Shown here piece after piece: positions 1 to 64,000 of a DNA stretch of 64,000 nt (position 1 is its first letter; each line of letters starts with the position of its first letter). A program made the translations under genes and the position numbers. This DNA comes from Lanius collurio (taxonomy: Eukaryota > Chordata > Aves > Passeriformes > Laniidae). The notes below the pieces were generated by a model. That model was not told the DNA's origin. It did no database searches and worked only from the letters and a program-made list of their open reading frames with translations. The stretch spans positions 11,863,534-11,927,533 of the forward strand of contig JACBWW010000017.1 of NCBI GenBank assembly GCA_020086605.1, written 5' to 3'.

Positions 1-449
1 TATGGATGACTGACTGATGAGAAGGCAGCCTGCTGCAGCCGTGGAGTGAGTCTAAAGACTGATATTTCCGAATGATGTGGCAAATGCCACACTGGGCACC
101 TCAGCGTTATTGTTCTGGTCCGCTGACCAAGCTCAGGCTGCTCAGCCACGCTCAGGAGCAGCAGCAGCAGGTGTAACGGGGTGTGATTGCTTGCTTTGCC
201 TCGCTGGCACACGAGAGGCCCTCCAGCTACTTCTGTATCTCCAGCTCAGCGTGCTGGATTCTTCCTTGGAACAAAAGCGCAGCAGGACGTGGAGCCTTGG
301 CTCTCAGCGAGGGAAAGGGGCGATGGCCGGAGCTAAAGAGACCCCTCAGCCTCCCGAGCGGCAGGTCCTGCCCCTTCAGGGTTCGGCTACAGCCTGAACC
401 GCAGCCTTCTGCAAACCCTCAGGGGACTCCGACTCGGTTTTAAAACTTC
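1..449. other. Unique sequence, no gene recognised
   Basis: Mixed-composition single-copy DNA. Short open frames exist on the plus strand, but none shows a recognisable domain, and there is no convincing splice or promoter context. I see no transposon here. Confidence 0.5.
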
Positions 450-640
450 TATCGCCATCTAGTGATGTCCCCGCGGGAGCCGCCTGCGCGGCAGCGGCAC
501 GGCTGGGAGCGGAGTCCCGTTCCCGGCCGTTCCCGCGGAGCTGGGAGCGCGGCGGGCGGGCAGGCTCCGCGCTGCGCCGGCTCCCTGCTTTCCCTTGGGA
601 ATGCTGTGGGTCCCCAGTGTGTCTGAGCCTGCACAGGTGA
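450..640. promoter_or_regulatory. Small CpG-rich cluster
   Basis: Locally high GC with many CpG dinucleotides, in contrast to the AT-rich sequence that follows from about 820. It begins with a CTCF-like core (CCATCTAGTG, 455-464). It is shorter than a typical CpG island. It could be a minor promoter, an enhancer or an insulator site. No transcript start or first exon can be assigned. Confidence 0.35.
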
Positions 641-3600
641 AGGGGAGGACACGGGGCTTACGTGCTGCCAGTGGGTACCTGTGGCTGCCGCCTTGTGCTC
701 TGCTCTGCTGGCGGCCATCGGCTGACCTGCGGCTGTGGCAGCCCAGGGACACGGACCGGTGTCCTGCTAAGGGGTACCGAGTGCTTTGTTTAAACCCCAG
801 CGCAGCATGATCTCCCTTGTGTTTCACAGATTAAATTAGGAATATAAATATCTTGGCAATTTGGTGTTACAAACGTTTTACGGGCATTACTGCCACAAAA
901 TATAGAACAAACTTCAGATGCAAGAATTAATGTGACTCAAAGAAAAGATCCACAAAGAACATAAATATCCTCCATGCAAAGATAAACTCTTTAAACTGTT
1001 CATTAGAAAATGTCAAACACTTCTCAACTTACTAGTAATGTAAATTTAATCCTCTACAACTGAACTTATTTAACAGAAAAGTCTTAAGAGATGACCCAAG
1101 ATATTTGTGCAATAGGAGCAGGAGGATCTAGATTCACAAGATGAAAAAGTAAATACACAAAAACTTCAGTAAAAGTATCATTGTTATGTCCTTCCATGCT
1201 ACCTCGCCTGGTGTGGTTCACACAGGTGGAGAGTCCTGTAAGCACATCCCTGCTACAAAGCTTGAACAAGGAGCTCCTGGCCTGCTCCTGGCACTTGTTC
1301 CCATCCCCACGCAGAGAGAGTCTCCCTCCTGTTTGGGACTAGATCTGATTTAAAATGACATCACAATAAAATTGAATGAATATGAGAGTGAACAGGCAAG
1401 GATGGGGAACTGAAGAGCTTTCTGCTGCACTGCTGCTGAGCTTCCAATCCCAACCCTGCAGTCTCAGTGTGCTATGGACAGATACTCTGACAGCTGTGGC
1501 TTGCTTTCCATCCTATTTTAGAGCCCAATTTCATTTTCTTTTGAATCCTCTCTTCTTCCATTCCAGTCTCTTCCTTCTCTACTTCCCCATGGGGTATCCG
1601 AGCTCATCTCTGAGCTCTCACTGGTGCTGGTGGCTGGGTGGCACTGAGACGTTTCCAGACACAGCCCTGATGCTGATTCACCACACTGCAGTGCAAATCC
1701 AACCAGCACTTTCTACTCTCTGCACTTCTGCTAATATACAGTATTTCTACTTCTCCCTTGAGTTCTTGGTCTCACTTTCTTCCAAATGACTTTTCCCCTA
1801 CAATAACACCACCCAGAGTTTCACCAGGCGTGACTCAGCCCCAATTGGTGCTCTCTGCATAGCACAGGAGGAAGCAGGTATTTGCTCTTTTAGGCTGAGA
1901 TCAGGCTGGCCACAGCATGTTTCTGGTGCCTGAGGGCAACACTGGAAAGAACACTGACAGAACCACATTTTATAACCAAATGGAAAGTAATTGGGGAAGT
2001 AGGGCGGGGAGAAGGTTTCTTGGAAGCTTGGGAGAATTTGTAAACTTTAGGTTGAGACATACCTGGAATTTCTAGTGAGATCACTCAAGGTGTAGTGCAA
2101 GGGACAAAGCCACAAAGCTGACAAAAATAAATAAACTGAAGGAAGTGGCCTTTGAAAATATGGAGAGCACAAAGTGATACAGAATTGTAAAAAAAGTTCA
2201 TTCACTGTTCCCAGTGGCTGGTTTAATTTATTTATGCTTTAATCCTGGTCAAAACTATAAGCCAAGATCTTGGGGATTATCCTTATCTTGTGTCATCACT
2301 TCAAAATAGTATATAGGAGATGTGTTCATGGCCAAAAAAATGTCCAACAGATGCAGAGGTTTTCCAGTGCATTCCAAGGCAGCAGTGCAGAAGGAATGCA
2401 AGAAGGTAGCTTCGACTCCCAAACCTCAACCCATTTACCACTGAAGTCTCTCAAAACACAAATGTTAGTTATTCCTGTTTTGCCCAAAGCAATCAAACTT
2501 TGGATGTGGTGTGTTCATCCTGAATGGCACACGAAAAGACCTGCAGACCAAATATTATAAAGAATCTCTCCTTCAACATTTGGCAAATAACCTCAAAGTA
2601 TGAGAAAATATGCTTCCCTTGCCAATTCCAGATGTTTCTGAAGACTTTGTGATCAGGAAAAAATAATTTTTTGTGTCCTTCTTGAGTGCTGATCCAATTC
2701 TTGTTGGTAAGACCACTGAGCTGGCCCTGGCTCTTCCTCATGTGGGAATGAAAAACAATCTAATTATTCCTTCTGCTTGCAGAAGGCCTGAGCTGTGCCA
2801 GCATCTCGCAGGGTGGCAGTATATTTTTGTGCTGTGATATAATGGAATTTGGCACATATGGCCTAGGAGAGGACTGAAAGGACAAAAAAAACATAGGAAG
2901 TCATTCTGACTTCTCTCAGTAGCCCACAGAGTCCCCAGCCTGCACTTGTCCTGTAGCGGGTCCTCTACACTCACTGTGGGCCACCCACTCCATGTGTGGG
3001 TGCTGGGAGGGAGGGCAGCACCCAGGGACACTTCCCAGACACCCACCTCAAAACCCTGCTGAAGCCAAGTGGCCCTTCCCAGGCAGAGGACGAGAGAAAA
3101 ACTGTTGCATCATTTTGGACTTCTGAGTTTTCAAAGACTTCTCCAACATTTGTTGAGGACAGCACTTGTTCACAAGCTCAAAATGTGTTATGAAGGCCAA
3201 GTACTCTACAGTGGGTTTTGAGCAAAGATGAAGACATTCCACACTTACAGGTTGAATTTCCTAATGAATTGGTGTCCTGTAACAAAAGCATGCCAGTAAG
3301 GATAAATTAGGTCAACACCTGTGCTTATACTCATATGGAAAGATGATGTTTCCAGAAGGAATCAGAACTTACCTACATGGTGTTATCATTATCCAGCCAT
3401 ATAAACAGCACAGCCAGATACAGCCTGCACAACAGTGCTAACCTGTTGACATATTAAAGAAGAACTATGGATTTTCCAGAAGCTCATATCACTTCCTTGA
3501 CAACAATGCAAGGACTTAAATACATGTGCAGCATATCCTGCTGCCTTCCTCCCTCCTCTACAGACAGGATCAGGAGGGCTGAGCAGAGCTGTTTTCTGCA

Positions 3601-5100
3601 AACAGCTTTGCTTTTTTGTTGTCAAAGGGTTCCTGTTCCAGGTGAAGAGAAATCATACAGCAAGAAGAAGATCAGCTATCTTCTCTCAAAATTTTTATTG
3701 CTTTATAATAAATGTCCAGGAAGTTCCTCCCTGCCTGACTATAATACAGGCTTCTTTAGCTGGCAAATTTAAAATTGCCCTTTGACTGCTCTGCTCTCTG
3801 TAAACTACAGTCCTTGTTAAATAACATTTGACTGAAAAGGATCTGGAAAATCAAACAGAGTTTACAACTAGTTGGTACAGATAAAGGAAACTACATAAAG
3901 ATAAGTGCTTTCATGTTTCAATAGCAACAACAAGATGTATAAAAATAATCATCAATGTACAACGTCATTTCCTTGAAGTACAAACCATTGGTCCTGTCTT
4001 CTATGAGCCTCTATCTTGATAAAAGCTGTACACAAACCACTTACCCCTGGCATCTCAGCAAAGCTTTTGCATGCAGTGGTTTCCACTGAAAAGAGTCCTC
4101 AGTCTCTTGCAGTTTTCTGATTTTTTTTTTTCACTTAATATTTTTTGTACCTGTGTTGGTTTAGGGGCCTCTCAGTATGTCATTAACAGCTGATTTTAGA
4201 AGCAGGTCTCAAATCAATTTAAGTTTTCACAAACTTCACCTCGATGAATCTTTTATACTGTTATTTCCTGGGATTTGGGGGAAAGTGCTCAGGTTTTATA
4301 ACAGTTTGAGCACAAACTGTTACTTCTATTCAAGACTAAGTGGAAATAATACATTTACCATTATGATTTTTGTTTGGGATTGAAGTGGGCAAGAGCTGGC
4401 ATTGGGAGGCTGGAAGACTCTTGTGGTTTTCATGCTGGATCTTGAGGGAATACCATATTGACATCTTCTGCATAGGTGAGCTCACCAGCCAGGGAATCTG
4501 AGTTTGGGAACTGGTTTTGCAAGGATGCTTGTGTGTCACTTCTATATACAAGCACTTAAAAGACTAAACACTGAGAATGCTTCCATTGGGGAAAAAAAAA
4601 AAAAAAAGTCTTAGCTTACAAATCCCTAACAAGAATTAATTTATTTGGGAGCTAAAAGAAACCTTAGTGTCTGATAAACTAATACATACCTGCAAAAAAC
4701 TTTCTATATAGTGTAACTCTAAAGTGAAACTCACACAGGGAAATTAGTTGTTATATTTAAAGACATTTACACTGTCCTCTAAAACACTTTATACAATTTT
4801 CTTTCCTCTTTAAATGACGGCACTTCTCTATTTATGTTCTTGCAACACTAAAGCTTGCAAATTACCCCAAATTCTGCAATAGCTTGGGTTTTTTACACTC
4901 TTGGAGTCAGCAAATATTTATGAAAATTGTGCTTTTATTTAAAAATCGTCTAGTCCGGATGGCTGTGAGATGCGACCACGGCTGTGATGTTTGTGTGGCT
5001 GAAGCTGTCAAAGGCTGGAAAATCGCCCCGTTGTGCGCCTGCCTGTGTTAGGAAGTTTGGGGGTCTCCAAGCTGGTGGCAGGCACGGGAAGGAGGCAGGC
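641..5100. other. Intergenic or intronic single-copy DNA
   Basis: AT-leaning sequence with many short overlapping open frames and no recognisable protein domain. The only repeat of note is a 16-base A run at 4592-4607. I see no CR1, LTR or RNA gene. Confidence 0.5.
4592..4607 (+). repeat. Poly(A) run
   Basis: Sixteen consecutive A bases in unique sequence. There is no recognisable retrotransposon body upstream, so it is most simply a mononucleotide repeat. Confidence 0.8.
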
Positions 5101-5139
5101 CTGGCTCCTGTCTTGGCAGCACCTCAGCCGTGGCCAGGC

Positions 5140-5490
5140 CGATTTCTCCATGCCCAGCTCTGCGCTTCCTCCGCGTTTGGTGCCGCCGCGCTGCCCCCAC
5201 ACCAGGGATCCTCCTCCCCTCCGCGCTCTGCTCGGGGATTTCCGAGCATCGCTCGGCTCTCCCCTGGCCACCGCGGGCCTCCCTTTGCCCGGGCCCTTTT
5301 CCCAGCGGTGGTTTTGAGGACAGGAGAGCCTTTCCCCGCTGGCTCCCGGCTTCGGCCGGGGGTGTGTGCGTCGCCGGGCTGTGTTCGGGAGGGTTTCGGC
5401 GCAGCGCAGGCGGCGGCGCATCCCGGCGAAGGTGATGGCCCCGCAGGAGCGAGGGCTCGGGCTGAGGATGCTGTGGGTGAGCCGCGGGAA
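5140..5490 (+). promoter_or_regulatory. CpG island, candidate promoter with possible first exon
   Basis: The densest CpG stretch in the window outside the LTR element, sharply bounded by AT-rich flanks. A plus-strand ATG at about 5435 (MAPQERGLG...) is followed 14 codons later by a good splice donor, GTGAGC at 5477-5482, which is the arrangement of a short first coding exon. An alternative donor-like GTGATG lies at 5432. The gene is not recognised, and no TATA box is evident, as is usual for CpG-island promoters. It could equally serve a non-coding RNA. The reverse strand also has long frames here, but open frames are common in GC-rich DNA and are weak evidence. Confidence 0.45.
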
Positions 5491-5829
5491 CCGGGGGTGG
5501 TTCTTTTGGATGGTTCTGTTCCACGTGTGGGCTCCCGGCCTGGGAAGGGTGTTTAATGTGATGTCTGAAGCGGGCTGAGAGGGATAAGAGGCATATCGGG
5601 TTGCATGTAGGGAGAAAAAGCCCCACACCGGCCCACTCTCAGTTTTTTAGCTGTGTTTCCATGTCAGGAGACAGGCAGCACTTGCAAAAATACACACCTG
5701 GGGCCCAGGGGTTTCTCCTCAGTTCAATATGTGACCTTAGATGAGTTATTTAAACTTTCTATGCTGGGTACTTTGTGCACATTAGAATTTTCTGTGGCAA
5801 TCTCCCACCCATGAAAGATTGCAGGCAAC
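5491..5829. other. Island shore, no gene recognised
   Basis: Transition from the CpG island into the CR1 insertion. Nothing beyond ordinary single-copy sequence is visible. Confidence 0.4.
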
Positions 5830-7655
5830 GGGATCATAGAATAACTGATGTTGGAAAAGGCCTCCAACATCCTTGGGTCCAACCTTTGATTGATCACCAC
5901 CTTGTCAAGTAGACCACAGCACTGAGTGTCACATCCAGTTGTTTTTTGAACACCTCCAGGGAGAATGACTACACTGGCCCTATGGGCAGCCTGTTCCAAT
6001 TTTTAACAACCATTTCAGTGAAAATATTCCTCCTTATGTCCAATCTAAACCTACCTTGACCCATCTTAAGACTATGTCCTCTCATCCTGCCACTGGATTC
6101 CTGGGAGAAGAGGCTGACTACAACCTCCTCTCAGGAAGTAATAGAAAGTGAAAAAATCCCCCCTGAACCTCCTTTTCTCCAGGCTAAACATGACAAGCTC
6201 CTCATACGACGACTCCTCAGCCACTGCCCATATGACTTGCTCTCTAGACCTTTCACCATCTCCATTGTCCTTCTCTGGACATGGTCCAGCACCTCAAAGT
6301 TCTACCTGAACTGAGAGGCCCAGAACTGGCCTTGACAGCAAGGTAGCTGTCAAGCACTTGAGGCACCTCAACAGTGCTGAGCACAGAGGGACAATCACTT
6401 CCCTAGTCCTGCTGGCCATGCAGTATTTCTAATACACACCAGGATGCCATTTGGCCTGAACTCACTGGCAGCTCATGTTCAGCCATCTGCCAACCAGCAC
6501 CCCCAGGTCTTTTTCCACTAGGCCACTTTTCAGTCACTCTTACCTCAGCCTGTAGTGCTGCAGGGGTTGTTGTGACCCAAGTGTAGGGTCTGGCACTTGG
6601 CCTAGTTGAACCTCATACCACTGTCCTTGGCACATCCACCCAGCCTGTTCAGATCCCTCACAGAACCTCACTGCCCTCCAGCAGATCTACACTCCCACCC
6701 AACTAAGTATCATCCACAAACTGACTGAGGGTGCACTCAATCTCCTTGTCCCGATCACTGATTAAGCAGGACTGGCCCAAATACCAAGCCCTGGGAAACC
6801 AGCTGCCAACTGGCAGTGGCACCATTCACCAACACTCCCTGGGCCTGGCCATCCATACAGTTGTTAATCCAACAAAGAGTGCACTGTCCAAGCCACAGGG
6901 TACCACCTTCTCTTGGAGATTGCTGCGGGACACAGTATCAAAAGCTTCACTGAAATCTGGGTAGACACATCTGCAGCCTTTCCCGCATCCACTAGCCCTT
7001 TTATGACTAGGTCACTTGGTCATAAAAGGAGGTCAGGTCAGTCAAGCAGGATCTGCCTTTCCTAAACCCTGGTTGTCCTCCATGTGCCATGTCATGGCAC
7101 TCAAGATAACCTTTTCCATAACCTTCCCTGGCATTGAAGTCAGACTGACAGACCTATAGTTTCCCAGATTCTCCTTCCAACCCTTCTGGTACATGAACAT
7201 CACACTGGATAACCTCCAGTTGTTTGGAACCTGTGTAGTTAACTGGGACTGAAGACAAATGATGGAGAGTGGCTTGGCAAGATCGTCTGTTCTTTGAGCA
7301 GCCCCTTCAGCGCCCTTGGAGGAATCCCATCCAGCCTCATAGACTTGTGAGTGTCTAAGTGGCTCAGCAGGTCACTAACTGCTTCCTCCTGGACTGCAGG
7401 GGATCTGTTCTGCTCCCTGTCTCTTGTCTTCCAGCTCAGGGGGCTTGTGCCCTGAGGATAAACATTCTGTTAAAGACTGAGGCAAAGGGAGCATTAGGTA
7501 TCTCAGCCTTTGCCTTGGTGATAATGCTCCCCATCACTCCAATACAGGATGGAGATTTTCCTTGGCCCTCCTTTTGGTGTTAATGTATTTATAAAAACAT
7601 TTTCATTGTCTTTCACAGCAGTAGCCAGTTCTAGCTGAGCTTTTGCCTGTGTTGA
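5830..7655 (-). mobile_element. CR1 LINE, 5'-truncated and decayed, minus strand
   Basis: The left end (GGGATCATAGAATAACTG...) is the reverse complement of the CR1 3' terminus, so the element reads on the minus strand with its 3' end near 5830. About 1.8 kb follows and covers the end of the reverse transcriptase and the 3' region. Translating the minus strand near 6926-6964 gives a block close to DFSEAFDTVS, a reverse-transcriptase motif. Near 6704-6725 it gives FVDDT, the polymerase catalytic box, immediately followed by a stop codon. Further stops and frame breaks show it is dead. Short parts that appear open, for example at 6731-6964 and 7359-7583 on the plus strand, are antisense to the LINE and are not genes. 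The right boundary is fixed only approximately. Confidence 0.93.
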
Positions 7656-9894
7656 GCTTGGGCTCCCCAAGGCTATTTTCCATAGGATCTCACTGGGATG
7701 GACTTCACAAAGTCAGCTTAACCAGTTCTGCATCACTTGGAGGTAGACTTCTTCACTCCTTACTTTCCTGTTCTCCTTCTCGCCAAGAAAATGACCATGG
7801 GGGTAACAGGAAAATGTTTCTATGCCAAATAATTAGCTATTTATGGGAAATACAAGAAGTCCAACAACACATAATTATGGAATAACTTGAATCACATGAG
7901 AATTTATTAAGAAAAAAAAAAAATAGAATTCCCCCCCATTCTAATGATCTATGTCTTCATACAGATCTTGTTTATCCATATCTAAGCCCTCTTGAAAACC
8001 TTATATAAACTTGGCTTCAATGACATAATGAGGCATTAAGGGCCAGAGATAATATGTTATAAAAACTCTTTTGTTCCTTTTTAACAAAATTCTTAAATGT
8101 GTAACTTTTCTATTTCATTGAGTTACACAGTTCCAGTGTTTCCCACTGCTCTTTTTGTTTTACCTCTGTCATCATTTTAATTTCTGATCTTTCAGCTCTC
8201 ACTATCTCTGCATCACTTCTTGTGAAAAATTGATGGACCTGAGCAAATTTTCTTGTCAGGGTAGACTTAGGACTCAGAGCATTTCCAAACACCTTTTTGT
8301 TGACTTTGAGTGAACTATAACTATTTGTAGTAGGTGATGTTTCTACCTGAGGACATCAGGGCATTTTCATCAGTCTTGGGGTTAAATCCCAAACCCCTTG
8401 AAGTCAAAGAATATTCTGTTAGGCTCTGTGGGTGCAATTCAGTTCACAGCTGAATGTAGGTGTCTAAGTTTGTGAGGTGAAGCCCTGCTGTGTCCATGCT
8501 GCAGCCCAAAAAGCAGATTAGAGGACCATAAATCCTGTAAGCACGTCGTGATACCACAGCCACTGTCATGCTGTGAAACGAGTGTAGTCAGAAACACAGC
8601 AAAGGCAGCTTGACAGGCATCAAGTGAAGCAAATATGTGACTTCATCCCTCTTTGCCACATACAGTGGAAGTTCAAGCCCTGCTGTTGCCATGATCAGTG
8701 AAGAGTGTTGACACCTGCATTTAAAGGGCTGGCACGACTTGCAGACACATGGTGACTGCTGCAGATGGTGGCTGGAAGGCTCTGTTATGCATAGTTATGC
8801 AGGAGCAGCATCAATCAGCACTGGAAAATTGGCTCAGAAGGTTTTCCTGACCTGGGGGGATCCAGCTCAGCAGTGTACTTGGTCTGACAAGTGCAGGTGT
8901 CTAGACTTTGTGCTGTGCCTTTACGAGTTCTGCTGGATATAAGAATAATCTGGCATGTTTTTAAGGGGAGAAAACGACCAAGGCAAAGCTGTTCCTTCAA
9001 CTGAAGGATATGAGAGGAGACACTTTTATAACCACCAGAGTAATCCTAAACAAATTCTGAAACTTTAATGAGAATGATTTTAGCATATTTCCTGTAGTCT
9101 GTAATATTTATTTTGATATATGTTCAGAAAGTTTATGTAATATTTTTCATGTGTGAACTACTTTTGGCAAAATATAGAGATTTTCACATGCATAAAATTT
9201 CCTATTATGATTGGCCAAGCTTTAATAAATTATCTGTAATAGCAAATATTGGCTGTGTGTTAGGAACAGAGTTGTGTCAGGGCCCAGTGCTCCAGCATGG
9301 AAATATCTGCTTATTACAGATGCCCTGACCTCAGCTGGCCTTTGAGTGACAGCTACAGAAATTGGTCTGACCTGTGGCCCTGCTTTCTACCCAGAAAGGT
9401 TTCCAGGCTGTGCAAGATTGCAGCTTTAGGGATCAGATTCTTCACTTATAGCTTGTCTTATACCCCATGTCTATAATTTTCCTGTGACTGTGAAACCAAC
9501 AAACAGGGACAAAAATTGATCTCACTGTCGATCATGTAGTATCAGGGAAGTTCTCTTTCATTAGAAAGAGTAATTCTGGATTATAGTCTAGATGTGAATC
9601 CAGCTTGTTATGTCCACTAGCAAGAGAGATTAATTTCTGCAACCAATTGAAAATAGTACAAGGGAATAAATTTTAAAGAAAGAAAGCTGGAATTAAGTAA
9701 GTAACATTTAGAAATGGGAGCTCATGAGGGATGTCCTTGTGTACCCACGAGAAAGCAGTGCCCTGTGTTTTAATTACACATGAGAATTGTTTTGTATTAA
9801 GTACATGACTTCACAAAGATCAAATTTTTCAAGTGAAAATGAAACTGAAGTCGTTTCCTTAAAATATGAGAGAGAGCAGTGCACTGTTTGGCGT

Positions 9895-10010
9895 CCTCAA
9901 CCTGCTGGGCTCCTTTCCCCCTGGGTCCGGCTCACCCCGGAGTGCAGAGCGGAGCGCCGGGCGCATCCGCGGCTTTCTAGCACCATCTCGTGGGCAGCCA
10001 GGCCCCAAGG
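9895..10010. promoter_or_regulatory. Small CpG-containing patch with CTCF-like motif
   Basis: A short GC-rich interval with several CpGs in AT-rich surroundings. It contains CACCATCTCGTGGG at 9981-9994, which resembles the CTCF core. There is no exon or transcript evidence. It could be an insulator or an enhancer; function is inferred from the motif only. Confidence 0.25.
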
Positions 10011-11618
10011 CCAGCTCAGCAGAACCCTTCACCCACGCTGCAGGTTTAAACAAAAAGCTGTGAAAGTCTGCATTTGATCTCTGTGCTTTTCTTCCATTCA
10101 TTCCTTACAGGCATCGTTTCGCTAAGCAGTGCACTGATACATGAATCTCCTTGCAGGCACGGGGCTGCTGAGGACCACCTGACAGGCTCTGAAAGAAAGT
10201 GAACATTTTTTAAGAGAAAAATAGTATTTGGCAAAGGTGCTACTGATTCAATTTGGCTGCCTGAAAGACACAGGAAAGCCAGCTCTAAGTAGATATGAGA
10301 AACAAATCCCCTCCTCAATCCTCCAAACCCCACAAACCAAACTAAAACAATAAAAGAAATTATTAATTTTCTATTGTTTATAACATGGCAGTCACGCTCA
10401 AAAAATAAATCAGAATCCTCTTGGTGGTTGTTTCTCCCCTTATTTTAAAATGCACAAATCGTAAACAGAGAACAGATAAGGCTCAGACACAGATGATAGG
10501 AATATATGAGAAGATGCACTGAGCAGCAAGAGTACCTAGAGCCTCTGAGTGCTCCTGTAGCTGAAAGTGAGTTTAGAGGCTGCGCTGAATACACACAGAC
10601 TTTTAACTAAGCTTTAACACCATTTTTGTTCAGTGTATAAGGGAGAACCAGGCCAACAAGGACCTCTCAGCAAAACCTCAGCCCTGATCCTACTCAGACA
10701 AGTATGGATGAAAAACACACGTGGTGTTTTATCATCTGAGTGAGGGATTCGAATTCAAACTCTGTCTGAAGACATACATGGAAAGGAGTATGCAGGAGAA
10801 AAACAAAGTCCTTGTTTGCTTAGCAGCACTCCTCATGGCAAGAGGCTCTAACCAAAGGTTAGGTTATGTCACAGTGCCAGGTATTGGAGGTCTTGAAGCT
10901 TAACTTGCCTTGACAGACTTATTAGCCACTCAGTCTTGGAGCAGAACTTGGTGAGAAGATTGTTAGACGCATTTCCAGGGAAACAGAAATGGTGGCAGTC
11001 CATGTGCAAGTGACTCCTGCTCTGGAGAAGCTCTCTGGGTGCTGTTGGAACCAGCACAGCAAGGGCTTTCCCTGGCTGAGCTGTTGGCTACTTTGGGCTT
11101 GCCCAAACCGCTGCTTGGAAATCCCAGAGGCTCTTGTTGTTTTACCTTATCCCAAGTTTCATAAGGAACAGAAGATCCAGTCTCCAGGCTTCAGTTCAGT
11201 GGCTTGATTTGGGGCTTATTTTGTGAGCAGAACAGCACCCAATTTACACAGTAATGATGCAAGCATCAACCTCAAATAATTAGTGCATGTGCCCAGTTAA
11301 TCATATTGCTGGCTCCAGGTGGAAACATGCCAAGACATTTGTGTAATAGTGAGTCCATTACATCTACACTTTATTTCTATTGGATGTTCAAATATTTCCG
11401 TATCCTAGCCACAGTTTCCTCCACCAGTTCTTACAAGTGTTATACATATTTTGGATGGAGCTGGGCAGAAAATATTTTTAGTTGGTATGTAAATTCAGAG
11501 CAGTTTTAGAGTAATTGAATAAATTTAGGTCAAATTTGATAAGCTACTTTGATGAAAAGTGATGGGAATGTTTGGAAAGCATATTGATATATTTTCATTC
11601 TGAAACCAATGTATATGT

Positions 11619-11648
11619 AAAATAAAAAAAAATAAAAAAAAAAAAAAA
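11619..11648 (+). repeat. A-rich simple repeat
   Basis: A runs broken by two T bases, about 30 bp. No LINE or SINE body is recognisable upstream. Confidence 0.8.
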
Positions 11649-14600
11649 TCAGGCCCAAATTCTTCTTTCTGGTTGGCAGTCAAAAAAAAGTTTGCTTTCA
11701 CCCAGTTATGCCAGAGTTTGTCAGAGTCTGGTGACCTAGTAAGCATGTCTTAATAGGAAAAGAAATATTTTTGCATTATTTGTTGTTGATCCTATGATGG
11801 CTTCTAAACAAGGACTGTCACAGAGGGTGCTGCAAACAGGGGTCTTGCAATATGCATGGTACCTCTCAAGAAATTTTAATGACAATTTGTTGTCATATGT
11901 TATGCAGATGACCATCCCTGCCAGATTACCTTTGAGGGCTGATAAATCACTGCAGCAGGACAGTATCTGTAAGATGAGAGACAGAATTCCTTATAGATAA
12001 CATCTCTGACAGTCTCTGGCCAGGAAATTTCAGTGGCAGTGCTCATAAAATGACTCTGTCTCAGCTCTCACCTGATATCATTCTGATATCATCAGTGTCA
12101 CAAGGAAGGCTGTGAAGAAGAAGTTTGTCATGTTTTGCCCCATTGTAATACCCACATGCCTTGCTGATGCATAGCCATCACATTTCCAATATGAGTACTG
12201 GTCATGCTCATAACCTGCTTGTAGCATATGGGACAGGTGAAACAAGAAAGTAAAATGTAGTTGACTAAGGGTGTTGCACTCCAGCACCCATGGGCAGTAA
12301 TTTCCTGCACTTCCATCAGCCCTGCTCGTGACCATCTGACAGATGATACACTGCTGCCAGTGCTCTGGCTTGTGCATGCTTGCACAAGAGAGTGAGGTAT
12401 GTAAATTCTCCCCAATATACATTTATTTTTTATATCTCTAGTGCATGGTAAGTATTCAAAATTGAAAAGAACCAAACCTGATCCATTTAATCTATCCTCT
12501 GGTTATGTCCTTACTTCTTGTTCATTATTCATAAGTATTTGCTGAATAACACAGGCAAGTCATTTTCAGACTATGAGTTTTCTGAGAATCATTCACTTGA
12601 GCTATTCACTATTCATCTTTTGTGGTAGCAGACTGGCTACTTAAACCACACAGTGGTTTCCCCCTAATTCCTAACTGGGTATTTATAAACAGTAAAATAA
12701 AGGCAGAAGAACTGTGAATGCTCTTCTTTGATTGCGAAGATCCTCACTTGCCTGCCTATGTGGGCAAGTGTCCCAAGAGTAACCCTGCCCGGAACCAACT
12801 ACATCCCTACAAACACACAGAAATCTGGGCTTTGGGGAAAGTTCTGTGAACATAGTGGAGTACAGCGTGTGGAAGACGTTTCAGGGCATTGAACTTGCCA
12901 CATATATTTTGGATGGGATCTAGCAGTTGTCATTTTTACAGTGCCAAATAACATTGCCCATTCTAAAATTCCAGGCTTTGTTCTACCTGCTCCCTTTTTG
13001 CACACACAGCCCTGTCTTGGTCCTAGGGTTAGCTGCTTGGGTGGATCTCTCCTACCACCTGCATCCCCAGATAAAGCTGTGATGCCAAGATTTGAAGTCA
13101 TTAAAAAAGGGAGAGATAGAGAGATATTCATCATTGGAGTTCATCTGAAAGAAGGGTAACGGTCCTGCTCCCCATTGAACTGTAAGAGGGGAGGCTGCCC
13201 TTCAGCACGCTTGTGTTTGGTCAGGCAGGTCAGGATCCAACTTGGGCTGGCTGCTGCTCTTGACCAGGGACTGAGAGAAGAGAACTGGGTTGGGAGACCT
13301 TGCCACTCCGTGTGATCTGGAGCTCTGGTGTTGTCACCCAGCAACAATTCTGCAAAGAAAGGTGTCCATATAATAGCTGCTCATGGAGCAGAGGCTACCT
13401 AGAGTAACCTTGCCTTGCAACACCTCTGGGATGAGATTCTGGGGACTTTTTGGGTCCCAGTATTGATAGTTTAGGGTGGACTCTGGGTATCTGGAGAACA
13501 TTAAAGTGAAAATATCTTGATATATGTATGGATTTTAGGGTAACACAGCAAGTGCCCGGGGATTTTACGTAAATTGCACTCATGAATGCGTTTCAATTCT
13601 GCCTGTGTGCTAGCTTTCGAGGCCATACCTTTGTTCTTCCTGGGGTCTAGATGGTATTCTGGGGCAGGGAGTGATGGACTTGCTGCCAGTTAAGACACTC
13701 ATTTTCTGTAATTAGTTTTGACTTGGTTGTATCTTTGTATCTATTTCAAGGATTATTGCAGAGGCCATCATCATCATAAATAACTAGATGGAGAGAGTGG
13801 AATTGCCATATGGTGATGTGATAAAAAGTAGTTTTTATCTAATCAGTTTTTATTTTGAGTACTTCAAGGTCTGTAATTTAATAATAAAACCATGAGTTGG
13901 ACAGTTAATCTTGTTAAATAGGCATTGTTACTGCCACAGAGGGAAACCAACCCCCACCTTTGAGACCACAGGAACATAAACCCACTTCAGATAGCTCCTT
14001 CCTCCTCCCGGAACTGCAGATAAGTTGACAGTGATTCTTCCTTCCTTACCTGCAATGTTTTTCACGGACAGACATCAATATGCTTTATGAAAGTGGTCGT
14101 TCAAAGATGGTGACGTGGAGACAAGGCAGGGCAAACCACTCATAAAGCACTCGTGTTTCCTTGTGCAATGTCCTGCACTACAAGGCACTGGGGACCAAGG
14201 AGACTTCTCCCATGCTTTGGGGGAAGACATTACCTGAGTGTGACAGTGAGTCAGAGCCAGGATTGTGAGGTTACAGCAGAACAAGGTGACCGGGCTGCTC
14301 TTTCCTCAAAGGGGTGTCAGCACACTGGGGCCATAGAGGAGGAGGGGAAAGGCTGCTGCAGATAAGAGAAGAAATATGAGTTGAAATGCAGTGCATTTTA
14401 AAAAACAAAAGACTGAGCACAGAAACCATCAGGAAGCATCCCTAGATTGTATGAAGAAAGCTGAAGCTTTACAGCCAAACCACTACAACTTCCCAGGCCA
14501 AGGACTAAAGGCAACACCTTTAACAAAGGGTCTCAAAGCATGGGGATGGATCAGCAATGGGGGTACTATGCAAGGTGCTCTCCTTCTTTATCTGTGTGAC

Positions 14601-17600
14601 TCCTGAGTTATTCCCTGTCAAGTGGTGAAGGGACAGGCCTGTCCCCTGAAGTGGGGGTATTGTGCATACAGAAATCTGGCTCTGGCTCTACCAAGAGAAG
14701 CTGGGATATTGAAAAAATCCAATTATTTCTTCAATCTATCTGGGATGAATGCCAGAGTTTGAACATGGTAGGCTGGTGGACTGGGCTGCCCAAGGGCTGC
14801 AAGAACTGAAGGTGGAGTGGTTTGCATCTCCTCTACAGAGTCCCCATGAAGTGGGTCCAACAACCCCTTAACATTGCGAATTAAATCTTTGGATGGGAAT
14901 GTTCATTCCTCTGCAGATGCATCAGTGAGAGCTGTGACAGAGCTGGCCAGAGTGTGCCAGAGAGCTGCACTGCATCTGCTTGCTCGTGTGATGAGGTACA
15001 AGTTTCCGTTTTCCACATGAAATGTCTGTAAACCCATGACCTTGTTAGAGAAGTAAAATTTAAAAAAATAAGTAAAACAAGGCTTCATTTTGTGTCCATG
15101 TGAGATTCTTTCAATAGTCAGTTTTCAACCACAGTCAACAAAGTACCTTATGTTTGTCAAGGCACATTTTCCATTATGTATACAGACCTTTGAGTTTTTT
15201 TAAATTTGAAAGGTCATTTTAAGAGCCCACAATACTTCTCTGTTACACATGCCTAACAGAATTTCTGGAAATATTTAATTTGTGTACTGTGTTGAAAGCT
15301 CTCAAACAAAGTGCCCATCATTTAGTCTGTTTATAGAACCCCTTGCTTCTCCTAAATATACTCGCCTCCTTTCTCTCAGCTAAGAAAGCCTTACTTTTTT
15401 TTATCATCAGTTTTTAGTATTTTATTATGATCATGAAGGGATAGTCAGACTTGTGCAATCTGAAAAAAAAAATGTCTGAGGTTTTCTGTCTTCTCCCTTT
15501 AATTTATTTTTTTATGTTACTCTGAAAAGACTTTCTTGAGGGTTTTGAAAGACACAAGGTTAAAAAAAAAAAAAGAATAAACATGCTAAGGTAAAAGAAT
15601 CTCTTAATACACATAATTTTCACTCTACTCTGGTAGATAATGAAGTCCAACTGCACTTTCAGTAGTACCTGAGCAGCCTGCTCAAGATGGTAGATTTGCT
15701 TAAGCATCTCTGAGGGCAGCACTGGATCCCATGCTTTGTTCTCAGCCATGGGCTCAACTCTGCTGTGGTGAGGTCAGGCCATAAAGAGAGGTAAGGAAGG
15801 GTCACAGAACTGAGCTCTGGGCTGGGAGTAAGTACTTCCAGAATTTCATTTGGCCATGGAAATATTCCCAGCACAGCAGTGTTCCCCCTCATTAAAGGAG
15901 GGAATATTGCTGTAGCCCATAACCTCTGTAGGGGAGGAATTAAACTGAACACTGCACTTGGATGGGAAATGAGCTTAGTGGGGTCTGCATGCTAAGGGAC
16001 CTGTGTGCTTGGATAGAAACACTCTTTCAAGTTTCAATCCATGCACAGAGTAACACTGGTTAAAAGCAGACGAGGAATTAATTTCTTGAAGTGGTTCCCA
16101 GATAAAGAATATGCTTATTAGTTTATCATTCCTTCTCTGGATGCTTTCTAGTAATGTAATTGTGTTGAGTACTAAAATAATTACTGAAATGAACTGTAGA
16201 GCTTATTTTTCCAGATGGAGTTTGAGAGAGGGCCTTTCTAGCTGCTTTGCTTGCTTGTGAGCAGGTTCATCCGTGCAAAGATGTATTTTGAATTTCAGCC
16301 TTTCTGGTCTGCATGAACCTCCCAGTGTGGGGAATCATAATCACAGCTGCAGCAGGGGTCTATAGTCTCTCTGTGAAGGACTGCCAGATTTGGGAAGTCT
16401 GGGGAGGACATATATCCTCCCCAGAAGTCAAGCAAAGTTTTCTTTTGCTCTGCCTTTCCTCTGACTTCTTTTTCTTGCTTTGGTATGACGAATAAAGTAA
16501 AGACATAGGATTTGTTTGTACTATCAGGTTGGTTTTAATCCTACTAGAGGTACAAATAAAAAGTTGATATTTTAATTTTAATCTCTTTTTAATCACTCAT
16601 TCTTACGTGGTAATTTTGCAGAATATATGCTAATGCTCTAATGTCAAAGAAACATGTTTCTTCTGAAATTTATTTGAGAAAACAGAAGTAACATTTTCTG
16701 ATATCTGGTCTGTAATATTGAACCTCTCTGGTGAAGGAATAAATTTGAGTCCTGAAAATATTCTTTCAGCATTCACACTGGAAATGGAAGTACAGTTTCT
16801 GCCAGTTAATACAGCTGAAGCACAACATTTTTATGACATTCTCAGTTGTTTAACATGTATTTTTTTTCTAACTGAAATGTGACTCATCTGCTAAATGAAC
16901 CGAGATTTAGCTTAATCTTTTCTGAAGTGTTTCTAAATCCAGATCACTCTTCTTTTTTTTTATGAGATTTCATGAGTCTTCAGAAGTTCCAGATCATCTT
17001 CAAATATTTCACAGCAAAATGTGACCAGCTTTGATTTGACATTTGTATAAAATATGATTATTTTCAATTTCTGACTGAGGCATTTCCAATTACATACTTG
17101 GTTTGATTAGAAGAAATTTTGCCTTTTTGATGAAGAATGTAGTCTGGATATGTAAAACAGAATGTGTGCCCCCCTGTTTTTCTCAGCTGTTTTTTCCTGA
17201 TTTTTCTTCATTCTTAGAGAGGATTCAGGAAAAATGAGAAGAGATGTTTGATGTTTCAAGGTGATATTCTTAATCAAGCACTGTGCATGCTCAGTTTGTT
17301 CATAAGGTAGAATTTTTTTGCCGTTTTAGCAGCTTCAGTGTAAGTCCAATGCCTTTAAAGGCACCCTTCCATCAGTTAAAATACCAGGATTTTTGGTCCA
17401 TGTTCTGGTAGAAATCAGAGTGCTCCAGTGGTCATTATAGCATCCCAGCTGCCCTGGCTCTAGTAGAATGAGTGTATTTCTTTAAATTTAATTTTATTTT
17501 TATATCTAGAACCAGTCTTAGTTTGTTTGGGTTATTTCCATCCTTTACAGAAATACAGTACTGTACCCATTGTGCCAGAGATTTTTCTTCTGGTGCCATC

Positions 17601-18600
17601 ACTGCTGAAGCTGCAGATTATTGGTGGAGCAATTTTAAACTCCTGGTTTCAGCAAACATTGTCAGCCCAGAGCCTTGATGTTGACTATGTCAACTTCTTG
17701 GTCACTTTTCCCAAATATTGAATTTTCAGTTTTCCCTCTCATTTGGCTTCTCTGCTTTTGCTGACTCCTGCACTCATTAGCTTTGATGTTGTTGACATGT
17801 TTAGTCCATTTTCAGTTGGATTATTCCAAGCACACTGACAAGTAACTATTGATTTTAAACAGAAGTAATCAGGTCTTTCCTTTCACTCCTCCAAAATTAC
17901 AGTCCAAGAGCAGTTTATCTTGTAAGAATATAGTGAATGCTAATCATGGAGAAATATTGTGCTTTGCAATACATAACAATGAAATTGTATTTTCCTTCTT
18001 CTTTGTACTGATACCATCCTGAATGATGGTTGCTGAAGTGGTGACCGCTTTCTGTTTTAGTGCAATTTTGACCTCTGCCTTCCCAGAATGGTCTCAAGAA
18101 TTTTGCAGCATTTTGAACCCTACAGGGGTTTAAATAATTTTCTGGTTTCAGATATGAAATCTGGGCAAACATCCCATAAAGTAGTGTCATAGTGTGCTAC
18201 AATAATTGATTTATTTTTGAACATGAATGCAGAATTATTTGTTCTATTAAAATTCTGAGGCTTCAGTAATGCTGTGCATTTGTTATTGTATTGCATACTT
18301 TATTGTCGTTATCTTGGATTTTCTTCATATAGAAGAAAATGTCTCTGAGGGTTATTTCTTTGCCTGTAGCTCACAGTCTGACTGATGCTCCCTCTGCTTC
18401 TCCTGGTTGACAAGGAGATTCCATTCTTACTTTGCTTTTTGAAAAACTCTCTCATGAAAGTCTCCTGACTTTTCTCCACCACCAAGGCCCAGTTGTTTAA
18501 ACATACTGCAGAGAAAATATAATTTCAGAAAGGTACCTGTCATATTGTCCTAGTGAGTGTTCCCAGAAATTAATTAAGTATTGGGATGGTTTTGCAAAGT

Positions 18601-18702
18601 CACAGAATCATAGGATCACAGAATCACAGAATGGTTTGGGCTGGAAGGCACCTAAAAGATCATCTAGTTCCAAACCCCCTGCCATGGGCAGGGGCACACC
18701 AG
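18601..18702 (-). mobile_element. Short CR1 3' end fragment, minus strand
   Basis: The sequence CACAGAATCATAGGATCACAG, followed by a GGTTTGGGCTGGAAGGCACC-type block and the CCCCCTGCCATGGGCAGG block, is the reverse complement of a CR1 3' end. Only about 100 bp remain, which fits the severe 5' truncation usual for CR1. It has no coding capacity. Confidence 0.92.
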
Positions 18703-20418
18703 GTGTGGTAACAAATTTAAGGACCAAGTTAGGGATGATCATGGTCTTTACCTGTCTGTGTGAGCTGTTGAGGTGGCACAAGATGACCCATTCTCAACTG
18801 CTCTGTGCCTGCATGGCTGAGGATGAGGTCACTGCCACTGAGCCAAGCTCAGATGCTCTGTAGAGCAAGTCCAGGCACTCATCAGCCAGTTACATGCAGT
18901 GCTGCACACAGGCCCTGCTTCTCCATCCATACCCCTCACCCCCCCATCCCCCTGCTATTTTTAAGCAGAAACCGATTATAAAAAGTTGCTTTATTTTATC
19001 TGGACATTCATCTCTGTTCTTGTAGGGTCAGTAAATAGGGCACAATTACAGTCAGATTCCACTCCAGTGCTGGTAAAAGCAACAGAAACAATTCTCCCAT
19101 TCCTGTTTTGTCCCTGTTTAATCCTACTTAATTCCTTCTAGTTGCCTCAGGGTCTGAAGCAGTATCTTCTCTCTCCTACCTAGTGTTGCTCCAAAGTCAG
19201 GCCAGAGCTGCTGGAAGGTGGCCTGGGTGGCTGGATTGGCATGATGTGCTTCCCTACTGGACAGGCAAAGTGCAGCAATGAGCTGCTGTGGTCACTGATG
19301 GGTCACAGGCATTTGAGAGTCCTCGCCTCACACCATCCTTGCAGAAACTGCCCATCCAAGCCAAGTTGCTCAGGAAAAGAAGATGTGAGTAATGGACTGA
19401 GTGCGCTGCTGCCCCAGGACACAGGGAGCACCGAAGAGCAGCTCACGGGAGCATCTCCATCACACTGCCTGTGCAGAGCATGTCCTATTGCCAGAAAGAG
19501 CAAGCCCAAGTTCTTTCTTTAAAATCATTTTCTACAAATTAATTTCTTGTAGTTAGAAAGTGATCATTCCTCACCTCGCTGAACAGCTACTGTATTTTCA
19601 CACTCTGAATGGTTGGCAAAGGCAAACTGAATGAAAACCTTGCAGATACAAGTTTGTCTGCAGGAAGATTTATTTGTACTCCTGTCTGCATGATTCATAG
19701 TTGTTCCAGGGGAAAAGTTGTAGCTGAGAAGGGGTGCTAAGCTACCATGATTTTCCATGCCCTCATAGAAAAGAAAATATCTCTTCTATCCTTTTCTTTA
19801 TTTTTTCTGTCCCATTCAGTGGTGATGTGGAGTGTAGCTAGAACAATACTTAGTCTAATCCAGACAGCCATTTCATTGTAAATCACCTGGATGCACCTTT
19901 ACAATCCAGGTATTACTGTTTTGGTTCTGTTTCTTCACTTTTCAGGTTAAAACTGGTTAACACAAGCTTTCAGAAAACTAGCAAAAAAATTAAATGGCTC
20001 AGAACCGGGACATGCTTTGCCAAGTATCACCCTGGGGAGATGTTCTGTAACATTGTGGAAAGCTCCTAGGTACATCATCACAAAGGAAAAGCTGACAGAC
20101 CTTTAGCAATAGCTTTGCAGTAATAAATTATTTTTATTAAAAGGTCTGCTCATCCATGTATCTCAAAGCACTTTAGGAATCCTCTTTTACAGGGGTAAGG
20201 AGTACAGTTTAATCTTCTTTATGCCACGTTTTATAAACAGCCAGGCCTGGAGGCTCTCTCCTTAGCATGTGCTGTGTGAGGGACTCAGATTTAGGGACAT
20301 TGCAGTGGCAGAAGGGTTGGGAAGAAGTGATCTAACATGAGGATAAAGGACTAGATGAGACATGTATGTGACAGCAAGTTTCTCTAGAGAGGCACCTCAA
20401 TACCAAACTTTTCACAGA

Positions 20419-20452
20419 CCCTGACAATGTGTCCTAAACAACATTGTCAGGG
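20419..20452. repeat. Perfect 12-bp inverted repeat (hairpin)
   Basis: The arms CCCTGACAATGT and ACATTGTCAGGG are perfectly complementary and are separated by a 10-base loop. A perfect 12-bp stem is unlikely at any given site, although isolated examples are expected across 64 kb. It could form an RNA or DNA hairpin or be a palindromic protein site. The stem is too short for a typical microRNA precursor, which has about 25-30 bp. Confidence 0.75.
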
Positions 20453-23400
20453 ATTCAAAATATTGAAGATTATTTTCCCCTTTTTCAACGACATGCTCTA
20501 TGTCTCTTTTGTGACATCAGGCTTCAATGCTGCTCTGTAATTTGGGAGGATGCTGTTCACTATGGAGGCATTCAACACCATGAAACTGAGGTGGCAGAGC
20601 TCCTCATCCACTGCCTTCCTCTCTACAGACACAGCAAAGGCTTGGTGCTCATCCTTGCAAGCAGAATTCTAGGCCTTTGTTTTCACCTTCTTGGCTGAGA
20701 CTTAAAAAATGCAATGTTTCTCTCTATTGACTTAATCTCCTGCCAGCCTCTGGGGAACTGGGGCTGCAAAGTCCCTGGGGCTGCCTGTGCTCAGACTGTT
20801 TGAGTGAGTTTAAGGGACTGGGCTCTTGGAGCCAGACCTAGGCTAGTGCAGGTTGCACTCGAGTGGAGGGAGCCTCTTTCACACACATCCTTCCTTTCCC
20901 TCCTCTGCTGCACAAACACAGCTCTTGCAGGTACATGTGCTGCTCAAACAGCAACTGGCAGCCAGCCCGGGGAGCTCTCAGGCAACGTTTCCCTTCTTCT
21001 CTTTGCTTATTCCTTCATTCAACAGGTGCATTTATTAGATCACATACTCACTATGCAGCATTTCACCATTTAGTCTAGGGAAGGTTTTATTAATTTCTGA
21101 CTCGCTTCTGTCTCGACCAGCAGCTGTTTGTTTAACATGGACTTGAAAGGCTGCACCCACAACTTGCTGGACAATGAAGTTAGTCTCGAAGGATCTGTTT
21201 GAAAAATATGGTAGATCTTCTAATGAATTTAAGAACACTTTTGTGACATTAAAATAAGTCTTTGAGGGAATATGCAAGACTGACAGATCACCATGAGAAA
21301 AGGCATAACAGGAGTACCTCTAGCACAGCTACCTGGCCCCAGAGACTCCAGCCATGGTGCATATCCCAGTACTTTCCCTGGAGAAGGCAGGGATGGCTGT
21401 GCATGTGTTGTTAAAGCTTCCACTTGCTTGTCTTAGCTCCCTGTGCTTCTCCACTGAGAAAAAATTGTCACCCTGGGGTGTGAACATACATAAACCGAGT
21501 TCAGTGCTGACTGGCTCCCATGGGCTGCTTGCTGAGGTGGCTGACAGCCACTAAATTCATCACACGTACCTCAGCGAGCTGCTCACAGCCACACTGCAAT
21601 CCTGGCACTTGGGCTGCAGGAGGACTAAAAAGTGACCAAGACTTCCTTAATCTAGGAACATAAAGCTGATGGCAGGGTTAGGAATTCATATTGCACTCCC
21701 GAGAAGACCACTTTCTCCACATAACACAGATGAGCTAAAGGATCAGGTCATGCCCAGATCATCAGCTCACCTCTGTGAAACCATTCAAGTGGATTTGGAC
21801 CAGATTTAAGTACAAACTAAACATCTGTCCAAATGGCAGAGCTCACCATCCCCAAAGTCTGTGTTCCCCTCCCCACAAATGAATCTTATTGTGGGGAAAA
21901 TATATGAGCAAATAATTAATTTTGGAGTCTGTGGGTGGCCCCCGAGGTGAACTGGAGCTCTGAGTTTTACATAAGCACGCCCCCACACAAACTGTGTCTT
22001 TGCTTCAGATCAGCATCAGCGAGCCCACGCACATCTCTCCCGAGGCCTTTGTGCAAGACCTTTATCCTTCTACCAATGGGGAAGCCAAGCCCCTGGGGTG
22101 AAAGGCAAGTTGAAAGCTAAGATCTGAATGATTTGGCAGAAATTGGAGCTATTGCAAGATTTTCCAAGATGAGCCCACTGGGGGACTGGAGAGCTCATGA
22201 TGATTTAATGGCTTAAAAGAGAATGGGGCTTAATCTAGACCATGTGCTGAGAGGAGCTGCTGAGCATGGAGGTAGAGTAAGGCAAAGCCACCCTGACTAC
22301 AGTGACTTCACTCTCCACATCTGGATGGCTGAGAAATGGCATCTGCCTTCCTAAATTCCTTGTTCTTTAAATATTGAAGCACTGATCCAAGCTTTCTTTT
22401 TGTGGTCAGCCCCTCCTACTTGTGCTGAGTTTTGGACCCCAGGGGTTCCCAAGGGTGTACTTGGACATGTCTCTGGGGCTGCGGCGTTTGCAGAGCAAGG
22501 GAGGGAAGGCAAGCCCTGCACTGCCCCTGAGCCAGGCCAGGCAAGCAGGATCACCCAGCTCCTGTAGATGATGCTCAGAAAAAGCAACTTGATGCATTGC
22601 TGAAATTAATCCCACCAGATAGGGCTACAAGCAGGGCTTTGGCCCTTGCAGCTGCAGCAAAAGGAGTCTATGTGGTGGGCTTGTTGAAGGCACACATCAG
22701 TTCCATGGCTGTGGAGGTGAAGGAACAAACATCTGGCCGTTACCTGCAAAGGCTGTGAGAAGCCAGGAAGCAAAAAAGAGGAGGAAGAAAGGGAAAAGCA
22801 GTCACAGGCAGAAAAGCAGGAACTGACCAGTAGAAGAGGACTTCTGAGGGACATGGGGCCTGGGCTTCTGCTGCTCCCTGCTTGTGTCCCTTTGGCTCCC
22901 CACTCTCCCCACCCCTGCTGCTGCTATGCTCAACCACGGAAAAAGCGGAAAGAAACCATTGCATGGCTCTGGCACAGAAATACTTTGTAATTACCTGAGA
23001 TGGAAAAAGGCTCTTCTTCTTTTTCAGCATAAGCTTTGTGAATTCTGTCAGTAATGCTTGGTCTGAAAGATCTGCTTGCTCATTCTTGCTACATTTCAAA
23101 GTCCTCTTCTGAACCAGAACAAATGCAAGATGTTAGGGAGAAAACAGATCCCAGCAAGGTCCCAAGACTAGCCCAGAGGGATTGTTTGCAGGGTAGAACA
23201 CAGCCTCAGAGAGGCACAATTCCTTTGTTCATACTGCTAAGAAATAAGAAATTTATTCAAGTTAATCTGCTCAGCCCTCAGCTCTGGCTATCACTAATCT
23301 CAATACTGCTGAGGCATGGATTTTGATGGTGGTTTACTGTGCAAGCTGGAAGATCTCACAGCTCATAAACCATCTCTAGTATCCTCCTTAGGACATGGCA

Positions 23401-24688
23401 TTCACTTCTAGATAACAACATGCTGTGGTTTGGTTTAGGTTTTGCAAGCCTCTGTAACAAGAAGCAGATCCATCTCACTGGCCTCAGGGCCAGTAAACAG
23501 CTGGTTAAGGGGACTGAGGCAACCCCATGTCAGCCCCATTCACCATCAGCATGTGAGACAGACACACACACAACCCCTTCCAACGGAGGTATCTAAATGA
23601 GGTGGTGGACAATCTCTGAAGCAATCTCCTCACCTTCTCTGTAGCAGGAGCTGTGGCAGCTACACCTCTGACAGCAGGGCTGGGTGGGAGGATCCCCAAA
23701 CCTGCTTGCAATGCTCAGCCTGATTATTTTCCACCACATGTGCTGCAGTTGGAGCGGGGTCACAGCTTACAAATGGTGACTGCCACAACACAGAGACATG
23801 TGTGGAAAATACCCAAACATCACCCTGGGGGCCTGGGTAAACTCTGTGGTGGTGAGGAACAAGGTGTTATTTGCCCTGCAGCACACTCATGGGGTTAAAG
23901 TACTATGAAGAGGAGGAGGGACAAAACCATGAAGGATAAGATTTGCAAGAATCTCAATTTGGAGAGTCAGCACCGCAAGGTACCAAAAAAGGCAGAGAGC
24001 GCCCTCTGAGTGATGCCTGGGGCTGCCATGTCAGGGTGACTCCTGTGGACAGAGACCATGAGAATGGTGTCTTTTGCTGCCTGGACACATTTAACTTCTG
24101 ACCTGTATCAGCTGTCAGATTAGAAGGGGTTTAGTCACATCAGTCTGGGCAGGAATTAAAGCCAAGCTCCAGGGGTGAAAGGGCAGAGCCTTAAAGGGAT
24201 CACCTTAATTGACAGGGCCTCTTAATCCCCCTGTTCTTGTACATTAATCCAAATATCTCCAGTTCTTCTTCTTAACCTGTTTTCATAAAGTAAAGAGAAT
24301 TATACTTAATATAACAAAGCTGGGTGTAGGAGTAAAGCGTGACCTTAGCCCTCCTGCAGAAGGGGTTTGAGGCTGTTGTGAATGCTGCTCTTTATCCCAG
24401 TCACTCCCCAGCCCTTCCCCAGCAGTTTGAGAGCTGGAAATGATCAGGCAGCTCCTCCTTGCCCAAGCTGTGGCAGTGACGCTGTGCAGGACAGGGCTGT
24501 TGTTTGATGTTCCATTTGCAGTTTACATTTATAATGGCAGCTCCCTGATAACCCAGGTACTTGAAACAGGCCCAAGCAGAGAGGAGCTTGGGGCACACCA
24601 CATCCATCACCTGACAAGCGTGGTTGGTGGGGTCTGATGCTCAGAGGGTCCCTCTCTACTGCAGAAGCCAGCATGCAGGACCTGGAGG

Positions 24689-24708
24689 CCCCCCCAGCTT
24701 CGGGGGGG
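24689..24708. repeat. C7/G7 hairpin
   Basis: Seven C bases and seven G bases flank a six-base loop (AGCTTC). This is a short, GC-only inverted repeat in otherwise ordinary sequence. No function can be assigned. Confidence 0.7.
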
Positions 24709-27700
24709 TGTGAAGGGGTGAACACATTTAGAGGTGCCCTTTTGATTTGGAGAAGTGCTGGGATTGCTTTCTTAATGCCTGATACACAGAGGATTTCAGG
24801 CTCTTTGACTATCACCCCATCAACTTCTCAGGCTATCAGATAAAAAAATTGTCTTTCCAAAGTTTGCATACTCAAAAGGAATTATGGGCAGCAGCCATTC
24901 ACATAAAATAAATTTTGGGGAGCAAAGTTGATGTGCAAAATCACTCTGTTTGCAATGTTGGGTTTTTTTTACAGTGAACTCTTTTGAAGGCTGATCTTCA
25001 TCTCAGAAGGTGTGAGGTCTCAAACAATAAATGCACTCTACTGGGGCAACAGGAAACCTAACTCGTAGCAAGGCAAAGTTAATTTTAAGATGATAAATAA
25101 AGATGTTAACAGCTAAACTAAGTTGTTGAACTATCAAGGACATGGTTTGTGCCTTCATGTGCCTTGGTAATGCAGTTATGCACTGTCGCCAGGGGCTCTC
25201 AGGTCTACAGAGACAGATTTAAATGGATCTCTCTTCTAGAGAGAATAACAGGCAGAAAATGAGAGATTCAGCTCCTGAATCATGGGGAGGAGGCCAAAAT
25301 CCCATGCTTGTTTTATGTGAGTGTCACAACTCTGACATTGACAGAATTTTAGGTGTTGGGACAGTGCCAGTGGTGCCAGCTTTTGGGACCACACTGAGTC
25401 TGGGTGGTTTCAGTGGTCACCACTTCACACTGCCATGCAAAGCCAGTCTAATGGGAAAAAAGCATCCCTGACACTGCCTCCTCCCAGCCATGTGCATTAT
25501 GCTTTGTAGCTACCCTGGCTTGTTCTGGCAGTGGGAAACTTACCCTGCAAACCAAGCTCTTTTCAAAATACATGTAAGGCATCTAATTTTTTGCTGGCAT
25601 GATGGTGAAAGCCACAGAAAATTGTGGAAAGAATGAAGTTTCCAGAGGCAAATTTATTTTGTCTTATTCTCAGCCTGCTTAGAGCTCAACAAAGATGTTT
25701 TGGGAACCTGAGTTCTATCAAAGGGAACCAGTCTAAGAAACAGTTGTGGATAAAAGAAATATGAAAGCTATTCAAAAATAAGGAGGGAGAAAAAAGCCTT
25801 TGAGTGGGCTGAAGGAAAACAAACACAGATCCCAAGAGAAGGAGGAGGGAAGAAAAACTCCAGTGAAAAAAAAAGTAGCTGATGAAAACCTAGTCTTACA
25901 GAGAGCAATAATATTTTGCTGCTAACTTCACAGGGCCAGGATTTTATGCACATGTTCTAATCATGGTGATAGGCTTTTTGTTCCAAAGTTTTCTTCCATC
26001 TCGTGATTCATCATGTCTCCTGTCCGGACACGCAGTAGCACAGAACTCCCATTTAGTTCGGAAAATACTCTTTTAATGGAACTAATCACTCTTGGAGAAA
26101 ACCCCAGTTTCAAATGACAGGAGGAGGAGAGGGAAGGTTCATGACCTCAATCAAATTTTTGAACCCTATGAACGCACAAAAATAATTTGAAAAGTTGATA
26201 AAACCTCAATTTTCAGCAGATTTGACCATCCAAGTTTAGGCTTGTCAGGCTAGAAGCCCAGATTCCCCCTCAGATCCAGCCCTGTGAACACAATGACACT
26301 GATGCATTTTATGAAAAGCCTGGCCAAAATCAGAGCCCTGGAAAGGGAGCTATTTGGGCAGCTGAAGCAAGAGAAGGGAGAGCCAGTCCCTTTGAAGTTA
26401 TCAGCCAGGGGAGGCGTTGGATAAGCCCAGGCCGTTTGTAATCAGATGTCTGAGAGGACTGCCAAAGAAATCTCCCCACACTTGCCTTGTCACTGATGGT
26501 ATCTCGGTGCAGATAAAACAAGAGCAGCAGTAAAAGGGAAGTCCAGCCCTTATCTGCCCACACCTGGGCTGCGAAGGTGCCATGCAGAGACAGCACCCAG
26601 CGTGGCTGAGGGCACAGGAGGGGGAAGATGCTGCCTCTGCCAAGGTGCAGGGGGACATTGTCCTGCAGCCCCAGGGAGCACAACCAGTGCCATCAGCTCC
26701 TGACCACGCACTGGGGGTGGATCCATTGTGAAGAATTCGTATTGGTGGCCTTAACTTTCATCTCCCTGCGAAAGTCAGGCTGAGAAGGTTTTTTCTTCAC
26801 CTATTTACGGGTACATTCCATTACACCTTTTAATAGGAGGATTTGCTGGCTTTCACAAAGCTGCTCACTACTGTTCTCCCTGGCCTACAGTGTTCATGGG
26901 AAGCAGCTTCACAAGCCACTGAACCAACCAAAGTCTCTGTCCTGGTGTCCTTTCCTTGTGCATTTCTTGGAGTTGAATAGGTTGAGGTTATGTAGCAGCT
27001 TTCGTTTTGTGGAGGTATTTCTAGGCTCTCTGTACCCCATGCATTTAAATCAGCTTGCAGGTCCATGATGCCTTGGAGAGCCTTCTACTGCCAAAACCTA
27101 ACAGGAATTGGCCATCAGGCTTGAAGGGACAGATGGATCCACAGCCACACAAATGAACAGTGCTATCACACTTACTCTATTTTTCTTGGAAAGCTGAGCT
27201 AGAAAGCTCAGCAACCTAATCAGAGAACTGGAGTAATACCAGTATAATCAGCAATCCTCTTGGCCCTACTCTGTGAGGCATGAGCTGTTCATGGGCACTG
27301 TACGAGCCCAAGAACCCTGCAGCAACCTCAGATGTACCCAGAGTCACTGCAACAGATTCATGCTTTGAAATGACCCTAGGAAATTTTGACTGCATCTCCA
27401 TGGCTGTTTTGAAATAATGGCATGAGGTACCCAGGGAGTCTCCAAACAAGGAACATCTGTATTAACACCTTGAATGTTTTGGTGTGGGTTTTGGGGTTTT
27501 TTTGTCTCAGCACTGGGGAGGCCCTAATACTGTTTTGGAAGTTCTCTGCAGACAGGGGAAGGTCTGCTTGAAATGAAGCTGGGATTCAGGCTTGAGCCAG
27601 TGCTGTCAAGTACACCTCTTAGGAACTTTTTCTCTTTGGTCTTTGGGCTTAATGATGCTTTGGGCTGACACAGAAACTCTGTGAGCAGATGGGAATTTTG

Positions 27701-30700
27701 CTGAGTTTTTATTACATCCTAAACTTCTTTGCTCCAAGAAACCCAGCATCATCCAGATTCTAGCCACCATGCACAGACCAAGGAGGTCCCTAGGACTGCA
27801 GTGGTGTGAAAAGACATCTTGACCCCTTCACTATATTTAACATAAATCAAATGTCACAGTGGGGCTGAAACTCCATGCGTATTAACCATCTTCCCATACT
27901 TATTAAACTACAGTAACTATCTCCCTGCCCTTCCCCCTCTTTCTAATAGCAGTATAAATAGTCCAAAGGTCTCCTGTCAACACAGCTCCCAGAGTTCTAG
28001 CTCTTTGAGGGGCAAATGTACTTTGTTTTATTACTTGTATGGCATTCCTCAAAGAAGGGGACTTTGACCTTCTTAAATTCTTCCTGGAGATTAAATACCA
28101 AAACCAGCAGTCCACAAGGGAATTAATAGACAACTTCAATACACACAGCAGGACCTTTGGAGGGGGTCAAGTTATTAACACACTGGGAAATGTAGATTGT
28201 ATCTTCCAATGCAGGATATATCTTGCATTCTAAATCAGATAGTGACAATGGGGCCCAGAGAGCTGCATTTCTGAGATGAGTTCCGCAGCTCTCAGCAGAT
28301 CTTCCAATTCTGGGTGTTTCAGCAAGGACACAAACTTTGCTGACTTTAGAAATCTTCACATAAAAAGGAATGCACAACAAACTTCTCTTTTTTGGAAAAA
28401 TTATGCCTTCTGTATTAACTGTGAGCCCATGTGGCTTTATTTTGCATTAGACAAGGAATCTTACCTGGGGGCTTAATACTTATTCAACCTCCTACTGCCT
28501 CAAAACAGACAACCCTACAAAAATATTTGGTTAATATTTACATATTTAAGGAAATCAATGTCAGGCATTGAAAACTCTTTAAAGGTATTTTTGGTTCAGT
28601 TTTGAACAATCAAAGTTCGCAGAAGCAAAATTTAAGCCTGATGAGAGCTAAGTGGTAATGGAAAACTAATTTCAGAGTTCTTTCCATGCATATTTACACT
28701 GGAAACATGATTAAAAATATTCACTGAAGGTAGATGAGCCAAGAAACAAGGATATGTGATAGAATCCATAAAGGTTTCAGATTAAGTCTCCATTTCTGTA
28801 AAACTTTGATACTTGAAAACGTGACAGTTTAATAGCCCTCCCTTGTGTTTGAACTGCTGTGCATCAGTCTGAGATTTTACCTTTGAAATTACCAAGAAAG
28901 GGAGAGCATCTTACAAAATCACCTCTTTTTTCTCACCTCCTTTTGCTTTATGTATTTTGCCACTGCTGAACAACACAAACTTTTGAAACAAAACCCCTAC
29001 AGTAAGTGAAAATCATGACAAGAATGAATAGGCTGAAATATATTACTTGTTATGAAATATTCCTTTGGCATGAATTGCAATAAACAAACCAACATTCATT
29101 CCAAAACAGCAGTAAACAAATCTTTACTAGTCCCTGATTGCCAAAAATCTCACACTACTCAAGTTGATATGGAAAAAAGCATTAATGTTAGTGAGGGGTG
29201 AATTTCAGGAAGGCTGGGTTTGGTCTGGATAAGCATATCTGACATATGCAAACCTTCTGGGAGCCTACAAAAACAAGCTTTCTTGGGATATTTCCTGCAC
29301 TTCTGGTTAGGTTAGAAATGTCATGACAGCTGATGTTGCCACAGCCCTTGGGCACTCCAGGTTGTGTTCCTGGAGAGAAATCAGGGAAACAAAGATGCTT
29401 GGAAAGAGGAGAAACCACAGAACAATGCTTAGAGCTTCTAGAACAATTCCAGCCAATGTGCTCAGTGTGCTTTTACATGCACTTGGACATGACAGCTGTG
29501 TGGAAGATTGGCTCTTCTCCCTCTGCACAGAAAAAAAAAAAAGAGGAATTAATGCTTGAAAAACATTTTCCTTCTCTTTTCTAGCTGCATGTAGGATGTG
29601 AGGATATGCAGGCCAATCCGTACTGCTTTAGCCTCTGGGCACGTGAAAAGTGCAAAGGCAAATGCTGTCACAAATCCATTGTACACGCCCCCATTGCTGC
29701 ATAACTTAACACCTCTTCCACTTTCTGCTCTCTCCTTGTAAATTTGATCTATAAAATCCCAACAACAATTTAAAAACTGAGGTCCTGCCATATGGAAGCC
29801 AAATTTTAAATGTAAATTATGTTAGATGTTTGAATCCTAGCCCTAGTGGACCTTCTAGGAAAGGCAAAATAGACTTTGGCTTTTTCCTGGTGAAAATATT
29901 AGGGCATGTTATAATTTGTGTACCAGTCTCATCTCATAAAAACAATAAAGTGTAGTGAAATTGTGAAACCTCTTGCCAAAAGAATTTCTGGGTGCTAAAA
30001 TTGCAAGGGTTCCAAAAGCCAAATAAGGAGAACAAAACTCTAGCCATGGCAGTGTATCATATCTCCTTCACTATGGACTGCTGGGTTTCAGAGGAGTGTT
30101 CAGAGGTGGTGTCCATCCGTCCTTGCTGGTTCTATGCTCACCTTGCTCCCTGGGCACTCTGTGAGCATCAGGGTCTTCAAGAGAGCAGAGAAAAGATCTC
30201 ACCACAGGAGATGGACTGCTGGCATGAACCAGTGCAGAAGAAACACCCTTCTGCTGACCTTTCCTCATGAACATCATATTTGCTCTTCTTGTTGTGTTTT
30301 ATTGATTTGAAGGGAAAAAGCAGCGCTGTTGGACACAAATCTTTCTCCAGTAGGACTTCTAGATATACTCCAGATAGCTTATTGCTCCTGAATGAGCATC
30401 TCCAGCTTGAGATGTGCTGTTTCCAAAACATATTCCAGGTAAAGCCTCCAAGCTGAAGCCTCCCTGGGCTATAAGCCTCACAGGAAAATGTTCCAGCTGT
30501 GGAATATCAGCTGGGCTGTCACAAACATCTCCTGGAAATGCCTTCTTGGTAGTCTTGAAGAGTATCCCTTCAAGTGACTGGAAATGGAGCCAGATTGGCT
30601 GCCTTCTGCTGTTTTCACAGACAATCCAAAGGCAAAAAAAAGATTATTTTTCCAAGGCAAACATTCATAGAAATACAACTTCCCTTGAATATACAGGGAT

Positions 30701-32329
30701 AATAAAATGCAGTGTGGGGGAAGGATACTTTTGTATTCCTTAATAGTTCCTCAAGCCAGGAGTTGGGCACAGCCCCTCCCACTGGGAGTCTTCTCTGTTA
30801 TTTTATCCCCTTTTGGATTCATTTGTCTGAAGGACTGAGCTGTGCCTGCTTTACAAAGTTATGCTTTGAGCAGGGCTTTTGGTGTCAAGCTTCCTCACAA
30901 CTCTGGTGTCAGGAGCTCTTGGGTGTACTTGTCCCCTTTTGAGTGACAGGAGGGGTTAACCTGCCATGAATCTCAGAGGGGACAAGGCACACCTTTGCCT
31001 CTGTAACTTGTAGCTGTACCTGTAAAACACAATGAAGTGTTAAAATACATGCCTGGCCTTTGATCCTGGGGCCAAATGTACCTCTGGGGTAACCTCAGTG
31101 TCCTTAATTTCCTCCAGGAGGCCATTGCAGGATTTGCACACAGAGCGAGCAGAGCCTTTGGCTTCCAGCCCAATTCCTTAACATCCCCGGCTCCTCCATA
31201 CATGTGCTGGGAAAGAAAGGTGTTGCCAGCCTGGGAGTCCGGGCGCAGGCGGGAGGAGGCAAAGCAAGTCTGTCTGCACATGGCTCAAATGCCGTTGTTC
31301 TTCTCATGAAGAGCCAGTTTAGGTTCATGAACACAAAGGCCTTTGATGTCGTTACTCGGCAAATGGTGCTTTAAAGATAATAGAAGGTTTCATGGGCTGA
31401 GCCCTGGGCTGGGGCTCGGCAGCAAATGCCGAGCGAGCCATGCTCCCGGCAGAGATATCCTCAGTGCGTCCAAGCTCTCCTGAGAACAGCTGTGAGAGTG
31501 CTCCAACCTCTTCCAGCCATCTGGAGAGGGGGAGATAGCTGCCTCCCTCACAGGGTCTCGCAGAGCTATGCTGAGGTTTGCATGGTTCCTTAAGGATAAC
31601 TTATTTACCAGCTACATTTGCTAACTTGTTCCATCCCTGCGGGTAGAATTACGTGTGGGCAGCGCAGGCAGCTCCAGCCTGATGTCAAACCTGTGCCAGG
31701 AGGAAGTGCCTTCCCCTCGGCCCCTTGGCTCTGCTGCTCGGAGGCACACCTCTGGCCAGCCTCTTGGCTCAGGGTTTCGGGGGGACTCGGCTGTGGCTTG
31801 ATTCCAGCGAGGAGTTCTGACACTGCTTCTTCCTGTCGGCCAGTGCCCAGTCAGTGTCAGCCGCTGAGCAGCGGGTGAACGTGAAACCTGCTCGGGGGCT
31901 GCCGTGCCAGCTCCCTTCGGGGGCACAAGACCTTCATCGGGGCTCTGCACTCTCCCAGGCGCTCTCTGGTGCTTTCCTGTTCTCCTCCTACGGCTCACCT
32001 CCTTACGGCCTGGTGGGGATCTCTGCCACACACCCCACCTCCACCCTCCCTGACCTGTGTCCAGGGATCCATGTTCTTTCCTGCTCCCTTCTGGCCCCTA
32101 GGAGACACTGGCTGAGGAAGATGGTAATTTTGGAGGTGCACTTGGTACAGGCCAGTGAAGAAGGTGCCAATCCCATGAGGGAGACCAAAGTTTTTTAACA
32201 AGGAGAGGCATCAGTCTCTGATAGGAGCTTTAATCCTCTTACTGAGGTGCCAGTTAACGCTGCTGCATCTCCAGTACTCCTGCCCTGTGCAGTGCCTGGG
32301 CTGTTTTCCTTGGGAGGGAAGGGGGGAGC

Positions 32330-32380
32330 GTGTGAGAGTGTGTGTGTGTGTTTCTGTGTGTTGTGAGAGCGTGTGCGTGC
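32330..32380 (+). repeat. Imperfect GT microsatellite
   Basis: A run of TG dinucleotides interrupted by AGAG, TTC and CG units. It lies at the left edge of the GC-rich candidate regulatory region. Confidence 0.8.
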
Positions 32381-32399
32381 TTCAAACCGTGTAACAGGA

Positions 32400-33270
32400 G
32401 ATTAATTCAAAGTGCCTCCTCAGGACATTGTTGCTGCAGACGGACACTTTGTTCGTCCGTGCCATGGAGTCATCAGGCCCTCCGAGTCCCGCTCAGCATC
32501 CCAACCCGAAGCGAGTCCCGTTTCAGTGGCGCTCCCCCTCCCCACCCAGCACATAATGTTTCTATTGTGCCGATGCTGTTTTTCTGGGGAAGCGGCAGGG
32601 ATTTGAATATCATAAAGACAGAAGCTGGGCTTTGATATACTGTCACCAAAAGCTGAATACTGTAATTTTCAGCAATTTTCTCCGAACTCCCCTCCAACCC
32701 CACCCCCACATCCCTCCCCGGCCCCCTCCCCGGGCCCCCTCCCGGACGGTTTTTTCCTGACAAGCCACTGCGTTGCTTCTCCCGCATGATCCTCATTTGG
32801 TAAATTAATGTGCTGCTGCTGATGAGAGACAGTGGGTTACTGTGAGCGTAGGCTCTCTCGTCTCCTCTCGCTATTACACCCTGGCAACATCAAAGGTCCA
32901 GTCATCCTGTTCCCATCTTCCCGTGGGTCCGCAGGGCCTGACTCAATCGCTCGGTTCAAAAGTGCAGGCTGGCTGGGATCGGGACAGCCCCCGCCCCATG
33001 GCCGCCATCGATGCGCCCATGGACAGCCCAGAACACCTTTTCCCCCTTCTCCTCCCGGAATTAATTGCTGAATTTGGAGTGTAATCCACCTTCTCTCGCT
33101 TCACTCCTTTTAACTTCCATCTGAGGCAGACTTTTGTGGAAAGCCTTTTTCCCTCTTTACCCTCCCTCCCTCCCCCGCAAGCAACTATTTAATTTTTCAT
33201 GATCTACCCTCTGGGAGCTGGCAGTTCCCCTGCTGGTAACTACGCTGTTTGTTTTAGCCAGTAACGAGAT
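32400..33270. promoter_or_regulatory. Candidate conserved regulatory region, GC/CpG-rich
   Basis: About 0.9 kb in which CpG-containing blocks and pyrimidine-rich tracts (TCCCTCCCC type, about 32,690-32,745 and 33,150-33,180) alternate with AT-rich homeobox-like cores: TAAATTAATG near 32,800 and GAATTAATTGCTGAATTTGG near 33,058. No long frame with a recognisable domain and no splice-flanked exon is evident. This mixture is common in developmental enhancers and CpG-linked regulatory DNA of vertebrates. Conservation cannot be tested here, so the call rests on composition and motif content only. Confidence 0.3.
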
Positions 33271-35041
33271 ACTGTTCTGAAAAGTAATTCTGATTACTCT
33301 GTGAATTTAGACTTTATTTCATACATGCTCTTTCTGTGTCAGAGAGAGATCTCTGTGATTTCTCCCTTCATAACTAATCTTGTGTATGGGCGAAGGAAAG
33401 GTAAATGGGGAAAGTGATGAAGATCTGCCTGTTACTTGCCTGTCTCTTGTTCTCAAAAATGTGGTATACTGGTGAGAAATGTTTCTGCGTTTTAACCATT
33501 TCTGGGCCTTTGTAGCCCTGTGAAGGGTGTGTGGTGAGATGAGGGAAGCAGCTGTCATAGCTGGGTTGGTACCACCCCAGCTGCAGAGCTCTCTCACAGG
33601 ACAAGGCTTGGTACCCTGGGACACACACCTCCATACCCCTTCCCAGACTTTGGCTTCTATGTAAACCAAGTGCCCAGAGCCCCTGGCCGTGAGAGGCTGC
33701 AAGAGAAAGGCAGCTCCTTCTACAATCAGAGCGCCTTGTGTCCGCAAGTCACTCCATGAACAGCACTCTTACCCCATCCATAGGCTCCCCGCCCAAACAG
33801 GAGCCAGGGAGAAGCATAGAGGGTCCATATATTCTCCATGTCATCCTCTGCCTGAATCCTTTGTGACAAGGACCAGTAAATATTTCTCTTCTGCTCAGCT
33901 GCAAAGGACCCAGGAGGTTGTTGGATGTGGTGGCAGTCCTTGCTTTCCAGACAGGGGCTGGTCACCCTTCAGGACCAGCAACACACACCCGGAGAAGTTT
34001 CCCTGAGAAACAGCAGAAGTCCATCCCTGCAGCTCTGAAGACCCCTGCTACCATGGAGGCAACATCCCCAGCTGTTCCCACCAAAGGGGTTATACTGCAG
34101 CAAATCCGTTCTGGTTCCCTTGGTGCTGTGTTTTATTGTGCTTAGGCAGTGGCTCAGATTTTCTCTCCCTCGCTGCTGGAACAACTTGAGAGTGTTGGCC
34201 TCAGTCCTGAGGACTACAGTAGCTCTTCCTCCCAGGAGAAAGTGGGACAGTCTAAGGACACAGAGTAGCTTAGAGCAGGAGAGGATTGTGTTTCACCCTG
34301 CAGGATTTTAACTGGTTTAGGGATTTTCTTCACCTGAGCTGCCCCAGCAGCTGCCCCAGACATCCACATCTTCTGCCTCACATAAAGACTCAAGAGAACA
34401 CAGATAAAATAAAAGAAGGAAGATAAATGTTCCAGCAGCCAGAGCAGTTTGCTGTGTGGAGCTGGGCTCATTCTTGCACTGACACACAGAAGCCTTGGCT
34501 CCATCTAACATCCCTGGTCTCAAGTTCTTTCCCCCCAATGGAGCTGAAACAAGCACACAGCAGTTGAGGTCAAACAGTGTCCCAGTGTGCTCAGATTTCT
34601 TCCTTGTTGTCCAGGGTTTGCAGAATTCACAGTATTGTAGTTTTATCAGGGAAGAGTTTCAGTACGTGCCAAAATGTGTGTGATTCCAAACAAGAACAGA
34701 TTATTCCATTAACTACCTGTCTGAGTACATTTTCATCTAAGGCAGGCCCTACAAAGTTTAGCAGTCTCCTATGGAGCATGTTACTGGAGGATCTGCTAAA
34801 ATGTAAAAGTTTGCCAATTCCAATTGAATTAAAACAGCTCTAAAGTTCCCAACCCTGCCCCTCCCATTACCTCAACAGGATTTAAGTACATTAAAGAAAC
34901 AAGAAGAATTGCAAACCCATACAGTGTAGTAGTGTCAGAGTTGCTGGCATTAAGGTGCTGAATTTCATCCTAAATGTTTCAATTAGAGGCAGTAGTTGAG
35001 ACCAGGACCTCAGATCTCAGTGACTAAAAATCTTGCTTCAG
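33271..35041. other. No gene recognised
   Basis: Single-copy sequence. Frames up to about 140 codons on the minus strand (33,319-33,747) have no recognisable family and no convincing splice context. Confidence 0.4.
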
Positions 35042-35244
35042 GCATCCCTGTTGTGTTTTTTTTCCCACATAATGACATCGTTGCATGTAATGAGATGTTA
35101 ACAATTTATTCACTACTTTACATCTGTCATGGAGGAGAAAATTGTGATTTCTTAACTTATGCACTGATTAGTCTAAATGAGTCATGGTACATTTTGAGAA
35201 GTCCGAACTTCAGAAATTATGGCAATAATGATGAAGACTCAAAG
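35042..35244 (+). CDS. Weak candidate exon, unidentified
   Basis: The frame is open for 67 codons between an acceptor-like CTTGCTTCAG and a good donor, GTATGT, immediately after an AAG codon. Exon length is 203 nt, entering with two leading bases and leaving in phase 0. The 3' half has protein-like composition, including LNESWYILRSPNF. The phase fits the next candidate exon at 39,734, which begins in phase 0. No family is recognised, and an AT-rich frame of this length occurs often by chance, so it is offered only as a possible member of the candidate gene downstream. Confidence 0.15.
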
Positions 35245-35373
35245 GTATGTTTGGAGGGAACTACCTACTTCTGGAGAATTTGGCCTGAGGTTCAATTAAT
35301 TTCATGCCAGATGTATGCCTCTCACAACCCTGCATGTATGTTTTGAAGGACATGGCATGCTGGAAAGGGAACT

Positions 35374-35411
35374 GAGCACCATGAGGTTCAGTCAGAGCAC
35401 CATGAGGTTCA
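35374..35411 (+). repeat. Short tandem direct repeat
   Basis: Two copies of a 17-bp unit (GAGCACCATGAGGTTCA) with a 21-bp period. This is a local duplication with no evident function. Confidence 0.8.
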
Positions 35412-38400
35412 AACCCTTACTAAAACCTTCTTCTCTACAACCTGTAGGAAAAAAAACCCCACAGCAGAGTCAAAGAGGTTGTTTAGGGGATAAAAACTGA
35501 GCAACATCCAGGAGCGGCTCTTTGTCTGGGGGTAAGGACAGTCACTCCTGAATTTGCAAGTGTTCTTGCAAATTTGTGCTACTGACAGTATTTTTCCTAA
35601 CAGAGTGACCCTAGAGTTCAGTGTAGGATTTAGCCACCCACATGCAGGCAGTTAAACATAGATGTCTGAACACTAGATATCTAAACTCTTGTTACAGGCA
35701 ATGGAGAACCAGCCAGTGTGGCCAAGAGAGTTAGGGTCAGTTGCCTGAACATGACCAGCTGGTGCCATCAGAGATATCTGGGGCACTGGGGTATCTGCAC
35801 TGTCTGGGTAGTATTGTGCAGGACCTGTGGAGAACGTACAAACAAACCTGCAGCTGGACAGCACACTGGGAAGCCACATCTGCAAACCTCCTGGTCTCCA
35901 CTGTCCCTTGGTGCCTGTGTTTATGCATTAAATTGACTCCAAGGAGCTCTGTGTATCCTATGGCTGACAGACAGAACTTACCTACTTAAGGTGAGCTGAA
36001 TCCCACTCTGAATGTGTAACTCTGCCTAAAAGTACACTGTAAATAACATGAAAAAATGTAAGACTGACACTAATGGCCCCCACGCTTGTCTCCTTCACCC
36101 TGAGCTACCTCTTCTTGAGAGGCAGGCACTGTGCCCCTTTACAGCAGTCTAGGTCTTAGGGCCAGAAAAGTGATTCTGGTGAGCACTTCGAATTTGGGAG
36201 GGAAATAACATAAACCATTTAATTTCAGTCTTCTCAAGAACAAGACTTTTCAGCATGTTAAACCTGTACTGGGATGTGTGCCTTGAGCTTGCTTGATGCT
36301 GAGGTGGGTGAAGCCACTTCCTTGAACTTTCAACAGGGGCTTCCAACAGCTTGCAGCCCCTCCAAGGGGGAGCTTTCTGGGAGCTGTTTGGTCATGGCTC
36401 ACTCACTGATGTGCACCCTGGTGAGGAGCCTGGCCCTCAGGTGAGAGCTGAGGACATGAGAAACGTCTGTGGTAGGTCCTAGCAGCAACAGCAACACTAA
36501 AAGGGACAAACCGAATGCAGTCTTTTGTTTTGACAATATTGAAATAATTTGCAATGTCAGGAAAATACATTTTACACAGATATTCACCAGAACATTTTAT
36601 TTCTTGAGAAACTTTGGCGATTCAAGCTTTGTGCTCCTGAGGAAAGCATGCAGTCCATGACTGTTTCTCAGGGTCAGAGTCTGAGGTACTGCTGCCTGCT
36701 GAGAAGCAGCCCATGTAGTATCTACAAGCAAGGGAACAGGGGACTGGTTTTGCTCTCATGTTTTCCTCTCTCTTATGTTACACCACTCCTTGTCAGCCCT
36801 GCACTGGTGAGTATGAAGTACCTCCTGGCCATGACACCAGGCCACAGAAAACACACTAATGAGGCAAAGGAAGCGAGGTTCACTTTTCTGCAGGGAGGCT
36901 GGCTCCAATCACCTGGTTGTAGTTAAAACAGATCACACTGAGCTGTTCTACTTTGTAAGAGCTGAATTTCATTCTCTGTTACTGGATGTTTATCTGATAT
37001 CTTGTAAAAACTGTTGTCCATTTCTCCTGCCTTTAGATCTTTTGCTTTTATGAAATGCTAAATCTCCAACTCTGACCCTTCAGCAAAACCAGTTCACTTC
37101 ATCAAATGATTCCTGTGACTTTGATTATGTAGGAGCCTTCATTAAAAGGGTCCAAAGTAAAGCAGACAAGGAAATGTCTTAGTGATTTGTAGCAATGCAT
37201 TGAGAAACAAAAGGAAATGGATGGCAGAGATAAGGGAAATAAAATAGCCACAATTTTTTAATAAGGGGAATGGAATTTTCCCTAAGGGTCTGTGTTACAC
37301 TGCTCTTTAGTAAAATACAAGCAAGACTCATAGTAGTGGAACTTAAATGAAAAATATTTCCAACTTAGAGAAGCACAATGAAATTTCTAATAGCCAGAAA
37401 ATGCTGACATGAAGGCATTACCAGAACATTTTAAGCCCTTTATAATAGTGCTTCCAACAAACAATTGGCTGTTATGGATTCAACCATAAAACTGAAAGTG
37501 CCATGTCCACTGCTGCTAGCACGTGTGCTGCAACTGCATCACATTTTGCCCTTTGCTTTGTTATTTTAACTGTGGGCTTCAATTATGGCACAAACATTCT
37601 GATCTTTTCTCCTTTGTCCACACTGTATTTTGCAGTTTTAAGGAACAAAATTGTTTGTGAATTACATGAATGCGGCTAGTTTAGTCTTCCATGGGACCAT
37701 TACTTAACTAGTACCGGTGTGCACTGCAAGGTCAGTAGGTTTACAAAGGGGTTTGGTTAGCATGTGGTACCAGCATAGGCTGTACAGATCAGAGCAAAGA
37801 ATCATCCAGGTTTTCTGACAAGCTCACCCTTAAATTCTGTTTACTATTGTCCACATGGATTTGCTTGTAGTCCAACATTAAACAATTCAGAGGATGAGGT
37901 TGATGCTTGGGATTTTGAATATTTTTTGAGGTTTGGACGTTCTTATAGAAATGTGTTTGATTGTTATTCCATTTACAAACTCTGTCATGGAAATGATCCA
38001 AACAGCCATCACAGGGCTGCTGTCTTATGTGAAATGCAGTAAAATTATACAACAATGCTGCTTATGAGTTTAATTTCTTTGTCTTAAAGGCTAGAGCAGA
38101 TCCCAGGACACGGTAGATCTCATGTGGTCATTTTTAAAATTCCTGCAACCAAGCACAGTGCAACCACCCCAAAATGTTGTGTTACTGCAAATTTTTCAGC
38201 ATCATCTATTTTGTTGTAGCATTGCCAAAAGAACTGATTATACTTTTTGCAATTATAAAAGTCTATTTTACCACTCTCTCATTTGAAAAATGTTGAGGAG
38301 ATTTTGTTCAGAGTTTCCACAAAGATTACTCCTCTAGCTGAGACCAGAATGGATGACATGCAGAACCGTTGAAAAAAAACATGTGGAAAGAAGGAGTTCA

Positions 38401-39733
38401 GGCTAAAAAGTGTCCTGTGGCCTTGAGGGAGAACTGAATCTGGTACAAATCCGAAGTAATTTTCCTGATATGGTTTGCAGCAATCCCAGTTGCATTAGCC
38501 CAGGGGGTTCTCAGCTGGAAGCAGCCAGGACGAGGTCCAGCCAGGTGAGAATCAGCCCCTGGGGCAGGAGAGAGGGGTGGGCTGCAGGACAGGGGTGATG
38601 CTCCTGGCAGTAACCACACCCCCTTCCCCACTGCTGCTGCAGGAGTGCCATGAGCAAACACACTCAGTGTCCTGGCAAACGGTGAAAGGATTCATAGGCA
38701 TCAGGCCAAGAAGAGTCCATTAGATCATCTTTTCCTCACTGAATGCCAAATGTGACTTTCAAATACCTTTTGAGAGCCACATGGTGGCACACCCCTTACT
38801 ATTAAAAGGTCTACATTTTCAGCAAGGCTCTGATACTCAGAAAAATAAGGTCAGGTTCAATGTCAAGGCTTTTGTGGTAAACCCACACGCACCCATTATC
38901 TAATAACCCAGGAAATACAATTAAAATATCTGAGATCTAAAACATGAAGGATACTTCCCACTGCCATGCAAGTTTGATAAAAATACTGAACCATGGGGCT
39001 CTTGAGACCTCCCTCATCCCAGCTGTTAGGTGTCCAGGATGGCTTTCCCCTCTGTCTCCCACCCCTGCCTTCCTCTTAGGAGTCCATGGGACCCTGTCAG
39101 CATCAGCAGAACTGACCATCTCTCCCTTTCCCTGTGGAGGGTGCATACAGGGATCATGGAGAGCAGCAAGAGGCAAAGTGACAGGCCTGTGCCAATGGAA
39201 TGGCACTCAGCCCTACTTCATGGAGACAGGACATTCAACAGGTACTGGGGATGGAACAGTAAGCTGTAGACTAGAGCTGGTGATGGCAAGCTGTCTCATC
39301 CAGAAAGGCATGGTGAGTGTTACAAAGCCAAGCCATGGCAGGGTAAAATCTGATCTGGCCCAGTCTGAGGGGGAGCAAGTTGCCACTGCTAACCCCTGAC
39401 TGCAGGGTTTCACCCATACCCACTTTGTCAGAGCCCCATGAGTTGGCTTACACCATTGCAGACCCAGAAAAGCATCTGGACTTTGTTGGAAGATGTCAGG
39501 AGCTGGAAAAGCCACCATTTCTTCTGCTTGTTTATTCTGGTTTTTAATCTCCTGTCAATGATTAGAAGTTTATAACTAATTTCTCAGTTGAATTTGGCTG
39601 GAGTTAGCCCTCAGGTTTTTGTTCTTGTTATGCTTTTCTTCTCTGCATTACAGAGTTTTGCTGTACCTAGAATTTCTGCACAGATTAGTATTTATGCTTT
39701 GTAAACACATCATCTCTTGATCTTTTTGATCAG
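35412..39733. other. No gene recognised
   Basis: AT-leaning single-copy DNA. If the candidate exons on either side are real, this would be intron. A CTCF-like site at 38,778-38,790 (CCACATGGTGGCA) is the only motif I would mark. Confidence 0.4.
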
Positions 39734-39922
39734 GCCACCAGGATGAGCTGCCAGTCGTGGAGAGGTATCGCAGAGAGAGCAGTGCTGAACAGAGATGCTA
39801 AGTTTGTGCTAGACTGGCTGCACACACAGCTGAGTGCACAGGACCAGGTTCCCTGGTTTAACATTACTGATACAGGAGCACAGGCCATGAATATTGGTGA
39901 TGGTTTGGAGATCAAACTCTTT
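39734..39922 (+). CDS. Candidate coding exon 'A', unidentified gene
   Basis: An open exon of 189 nt (63 codons) between a pyrimidine-rich acceptor (TCTTGATCTTTTTGATCAG) and a strong donor, GTAAGTATT. Both boundaries are in phase 0. Codon use looks vertebrate-coding, with many GNN, CTG and CAG codons and no rare-codon clustering. It contains an internal ATG at 39,743 (MSCQSWRGIAERA...), an amphipathic stretch (AKFVLDWLHTQL) and one N-glycosylation sequon (NIT). The next candidate exon, at 41,422, also begins in phase 0. I do not recognise the family. A chance open frame with good splice sites remains possible. Confidence 0.35.
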
Positions 39923-41421
39923 GTAAGTATTAAACAGATTCCTCAGTCTCTGTAACAATAATTTTTTTTTCAGTGAAGATGGTCAAACTGTAAAACATTG
40001 TGCTTTTTCAATATTTTCCCTCCTTGTGAATCATACAGGTGTCTCTTTCCTCAACATCTTCTGCTTTACTAATGCTTCTTCATCCTTATGAAAACACAAC
40101 GGTATTTACAGTTTACTATTTATTTGTCCTGGTTTAGATTAAATTACAATGAAGCTGCCAGTCTCTCCCTCGGGATCTGTGTAAAAACAATTGTGTTTCT
40201 TTATGTAAGCTCCAGGATCAGTAGCTGTAAGAGCAGGGCTCCAGAGGGCAGGGAGCACAGCCTGGAGAGGAGCTGCTCTGCAGCTGAATGCAAATACCTG
40301 ACCCTGGCCTGCACATGCAGGGGACCAGTGATGGTGGGTGTGTGTCTGGGTGTGTGAAAGAGGGAGGCAGGGAGCCCAGAAGCAGATGCAGAGAAGAGAC
40401 AGGCTGGCAGCTGGCATGCCAGGCCACACAAAGTGACTTTGACACAAGGAACAATTTGGGAGGGCACCATAAGAAATCTCATTTTGCATTGGGAGAAAAC
40501 AATTGTCCCTGGTAGCATGAGCCATCTTGTGCCCAATGCACTCTCTGTAAGTCTGCAAGGAAAGGAGATTGCACTGAGGAAATAACTAAATTAATTTTCA
40601 GTTTCTTCTTCTTATAAGTTTAATCTTCAGCACCCAAAAATCTGGCTACATACTCAGGTTGAAAAAAAAGTAGTGGCATTTTGCAAGTAGCAAAATAAAC
40701 GGAGAAACTGCGGTGGTATCTTTGGCAGGGATATATTGGTGCTCCAGGTATCTCCTGCATCCACTGTGCAGATGGATCTGGCATCCTAGCTTTGTTCACT
40801 GGAGTTGGGAGTGTGGGGCTGAAGATCATGGAGCAGAGGATCAGCTCTCCTCTCTCACCTCATGGATGTCATACCAACACTTTTAAATCCCTCTAGCAGA
40901 TACATAGATTATTTGGTCCTGAATAGCTTCTCAGAAAATTACAGCTCCACTGTAAGGATGGCTGGCTGGACACACAGCTGCGTTTTGGGATGGTGCATAA
41001 CACTGATTCCAGCTTCTCCAGCTACCTTACTCCTACCCCAGAGATCAGCCATCAGCTCTGGACACCGAAACCCTGCTCCCAGTGAGCCATGGCCTGATGG
41101 CTCCCAAGCTCTCTTGGACCACAAGCCATACATCAACCATTCCTGTTCTAGCAGCAGTTTCCCCATGTTGGCTGATTCCCTGGTATCACCTACACCCCTT
41201 GCAGCTGAAAATAGTGATTGCAGCATCAATTAATTTATTTTGCTTTTTTTTTCTCTGAGAATGAATGAATTAATTTTTTCAAGGGAGGCTAGTGCAAAGA
41301 TGATCAATGTTATTGCATAGCAGCAGTAACTCAGAAACATCCCAGAAGAATCCTTTCTCTCTCTCTCTTTTCTTTGTGACTGGAAAAAATGTTAAAAACA
41401 AATCTCCTAATTTACTTGCAG

Positions 41422-41535
41422 CCTGAGATTTTTACCAAGTGTATGTTTATGTTCAGTTTGAAAGATTGGGCGTATGATGGAAGTGTTGAAGTTTTCTCAA
41501 GCAGTCCAGAGCTGTTCGATGACATACACTACAAG
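41422..41535 (+). CDS. Candidate coding exon 'B', unidentified gene
   Basis: 114 nt (38 codons), phase 0 to phase 0, between acceptor TTTACTTGCAG and donor GTCAGT. The translation begins PEIFTKCMFMF and ends ELFDDIHYK; it is mixed-hydrophobicity and protein-like, but short. It is in phase with candidate exon A, which lies 1.5 kb upstream on the same strand. No domain is recognised. Confidence 0.3.
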
Positions 41536-42767
41536 GTCAGTCTTGTTTGCTGTTAAATTCAGTGGTAACACTTCCTTCAAATTCATGGGGAAACAGGATC
41601 AGGCCCTCTATTTAATTTGTATCTATCTTAGTAGGAGGTTTCTTGTTCCTCTAAAATGTGCCTGTAGATGATCTCATGATCTGTTGTCTATGTGTGCTGG
41701 CAAGGTCCTCAAGCACTTACAGTGCTCACACGTGACAGCGTGACAGATCACCTGCAGTCCTTGTGTCACCAGAGGGGCTGCAGGTTGGGATATCTTGCTT
41801 TTTCATAAGGATTATCAAATTTTCTCTGCAAACACTGCCTTGCAGAAACAAATGGAAAAACTGCTTCCATCAAGAAAACAAAGGAAACATACTTTATGCC
41901 TTCCTTAGGATTTCAGATGGATGTGGTTGAAAGGAGGTTGCATACTCTGTTTCCAAATGAAAGTTAAACTGGACACCTAGACCTTTGTCTTAAGTGAAAG
42001 GGAAAGGCTGTCCTTACACAAGGCAGCTGCCCCATAGACTCAGAGCTCTGCTATGAGTCAACTACATATTTTGCTGAAGAAGTTGCCAGAGATTTTATGG
42101 GACGTGGCTAATCATATCTAGAAGTGAACACAGTTCCCCTGTGTTTCCATACCTGCTGCAGGACTCCTGCTACCATTCAACTATTTGAGATGTTCACCAT
42201 TTCCAGAATGCACACAAAATCTGCAAGTAAGTCACAGATCAAATTTTTTAATTAATTCCTGGTATTGTGTAGAATTTTCCCCAGATTTTCCTTAGAACAG
42301 GTACAAAGAGAATCTTCCAAAGATTAAAGTATATTTTCTGTTAGGACCTGGCATTTTAATTTTGAATGGAAGGTTTTTGATAGAGATTTAAAATGTCTCT
42401 TCTTGGCATACATCTCTACACCTAGTCTTGGATTTCAAAGGTCAGCAGTGTAAGAAGGTAAAATTTTAATTCAGACTCCACCTACTGATAACAAATATGT
42501 TGCTCTGATTTTTTTTCTCTTTTCTCCTTCTAAACACAAGAACAGCCACCACAGCATAATCAAAAAATACTCCTTTGTAATTTTGTACTTTCCCAAGCAT
42601 TCAAAGAAAACAACAGACAGAGCTAATGTTCATCTGTGATGACAGCCACTTCCACCACCCTTTCTCTCTTTAACCCTCTCTGTCCCTGCCTTGAATCCTC
42701 CCAGCTGTGGGTTGCAAATGTTTCCACACCAGACATTTTCTTCCATGGCACTGTGGCCTTTCCATAG

Positions 42768-42844
42768 AGGAGAAAAAAATTGTGCATCACTTAAAAATTC
42801 CACAACTACAGCTTACACTACTGAGCAGATACAAGTTTTACTCG
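42768..42844 (+). CDS. Candidate coding exon 'C', unidentified gene
   Basis: 77 nt between a pyrimidine-rich acceptor ending CCTTTCCATAG and donor GTAAGA. It enters with one base completing a codon, has 25 open codons with one sequon (NST), and leaves with one base. That exit phase is exactly what the exon at 44,296 needs. The link back to exon B is missing: B leaves in phase 0 and C needs a two-base carry, so an exon of length 2 modulo 3 would have to lie between them. I did not find a convincing one. Confidence 0.22.
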
Positions 42845-44295
42845 GTAAGATTCTGGGCTGTGTTTTGTTGTGTTTTTATTATAAATACATAAATAAGAGG
42901 TATTGGAAAGCTTGCAGATTTTAATCTGTTTTTGAGGTCTTCCTTTTCTCAGTGTCTTTGAAAATTCAAGCTAAATCAGCTGTGTCCAAGGGCATTGTTA
43001 TCTACCCAGCTCCTGACCCTCACCCCTGTGCCCCATTCCAACACACGCAAAAGAGACCCTGGGGAAAATCTTTTGAAGCTGAACCCTAAATCACATGTGA
43101 AAATGGAAAATCAAGTTCATTAAAAAAACCTCAAACTATATTGTTAAAGTTATTTTAGAGCTTGTGGAATGCACTGGGTTTGCAAACAGAGACTGAGAAG
43201 CACTGTGCAGTGAGGGGAAGCTCTCCCCGTGCAGCAGAGGAGAGGCAGCCCCTGGCAGCACAGCAGAGCTGGGACTTCCTCACAGGTCAGTCCTTCCACC
43301 CACTCAGACAGGTCTCCCTTGCAGACCACTGTCCAGCCTTCCCTGAGGACAGAAGAAGCAAAGAGAGACCATTGAGGTACCAGACTGATATAATTAATAT
43401 CTCTCACAAGCAGGCTGGTTTTAATAGGGCCCCACTCCCAAAGCTGGGAGGAAACTCCCAGCTTCTGTTGCTAGTCCTGGAGAAGGATTTGCAGACCCTC
43501 CAACACTTCCTGAACATCAGTGACAGCAGTCTTGTCCCTTGATGCCACGTGAGCTCTCTCTAAGTTCTGGCCAGGAACAATGAATTGAAATGGCAGGTCC
43601 TGCCACTGCAAGGGTCCCTGTTCTCAAGAGTGTGCTGAGCGGGAAAGAGGACCCTGCAGAGCTTCCCACAGGGAAGCCTGCTAGCCATGTGCTGACAAAT
43701 GATTTACCTCACCTCAGCACAGCAACAAGGCTGCTCTTACAGTGAGCCAGGCTCCAGCAGCCCTGCCACAGGACACAAACCTGGTGTAAGTGCAGCTGCA
43801 ACGGTGGGGAGGGGGAATCTGAAGGCAGAATCTTATCCCTCAACTTGGAATGTGTTTAGGTTTCAGTGGATAATGCCACTGTTCTTGCACAAAATGCTTC
43901 AGGACTTCAGACAACTACATGTTTATATGATCATTGGAATTGTCTTCTCCCCTCGTTTCCATTTTCTCAGCCTGTTGGTTACTGTGCCTTCCTAGCTTAC
44001 AGCCACCCAGAGCCCCAGAGATGGTTCAGGTCTGAACCAAACAAGTCCTGATAAGTAGATTCATCAGGGTATTTCATTGATTAATGATCTCAGATGTTCT
44101 GAAAAGAATAGTTTCTATGCAAGGTGGTCCCAGATACCATAAGAGACTGCAAAAAAGTTTGGGAAGGAACTCTCTGAAGGACTTTGAAAGTGTAAGACAG
44201 AAATCTTCAAGGTGCTAATGTGCTGTTTACTGGATATTTATTTTTCACCTGAGATACTTTTCTGTAACACTTTTTCTCTCTATTTTCTTCCCTAG

Positions 44296-44660
44296 TCTCT
44301 CCTGTGAGATGTTTTGCAAAGACTGAAGAAGTGGAAGTTTGTCCACTCATTCCCACCCATTTGCAAAGCCCTGAAGTTGTGAGTTCCTTCTCTCCAGTGG
44401 GGTTGTGCTGCCTTTGTGTGGCAGTCTGGCAAAGGGTAGCCATGCCCATTCAGGAGCACACGAGAGCCCTGTCAAAAGAACTGTCCCGAAAGTCCCTCAC
44501 CATGCATTCACTCCAGTGGGTTTCTCACAATTGTTTTGACACAGATAATGTCTTCAGATATGTTACCCAACAGCAGATCCGCATGGAGAGAAGCACAGCC
44601 CGTGAGCTCACTCAAGAGCATGACACCAGCCTGGAGCAGAATTCACTCGAGCAGCCACAG
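44296..44660 (+). CDS. Candidate coding exon 'D', unidentified gene
   Basis: The longest splice-flanked open segment in the window: 365 nt, 121 codons. The acceptor has a long uninterrupted pyrimidine tract (TTTTTCTCTCTATTTTCTTCCCTAG) and the donor is GTATTG. It enters with two bases, matching the exit phase of candidate C, and leaves in phase 0. Codon use is coding-like, and the C-terminal part is hydrophilic and Glu/Gln-rich (ARELTQEHDTSLEQNSLEQ). A short cysteine-rich hydrophobic stretch (GLCCLCVAVW) lies near the middle. I recognise no family. About 120 open codons will occur by chance a few times in 64 kb, so the case rests on the combined splice sites, phase and composition. Confidence 0.35.
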
Positions 44661-47600
44661 GTATTGTCGTGGGGCTGGAGGCTGCTCATTCTCCCCACTG
44701 CCAGGCTGCTTTCAGCTTCATGTGCTTGAATGCTGCCAGGCAGGCACCTTCATCCACTTCTACGTGGCCAGAAACTACCGTGGATGGAGGTTTTTCTGCA
44801 AATACTGGTGTGCTTGTCTCTGTAATCAGACATGAGAGAGAGAGGGAAGGAGGGGAGAAAATGGGAGGCAGACTTACCTCTGCTTATGATATTTCAATCC
44901 CTTCTTGCTCTGCTGTGAAAAAGAAAAAAAAAAAGTTATAATTAAAGAAATTTTCTATCTCTGAAAAGGAAGATATGGTCTGAACACAAACAGGAGGTCT
45001 TCCTGTTGTCTAACCAGCTTCCCCCAGACATTCAGTTTTCTCTTATAGCAGAATATCTGCTGGTCAGACACAACAAAACCCTTCTCAGGCATGCCTGGGA
45101 GCTCCACACTGATGGCAAACCCCAAGCCAATTGTAGGATCTGCCTGGTAGTAGTGTAGCCTGGAGCAGTCACTTTCCCAACTACTAACTCCACAACCAGC
45201 AGGATGCATTTATCTCGTCCAGCCCCACATCACAACCTGCCCAAATCAGGACTGATTATCTTCCACCCACAGTCAAAACACTCAGAAAACCTTGGTTTCA
45301 CTAGTATCCCAGGAGAGGAAAGGATGGATATGAGACAAGGGAAAGAAGCTGGCCTAGAGGTTCAAGGTGAAACCCTGGAGAATATTTGTGGGCAATGGTG
45401 GTGCCTGGGAGAAATGTCTCTTGCAATGGCCATGATGTCACTCTCCAGCCTCAGGAGTCAGTAGGGCTACCCACACCCTGCACAGACTGAAAGAGGAAGT
45501 GGACCCAGCCATCTATCACCCCCACCTTCTTGTGGGCACAGACACTGAGCTGCCCAGATAGGACCCTGGATTCCCCCCATAGCCAGGAGGTGAAGTAAGG
45601 CGGAGCGGAAGGGCTCGGGTTGCTGCCTCTGCTGCTGGGGCTAGCTCTGGAGGAGCAGGGCTCTGGTACCCCTGCAAGTGGGGGAGAGGGGCTGTGGTAC
45701 CCCTGCAAGCCATCCTGCAGCAGTTAACTGAAGGGCTGAGGTTGCCAGTACACCACAAGGGGCTGCTGAGCTGGAAGATGCCATGGTCAGCTCTGCCCTC
45801 TGCCACAGTGCTGTCTTCTTGACAGTGCTCTCTTAAAAGGCCATGCAGAGCCCTGGACAGGAGCAGAAGGCACTCAGACTGTGACACCACTGCCATCCAT
45901 GGAGACCTGGATGGCATGTCAGGAGAGGGTGTGGGCAGACAGGCCTGAACCCCAAAGTTCAGGAGAGGCTGTGGCCCCTGTACCTTCCAGCCTCTCTTCC
46001 TGGAGCACGTGAGCTGGCTCACACCGACTGAACTCCTTTGGCCAGCAGCAGCAGGGGACACTCTATTCCTGCAGGGCTGCTGGTCCCCACGCACTGGGAT
46101 CCCCAGGGCAAAAGGTAAAGCAAGCTGTAAGAAGGCAGTAAGCAGTCAGACAGGGCCAGCTCCCCAGCAGGGAGGGCCGTGGCTGGCTCTGGTGACCCCG
46201 GGATGCTCCTGCTGTCTGTTGGGGTGTGCACAGAGGCACGCACGTACACAGGGGCTGTGCTGGACAGCCCGGGCCACAAACAGGTTTTATCAGTGCAGAC
46301 GTGGAAAGCACAGAGCTTCAGGCACTGCCATTTGGCAGCTCTCTGATATCAGTAGTGAGAGGTCAGGGGTTCCATGGGAACTGGAAAGCTGACAAATGGG
46401 ACCCACTAAGGGAAGGGCTACATGCTTTAGCTGCTCAGACATCTTGGCCTCTTCCCCTGGTGCTGGTCAGCCCTTGAGCAGAAGCTGTGACATGCACTGA
46501 ACCCACTGATGTTAGGAAGCCACACCTAAACTCACTAACCCTTAGCCCTGGTGTGTATGCACCCTTTGCCTTTTACACAATCACCTGCACACACAGTGAG
46601 TCACACTGTACAAGTCTAGGAGGTTTGTCTGAGAGAAGGCTTCAAATCTGCACCTCAACAGAGTGAAAACAGGGCTACATTTTATATTTTACATTCATAT
46701 TATAGGATATTTACAGAGAGATATATCACTTTCTCACTTTGAATGAATTTCTGATGCCTCCCATGAACAAAACTCATGTAAATTTGTGTTCAAATTTTTT
46801 TTTAATTTCCATAGGGAAATTAAATAAGTGTCAAACCAAGAATTACCGCAAAGATCAATTGATGAGCAGAGGCAAGAGACTAATTACACATAGGTACTGA
46901 GTTGGATGTTGCAAAGACATTTAGCAAGAAGGTCAAGGCAGTAAAAAGAAGTATGAACGTGCCCATTTTCCTCAAGTTTATGGTGAGACTCCAAAGAGGT
47001 TTTCTGTACACCCAGAGTAGTCAGTGCTTGCTCCTGATGTGTCTCATCTCCAGCTGCAGCAATGAAAGCCACTCTTTCCCCAAGGGCGGGTGTCACCACA
47101 CAGCCAAACCAGAGCCTGTCCACACAGCCTGGTGGAAGTTTATTTACTCTTGTTTTACCATTCTGCTATCTCTGTTTTTGGCCATGAACACTAACAAACT
47201 TGATGAAAATCCCTTAGAAGTGGAGCAGCAAAAGGACTTTCCCCATTATGGGACCATTTCCTTTCATGTAAACTATCTAAAGATAATAACAAGGCTCCAT
47301 GTTGATATTATTTGCTCATCTTCTTGTTTTCAATGTGTTTTTTAACAAGCAAAATGAGGTTTCAACATATTGGTAATATCTCCTGTGGATTAAATATTAA
47401 TAATTTTGTCAAAATAATAAATACAGAAATCCTGCCTAGTTATTCAGACATACAAATCCCTAATTGTGTGGGAAGCTGCTCAGATGAGGTTTACTTTCAG
47501 CAGGAGATAAAATGCTACAGAGCCGGTACGGTATCTGTGTCAGTATAAGATTTACAGCCTGATTCCCTGCCTGGAAACAAAGGAACAAATAGCTGCATGT

Positions 47601-50600
47601 CACGCACTGAACTGAAACATTATGGATTATATTATTACTTGAGTTTCTACAGGACTTCTCAGTGGGGGAAAAAAAATTCTATTAACTCCCTTTTACGACT
47701 AACAGCGGGGCAACATGAAGAGAATAATCTCCTCCATTTATAAATTCTGGGGGCCTTAAAACCTGAATAGCTGGCCAGGAGCTTTGTCACAAGGTCTGGT
47801 TGTTTCCTTTTCTTCATAAAATTCCTATCTCCATTAATCTGTGTTTATTTTCCTTCTGCTTTTTAATTTGCTTAATGGACTTCAGTTGAAGTCTCTCTTA
47901 GGAGTCAGAGGAAAGTAAACTCCAATAAATCCTTTGGGACTTAATAGTCACAGTTAAGCACTTCTTTGGATTATTTTGTCTGACTTTCATCTTTGCTGCT
48001 GCAAAAATGTCGGCTGCCTGGTACCACAGCCCTAACCCCATGACTTAAGAGCCTGGGAACAAACTGACAAAAGATATCCCTCTTTCTTTCTTTCTCTTTC
48101 TGCAAGCATGGAAATATTATGAGACTAGATTTAAGGGCATGAGAGGCAACTAGGGCATCCTCCATGCATTTGCCCCATGCAGAAACCATGTCAGAGGCTC
48201 AATGCTCCCTAAGATGTGAGCCCTGGCCAGTTTCTCCCATTCCCAGGCTTTGGTTTCCCGGAGAGGAAGAAGGAAGTTCCAGCTAAACAGGAGCTGCTGT
48301 GCACTGTACTGGACTCAGGATGAGTGCTGGGAAGCACAGCCTGCTCTGGGCAGCTCCAGCCTTAGCTCCCTGAAGCCAGGTACTGTGCTGGAGGTACCAG
48401 CTGCTCCTCCATCACACAGCCTGGCACCGTCTCACCTCAGCTCCCAGCACAGCAGGGGTAAGGAGGGCATTTTAGACCCCAGACTCATGAGGAATCTGAA
48501 CTCTGGCAGCCCACAATGGGCAACAGAGCCCTCCTGCAGGAGACAAGACCTGTGACGTTTCCTTGTTCCCAGTCCTACTGGCATCATCTGCTCAGTAATG
48601 TTTCATGTTATTAATCTATTATTTTCTTTTCAATGGGTAGGCTTTGAATGACAGCCAACATCGGTATTAAGTCTCTAAATACCTTTTCTGTCAGAAGTCC
48701 AAATCCTTTATGTTCTGACTCATATATTACTTTCTATGTAGCAGATTTATTTTTGCACAACATTTATTCCTGCAGGATTCCCTTACTCAGAAATTGCATT
48801 GTATAATTAGGTCCCAGCTGCCTATTTCTTATACTGAACAAAGGGTTGCTTTATTGTTCATTTCAGCAATTTAATTTTTCATTTAAATTCTCCCATGTAT
48901 GATAGACATAAGTAATTATGTCCCATTCCACCAAACTTTCTATTTCATTTCTCTAATGATTAGACTTTTAAACTAATACTTCCATAGTTTTGCATGTTGC
49001 TGGAGCAATTTACACATTTCTGTCCATAGTGAAACTGAGGCATGAAGCAAAGGCAAGCACTTAGAGTTGAGTTCCTCTGACTGACAAAATCAGGCAACTA
49101 ATGGGACCATTGATTTCCAATTCAGATTTTACTTATATTTTGGCCCAATCTGACTCTCCATGGAGGGCAATTTGTTCCTAAAGAAAATTTCCAGGCTCCT
49201 ATTTTTGTTTGACCCACTTGGTAAAATTATTACCCGTGAATGCATAGCCTTCTCTGTCAAACGCATTTAAGAAGATGGCCATGGAGAAGGTATTTGTGGA
49301 CATTTTTATGAAAACACACCATCACATGCTAGAGGAAAAGCTGAATCATTGGCAGTATCCAGCCTTGACTACTTTGCCTTGGATCTGTTTTCCTTACCTT
49401 GGTTTAGAAGGGCTCAGCTCCCAACATGCTAACTATAAATCTCAGAAATTCCTTCATTAAAATGCATATTTTCTGACTGTGCTTCCTTCTCAGCTTGCTC
49501 CTTTGTAGCAGCATCTGTCAGCAATAATGAGACATTAAGGGCTGGAAGTCAGCACAGCGAGGGCAGGTAAGGATACAACTGTAGGGTATGTAGGCCTTCC
49601 TTAAAACAGGGACCCAGCCCTTAAGGATGCCAGCAAAGGGACTGTGGTAGCATCACAAGGAAATGTGCTCTTTGGAATGGCCAAAGGCTTTTTCTGTCTG
49701 TGGTGGCTGCCACCATTGCTAGGCAGAGCAGACAAACACAGGTCAGGGCACAGGAGAGCACAAAACTCCACTGGATGCCAAACCCTCCCAAGAAGCTGGG
49801 TGAATATGCCAGTGGTTTGCTCTGCAGAGGGTGGTGCTGCTGGTGTCCCTCTGCTGGTGTCCCATGGGCCAGCACAGAGTGTCTGCACTGCCCACAGGCA
49901 CAGCAGGGACTAGCAGGGCTGAGTAGCCACTTGCCCAAGCCGATGCATCTCCTGGTACTGGCTGGAGACAAATGGCCAGGAGCCCTATTCTGGAGCTCTC
50001 AGAGCTGGAACAAAGGTGAAGATCCTGTATCTGTTTCTGTGAAACTTGCACCAAGCAAGGAAAAACTGCACAGCTTGGCCCAGGATGACAAAGCACGGAC
50101 TGGACCCTGCTCAGATGAGACACTTTGCATGGGTTGACAGGAGCCCCTGTAGCTTATTAGTCTGGCTCACTGATCCATGCTCTGATGTCTAGGATCTTGC
50201 TAACAAAATTATCACATCTAGTCAGAGTCAAAGCTGCTTTGTGGGAACCGTGAGTTTCCTGTCTTCTTTGCATTTGTGAAGAAAGACTTAGTCATGTTCC
50301 CAGGGTAGAAGTCACAATTTGCATTAGGAAAATATAAACAAAATTAAAAGATCGGCCCCATGACAGAGACAGCCCAACAACAGATTCAGGAAAGTACTAA
50401 CTAAATGCTTCACAGTAGGCAGATTTTGATTTGTATTTATAAGCCTTTTCTGTTTCAAAATACAGTGTTCTTTCTCTTTCATCTCCCAAACCTAGTCAAT
50501 ACAGAACAGAAACATAGCTTTTGTCAGTCTTCATTTTTCAGCTAGACTTGTTTGTGTTCTCTCTTAGCGTTTGAAGCAGACCAGTAGCAAATTACATTAC

Positions 50601-51480
50601 TGCTTCTCAGTTTGTAACACACTTGACCATGTTTTTTCAATAAAAATGACACCACTTAAATTCACTTGGTCAGTAATGAAGCAGCAAGAAAGATTGCATT
50701 TGGCAAGAAAAAGTAGCTGAGAATCCAGAGCTTCTTACAACTAAAGCAAAATAAAGAATTTAGGTTAATTAGACTATTTATGAACTCTAAGCTCTTCCTT
50801 TAATTTCTGTTTTACAATGAAATATATCACTGTGGCCACTTTAATCAGTCTTCCACACGCTATGGGAATATTTTTCCCACCATACCCAGCAATGGTGGTG
50901 GGCAAACGCTGTGGAGCAGAGCTTGTCCTTGGGGTACCAATGGGGGCCTTAGCGTCTGTCTAACCAGGGAATAGATGTGTCCCTTTGACAAGGACTGGTA
51001 CCAAATTGGGCGCAAATACTTCCCATTGGACATGGCTAGCTGGGTAGAAGGGGTAGGGATAGGCTGTCCATTGCTTCTAGGGCCACGTCAGCTTGGTGGA
51101 AACACCTCAGCTATGCAACTTTACTGAGGACTTAGATTTCTGTGTACCTCACCACCATCCTGTTTCCAGCTGAGGGATGAGTCAGCTGAATTGGTCCTGA
51201 GGACCCTGGTGAGGTTCTCTGAGGAAAACCTCCAGGGTAATAAGCCATCTGCCACTTCTGAGAAGAGAAAGCTTATTTCAATGTGTATCTTCCTTCAGAT
51301 AAAACTGCTTTTCTCGCTTTTCCATCATTTCAATCTCGTGATATCAGAATCTCTAAATGTGTCATCATGCCTGGAAACAGACAGTAATAGGTCTCACTTG
51401 CATTGAAGTTGGCTGGGTGGCATCACAGCACACCTGATGGCAGCCTAAAAATAGGTACTGTCATGACATTTCCAGTGGGT
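44661..51480. other. No gene recognised
   Basis: About 6.8 kb with several GC-rich patches, for example 45.5-46.3 kb, that produce long overlapping frames on both strands (such as 45,516-46,094 minus, 192 codons). The competing frames and lack of domains suggest compositional artefacts rather than genes. If the candidate gene is real, this may be intron. Confidence 0.4.
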
Positions 51481-52381
51481 CTTTGAAGTCAGCCAGACTC
51501 ATGCCTGTATCTGATGAGACCTCCTGAAGCATCAGGCTTTGAAGAAGTTCTAACTAAGCCAAAGGCACAGGCAGCTGGTGAGTCCTGTGTCTGCAGGAGA
51601 GCAGCCCTGTCTGGGCAGGGGATTTGCACCCCCATGGGAGCATGGATGGTCCCATGCAGCCTGTGCCAAGGTACAGATGCCATTTTTCCTTTCCCAGGGG
51701 ATATATAGAGCTCTGTCAGGCAGGTGTGTGCCACTCAGCCATGATGAGTTCATGTTTCTGGAAGTGCATTTCAATGCCACCTGGAGCAGAGCACAGGGAC
51801 CAGGGGCTGGCATCGGCTGCTGCATCCTTTTATTTAGACCAGAGGCTCCTGCTTGGCACCACTCTGCATTGGGCCAGCCAGCACCAAACTCTTGATGCAT
51901 TTGCAAGCACTAGCACAGGCAGTGCAAAAGGCTTGCAAAAGACATAATTGCACCTCTTGCCTGAAAGTGATTTTTTTTCTGGCCTACAACAACACTCCTT
52001 CACGCACTGTAAATATTTTGGGGATGACATTGGCTTCAGCAGCATATAATGGCAATGGCACTGAACCTTGTTACTGGGAAATTATCTATGCTGACAATCA
52101 TACTTTGACTTTGCCTTGAATTTTATTCTCTGCAAATGCCTTGGCATTTCTTTAGCAGAGTCAGGATTTTTTCTAGTCACAACGGTCTGTTTCATCCATG
52201 TCCTTATCTATTAAGAACAGTGCTTTATTGTGGAAGGATTGTTGGGGCTTGTCTGAACTCAAGTAATTTTGATGTAGAGGTTAAAGGCAGCACTTTGGTT
52301 TATATTTGAAGGGGATTTTCAGATATAACTTCTGAAAGGAAGTTCATACACAGTCTGTTTTACCTGGCAAACTGATATAAC
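51481..52381 (+). other. Region with coding-like open frames, not resolved
   Basis: The plus-strand frame ending at TGA 52,117-52,119 is open from at least 51,853 (88 codons). Its last part reads like a secreted or extracellular domain, with paired cysteines (CTSC) and sequons NNT, NGT and NHT. Just upstream, 51,489-51,572 is open and followed by a donor GTGAGT. I could not find a strong acceptor for the first segment or connect the two. They are either exons of the same unidentified plus-strand gene or chance frames. Confidence 0.18.
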
Positions 52382-52472
52382 TTATTACTATTATTATTTT
52401 TCCTCTTCTTTTTCTTCTTCTTTTCCTTCTTCTTTTTCTTCTTCTTTATTATTGTTATTGTTATTATTATGT
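52382..52472. repeat. TTA/TTC pyrimidine-rich microsatellite
   Basis: TTA units, then about 55 bp of CTT/TTC units, then TTA/TTG units. The pure polypyrimidine core could adopt triplex (H-DNA) structure. It accounts for the Lys-rich frame on the opposite strand, which is not a gene. Confidence 0.9.
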
Positions 52473-53539
52473 TATAATTTCCTTCAATTACTATAATTTT
52501 GTAACTTTCTTCAATTGAAGTTATGCAGCTGAAAATCTTGATATAAGAAGTTAGGAATAATTGCAGATACACACATAGAGACATATGCAGGCATGTATAC
52601 ACTACCAGACACACGCATAATCTTTATTTTCAATTCACACTGTTTCCTCATACTGAAAATGTAGTGAAAAAAATACTTATAATATGAATTATCTTGAACT
52701 ATTGACACCCTCACATTCTCAATTGATTAATGGATCAAGTTTTTTCTGAACGAAGTTTTTAATTTCTTCAACTGCCTTCATGCCTAAGAAAATTACTGAA
52801 TGTGCTTTACGGTGGCTGTTCCTGACACCTAAATTTCACATTCAAGAGAATACTGGAAATGCTATTATCTTAGAAGCATATTTGAATTTACTTGTGGATG
52901 GGCAACAGAGAAAATAATGTTAGATATAAATTTGTTCCTATTTATAAGGAAATTTAGTAATTTTGTAGACCGAATGTTTATCTATGTTTATCCAGAATTA
53001 ACTGTATCAAACCTGTTAATACCACATGAGAAGTGGCAGGATGTCCTCCTACAGTTTTTTTCCCCCCTAATAGAAAATGAAGATAAATATTTCGGGAATT
53101 TTTCCATTTCTGATGAGTGAAAAAAACCCAGAAAGCTAATTTGCAAATAAGGAAACATATTTCCAATTTGTTTTTTGTTTTGGATTTTTTTTCCATTTTC
53201 TTTTTCCCCCTCTACTTTGGTGACAAATAACGGCACTGGAAAAGATGATCAAAGAAAAGCATTAAAACAGGCCACGTTTTTGGGTTTGCCCCAACCACAG
53301 CATCCCACCCTTCCATTTACACCAGCTCTGAATGTGGCCCCTGGCACTAACCAGGAAAGCCTTTGTGTATACCCTCCTATCAACATCTGTAAACATTAAA
53401 AGCTTTCTAGGCTACTCAGGGGTTAAAACTGTTCCAGTAAGTGTCCTTAATAAGGAATTCAGACGGTTTCTGTTTGGTTTTAATTATGACAGCCTTTCAT
53501 ATAGGTTGGAGGGGCTCCTGACTCTGTCCTGTTGAGACA
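52473..53539. other. AT-rich sequence, no gene recognised
   Basis: AT-rich single-copy DNA with short frames only. A splice-like 5' context at 52,966 precedes a short open stretch, but no donor supports it. Confidence 0.4.
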
Positions 53540-53810
53540 TTAAAGGTCCCTTTGTTTAAAAGTTCAGAGCCAGATCTGAGATCGCCTGTAGTTCACCTTT
53601 AGGATATGGAAAAGTGCTGAGACGTGGCAGGGTTTGATGCCGGTAGCCCCAGCGGTGGGAGCTGCGGCACAAGGCGCTGTCAGCGTGCGCTCCCTGCCGC
53701 AGCCTCCGCGCTCCGGCGGCGATGCTATCAGCATTCCTTGCTGGAGCCTGTCTGAGTGATGGCTGATTAATGAACTGGGGCTACAGCTATCTGTGAGAAA
53801 GAAGAACTGC
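53540..53810. promoter_or_regulatory. Candidate regulatory element with CpG cluster
   Basis: A CpG-containing core at about 53,620-53,725 is bordered by AT-rich blocks holding motif-like cores: CCCTTTGTTT (SOX/TCF-like, 53,551), GATGCTATCAGCATTCC (about 53,720) and GGCTGATTAATGAACTG (homeobox-like, about 53,760). Such dense, mixed motif content in otherwise bland DNA suggests an enhancer or conserved non-coding element. There is no direct evidence of conservation. Confidence 0.28.
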
Positions 53811-54224
53811 TTATTTCACCCATGTCACGGCCCTAATTGGGAAAGTCTGGTTCGCTCCATGTACAGGCACCAGATACCCAAAAAGACTTTTTCCAAGATT
53901 GCTGCAGTTTCCACAAATCTCTCCCCTGTAACACTCCTCTCCCCGGGAAATACAACAAACAACCCTGGAATTTCTTTCCGAGGTAGAGAGAGAGGAAGGA
54001 CTAACACGACCCTTCTCCTTAATAACTTTCATGAAATGAAACACAAAACACAAACTTGTTTCACAAGGACTTTGACATTGAAAGTCTCATGCACTATTTC
54101 ATCTGGAAAAATAACAATCTTGCAAGAAAATAAAACAGAGCTCTCTGTTCTGATGCCTGGGGACCCCGTAATTTCTGTCTTTATATGAAATGTCTGCCAG
54201 CTTATTTACTTACTTTTTGCTTAG

Positions 54225-54494
54225 CTGGTACAGGAAAATCAAAATAAAAGGCTGAACATCACTAGCCAAGACAATCAGCTTGTGGCTGCAACCCACATTG
54301 TTCCCCTCCAAGTGCACCAGTATAGGTGCTGGAGCTTCCACATTCCCACTCCAGCCACTGTTCAGTTCACTACAGAGTTTGTCAGTGAAAGAACAAGTCT
54401 CTCAAGAAACTTGCTGGATTTGCTGATGTTACTTCCTAATTTCTCTTGGCAACCAATTATTTTCTCATTCATGTTACACTTGGCAGACACTTAG
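54225..54494 (+). CDS. Weak candidate terminal exon, unidentified
   Basis: Open for 89 codons after an excellent acceptor (TTACTTACTTTTTGCTTAG) and ending at a TAG stop. The translation includes a sequon near the start (NIT), a His/Trp/Tyr-rich middle and a hydrophobic C-terminal stretch. It would serve as a last coding exon of a plus-strand gene. No AATAAA signal follows within the next few hundred bases that I could assign to it. No family is recognised. Confidence 0.2.
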   Translation: MVQENQNKRLNITSQDNQLVAATHIVPLQVHQYRCWSFHIPTPATVQFTTEFVSERTSLSRNLLDLLMLLPNFSWQPIIFSFMLHLADT

Positions 54495-57400
54495 GGTTTT
54501 CCAGATGGTAGATATGGCCTCTAGTTTGCCTGAGAGAAAATATCACTGAAATATAAGGCAGCAGAAGTTCAAATCTGAAATCTGAACATAGCATTAAATC
54601 TGTACTGACATTTAATGTCTCTGCCATATGTGCCCTGCTGCCAGAGCGAAACATTTGGGGTATTTCAGTTATGTAGAAGATAAAATTGTTCATGGCTGCA
54701 TCTTCCTGGACATTTGGTTCTCTAGAAGGTCTCCTAACTAATAATTCTCACACCAGTGATTTATGAGCTGCAGATGCTGCAAATTGTGCTTGTCTGAAGG
54801 GCAGTATTACATCAGAGTGTCAAAAAGACATTGAAAGCTCTGGAGGAGTCTTCAGCTAAAATGTCAACTGCATTGACTGTGATAGCAAGTCTCACAGGAA
54901 ATGTAAGATTTCTGCCATGTGGGTGAGTCAGGACATAGGTATGCTGCCTCATCCTCTAATCTTCTGCCAAATCAATAAGTTCTTCTCAATAACAGGATTC
55001 TCAACTGCAGTATAGGGAGATACCGTGGGAGGCTTAATGTAAGCTGAGGAGAGCCTTGGCTTTGTGAAACCTCCATTAGCCCAGAGCCACCTGCAGTGTA
55101 TGGCAGGAGCCCTGCCATTTGTGCAGGCACTGGGCCAGCCTGACTCCTAGTTCCCAAATTTCCTTCTTCAAAGGAAAATCTGAGTAGGTCATGTACTTTA
55201 AGAAAAATATCTGCTTTACTAGGAAACTGTATTTTGCCAAGATGAGTATGTCTGATGAGCTCACCTTGGTGTGCTGTGCCACAGTATCTGAGACTGAATG
55301 AAAATCCCTGTGTCTGGCTATGTGCTTGTTTCATCCTGTCATCCTTTAATGTAATGGCTGGCAGTTCAAAGGAAACCTTTGAACCTCAAGTCTGTACATT
55401 CTCAAATCACCTGCATTGGACCAATTTCTGGGGGTTCCTCACAGATCCCAGAAGCAAATGAGGGACATGATGTTAACCTCCCCCCAGATTCTGGCATGGT
55501 GATGGGCTTTGGAAAGTTAAAATAATGTCAATAATATTTCTAGATACATTGAGACACAGCAGCACCTGAGGATTAGGGACCTCCAGCCTCAGGGGCAAGG
55601 TTTTTTCTTCTGCCATAGTCACCCACCCGCAGCTGATCCTTCTCTGCAGGGGATGCTCCAAGGATCTTGGGGGCACTGGTTTTCTGGTTGCCTTGCATGC
55701 ATGCAATTTTTGCAGAATCTGCTTCCAGAGACCTCATTTCCCTCCCCTGGGGCTGTGTCAAAAACTCCAAGCACTTGGAGAACCAGAAGAGTACTGTGAC
55801 AAAACATCAAACAGGCAAAAAAGATGCAAGTTACCTCAGTCCCTGTGCCCACTTCAGCTGACTTGGCTGCAAAATGCTCCCATTAGGTGCACGAAACCTT
55901 CTTCTATTACTCAGTCCACTGCTGCACAGAAGCCATAAATAGTTTTCAAAGAAGGTGAGGGTATCTCCATAGCCTCAGGCAAGGTAGCTGGACCTAAGAG
56001 ATGATTCAAGAGGTGCAAAGTTGTGATGATGTGCAAACTGCAGGACCCTGCTGCTGCTTCCTCAAATGCAATGCTGGGGTAGCTCAGGTATTGTTATTAC
56101 TTACAGCACTCTCATTTCCCATCATGTTTGTTTTGCATTTGAATAGAGTCTGAATAAGGGAAAGAGGGCTAGACTCAGTATTTTCATAAGGAGAGGAGGA
56201 AAGGGGTGAATTCATCCCTGATTTATACCTTGTGCACCTCTGCACATTGTATGCTGCATATAACTCAGCAGGGATTAGCTCTTCCAAAGAGGCAACCTGC
56301 AGAATAAAGTTAAGCATCTGGATATGTGTAGCAACAAGAGCTTCATTACATACAAGGAAACGCCAGAGCAACTTGGATACACTTTGTGCTGAGCCCAATG
56401 CTTGCCTTGCTTAGCTCTGTGTTTGAAGTCTGTGCATAGCCTATGCTTCAGCCAGTTCCACCAATCCTCCCACTCCTTCCCAGTCACTGTCATTGGGTGG
56501 CAGGCTTCATGCAGCCAAAGTGCACACATTTCATCTGCTGTGGGCAGCCTGGTTTAGAGATTTCTGTTGTTGGACCTTCTCAGGGGGACTTTTAAGGAAC
56601 TGTATTAACAAAGCATATGGAGTCAGATTAGGTAAATCCAGCCTTCCTTTGAATCCACCTCCTAGAACTTCAGCAGCATTTCGGAAGTACTCTTCCTAAT
56701 GGTGCCAGGGGGACAGCTGGAGGAGGCCTCACAGTGTCCACTTTTCAGTCTGATCTCAATGAACCTTTGTGGTTCCATCAAAGCCAATGTGAGAACATTT
56801 CCTCTGAAGTCATTCGTGTAAACAGCCCAAAGACAAACTCAGAGCATTCAGCTTTGTTCCACAGGACAGGGACAGTAGCCTGACTGTTGATTTATTTAAA
56901 AGAAGAAAAACAAAAAAAATGTTGCCAGGAAGTTGCACGACTATCAGGAAACATCACTAAAGGGACTATGTTAAGCAGAATACACAAAGCCAGCAAACAA
57001 ATCCACTACTCTATAAAGTAACACTTTATATTTGTAATTCTGACAGCATATTTTACTATTCTGTTGGGGATGTCAATTCATCTTCAAATTAATTTTTACC
57101 TTTTAAAAGCACTTTTCAGCAAAGAGTATTTCTTTAGGACACATTGTAGAAAATGGCTGTAATATTTCCATGTTTATATGTTCCCATTTTGTCATTAACA
57201 TTTTTCCCACTGTACCATGCCCAGAAATGCATGCCAGGAGTTCAGAATTTATTTCTGTATCATCTCTACTAATCAGCTGGTGTTCTGTGATACAGTGGAA
57301 AAGTCCAGGAATGTTAAGCTGAAGCACTTTTATACAAGCCTGCCGAGTCTTCCCATAACATTTGCTCTCCTCAAGTCTCTGGCTCCAGAGATTTCCTGCC

Positions 57401-57745
57401 CTCAAGTCTCTTTTCTGCCCTCAAAGAGGGCAGGTGGGAAAAATGTCTGGCAATGCCAGAAACATGGGCATTATTCAGAGCAGGATGGAAAATGGGAACC
57501 AAAATTCATTAATACTCTATTCAGCAAAGAGCACGTCCATTCATGGTCAAGAGTTCTATATAGAATAGAAGGGTCATTCTGGGCTTTTTTGCTGGTGGGG
57601 GGAGTCCCTCCAATTAGGGTACTTTCTGTGAAGGGAAAATGACCCTTGTAAAAACCTCACTTTCAAATGAGAACATGGGAGGAGTGAAAATGTTTAACAC
57701 TAATGCTTAGCACTACCTTGCATTACCCCTTATTTTCACTGTTCT
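54495..57745. other. No gene recognised
   Basis: Single-copy sequence with short unconnected frames, the longest about 120 codons (54,972-55,334 minus). None has a recognisable domain. Confidence 0.4.
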
Positions 57746-57806
57746 GTACCCCAATTTGCACAGCACCCCAGTTTGTACAACACCCCAGTTTGTACAGCAC
57801 CCCAGG
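57746..57806 (+). repeat. 17-bp tandem minisatellite, about 3.5 copies
   Basis: Successive CACCCCAGTTTGTACAA units with small changes. Array length may vary between individuals. Confidence 0.85.
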
Positions 57807-58889
57807 CTCCAACAGTGAGTGAGAGCCTGGCTTTGTCCTCATGCAGCTCAGCTCAGGGCTGGTGACACCAGCCTTCTGTGGCAGCTGATCGCCTTCCCCT
57901 CACCTGGGGAGCTTTTGGATCATATGTAATCTGTGACCCTATAAACTCTACAGAAAAGAAGGGTAGAATTCCCTCTCACCCACCCTCATTTGTCTGTGCT
58001 TTGCCTCATCACTTGAAGAGTTTATTGGGGTCGAGCTTGGTGAAACACCTTGCTACACATTTTCTGCACTCAGAAAAGCAGACATAAGCTTAACTAGACC
58101 CTGGAACTTTGCTATATCAGGATCTTTTTGGTAGGTATTTCAGTCCAGTGCCCACCCACCACTAATTGACTCTAAGGAGGAAACTGAAACCAAGAACTGG
58201 AGAAAGATCCTGTTTCAATGTCTGATACAAGGTTACACGTCACTGAGCTTCTATAAACAGGATTCAGTCTACACCACCATAAACCAGTTCAAACTATTCA
58301 TTTGAGAACAGAATATTTAATTTCATTAAAAACTGGAACTGCAGTTTCAAAGTTCTAATTCCTGTAAGATAATAAAAGCAGTGAGTCAAGAATGGACTTC
58401 TTTTATTTAAAATGAGATGTATCAATAGAATAAAAATCTTGGTGGCATAAGTGATAAGAAAGTGTGCACAGTAGTTTAGTACTTGAAATATTCACTAAAT
58501 AGAAATATTTCAGTATTGTATGGAATAATATTCCCTGTACTTTTGCCATTAATCCAGATACCTCTTATCTGCTGCTGATGCATATTTGGCCAAAGCCACG
58601 TTTCTTTAACACCTTGTTGAAACATTTTAATTAAATATAATTTCCAAATGGGGTCTATTATTCATTGTTTTGGCAATATTCTTCTTTACACACAGTCAGC
58701 ATTTTTTCTGTGTGAATACCACTCTGTCAGGGATGAGGGGCAATTATATGTAGACCAGTACCATATATCTTATGTAGTCCTTTTCCAAAAGACCACCAAA
58801 AAAATCTTGTTTCTTGCCTTCAGAAAGATTTAGCAGTTCCTTTCCACTACTCATATTGTCCCAAGTTCTTGGGACAGGCTGAGAGTGGC
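57807..58889. other. No gene recognised
   Basis: AT-rich single-copy sequence leading up to the LTR element insertion site. Confidence 0.4.
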
Positions 58890-58896
58890 TCCCCAT
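58890..58896. repeat. Target-site duplication, left copy
   Basis: TCCCCAT directly abuts the left LTR, which begins TGTTGTAG. The identical heptamer follows the right LTR at 61,422. The true duplication may be 6 or 7 bp. Confidence 0.8.
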
Positions 58897-58988
58897 TGTT
58901 GTAGTGAGGGAATCCTTACAGCAAGTATAAGACAGCAATGAACTTGGAAGGAAAGATGAAGCGATATTCTTTAGATGTTCAGGGATGA

Positions 58989-58994
58989 TTTATT
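58989..58994 (-). terminator. AATAAA polyadenylation signal in the 3' LTR
   Basis: The minus strand reads GGAATAAATCATC. The same signal is kept in the 5' LTR at 61,222-61,227. It lies downstream of the Y-box in transcription order, the expected place for the end of R. In short LTRs the same AT-rich block may also act as a weak TATA element. Confidence 0.65.
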
Positions 58995-59077
58995 CCTTCA
59001 GCTGCCTGACTGGAGTTCCCAGGCAGACCCCAGTCATGGGACCCTGCTCTCTTCCCTGGCCCGGGCACCCAAACCAC

Positions 59078-59085
59078 CCAATCAG
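59078..59085 (-). promoter_or_regulatory. Y-box (inverted CCAAT) in the 3' LTR
   Basis: The minus strand reads CTGATTGG, the core of the Y-box (CCAAT on the opposite strand). It sits about 110 bp into the LTR and upstream of AATAAA, a promoter-like position. The matching site in the 5' LTR (61,312-61,319) reads CTGGTTGG, one transition away. NF-Y is the classical binder of CCAAT, while Y-box proteins are named for this element, so either could act here. Function is inferred. Confidence 0.6.
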
Positions 59086-59192
59086 GAACAGGTATGGGGC
59101 ACACATGACATAGGGACAGGGATAGAGAAAGACCCGTACTCTGCAGCGTCCCTCCCCCCAGGATTTCAGGGGAGAGGCACCTCCACAATTCA

Positions 59193-59204
59193 CCCTTTCT
59201 TTTT
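59193..59204 (-). other. Polypurine tract
   Basis: The minus strand reads AAAAAGAAAGGG and directly abuts the 3' LTR. This is the usual primer site for plus-strand DNA synthesis, and it independently confirms the minus orientation of the element. Confidence 0.85.
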
Positions 59205-59457
59205 AAATAAAGAACATTGGAAACAATTGGATAAACAAAACAATTTCAAAGGAAAGGAAGGCACTATCTTGAGTCCCCAAATGTCCAAACAGATTTCCTC
59301 TGGAACATCAGAAGGGAGACAGGACTTAGCATACCTCAGATGGAAACTGAGTCAGGAGAGGGTTTTTTTCTTTTTGTGCCTGTTGGAATCTTAGAAAATT
59401 ACAGTTAATTTCTTCCTTCCCTCCTTTTCATCCCTCCCATCGGCATTGCAAAGGGGT

Positions 59458-59916
59458 TCATGGCAAATGGAAAAGCCTGGTTTTGTGACGGGAACGAGAA
59501 AGGGAAATTTGGGTTGGGCATATATGGGGGATAAAGGGGCATGGGATAAAGGGGAAGGTGGGATAGGAGAAAGGATAGGGATTATGGGGATATTGTCTAG
59601 CATATCTACTGCCTTTGAGAGGGACACCCCCAGGCCCTGTAACACATGCTGCCTGTGGGCCCTTTCTTCCCTGCACAACTTTAAATTCTACTCTGTCTCC
59701 TTCTTCTAAGCTTGGAACATCACTTTTGGGGTTATTTTTCACAATAGTAGATTTATGGACAAAAATACTTTCTCCAGTTTCGATTCTCAATAAGAAACCA
59801 TAATTTTTCTTTACATTATACCATTTTACAGTTCCAAAAACCCTAGATGCCATAACGTTTTCATTTTTCCAAGTTCCTTTGTTCTTGCTTTCACTTTCGG
59901 TTTTGCTTGCTCTCAC
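59458..59916 (-). CDS. Y-box (YBX-type) cold-shock domain protein captured by the LTR element
   Basis: An uninterrupted frame of 152 codons. The frame's first start-type codon is a GTG; the first ATG is codon 22 (59,851-59,853) in good context (G at -3 and +4), so the likely protein is 131 residues. By the 152-codon numbering the cold-shock domain spans about 24-106. It has TVKWYN (29-34), an RNP1-like NYGFLL (38-43), an RNP2-like SIFVHKS (50-56), KNNP (60-63), VEFKVV (76-81) and VTGPGGVP (92-99). This order and the TGPGG block are characteristic of vertebrate YBX1/2/3 rather than bacterial Csp or LIN28. The binding residues W32, F41, F52 and H54 are all present. Host YBX genes have introns within this domain, but this copy has none, so it came through a spliced RNA. 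The long basic/acidic C-terminal region of YBX1 is missing and replaced by a Pro/Tyr/Phe-rich tail of about 45 residues. Expected role: single-stranded DNA/RNA binding. An old pseudogene would be expected to have acquired stops, and none is seen. Confidence 0.88.
   Translation of the reverse strand: MRASKTESESKNKGTWKNENVMASRVFGTVKWYNVKKNYGFLLRIETGESIFVHKSTIVKNNPKSDVPSLEEGDRVEFKVVQGRKGPQAACVTGPGGVPLKGSRYARQYPHNPYPFSYPTFPFIPCPFIPHICPTQISLSRSRHKTRLFHLP
59526..59562 (+). other. G-quadruplex-forming repeat opposite the tail of the cold-shock ORF
   Basis: G runs of 5, 4, 3, 4 and 3 are spaced by loops of 3-5 bases, built from imperfect GGGATAAAGGGG units. It satisfies the simple rule of four runs of at least three G with loops of at most seven. 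It lies on the plus strand, the template for the ORF, and encodes its Pro/Tyr/Phe-rich tail on the other strand. It explains the tail as repeat expansion rather than a copy of the host C terminus. Confidence 0.6.
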
Positions 59917-60705
59917 GCTGGAGCTGCCGCTGTAGGGGTCTGAGCACTCCTGCTGCGTGGTTCTGGCTTCCCGGGGCTGCCTTTGGGGCTGCGCGGGCCA
60001 GGCTGCGCTGCTTCACTCTGCCAGCTCCTCTGCTGCCTCTGGCCACAGTCTGTGTGCTGCCACCTCTGCCAGGCTCCCACATGGCCACTGCTGCACCGCT
60101 GCTTGGCGCTGTGCTCGCTTCTCCTCTGGAGCTCCGTGCAGCTGCTCCACGCTTTCTGGGCTTTCGTGCAGCTGCACGGCCGCGCCCTGTAAGGTGTTCG
60201 CGTGTGCACGGCTTTGTACTGCCAGCGCTGCCACAGCTACTGCTGCTGTCGGCTGTGTCACTGCTGGCTGCTAGTGCGGTTGCCTTCTCGCTGCCCCCAC
60301 GCCGCTCTGGCTCTGCTCGGCGTGGCTCACTGTGGTCGCCATAGCAACTGCCACACTCGCCACCTCCTTTCTTGGTGCGAGGCTCAGACTGTCACTCGCC
60401 ACACAATGCGGGGCAGCCATCGCCAGGATGCACCTCTGCCACCACCGCCCTCGCCACTGCCTCAGGGCGAACACCACTGGGCCCGCGCCGCCGCACTGCT
60501 CCTGGCTCCACTCCTAGCCACTGCTCTCACTGCCGCCCCTGCTCCCGCCATGCCTGGCTCCGCTGGCTCTCCCATGCACGGGAGCTCCCTCGCCACCACC
60601 CACAGTGCACTCGGCGCCCATGGCCAGAGCCGCGTGGTCTCCGGGGTGGTAAAGGAGCCCGCTGCAAAGCGCGCGCTGCTCGACCACGTGTTCACTGCTG
60701 ATACA
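59917..60705 (-). other. GC-rich insert between Gag remnant and cold-shock ORF
   Basis: About 0.8 kb of strongly GC-rich, CTG/CAG-containing sequence, sharply unlike the AT-rich Gag part (60,706-61,019) and the cold-shock ORF. It is open in several frames on both strands, which reflects composition, and none has a recognisable domain. Possible origins are the GC-rich 5' end of a captured host transcript, unrelated captured DNA, or a structured RNA leader or internal ribosome entry region. A minus-strand acceptor-like CCCCTACAG ends at 59,930, just upstream of the cold-shock frame. Confidence 0.6.
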
Positions 60706-61019
60706 GCAGCAGGACACAGCCGATATTGCTCAACAGTCTCTGAAATCAGGTAATATTCATGGAAATAGTCTTGCATCGGCACATTTTTTGATTCAGAAAT
60801 TAACTGCGTCCAAACATTCTCCCAAAAGTCCTTGGTAAGAATCAAATCCCAAGAAATGTGGAGGAAGTTTTTAAACAGCCATGCCAAAAAGTGCCTTAGT
60901 TCTTTCCGAGCTTGAATTGAGCTAAAATCTACATATTGCTGTTCAAGAACCTTTTTAAGTTTAAGGTAAATGTCTCTTTGTGGTTTGGACAGCCATGAGT
61001 CCTTCCATGAGTCCTCCAT
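60462..61019 (-). pseudogene. Truncated retroviral Gag (matrix-like) ORF running into GC-rich sequence
   Basis: An ATG-initiated frame of 185 codons lying about 110 bp after the 5' LTR, where gag is expected. The first 105 or so residues are helical and Trp/Leu/Lys-rich, with a betaretrovirus-type matrix pattern (SKPQRDIYLKLKKVL near the start, then FLAWLF and SWDLILTKDFW). It then continues for about 80 residues into Ala/Arg/Pro-rich translation of the GC-rich insert. Capsid, nucleocapsid zinc knuckles and everything downstream are missing, so it cannot form particles. The retained 5' gag may matter as RNA-packaging sequence rather than protein. Assignment is by pattern, not alignment. Confidence 0.65.
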
Positions 61020-61070
61020 CGTTCAGAGATGGGACAGCAAAATGAAAGCAAGAAGAGATATCCAGAGATT

Positions 61071-61076
61071 ACTCAC
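61071..61076 (-). promoter_or_regulatory. Candidate splice donor in the element leader
   Basis: The minus strand reads TTTC|GTGAGTAA, a strong donor, about 52 bp upstream of the gag ATG. Together with the acceptor-like site at 59,930 it could join the leader to the cold-shock ORF and skip gag, as retroviruses do for env. This is inference from motifs. Confidence 0.4.
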
Positions 61077-61109
61077 GAAACACTGAATTATCTTCTCCAG
61101 GGGTTGTTT

Positions 61110-61126
61110 GCCCGCATTCTCCACCA
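61110..61126 (-). other. Primer-binding site fitting tRNA-Ala
   Basis: The minus strand reads TGGTGGAGAATGCGGGC, beginning two bases after the 5' LTR end. Its complement (...CGCATTCTCCACCA) matches from memory the 3' end of a vertebrate tRNA-Ala(AGC) isodecoder including the added CCA. Position and sequence together make this the minus-strand primer site. Confidence 0.72.
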
Positions 61127-61128
61127 TT

Positions 61129-61421
61129 TGTTGTAGTGAGGGATTCCTTACAACAAGTATAAGACAGCGATGAACTTGGAAGGAAAGATGAAGCGATATT
61201 TCTTTAGATGTTCAGAGATGATTTATTCCTCCAGCTGCATGGCTGGAGTTCCCAGGCAGACCCCAATCATGGGACCCTGCTCTCTTCCCCGGCCTGGGCA
61301 CCCAAAACCACCCAACCAGGAACAGGTATGGGGCATACATGACACAGGGACCGGGACAGGGACAGACCCGTACCCTGCAGGGTCTCTCCCCCCGGGATTT
61401 CAGGGGAGAGGCACATTCACA
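61129..61421 (-). repeat. 5' LTR of the element
   Basis: About 293 bp, starting TGTGAATGTG and ending CTACAACA on the minus strand. It should contain the promoter of the element. The CCAAT of the 3' LTR is changed here to CCAAC (61,312-61,316), and AATAAA is kept at 61,222-61,227. Confidence 0.9.
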
Positions 61422-61428
61422 TCCCCAT
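61422..61428. repeat. Target-site duplication, right copy
   Basis: TCCCCAT, identical to 58,890-58,896. This proves that the two LTRs and the interior were inserted as one unit. Confidence 0.8.
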
Positions 61429-61607
61429 GAGGCTGAGCTGGTAAAAAAGGAGATCCTCATCCCCTTTGCTAGCGATGTGACAATGGTGGTGGCAAAGGGC
61501 TGGCAGCAGGCTGCTGAGTTTTGGTCAGGTCTCTACACCTGGCTAGCCACAGCTGACTGGAGGCTCACCAGTGGGAAGATGCACGCCGTGTCACCAGCAG
61601 TAATTTA
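61429..61607. other. Flanking single-copy sequence
   Basis: Short interval between the LTR element and a CR1 tail. It is possibly an older, unrecognisable part of that CR1. No gene seen. Confidence 0.35.
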
Positions 61608-61675
61608 TCTGGATGTCAGACTAGATGATCTTTGGAGGTCCCTTCTAACACAAACTATTCTAAGACTCTATGGTA
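61608..61675 (+). mobile_element. CR1 3' end fragment, plus strand
   Basis: AGACTAGATGATCTTTGGAG, then CCCTTCTAACACAAAC and ATTCTAAGACTCTATGG, is the sense 3' terminus of CR1. Only about 70 bp can be recognised. Confidence 0.85.
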
Positions 61676-63159
61676 ACTCTACCCATGAGTATTCCCTCTT
61701 TGCCAGCACAAATGCTTTTTATATTTCTTCTTTTTTTTTTTCCCCAAGAAAATATCTCCAAGATGGCAATATAAGACCTGGACTTTCTGTCAAAGGACTG
61801 CAAGCAATAAAGTCACAGCATGTCTGTGAAGTGAGCCACAGAATTTGAGACCAAATGGAGAGATATGGCCATGTTTCTCAGTAAAAGACCTTTTGACTGT
61901 TAAACCACATGGCCAAGACAGTGCTGACAAACCAAGCATTGCAGATCACTTGTCCTGAATACCAACCCTGGGCTCCGACTTGCTGCTTATATATTGTGAT
62001 TTTAAAACCAGAAGGGGATGAATCACCAGTCTAGATGGTGCACAAATTGGTAAAAAATGCAGATCACTGATAATTGCCAGAGATTTCACTTGGGATGTTT
62101 CCGTGCCTCTGGGTAGCAACCAAACAGGATTTCTTCCCCACGCTGTGGCACTCATGATTCACTCTTCCTTCACCAACATCCACCATGGACAGTGCGTGGC
62201 CTGGGGTGCAGTAATTGGGAGGAGAGATGGAGAATCTGATACTCCCTAGGGTGTCACATCAGAAGGGACCTAGTATGTTACTGGGCTTAGTAAGGATCTT
62301 GCTGTAGAAATGAAATAGCTCTGAAAATGCTACAGGTATCTAAATTGTTTATAAACATAAAAACTGGATTTCACAGGATTAACATTGCAGAGTGCTCCCA
62401 CTCTATCATCCTAACCACTCAGCTGGGAGGAGCTGAAAGGCCCTGGGGTGATTTTCTCAGTTCCATGCAGTAGCACGATGGAGTAATGATTTAAAAAGCA
62501 TGCTTTCCTTGGACTAACTTTCTTGTTATTTCTCCTTTCAGTGACTATCAGGTTGTATAAAACCAGCCAGCTCTTCTTTGGCACAGGCTCCCTCATGGCC
62601 CTCGGCAGAGGCATGCCCAGCCAGCCTGGGAAGAGAGAAGAAAACTGAATGGAGCTGAAGCCCTCCGTTGCCTCCCAATACCTGTGCGAGGGCAACTCCA
62701 GGAGCTCCCGTGGCTGCCTAGCCAGGACCCAGCAGATGGCACTCCTGGATGGTGTTTCTACTGGATGGGTCACAGGCAGTACCTGCCTCCATCTGCCTCA
62801 GCTGCCCCATCCCAGCTGCCCTGCTGGGGAGAGGGCTGCAGGGCAAGGCACGGCTGTGCCTGGGCAGGCGGGGTGAGCTCTGCCCTGCCCCTTTCATCTT
62901 AAAAACAGTGCTCAGACTGCCTTGGGCACAAGGCTCGGGATCACTGCCAGCACCTGACACAGCGAGCCAGCTTTCTGGGGGCTTGTGCTCCTCTGCCAAG
63001 GAAAAAGAGCCAGGGCTTGGTCCCTTTGGCAGCTATTCCTGGTTTCTCCCAAGAGCCTCACTGGGTCAGACACTTTACATGAGAAGGCAAATCTGTGGGC
63101 TGCTGGCTGCGCTGCACAGTACATCCAGCATCCCAGAGGGTCTGGAGAGGTCAACATCT
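61676..63159. other. No gene recognised
   Basis: Single-copy sequence with a GC-rich patch near 62.6-63.0 kb that generates long overlapping frames on both strands (e.g. 62,749-63,258 plus, which also runs into the CR1). No domain is recognised. Confidence 0.4.
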
Positions 63160-63535
63160 CATGCATCAGAAAATCCTGGAATTGCAGAACAGCTGGGGTT
63201 AGAAGGCACCTCTGGAGATCCCCTAATCCAACCACCTGCTGCTATCATGGTCAGCTAGAGCATGTTCTCTGGGACTGTGTCCAGTTGGGGTTTGCACATC
63301 TCCAAGGATGGAGATCCTGCAACTTCCCTGGACAGCCTGCTCCAGCGTTTGACCCCCCTCCAGAGCAAAAAACATTTTCTCTTATGTTTAAGTGGAATTA
63401 CTTGTATTTTAAATTACGCCCATAGCCTTTCGTCTTGTCACTGGGCATTGCTGAGAAAAGGCTGTCTCAAACTTCTTTACTAACTCAATCAAGTATTTAC
63501 ACACATGACTAAAATCTCCCCAAGCCTTTGCTGTC
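63160..63535 (-). mobile_element. Decayed CR1 3' region, minus strand
   Basis: From AATCCTGGAATTGCAGAAC through AGATCCCCTAATCCAACCA and the CCTGCTCCAGCGTTTGACC block to TCTTGTCACTGGGC, the order matches an antisense CR1 3' region. It is diverged, and the boundaries are approximate. Frames through it are not genes. Confidence 0.85.
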
Positions 63536-64000
63536 ACCTCATTGATATTTTTTCTTTCTTTCTTATGATACAGCACCCAAATTTATCAAGCCCAAAAAGG
63601 AGCCTGCCAAGGAAACACAATGGCTCTGAAAAGTCAAATTCATTAAATTGTTTATGAATACCAAAACTGGCTTTTAGAAAGGATTTTGCAGGTCTATCAT
63701 CCTGTACAAGTGCTACTTAAAGATCATCCCACATTTCCATATTATATGCCTAAGCAGGGGGCTGAAATTACAGCAGGGCGCACCTCTCAGCACACAATAG
63801 GTATTTTTTTGTTTTAGGTAAAGACAGCCAGTCCCAGAAACTGGATCAAACTATTCCCATCTTAGAGGAAGAGATTTCAAGCCTTGATCTTGGGCTCCTG
63901 AAGTCTGCTGCTGACAGAACCAAAACACTGAAAGTTTTTCTGGAACTGGGACCAGTTCTAGTACAATGCTCTTCAATGGGGTGAGGTGGCTTGTTAAAGC
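63536..64000. other. No gene recognised
   Basis: AT-leaning single-copy sequence up to the window end. No gene, RNA or repeat is seen. Confidence 0.4.

What the first reader, a model, noticed from the sequence alone, without database searches (positions are those of the whole stretch)
58890..61428. LTR retroelement that has captured a host Y-box cold-shock protein
Two LTRs, a target duplication, a PBS and a PPT enclose an intact, intronless YBX-type cold-shock ORF in sense with the element. Retroviral capture of a cellular gene inside an endogenous avian element is rare, and I know of no described family of this kind. Y-box proteins bind retroviral RNA and regulate promoters with CCAAT/Y-box sites, so the cargo is functionally apt.
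Basis: partly seen in the sequence, partly recalled or inferred. Interest (0 to 1): 0.92.

Follow-up and report, generated by a model that had tools for sequence, protein, structure and literature searches.

The report
Songbird retroelement carrying host Y-box domain
A large family of small virus-like mobile elements in a bird genome carries an RNA-binding domain taken long ago from the host's Y-box proteins, fused to a protein of its own and kept by selection, which suggests that the elements use a stolen cellular RNA-binding part to copy themselves.

Summary
At 58897-61421 (minus strand) two LTRs (91.5% identical) enclose a Y-box cold-shock domain (CSD) in sense. It is not a pseudogene that landed in one element: the same genome gave 150 scored CSD places, all E below 1e-56, and 26 of 30 CSD-chosen loci show the full order LTR, N-terminal domain, linker, CSD, LTR. 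Of 40 elements sampled by the N-terminal domain, 37 carry CSD sequence.

The 'intact 131-aa ORF' needs correction. In stop-free copies the CSD is the C-terminal domain of one ~505-aa protein: an N-terminal domain in Gag-matrix position, an Arg/Gly/Ala-rich linker, the CSD, an aromatic tail. The window copy is a broken remnant.

Variants shared by several copies are skewed to silent changes while singletons look neutral, so the protein was selected as the family spread. The CSD is intronless, whereas host YBX1 splits it by introns; silent divergence from YBX1 is near saturation, far beyond the LTR divergence. Crow proteins in UniRef have the same architecture.

Best mechanism (inferred): a non-autonomous ERVK-like element whose Gag-position protein uses a captured Y-box domain to bind and package its RNA. 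Helper, expression and biochemistry were not shown. My literature searches listed no description of it.

The parts
58890..58896 (.). left copy of target duplication (tccccat)
   Evidence: read from sequence
58897..59187 (-). 3' LTR (291 bp); family LTRs hold a polyadenylation signal AATAAA and a Y-box octamer CTGATTGG
   Evidence: 91.5% to the other LTR; AATAAA in 84 of 89 LTR copies, CTGATTGG in 55 of 89
59188..59206 (-). polypurine-tract-like stretch next to the 3' LTR
   Evidence: read from sequence
59458..59853 (-). Y-box-type cold-shock domain; last ~30 codons (aromatic tail of the family) out of frame here
   Evidence: tail compared
59854..60719 (-). GC-rich linker (Arg/Gly/Ala/Pro-rich in stop-free copies); frame disrupted in this copy
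60720..61019 (-). N-terminal ~100-aa domain in Gag-matrix position (homology to retroviral matrix not detected); opens a 185-aa ORF 61019-60462
61020..61109 (-). leader with splice-donor-like GTGAGTAA (61076-61069)
   Evidence: also seen in L042, L048, L051; splicing not tested
61110..61126 (-). primer-binding-site-like TGGTGGAGAATGCGGGC, 2 nt after the 5' LTR
   Evidence: primer tRNA not verified
61129..61421 (-). 5' LTR (293 bp)
61422..61428 (.). right copy of target duplication (tccccat)

Best explanation
The window holds a decayed copy of a high-copy, non-autonomous, ERVK-like (class II) LTR element family. The family protein (~505 aa) starts in Gag position with a ~100-aa N-terminal domain, continues through a basic, disordered-looking linker, and ends in a Y-box cold-shock domain plus an aromatic tail. 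The CSD was acquired long ago from a spliced host Y-box (YBX) mRNA and was kept by purifying selection while the family spread. SHOWN: the architecture, a lower bound on copy number, intronless origin, the contrast between shared and private variants, 6-bp target duplications, and proteins of the same architecture in crow. INFERRED: the protein is a reduced Gag-like factor in which the captured CSD takes over the RNA-binding role of the nucleocapsid, binding the element's own transcript and carrying it into particles or RNPs of an unidentified helper ERV that supplies reverse transcriptase and integrase. Existence of the selected fusion family: about 0.95. The packaging/RNP role: about 0.5.
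For: Family: 150 scored of 2142 CSD candidates, all E<1e-56; full LTR-N-domain-CSD-LTR order in 26 of 30 and 14 of 16 CSD copies; 37 of 40 N-domain-sampled elements carry CSD sequence. Fusion protein: stop-free 499-508-aa frames in 13 of 150 N-domain places, each of which recurs as a CSD place in a frame of the same length (2, 11). Selection: replacement:silent 89:26 for singletons against 15:21 for variants shared by at least 3 copies, p=0.00014; CpG-masked 70:17 vs 12:13, p=0.0038; N-domain alike (87:19 vs 13:17, 25 rows). Age: element versus host YBX1 exons pN 0.25-0.29, pS 0.65-0.76 in 5 copies, window LTR pair K2P only 0.084. Capture: host CSD split by introns. Deep conservation: crow proteins P0006-P0009 and the divergent copy L100 with its own LTR pair. 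Retroviral integration: 6-bp duplications in 14 of 24 elements. Functional precedent: the betaretrovirus MMTV assembles with YB-1 and YB-1 knockdown lowers particle production (PMC4486188, passages).
Against: The N-terminal domain has no detectable relation to any retroviral matrix in Pfam or PDB sequences. No helper was found: 146 integrase places were compared with the listed element places by eye only, and those lists are capped. Variants seen in exactly two copies do not show the silent skew (18:7 in the N-domain-sampled set, 43:7 in all rows). The N-domain contrast weakens to p=0.078 in the 14 indel-free rows with CpG masked. No RNA binding, particle association or expression was tested. 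The linker's open frame is weak evidence because the region is GC-rich.
Confidence: 0.6

Rival explanations
1. The fusion protein acts on host germ-cell RNA regulation rather than in packaging: like YBX proteins it coats and stabilises or masks mRNA, so element transcripts escape decay, translation control or small-RNA silencing; mobilisation by a helper is separate.
For: Y-box CSD features are kept and selection acts on the CSD. One crow CSD (P0008) is slightly closer to YBX2 (71%) than to YB-1 (68%); that YBX2 is germ-line-specific is recalled.
Against: The CSD is fused to a co-selected N-terminal domain in Gag position and lacks the long YBX C-terminal region. No expression data. The YBX2 preference is too small to decide, and L100 shows none (64% and 65%).
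Confidence: 0.22
2. The protein is a transcription regulator of its own LTR through the Y-box (CTGATTGG).
For: CTGATTGG in 55 of 89 LTR copies.
Against: That 8-mer position ranks 103 of 284 for conservation, 0.62 against a mean of 0.51. Inverted CCAAT boxes are common in promoters and usually bound by NF-Y (recalled). The N-terminal domain has no role in this model.
Confidence: 0.08
3. The CSD is a passenger: a processed YBX pseudogene that landed in one element and was amplified without function.
For: Copies decay neutrally after insertion (singleton replacement:silent 3.3-3.4, neutral expectation about 2.5), and doubletons do not show the silent skew.
Against: Variants shared by three or more copies are skewed to silent changes. 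Silent divergence from YBX1 is near saturation while the protein stays alignable and open in many copies. A divergent sublineage and crow proteins keep the same architecture.
Confidence: 0.03

Closest known systems
corCorLTRK1b (crow ERVK subfamily; the 2.25-kb insertion upstream of NDP linked to plumage), PMC7341801 (passages read)
   Same: Songbird, ERVK, LTR 296 bp against 291-293 bp in the window copy, full length 2.25 kb against about 2.3-2.6 kb here. Crow has N-domain+CSD proteins (P0006, 440 aa); its ORF plus two 296-bp LTRs plus leader and 3' stretches as long as in L042 would add up to about 2.2 kb (arithmetic, inference)
   Different: Its sequence and coding content were not available here, and the passages mention none. 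LTRs of one subfamily here (L042, 244-247 bp) are shorter. Identity of the families is a prediction
Crocodilian ERVs with captured KIT-ligand or nectin3 (PMC4299795, passages read)
   Same: Host mRNA captured by an ERV lineage, several copies, ORF reported under purifying selection
   Different: There KIT-ligand was added without loss of an ERV domain or nectin3 replaced env; here an RNA-binding domain is fused into the Gag-position protein of an element with no detected pol or env
Mouse mammary tumour virus, which uses host YB-1 in assembly (PMC4486188, passages read)
   Same: Betaretrovirus (class II) using a Y-box protein with Gag and viral RNA
   Different: MMTV borrows the host protein; this element encodes its own Y-box domain
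Vertebrate YBX1/YBX2
   Same: CSD 52-56% identical for the window and P0002-P0005, 64-71% for L100 and P0008
   Different: No YBX C-terminal repeat region; intronless; fused to an unrelated N-terminal domain and a new aromatic tail

Membership tests
Class II (ERVK-like) LTR retroelement | Paired LTRs with TG...CA ends | tested here: met
Class II (ERVK-like) LTR retroelement | 6-bp target duplications (rule recalled) | tested here: met
   14 of 24 elements exact, control mean 0.10, maximum 2; window copy itself 7 bp
Class II (ERVK-like) LTR retroelement | pol (RT, integrase) inside the element | tested here: not met
   Elements of about 2.3-2.6 kb hold only N-domain, linker and CSD
Class II (ERVK-like) LTR retroelement | Helper with pol and matching LTR in the genome | tested here: inconclusive
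   None seen, but 146 integrase places were compared by eye with capped lists
Class II (ERVK-like) LTR retroelement | PBS matching a known primer tRNA | tested here: inconclusive
   PBS-like site present, varies between copies; the tRNA pattern search did not complete
Retroviral Gag | Matrix domain homology | tested here: inconclusive
   Position fits; no Pfam or PDB match
Retroviral Gag | Capsid domain and CCHC zinc knuckles | tested here: not met
   Pfam scan of two stop-free proteins shows only the CSD over its cut-off
Y-box (YBX) protein family | Vertebrate Y-box cold-shock domain | tested here: met
Y-box (YBX) protein family | Basic/acidic repeat C-terminal region (recalled) | tested here: not met
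   Short aromatic tail instead, by inspection
Retroelement with captured host gene | Host-derived coding sequence without introns in many copies of one family | tested here: met
corCorLTRK1b | LTR and element length | tested here: inconclusive
   Close for the window type (LTR 291-293 bp), not for the L042 type (244-247 bp); element about 2.3-2.6 kb against 2.25 kb
corCorLTRK1b | Sequence similarity to the published crow element | not testable with these tools
   No crow genome or repeat library held; supplement look-ups capped at 0

The most novel reading that the evidence does not exclude
A retroviral Gag lineage replaced its zinc-knuckle nucleocapsid by a captured host Y-box domain, making a self-packaging parasite of class II ERVs that has diversified in songbirds into several sublineages and is still young in crows, where the plumage-changing NDP insertion (corCorLTRK1b) would be one of its members.
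Probability: 0.35. Interest if true: 0.93.

Novelty: new variant of a known kind. Interest (0 to 1): 0.85.

Why it matters
Retroviruses such as MMTV borrow host Y-box proteins; here a mobile element appears to have made one its own, fused to its Gag-position protein and kept under selection. That gives a natural experiment on whether a cold-shock domain can replace a retroviral nucleocapsid. It could also give coding content to short songbird ERVK insertions that the passages I saw describe by length and LTR, one of which is linked to crow plumage.

Tried and rejected
Passenger pseudogene: rejected. tRNA-Ala(AGC) primer: the match of the window copy rests on recall and was not seen in other copies held, so it is not claimed. 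Matrix homology of the N-terminal domain: two alignments against PDB and Pfam, nothing credible. Relatives in viral contigs: 56 stretches matched a pattern, none confirmed by tblastn. First protein search with the CSD alone found only P0001, a CSD protein of unclear source; its length limit excludes ~500-aa proteins. Helper search: 146 integrase places and the 40 best L042-type LTRs compared by eye, no pairing. Rfam: one hit, SNORD75, 17.8 bits against a gathering score of 50, outside the element, taken as chance; tRNA scan of the window: none. Y-box octamer in the LTR as a selected site: 103 of 284 positions do as well. Donor YBX1 versus YBX2: undecided. Counts of places may include haplotype duplicates, since several contig pairs give near-identical rows.
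Full report
What is there. On the minus strand of 58897-61421 lies a 2.5-kb LTR element: 5' LTR 61421-61129, PBS-like site, leader, an ORF starting at 61019, a GC-rich linker, a Y-box cold-shock domain (59853-59458), a purine tract and the 3' LTR 59187-58897, flanked by a 7-bp repeat. The CSD is recognised by Pfam at E 3.8e-20; its best solved relatives are YBX2 and YB-1. The two LTRs differ by K2P 0.084.

It is a family. In the genome of the window (1.097 Gb) the LTR gave 3143 first-look candidates (40 scored), the CSD protein 2142 (150 scored, all E below 1e-56), the N-terminal domain 1258 (150 scored) and a second N-terminal type 1059 (150 scored). Only scored places are certain, and some contig pairs look like duplicates. 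A recount of anatomy: of the 30 CSD-chosen loci L009-L038 (L009 is the window element), 26 show 5' LTR, N-domain (type 1 or 2), CSD and 3' LTR in order; the other 4 lack one or two of these within the stretch held. Of 16 further CSD copies in L039-L056 (repeats of earlier elements left out), 14 show all four; one of the two others is cut by the end of its stretch. Those copies were partly chosen for long frames. Two LTR-centred 10-kb loci (L057, L058) showed only a lone LTR with these probes.

Sampling without regard to the CSD. CSD sequence was found in 27 of 30 and 10 of 10, at least 90% of the core in 21 and 9. Of these 30, 16 had neither stop nor indel, 9 had a stop, 8 an indel. Two of the 40 (L086, L096) are elements also in the CSD-chosen set.

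The protein. In several copies N-domain, linker, CSD and tail form one stop-free frame of about 505 aa. Among 150 N-domain places, 13 lie in stop-free frames of 499-508 aa, and each of the 13 recurs as a CSD place with a frame of the same length (2, 11). The other 137 frames are shorter, hold a stop, or in one case are longer with a stop. The linker of five proteins is rich in Arg, Gly, Ala and Pro with a net positive charge of 6 to 13 per 100 residues. Pfam finds only the CSD over its cut-off in two whole proteins. The window copy is a remnant: its parts lie in different frames and the tail is out of frame.

N-terminal domain. Two types, 31-37% identical, align over their length; a third, 50% identical to type 2, occurs in L100. 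No credible Pfam or PDB relative was found for either alignment (a Vezatin hit at 0.0082 in 2 of 11 rows is taken as chance). Calling it matrix-like rests on its position only.

Origin. Host YBX1 in the same genome carries its CSD on separate exons; the element CSD has none of these introns, so capture went through a spliced RNA. Element against host over 66 codons: pN 0.25-0.29, pS 0.65-0.76 in five copies, silent sites near saturation. LTR pairs of 33 distinct elements with more than 220 compared sites have median K2P 0.081, range 0.029-0.165 (values, repeats removed). So the CSD diverged from YBX long before these insertions and stayed a CSD. With the crow rate quoted in PMC7341801 (0.0158 per site per million years, passage) the window insertion would be about 2.7 million years old; with a slower bird rate of about 2e-9 per year (recalled) about 20 million. 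I claim no date.

Selection. In the CSD core of the N-domain-sampled copies (27 rows without indel, partial rows and rows with stops included) singletons are 89 replacement to 26 silent, at or above the neutral expectation of about 2.5, while variants shared by three or more copies are 15 to 21 (p=0.00014). The CSD-chosen set gives 96:29 against 22:28 (p=6.3e-05), all 63 rows 117:36 against 44:37 (p=0.00065). Variants seen in exactly two copies resemble singletons (18:7, and 43:7 in all rows), which I read as mostly recent or recurrent changes. With CpG sites masked the contrast remains (p 0.0038, 0.0021 and 0.022), and the N-terminal domain shows it too (25 rows: 87:19 against 13:17; CpG-masked p=0.00012; but p=0.078 in the 14 indel-free rows). 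The test treats variants as independent. Rows with indels were dropped in the CSD tests. Thus copies decay about neutrally but their parents were selected for the protein.

Spread. A UniRef-containing protein search with the first 110 residues returned 3 proteins at E up to 10 among 16 candidates, all from Corvus moneduloides and all with the CSD; a second from the crow sequence returned these and one more from the same species among 26 candidates. Their genomic surroundings were not seen. One of them, P0008, has a CSD 71% identical to YBX2 and 57% to the window. Its like occurs in the window's genome too (best 76%): L100 lies between its own LTRs (88.8% identical), with N-domain (one stop), linker, CSD (64-65% to YBX, 53% to the window) and a similar aromatic tail. 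The architecture is thus older than the CSD divergence.

Class. Exact 6-bp duplications with TG...CA ends in 14 of 24 elements, against 0.10 on average when flanks of different elements are paired, fit class II integration (rule recalled). No pol was seen between the LTRs and no helper was found (compared by eye against capped lists). The lengths are near those of corCorLTRK1b, the crow ERVK subfamily behind the NDP insertion (PMC7341801, passages); sequence identity could not be tested, and one subfamily here has shorter LTRs.

Mechanism. The protein sits where Gag sits, ends in an RNA-binding domain, and was selected at both ends. MMTV, a betaretrovirus, assembles with YB-1, and YB-1 knockdown diminishes particle production (PMC4486188, passages). 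I therefore think the CSD serves the element's own RNA in assembly or RNP formation with a helper's enzymes. This is inference.

Literature. Searches listed no paper whose title, abstract start or passages I saw describes a Y-box domain in an endogenous retrovirus. Several of these searches listed only part of the papers found (20 of 451, 25 of 75, 15 of 25), and the library holds open-licence papers only.

Check of the report.

Noticed in passing
L041 2180-4894: An element of this family is inserted inside the CSD of another copy of the family (outer CSD split around the inner LTRs; inner duplication GAAGGG).
   Followed up: partly
C-termini of P0002, P0005, P0006, P0008, P0009: The tail is rich in Phe, Tyr, Pro and holds Asn-Pro-Phe motifs (a known EH-domain ligand, recalled); could be a trafficking signal.
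   Followed up: no
window 61069-61076 (minus) and leaders of L042, L048, L051: Splice-donor-like GTGAGTAA upstream of the ORF in both N-domain types, in L051 followed by a pyrimidine-rich stretch ending CAG just before the ATG.
   Followed up: no
G000 C40/C42, C45/C46, C346/C347, C369/C370: Contig pairs with near-identical hits suggest haplotype duplicates in the assembly, so copy counts may be inflated.
   Followed up: no
P0001: A 171-aa CSD protein from one 1568-bp contig, 50% identical to the window CSD over 63% of it, of unclear organism.
   Followed up: no
G000 integrase places: Several groups of stop-free frames of equal length (932, 957, 1026 aa) suggest other recently active ERVs in this genome, or assembly duplicates.
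   Followed up: no
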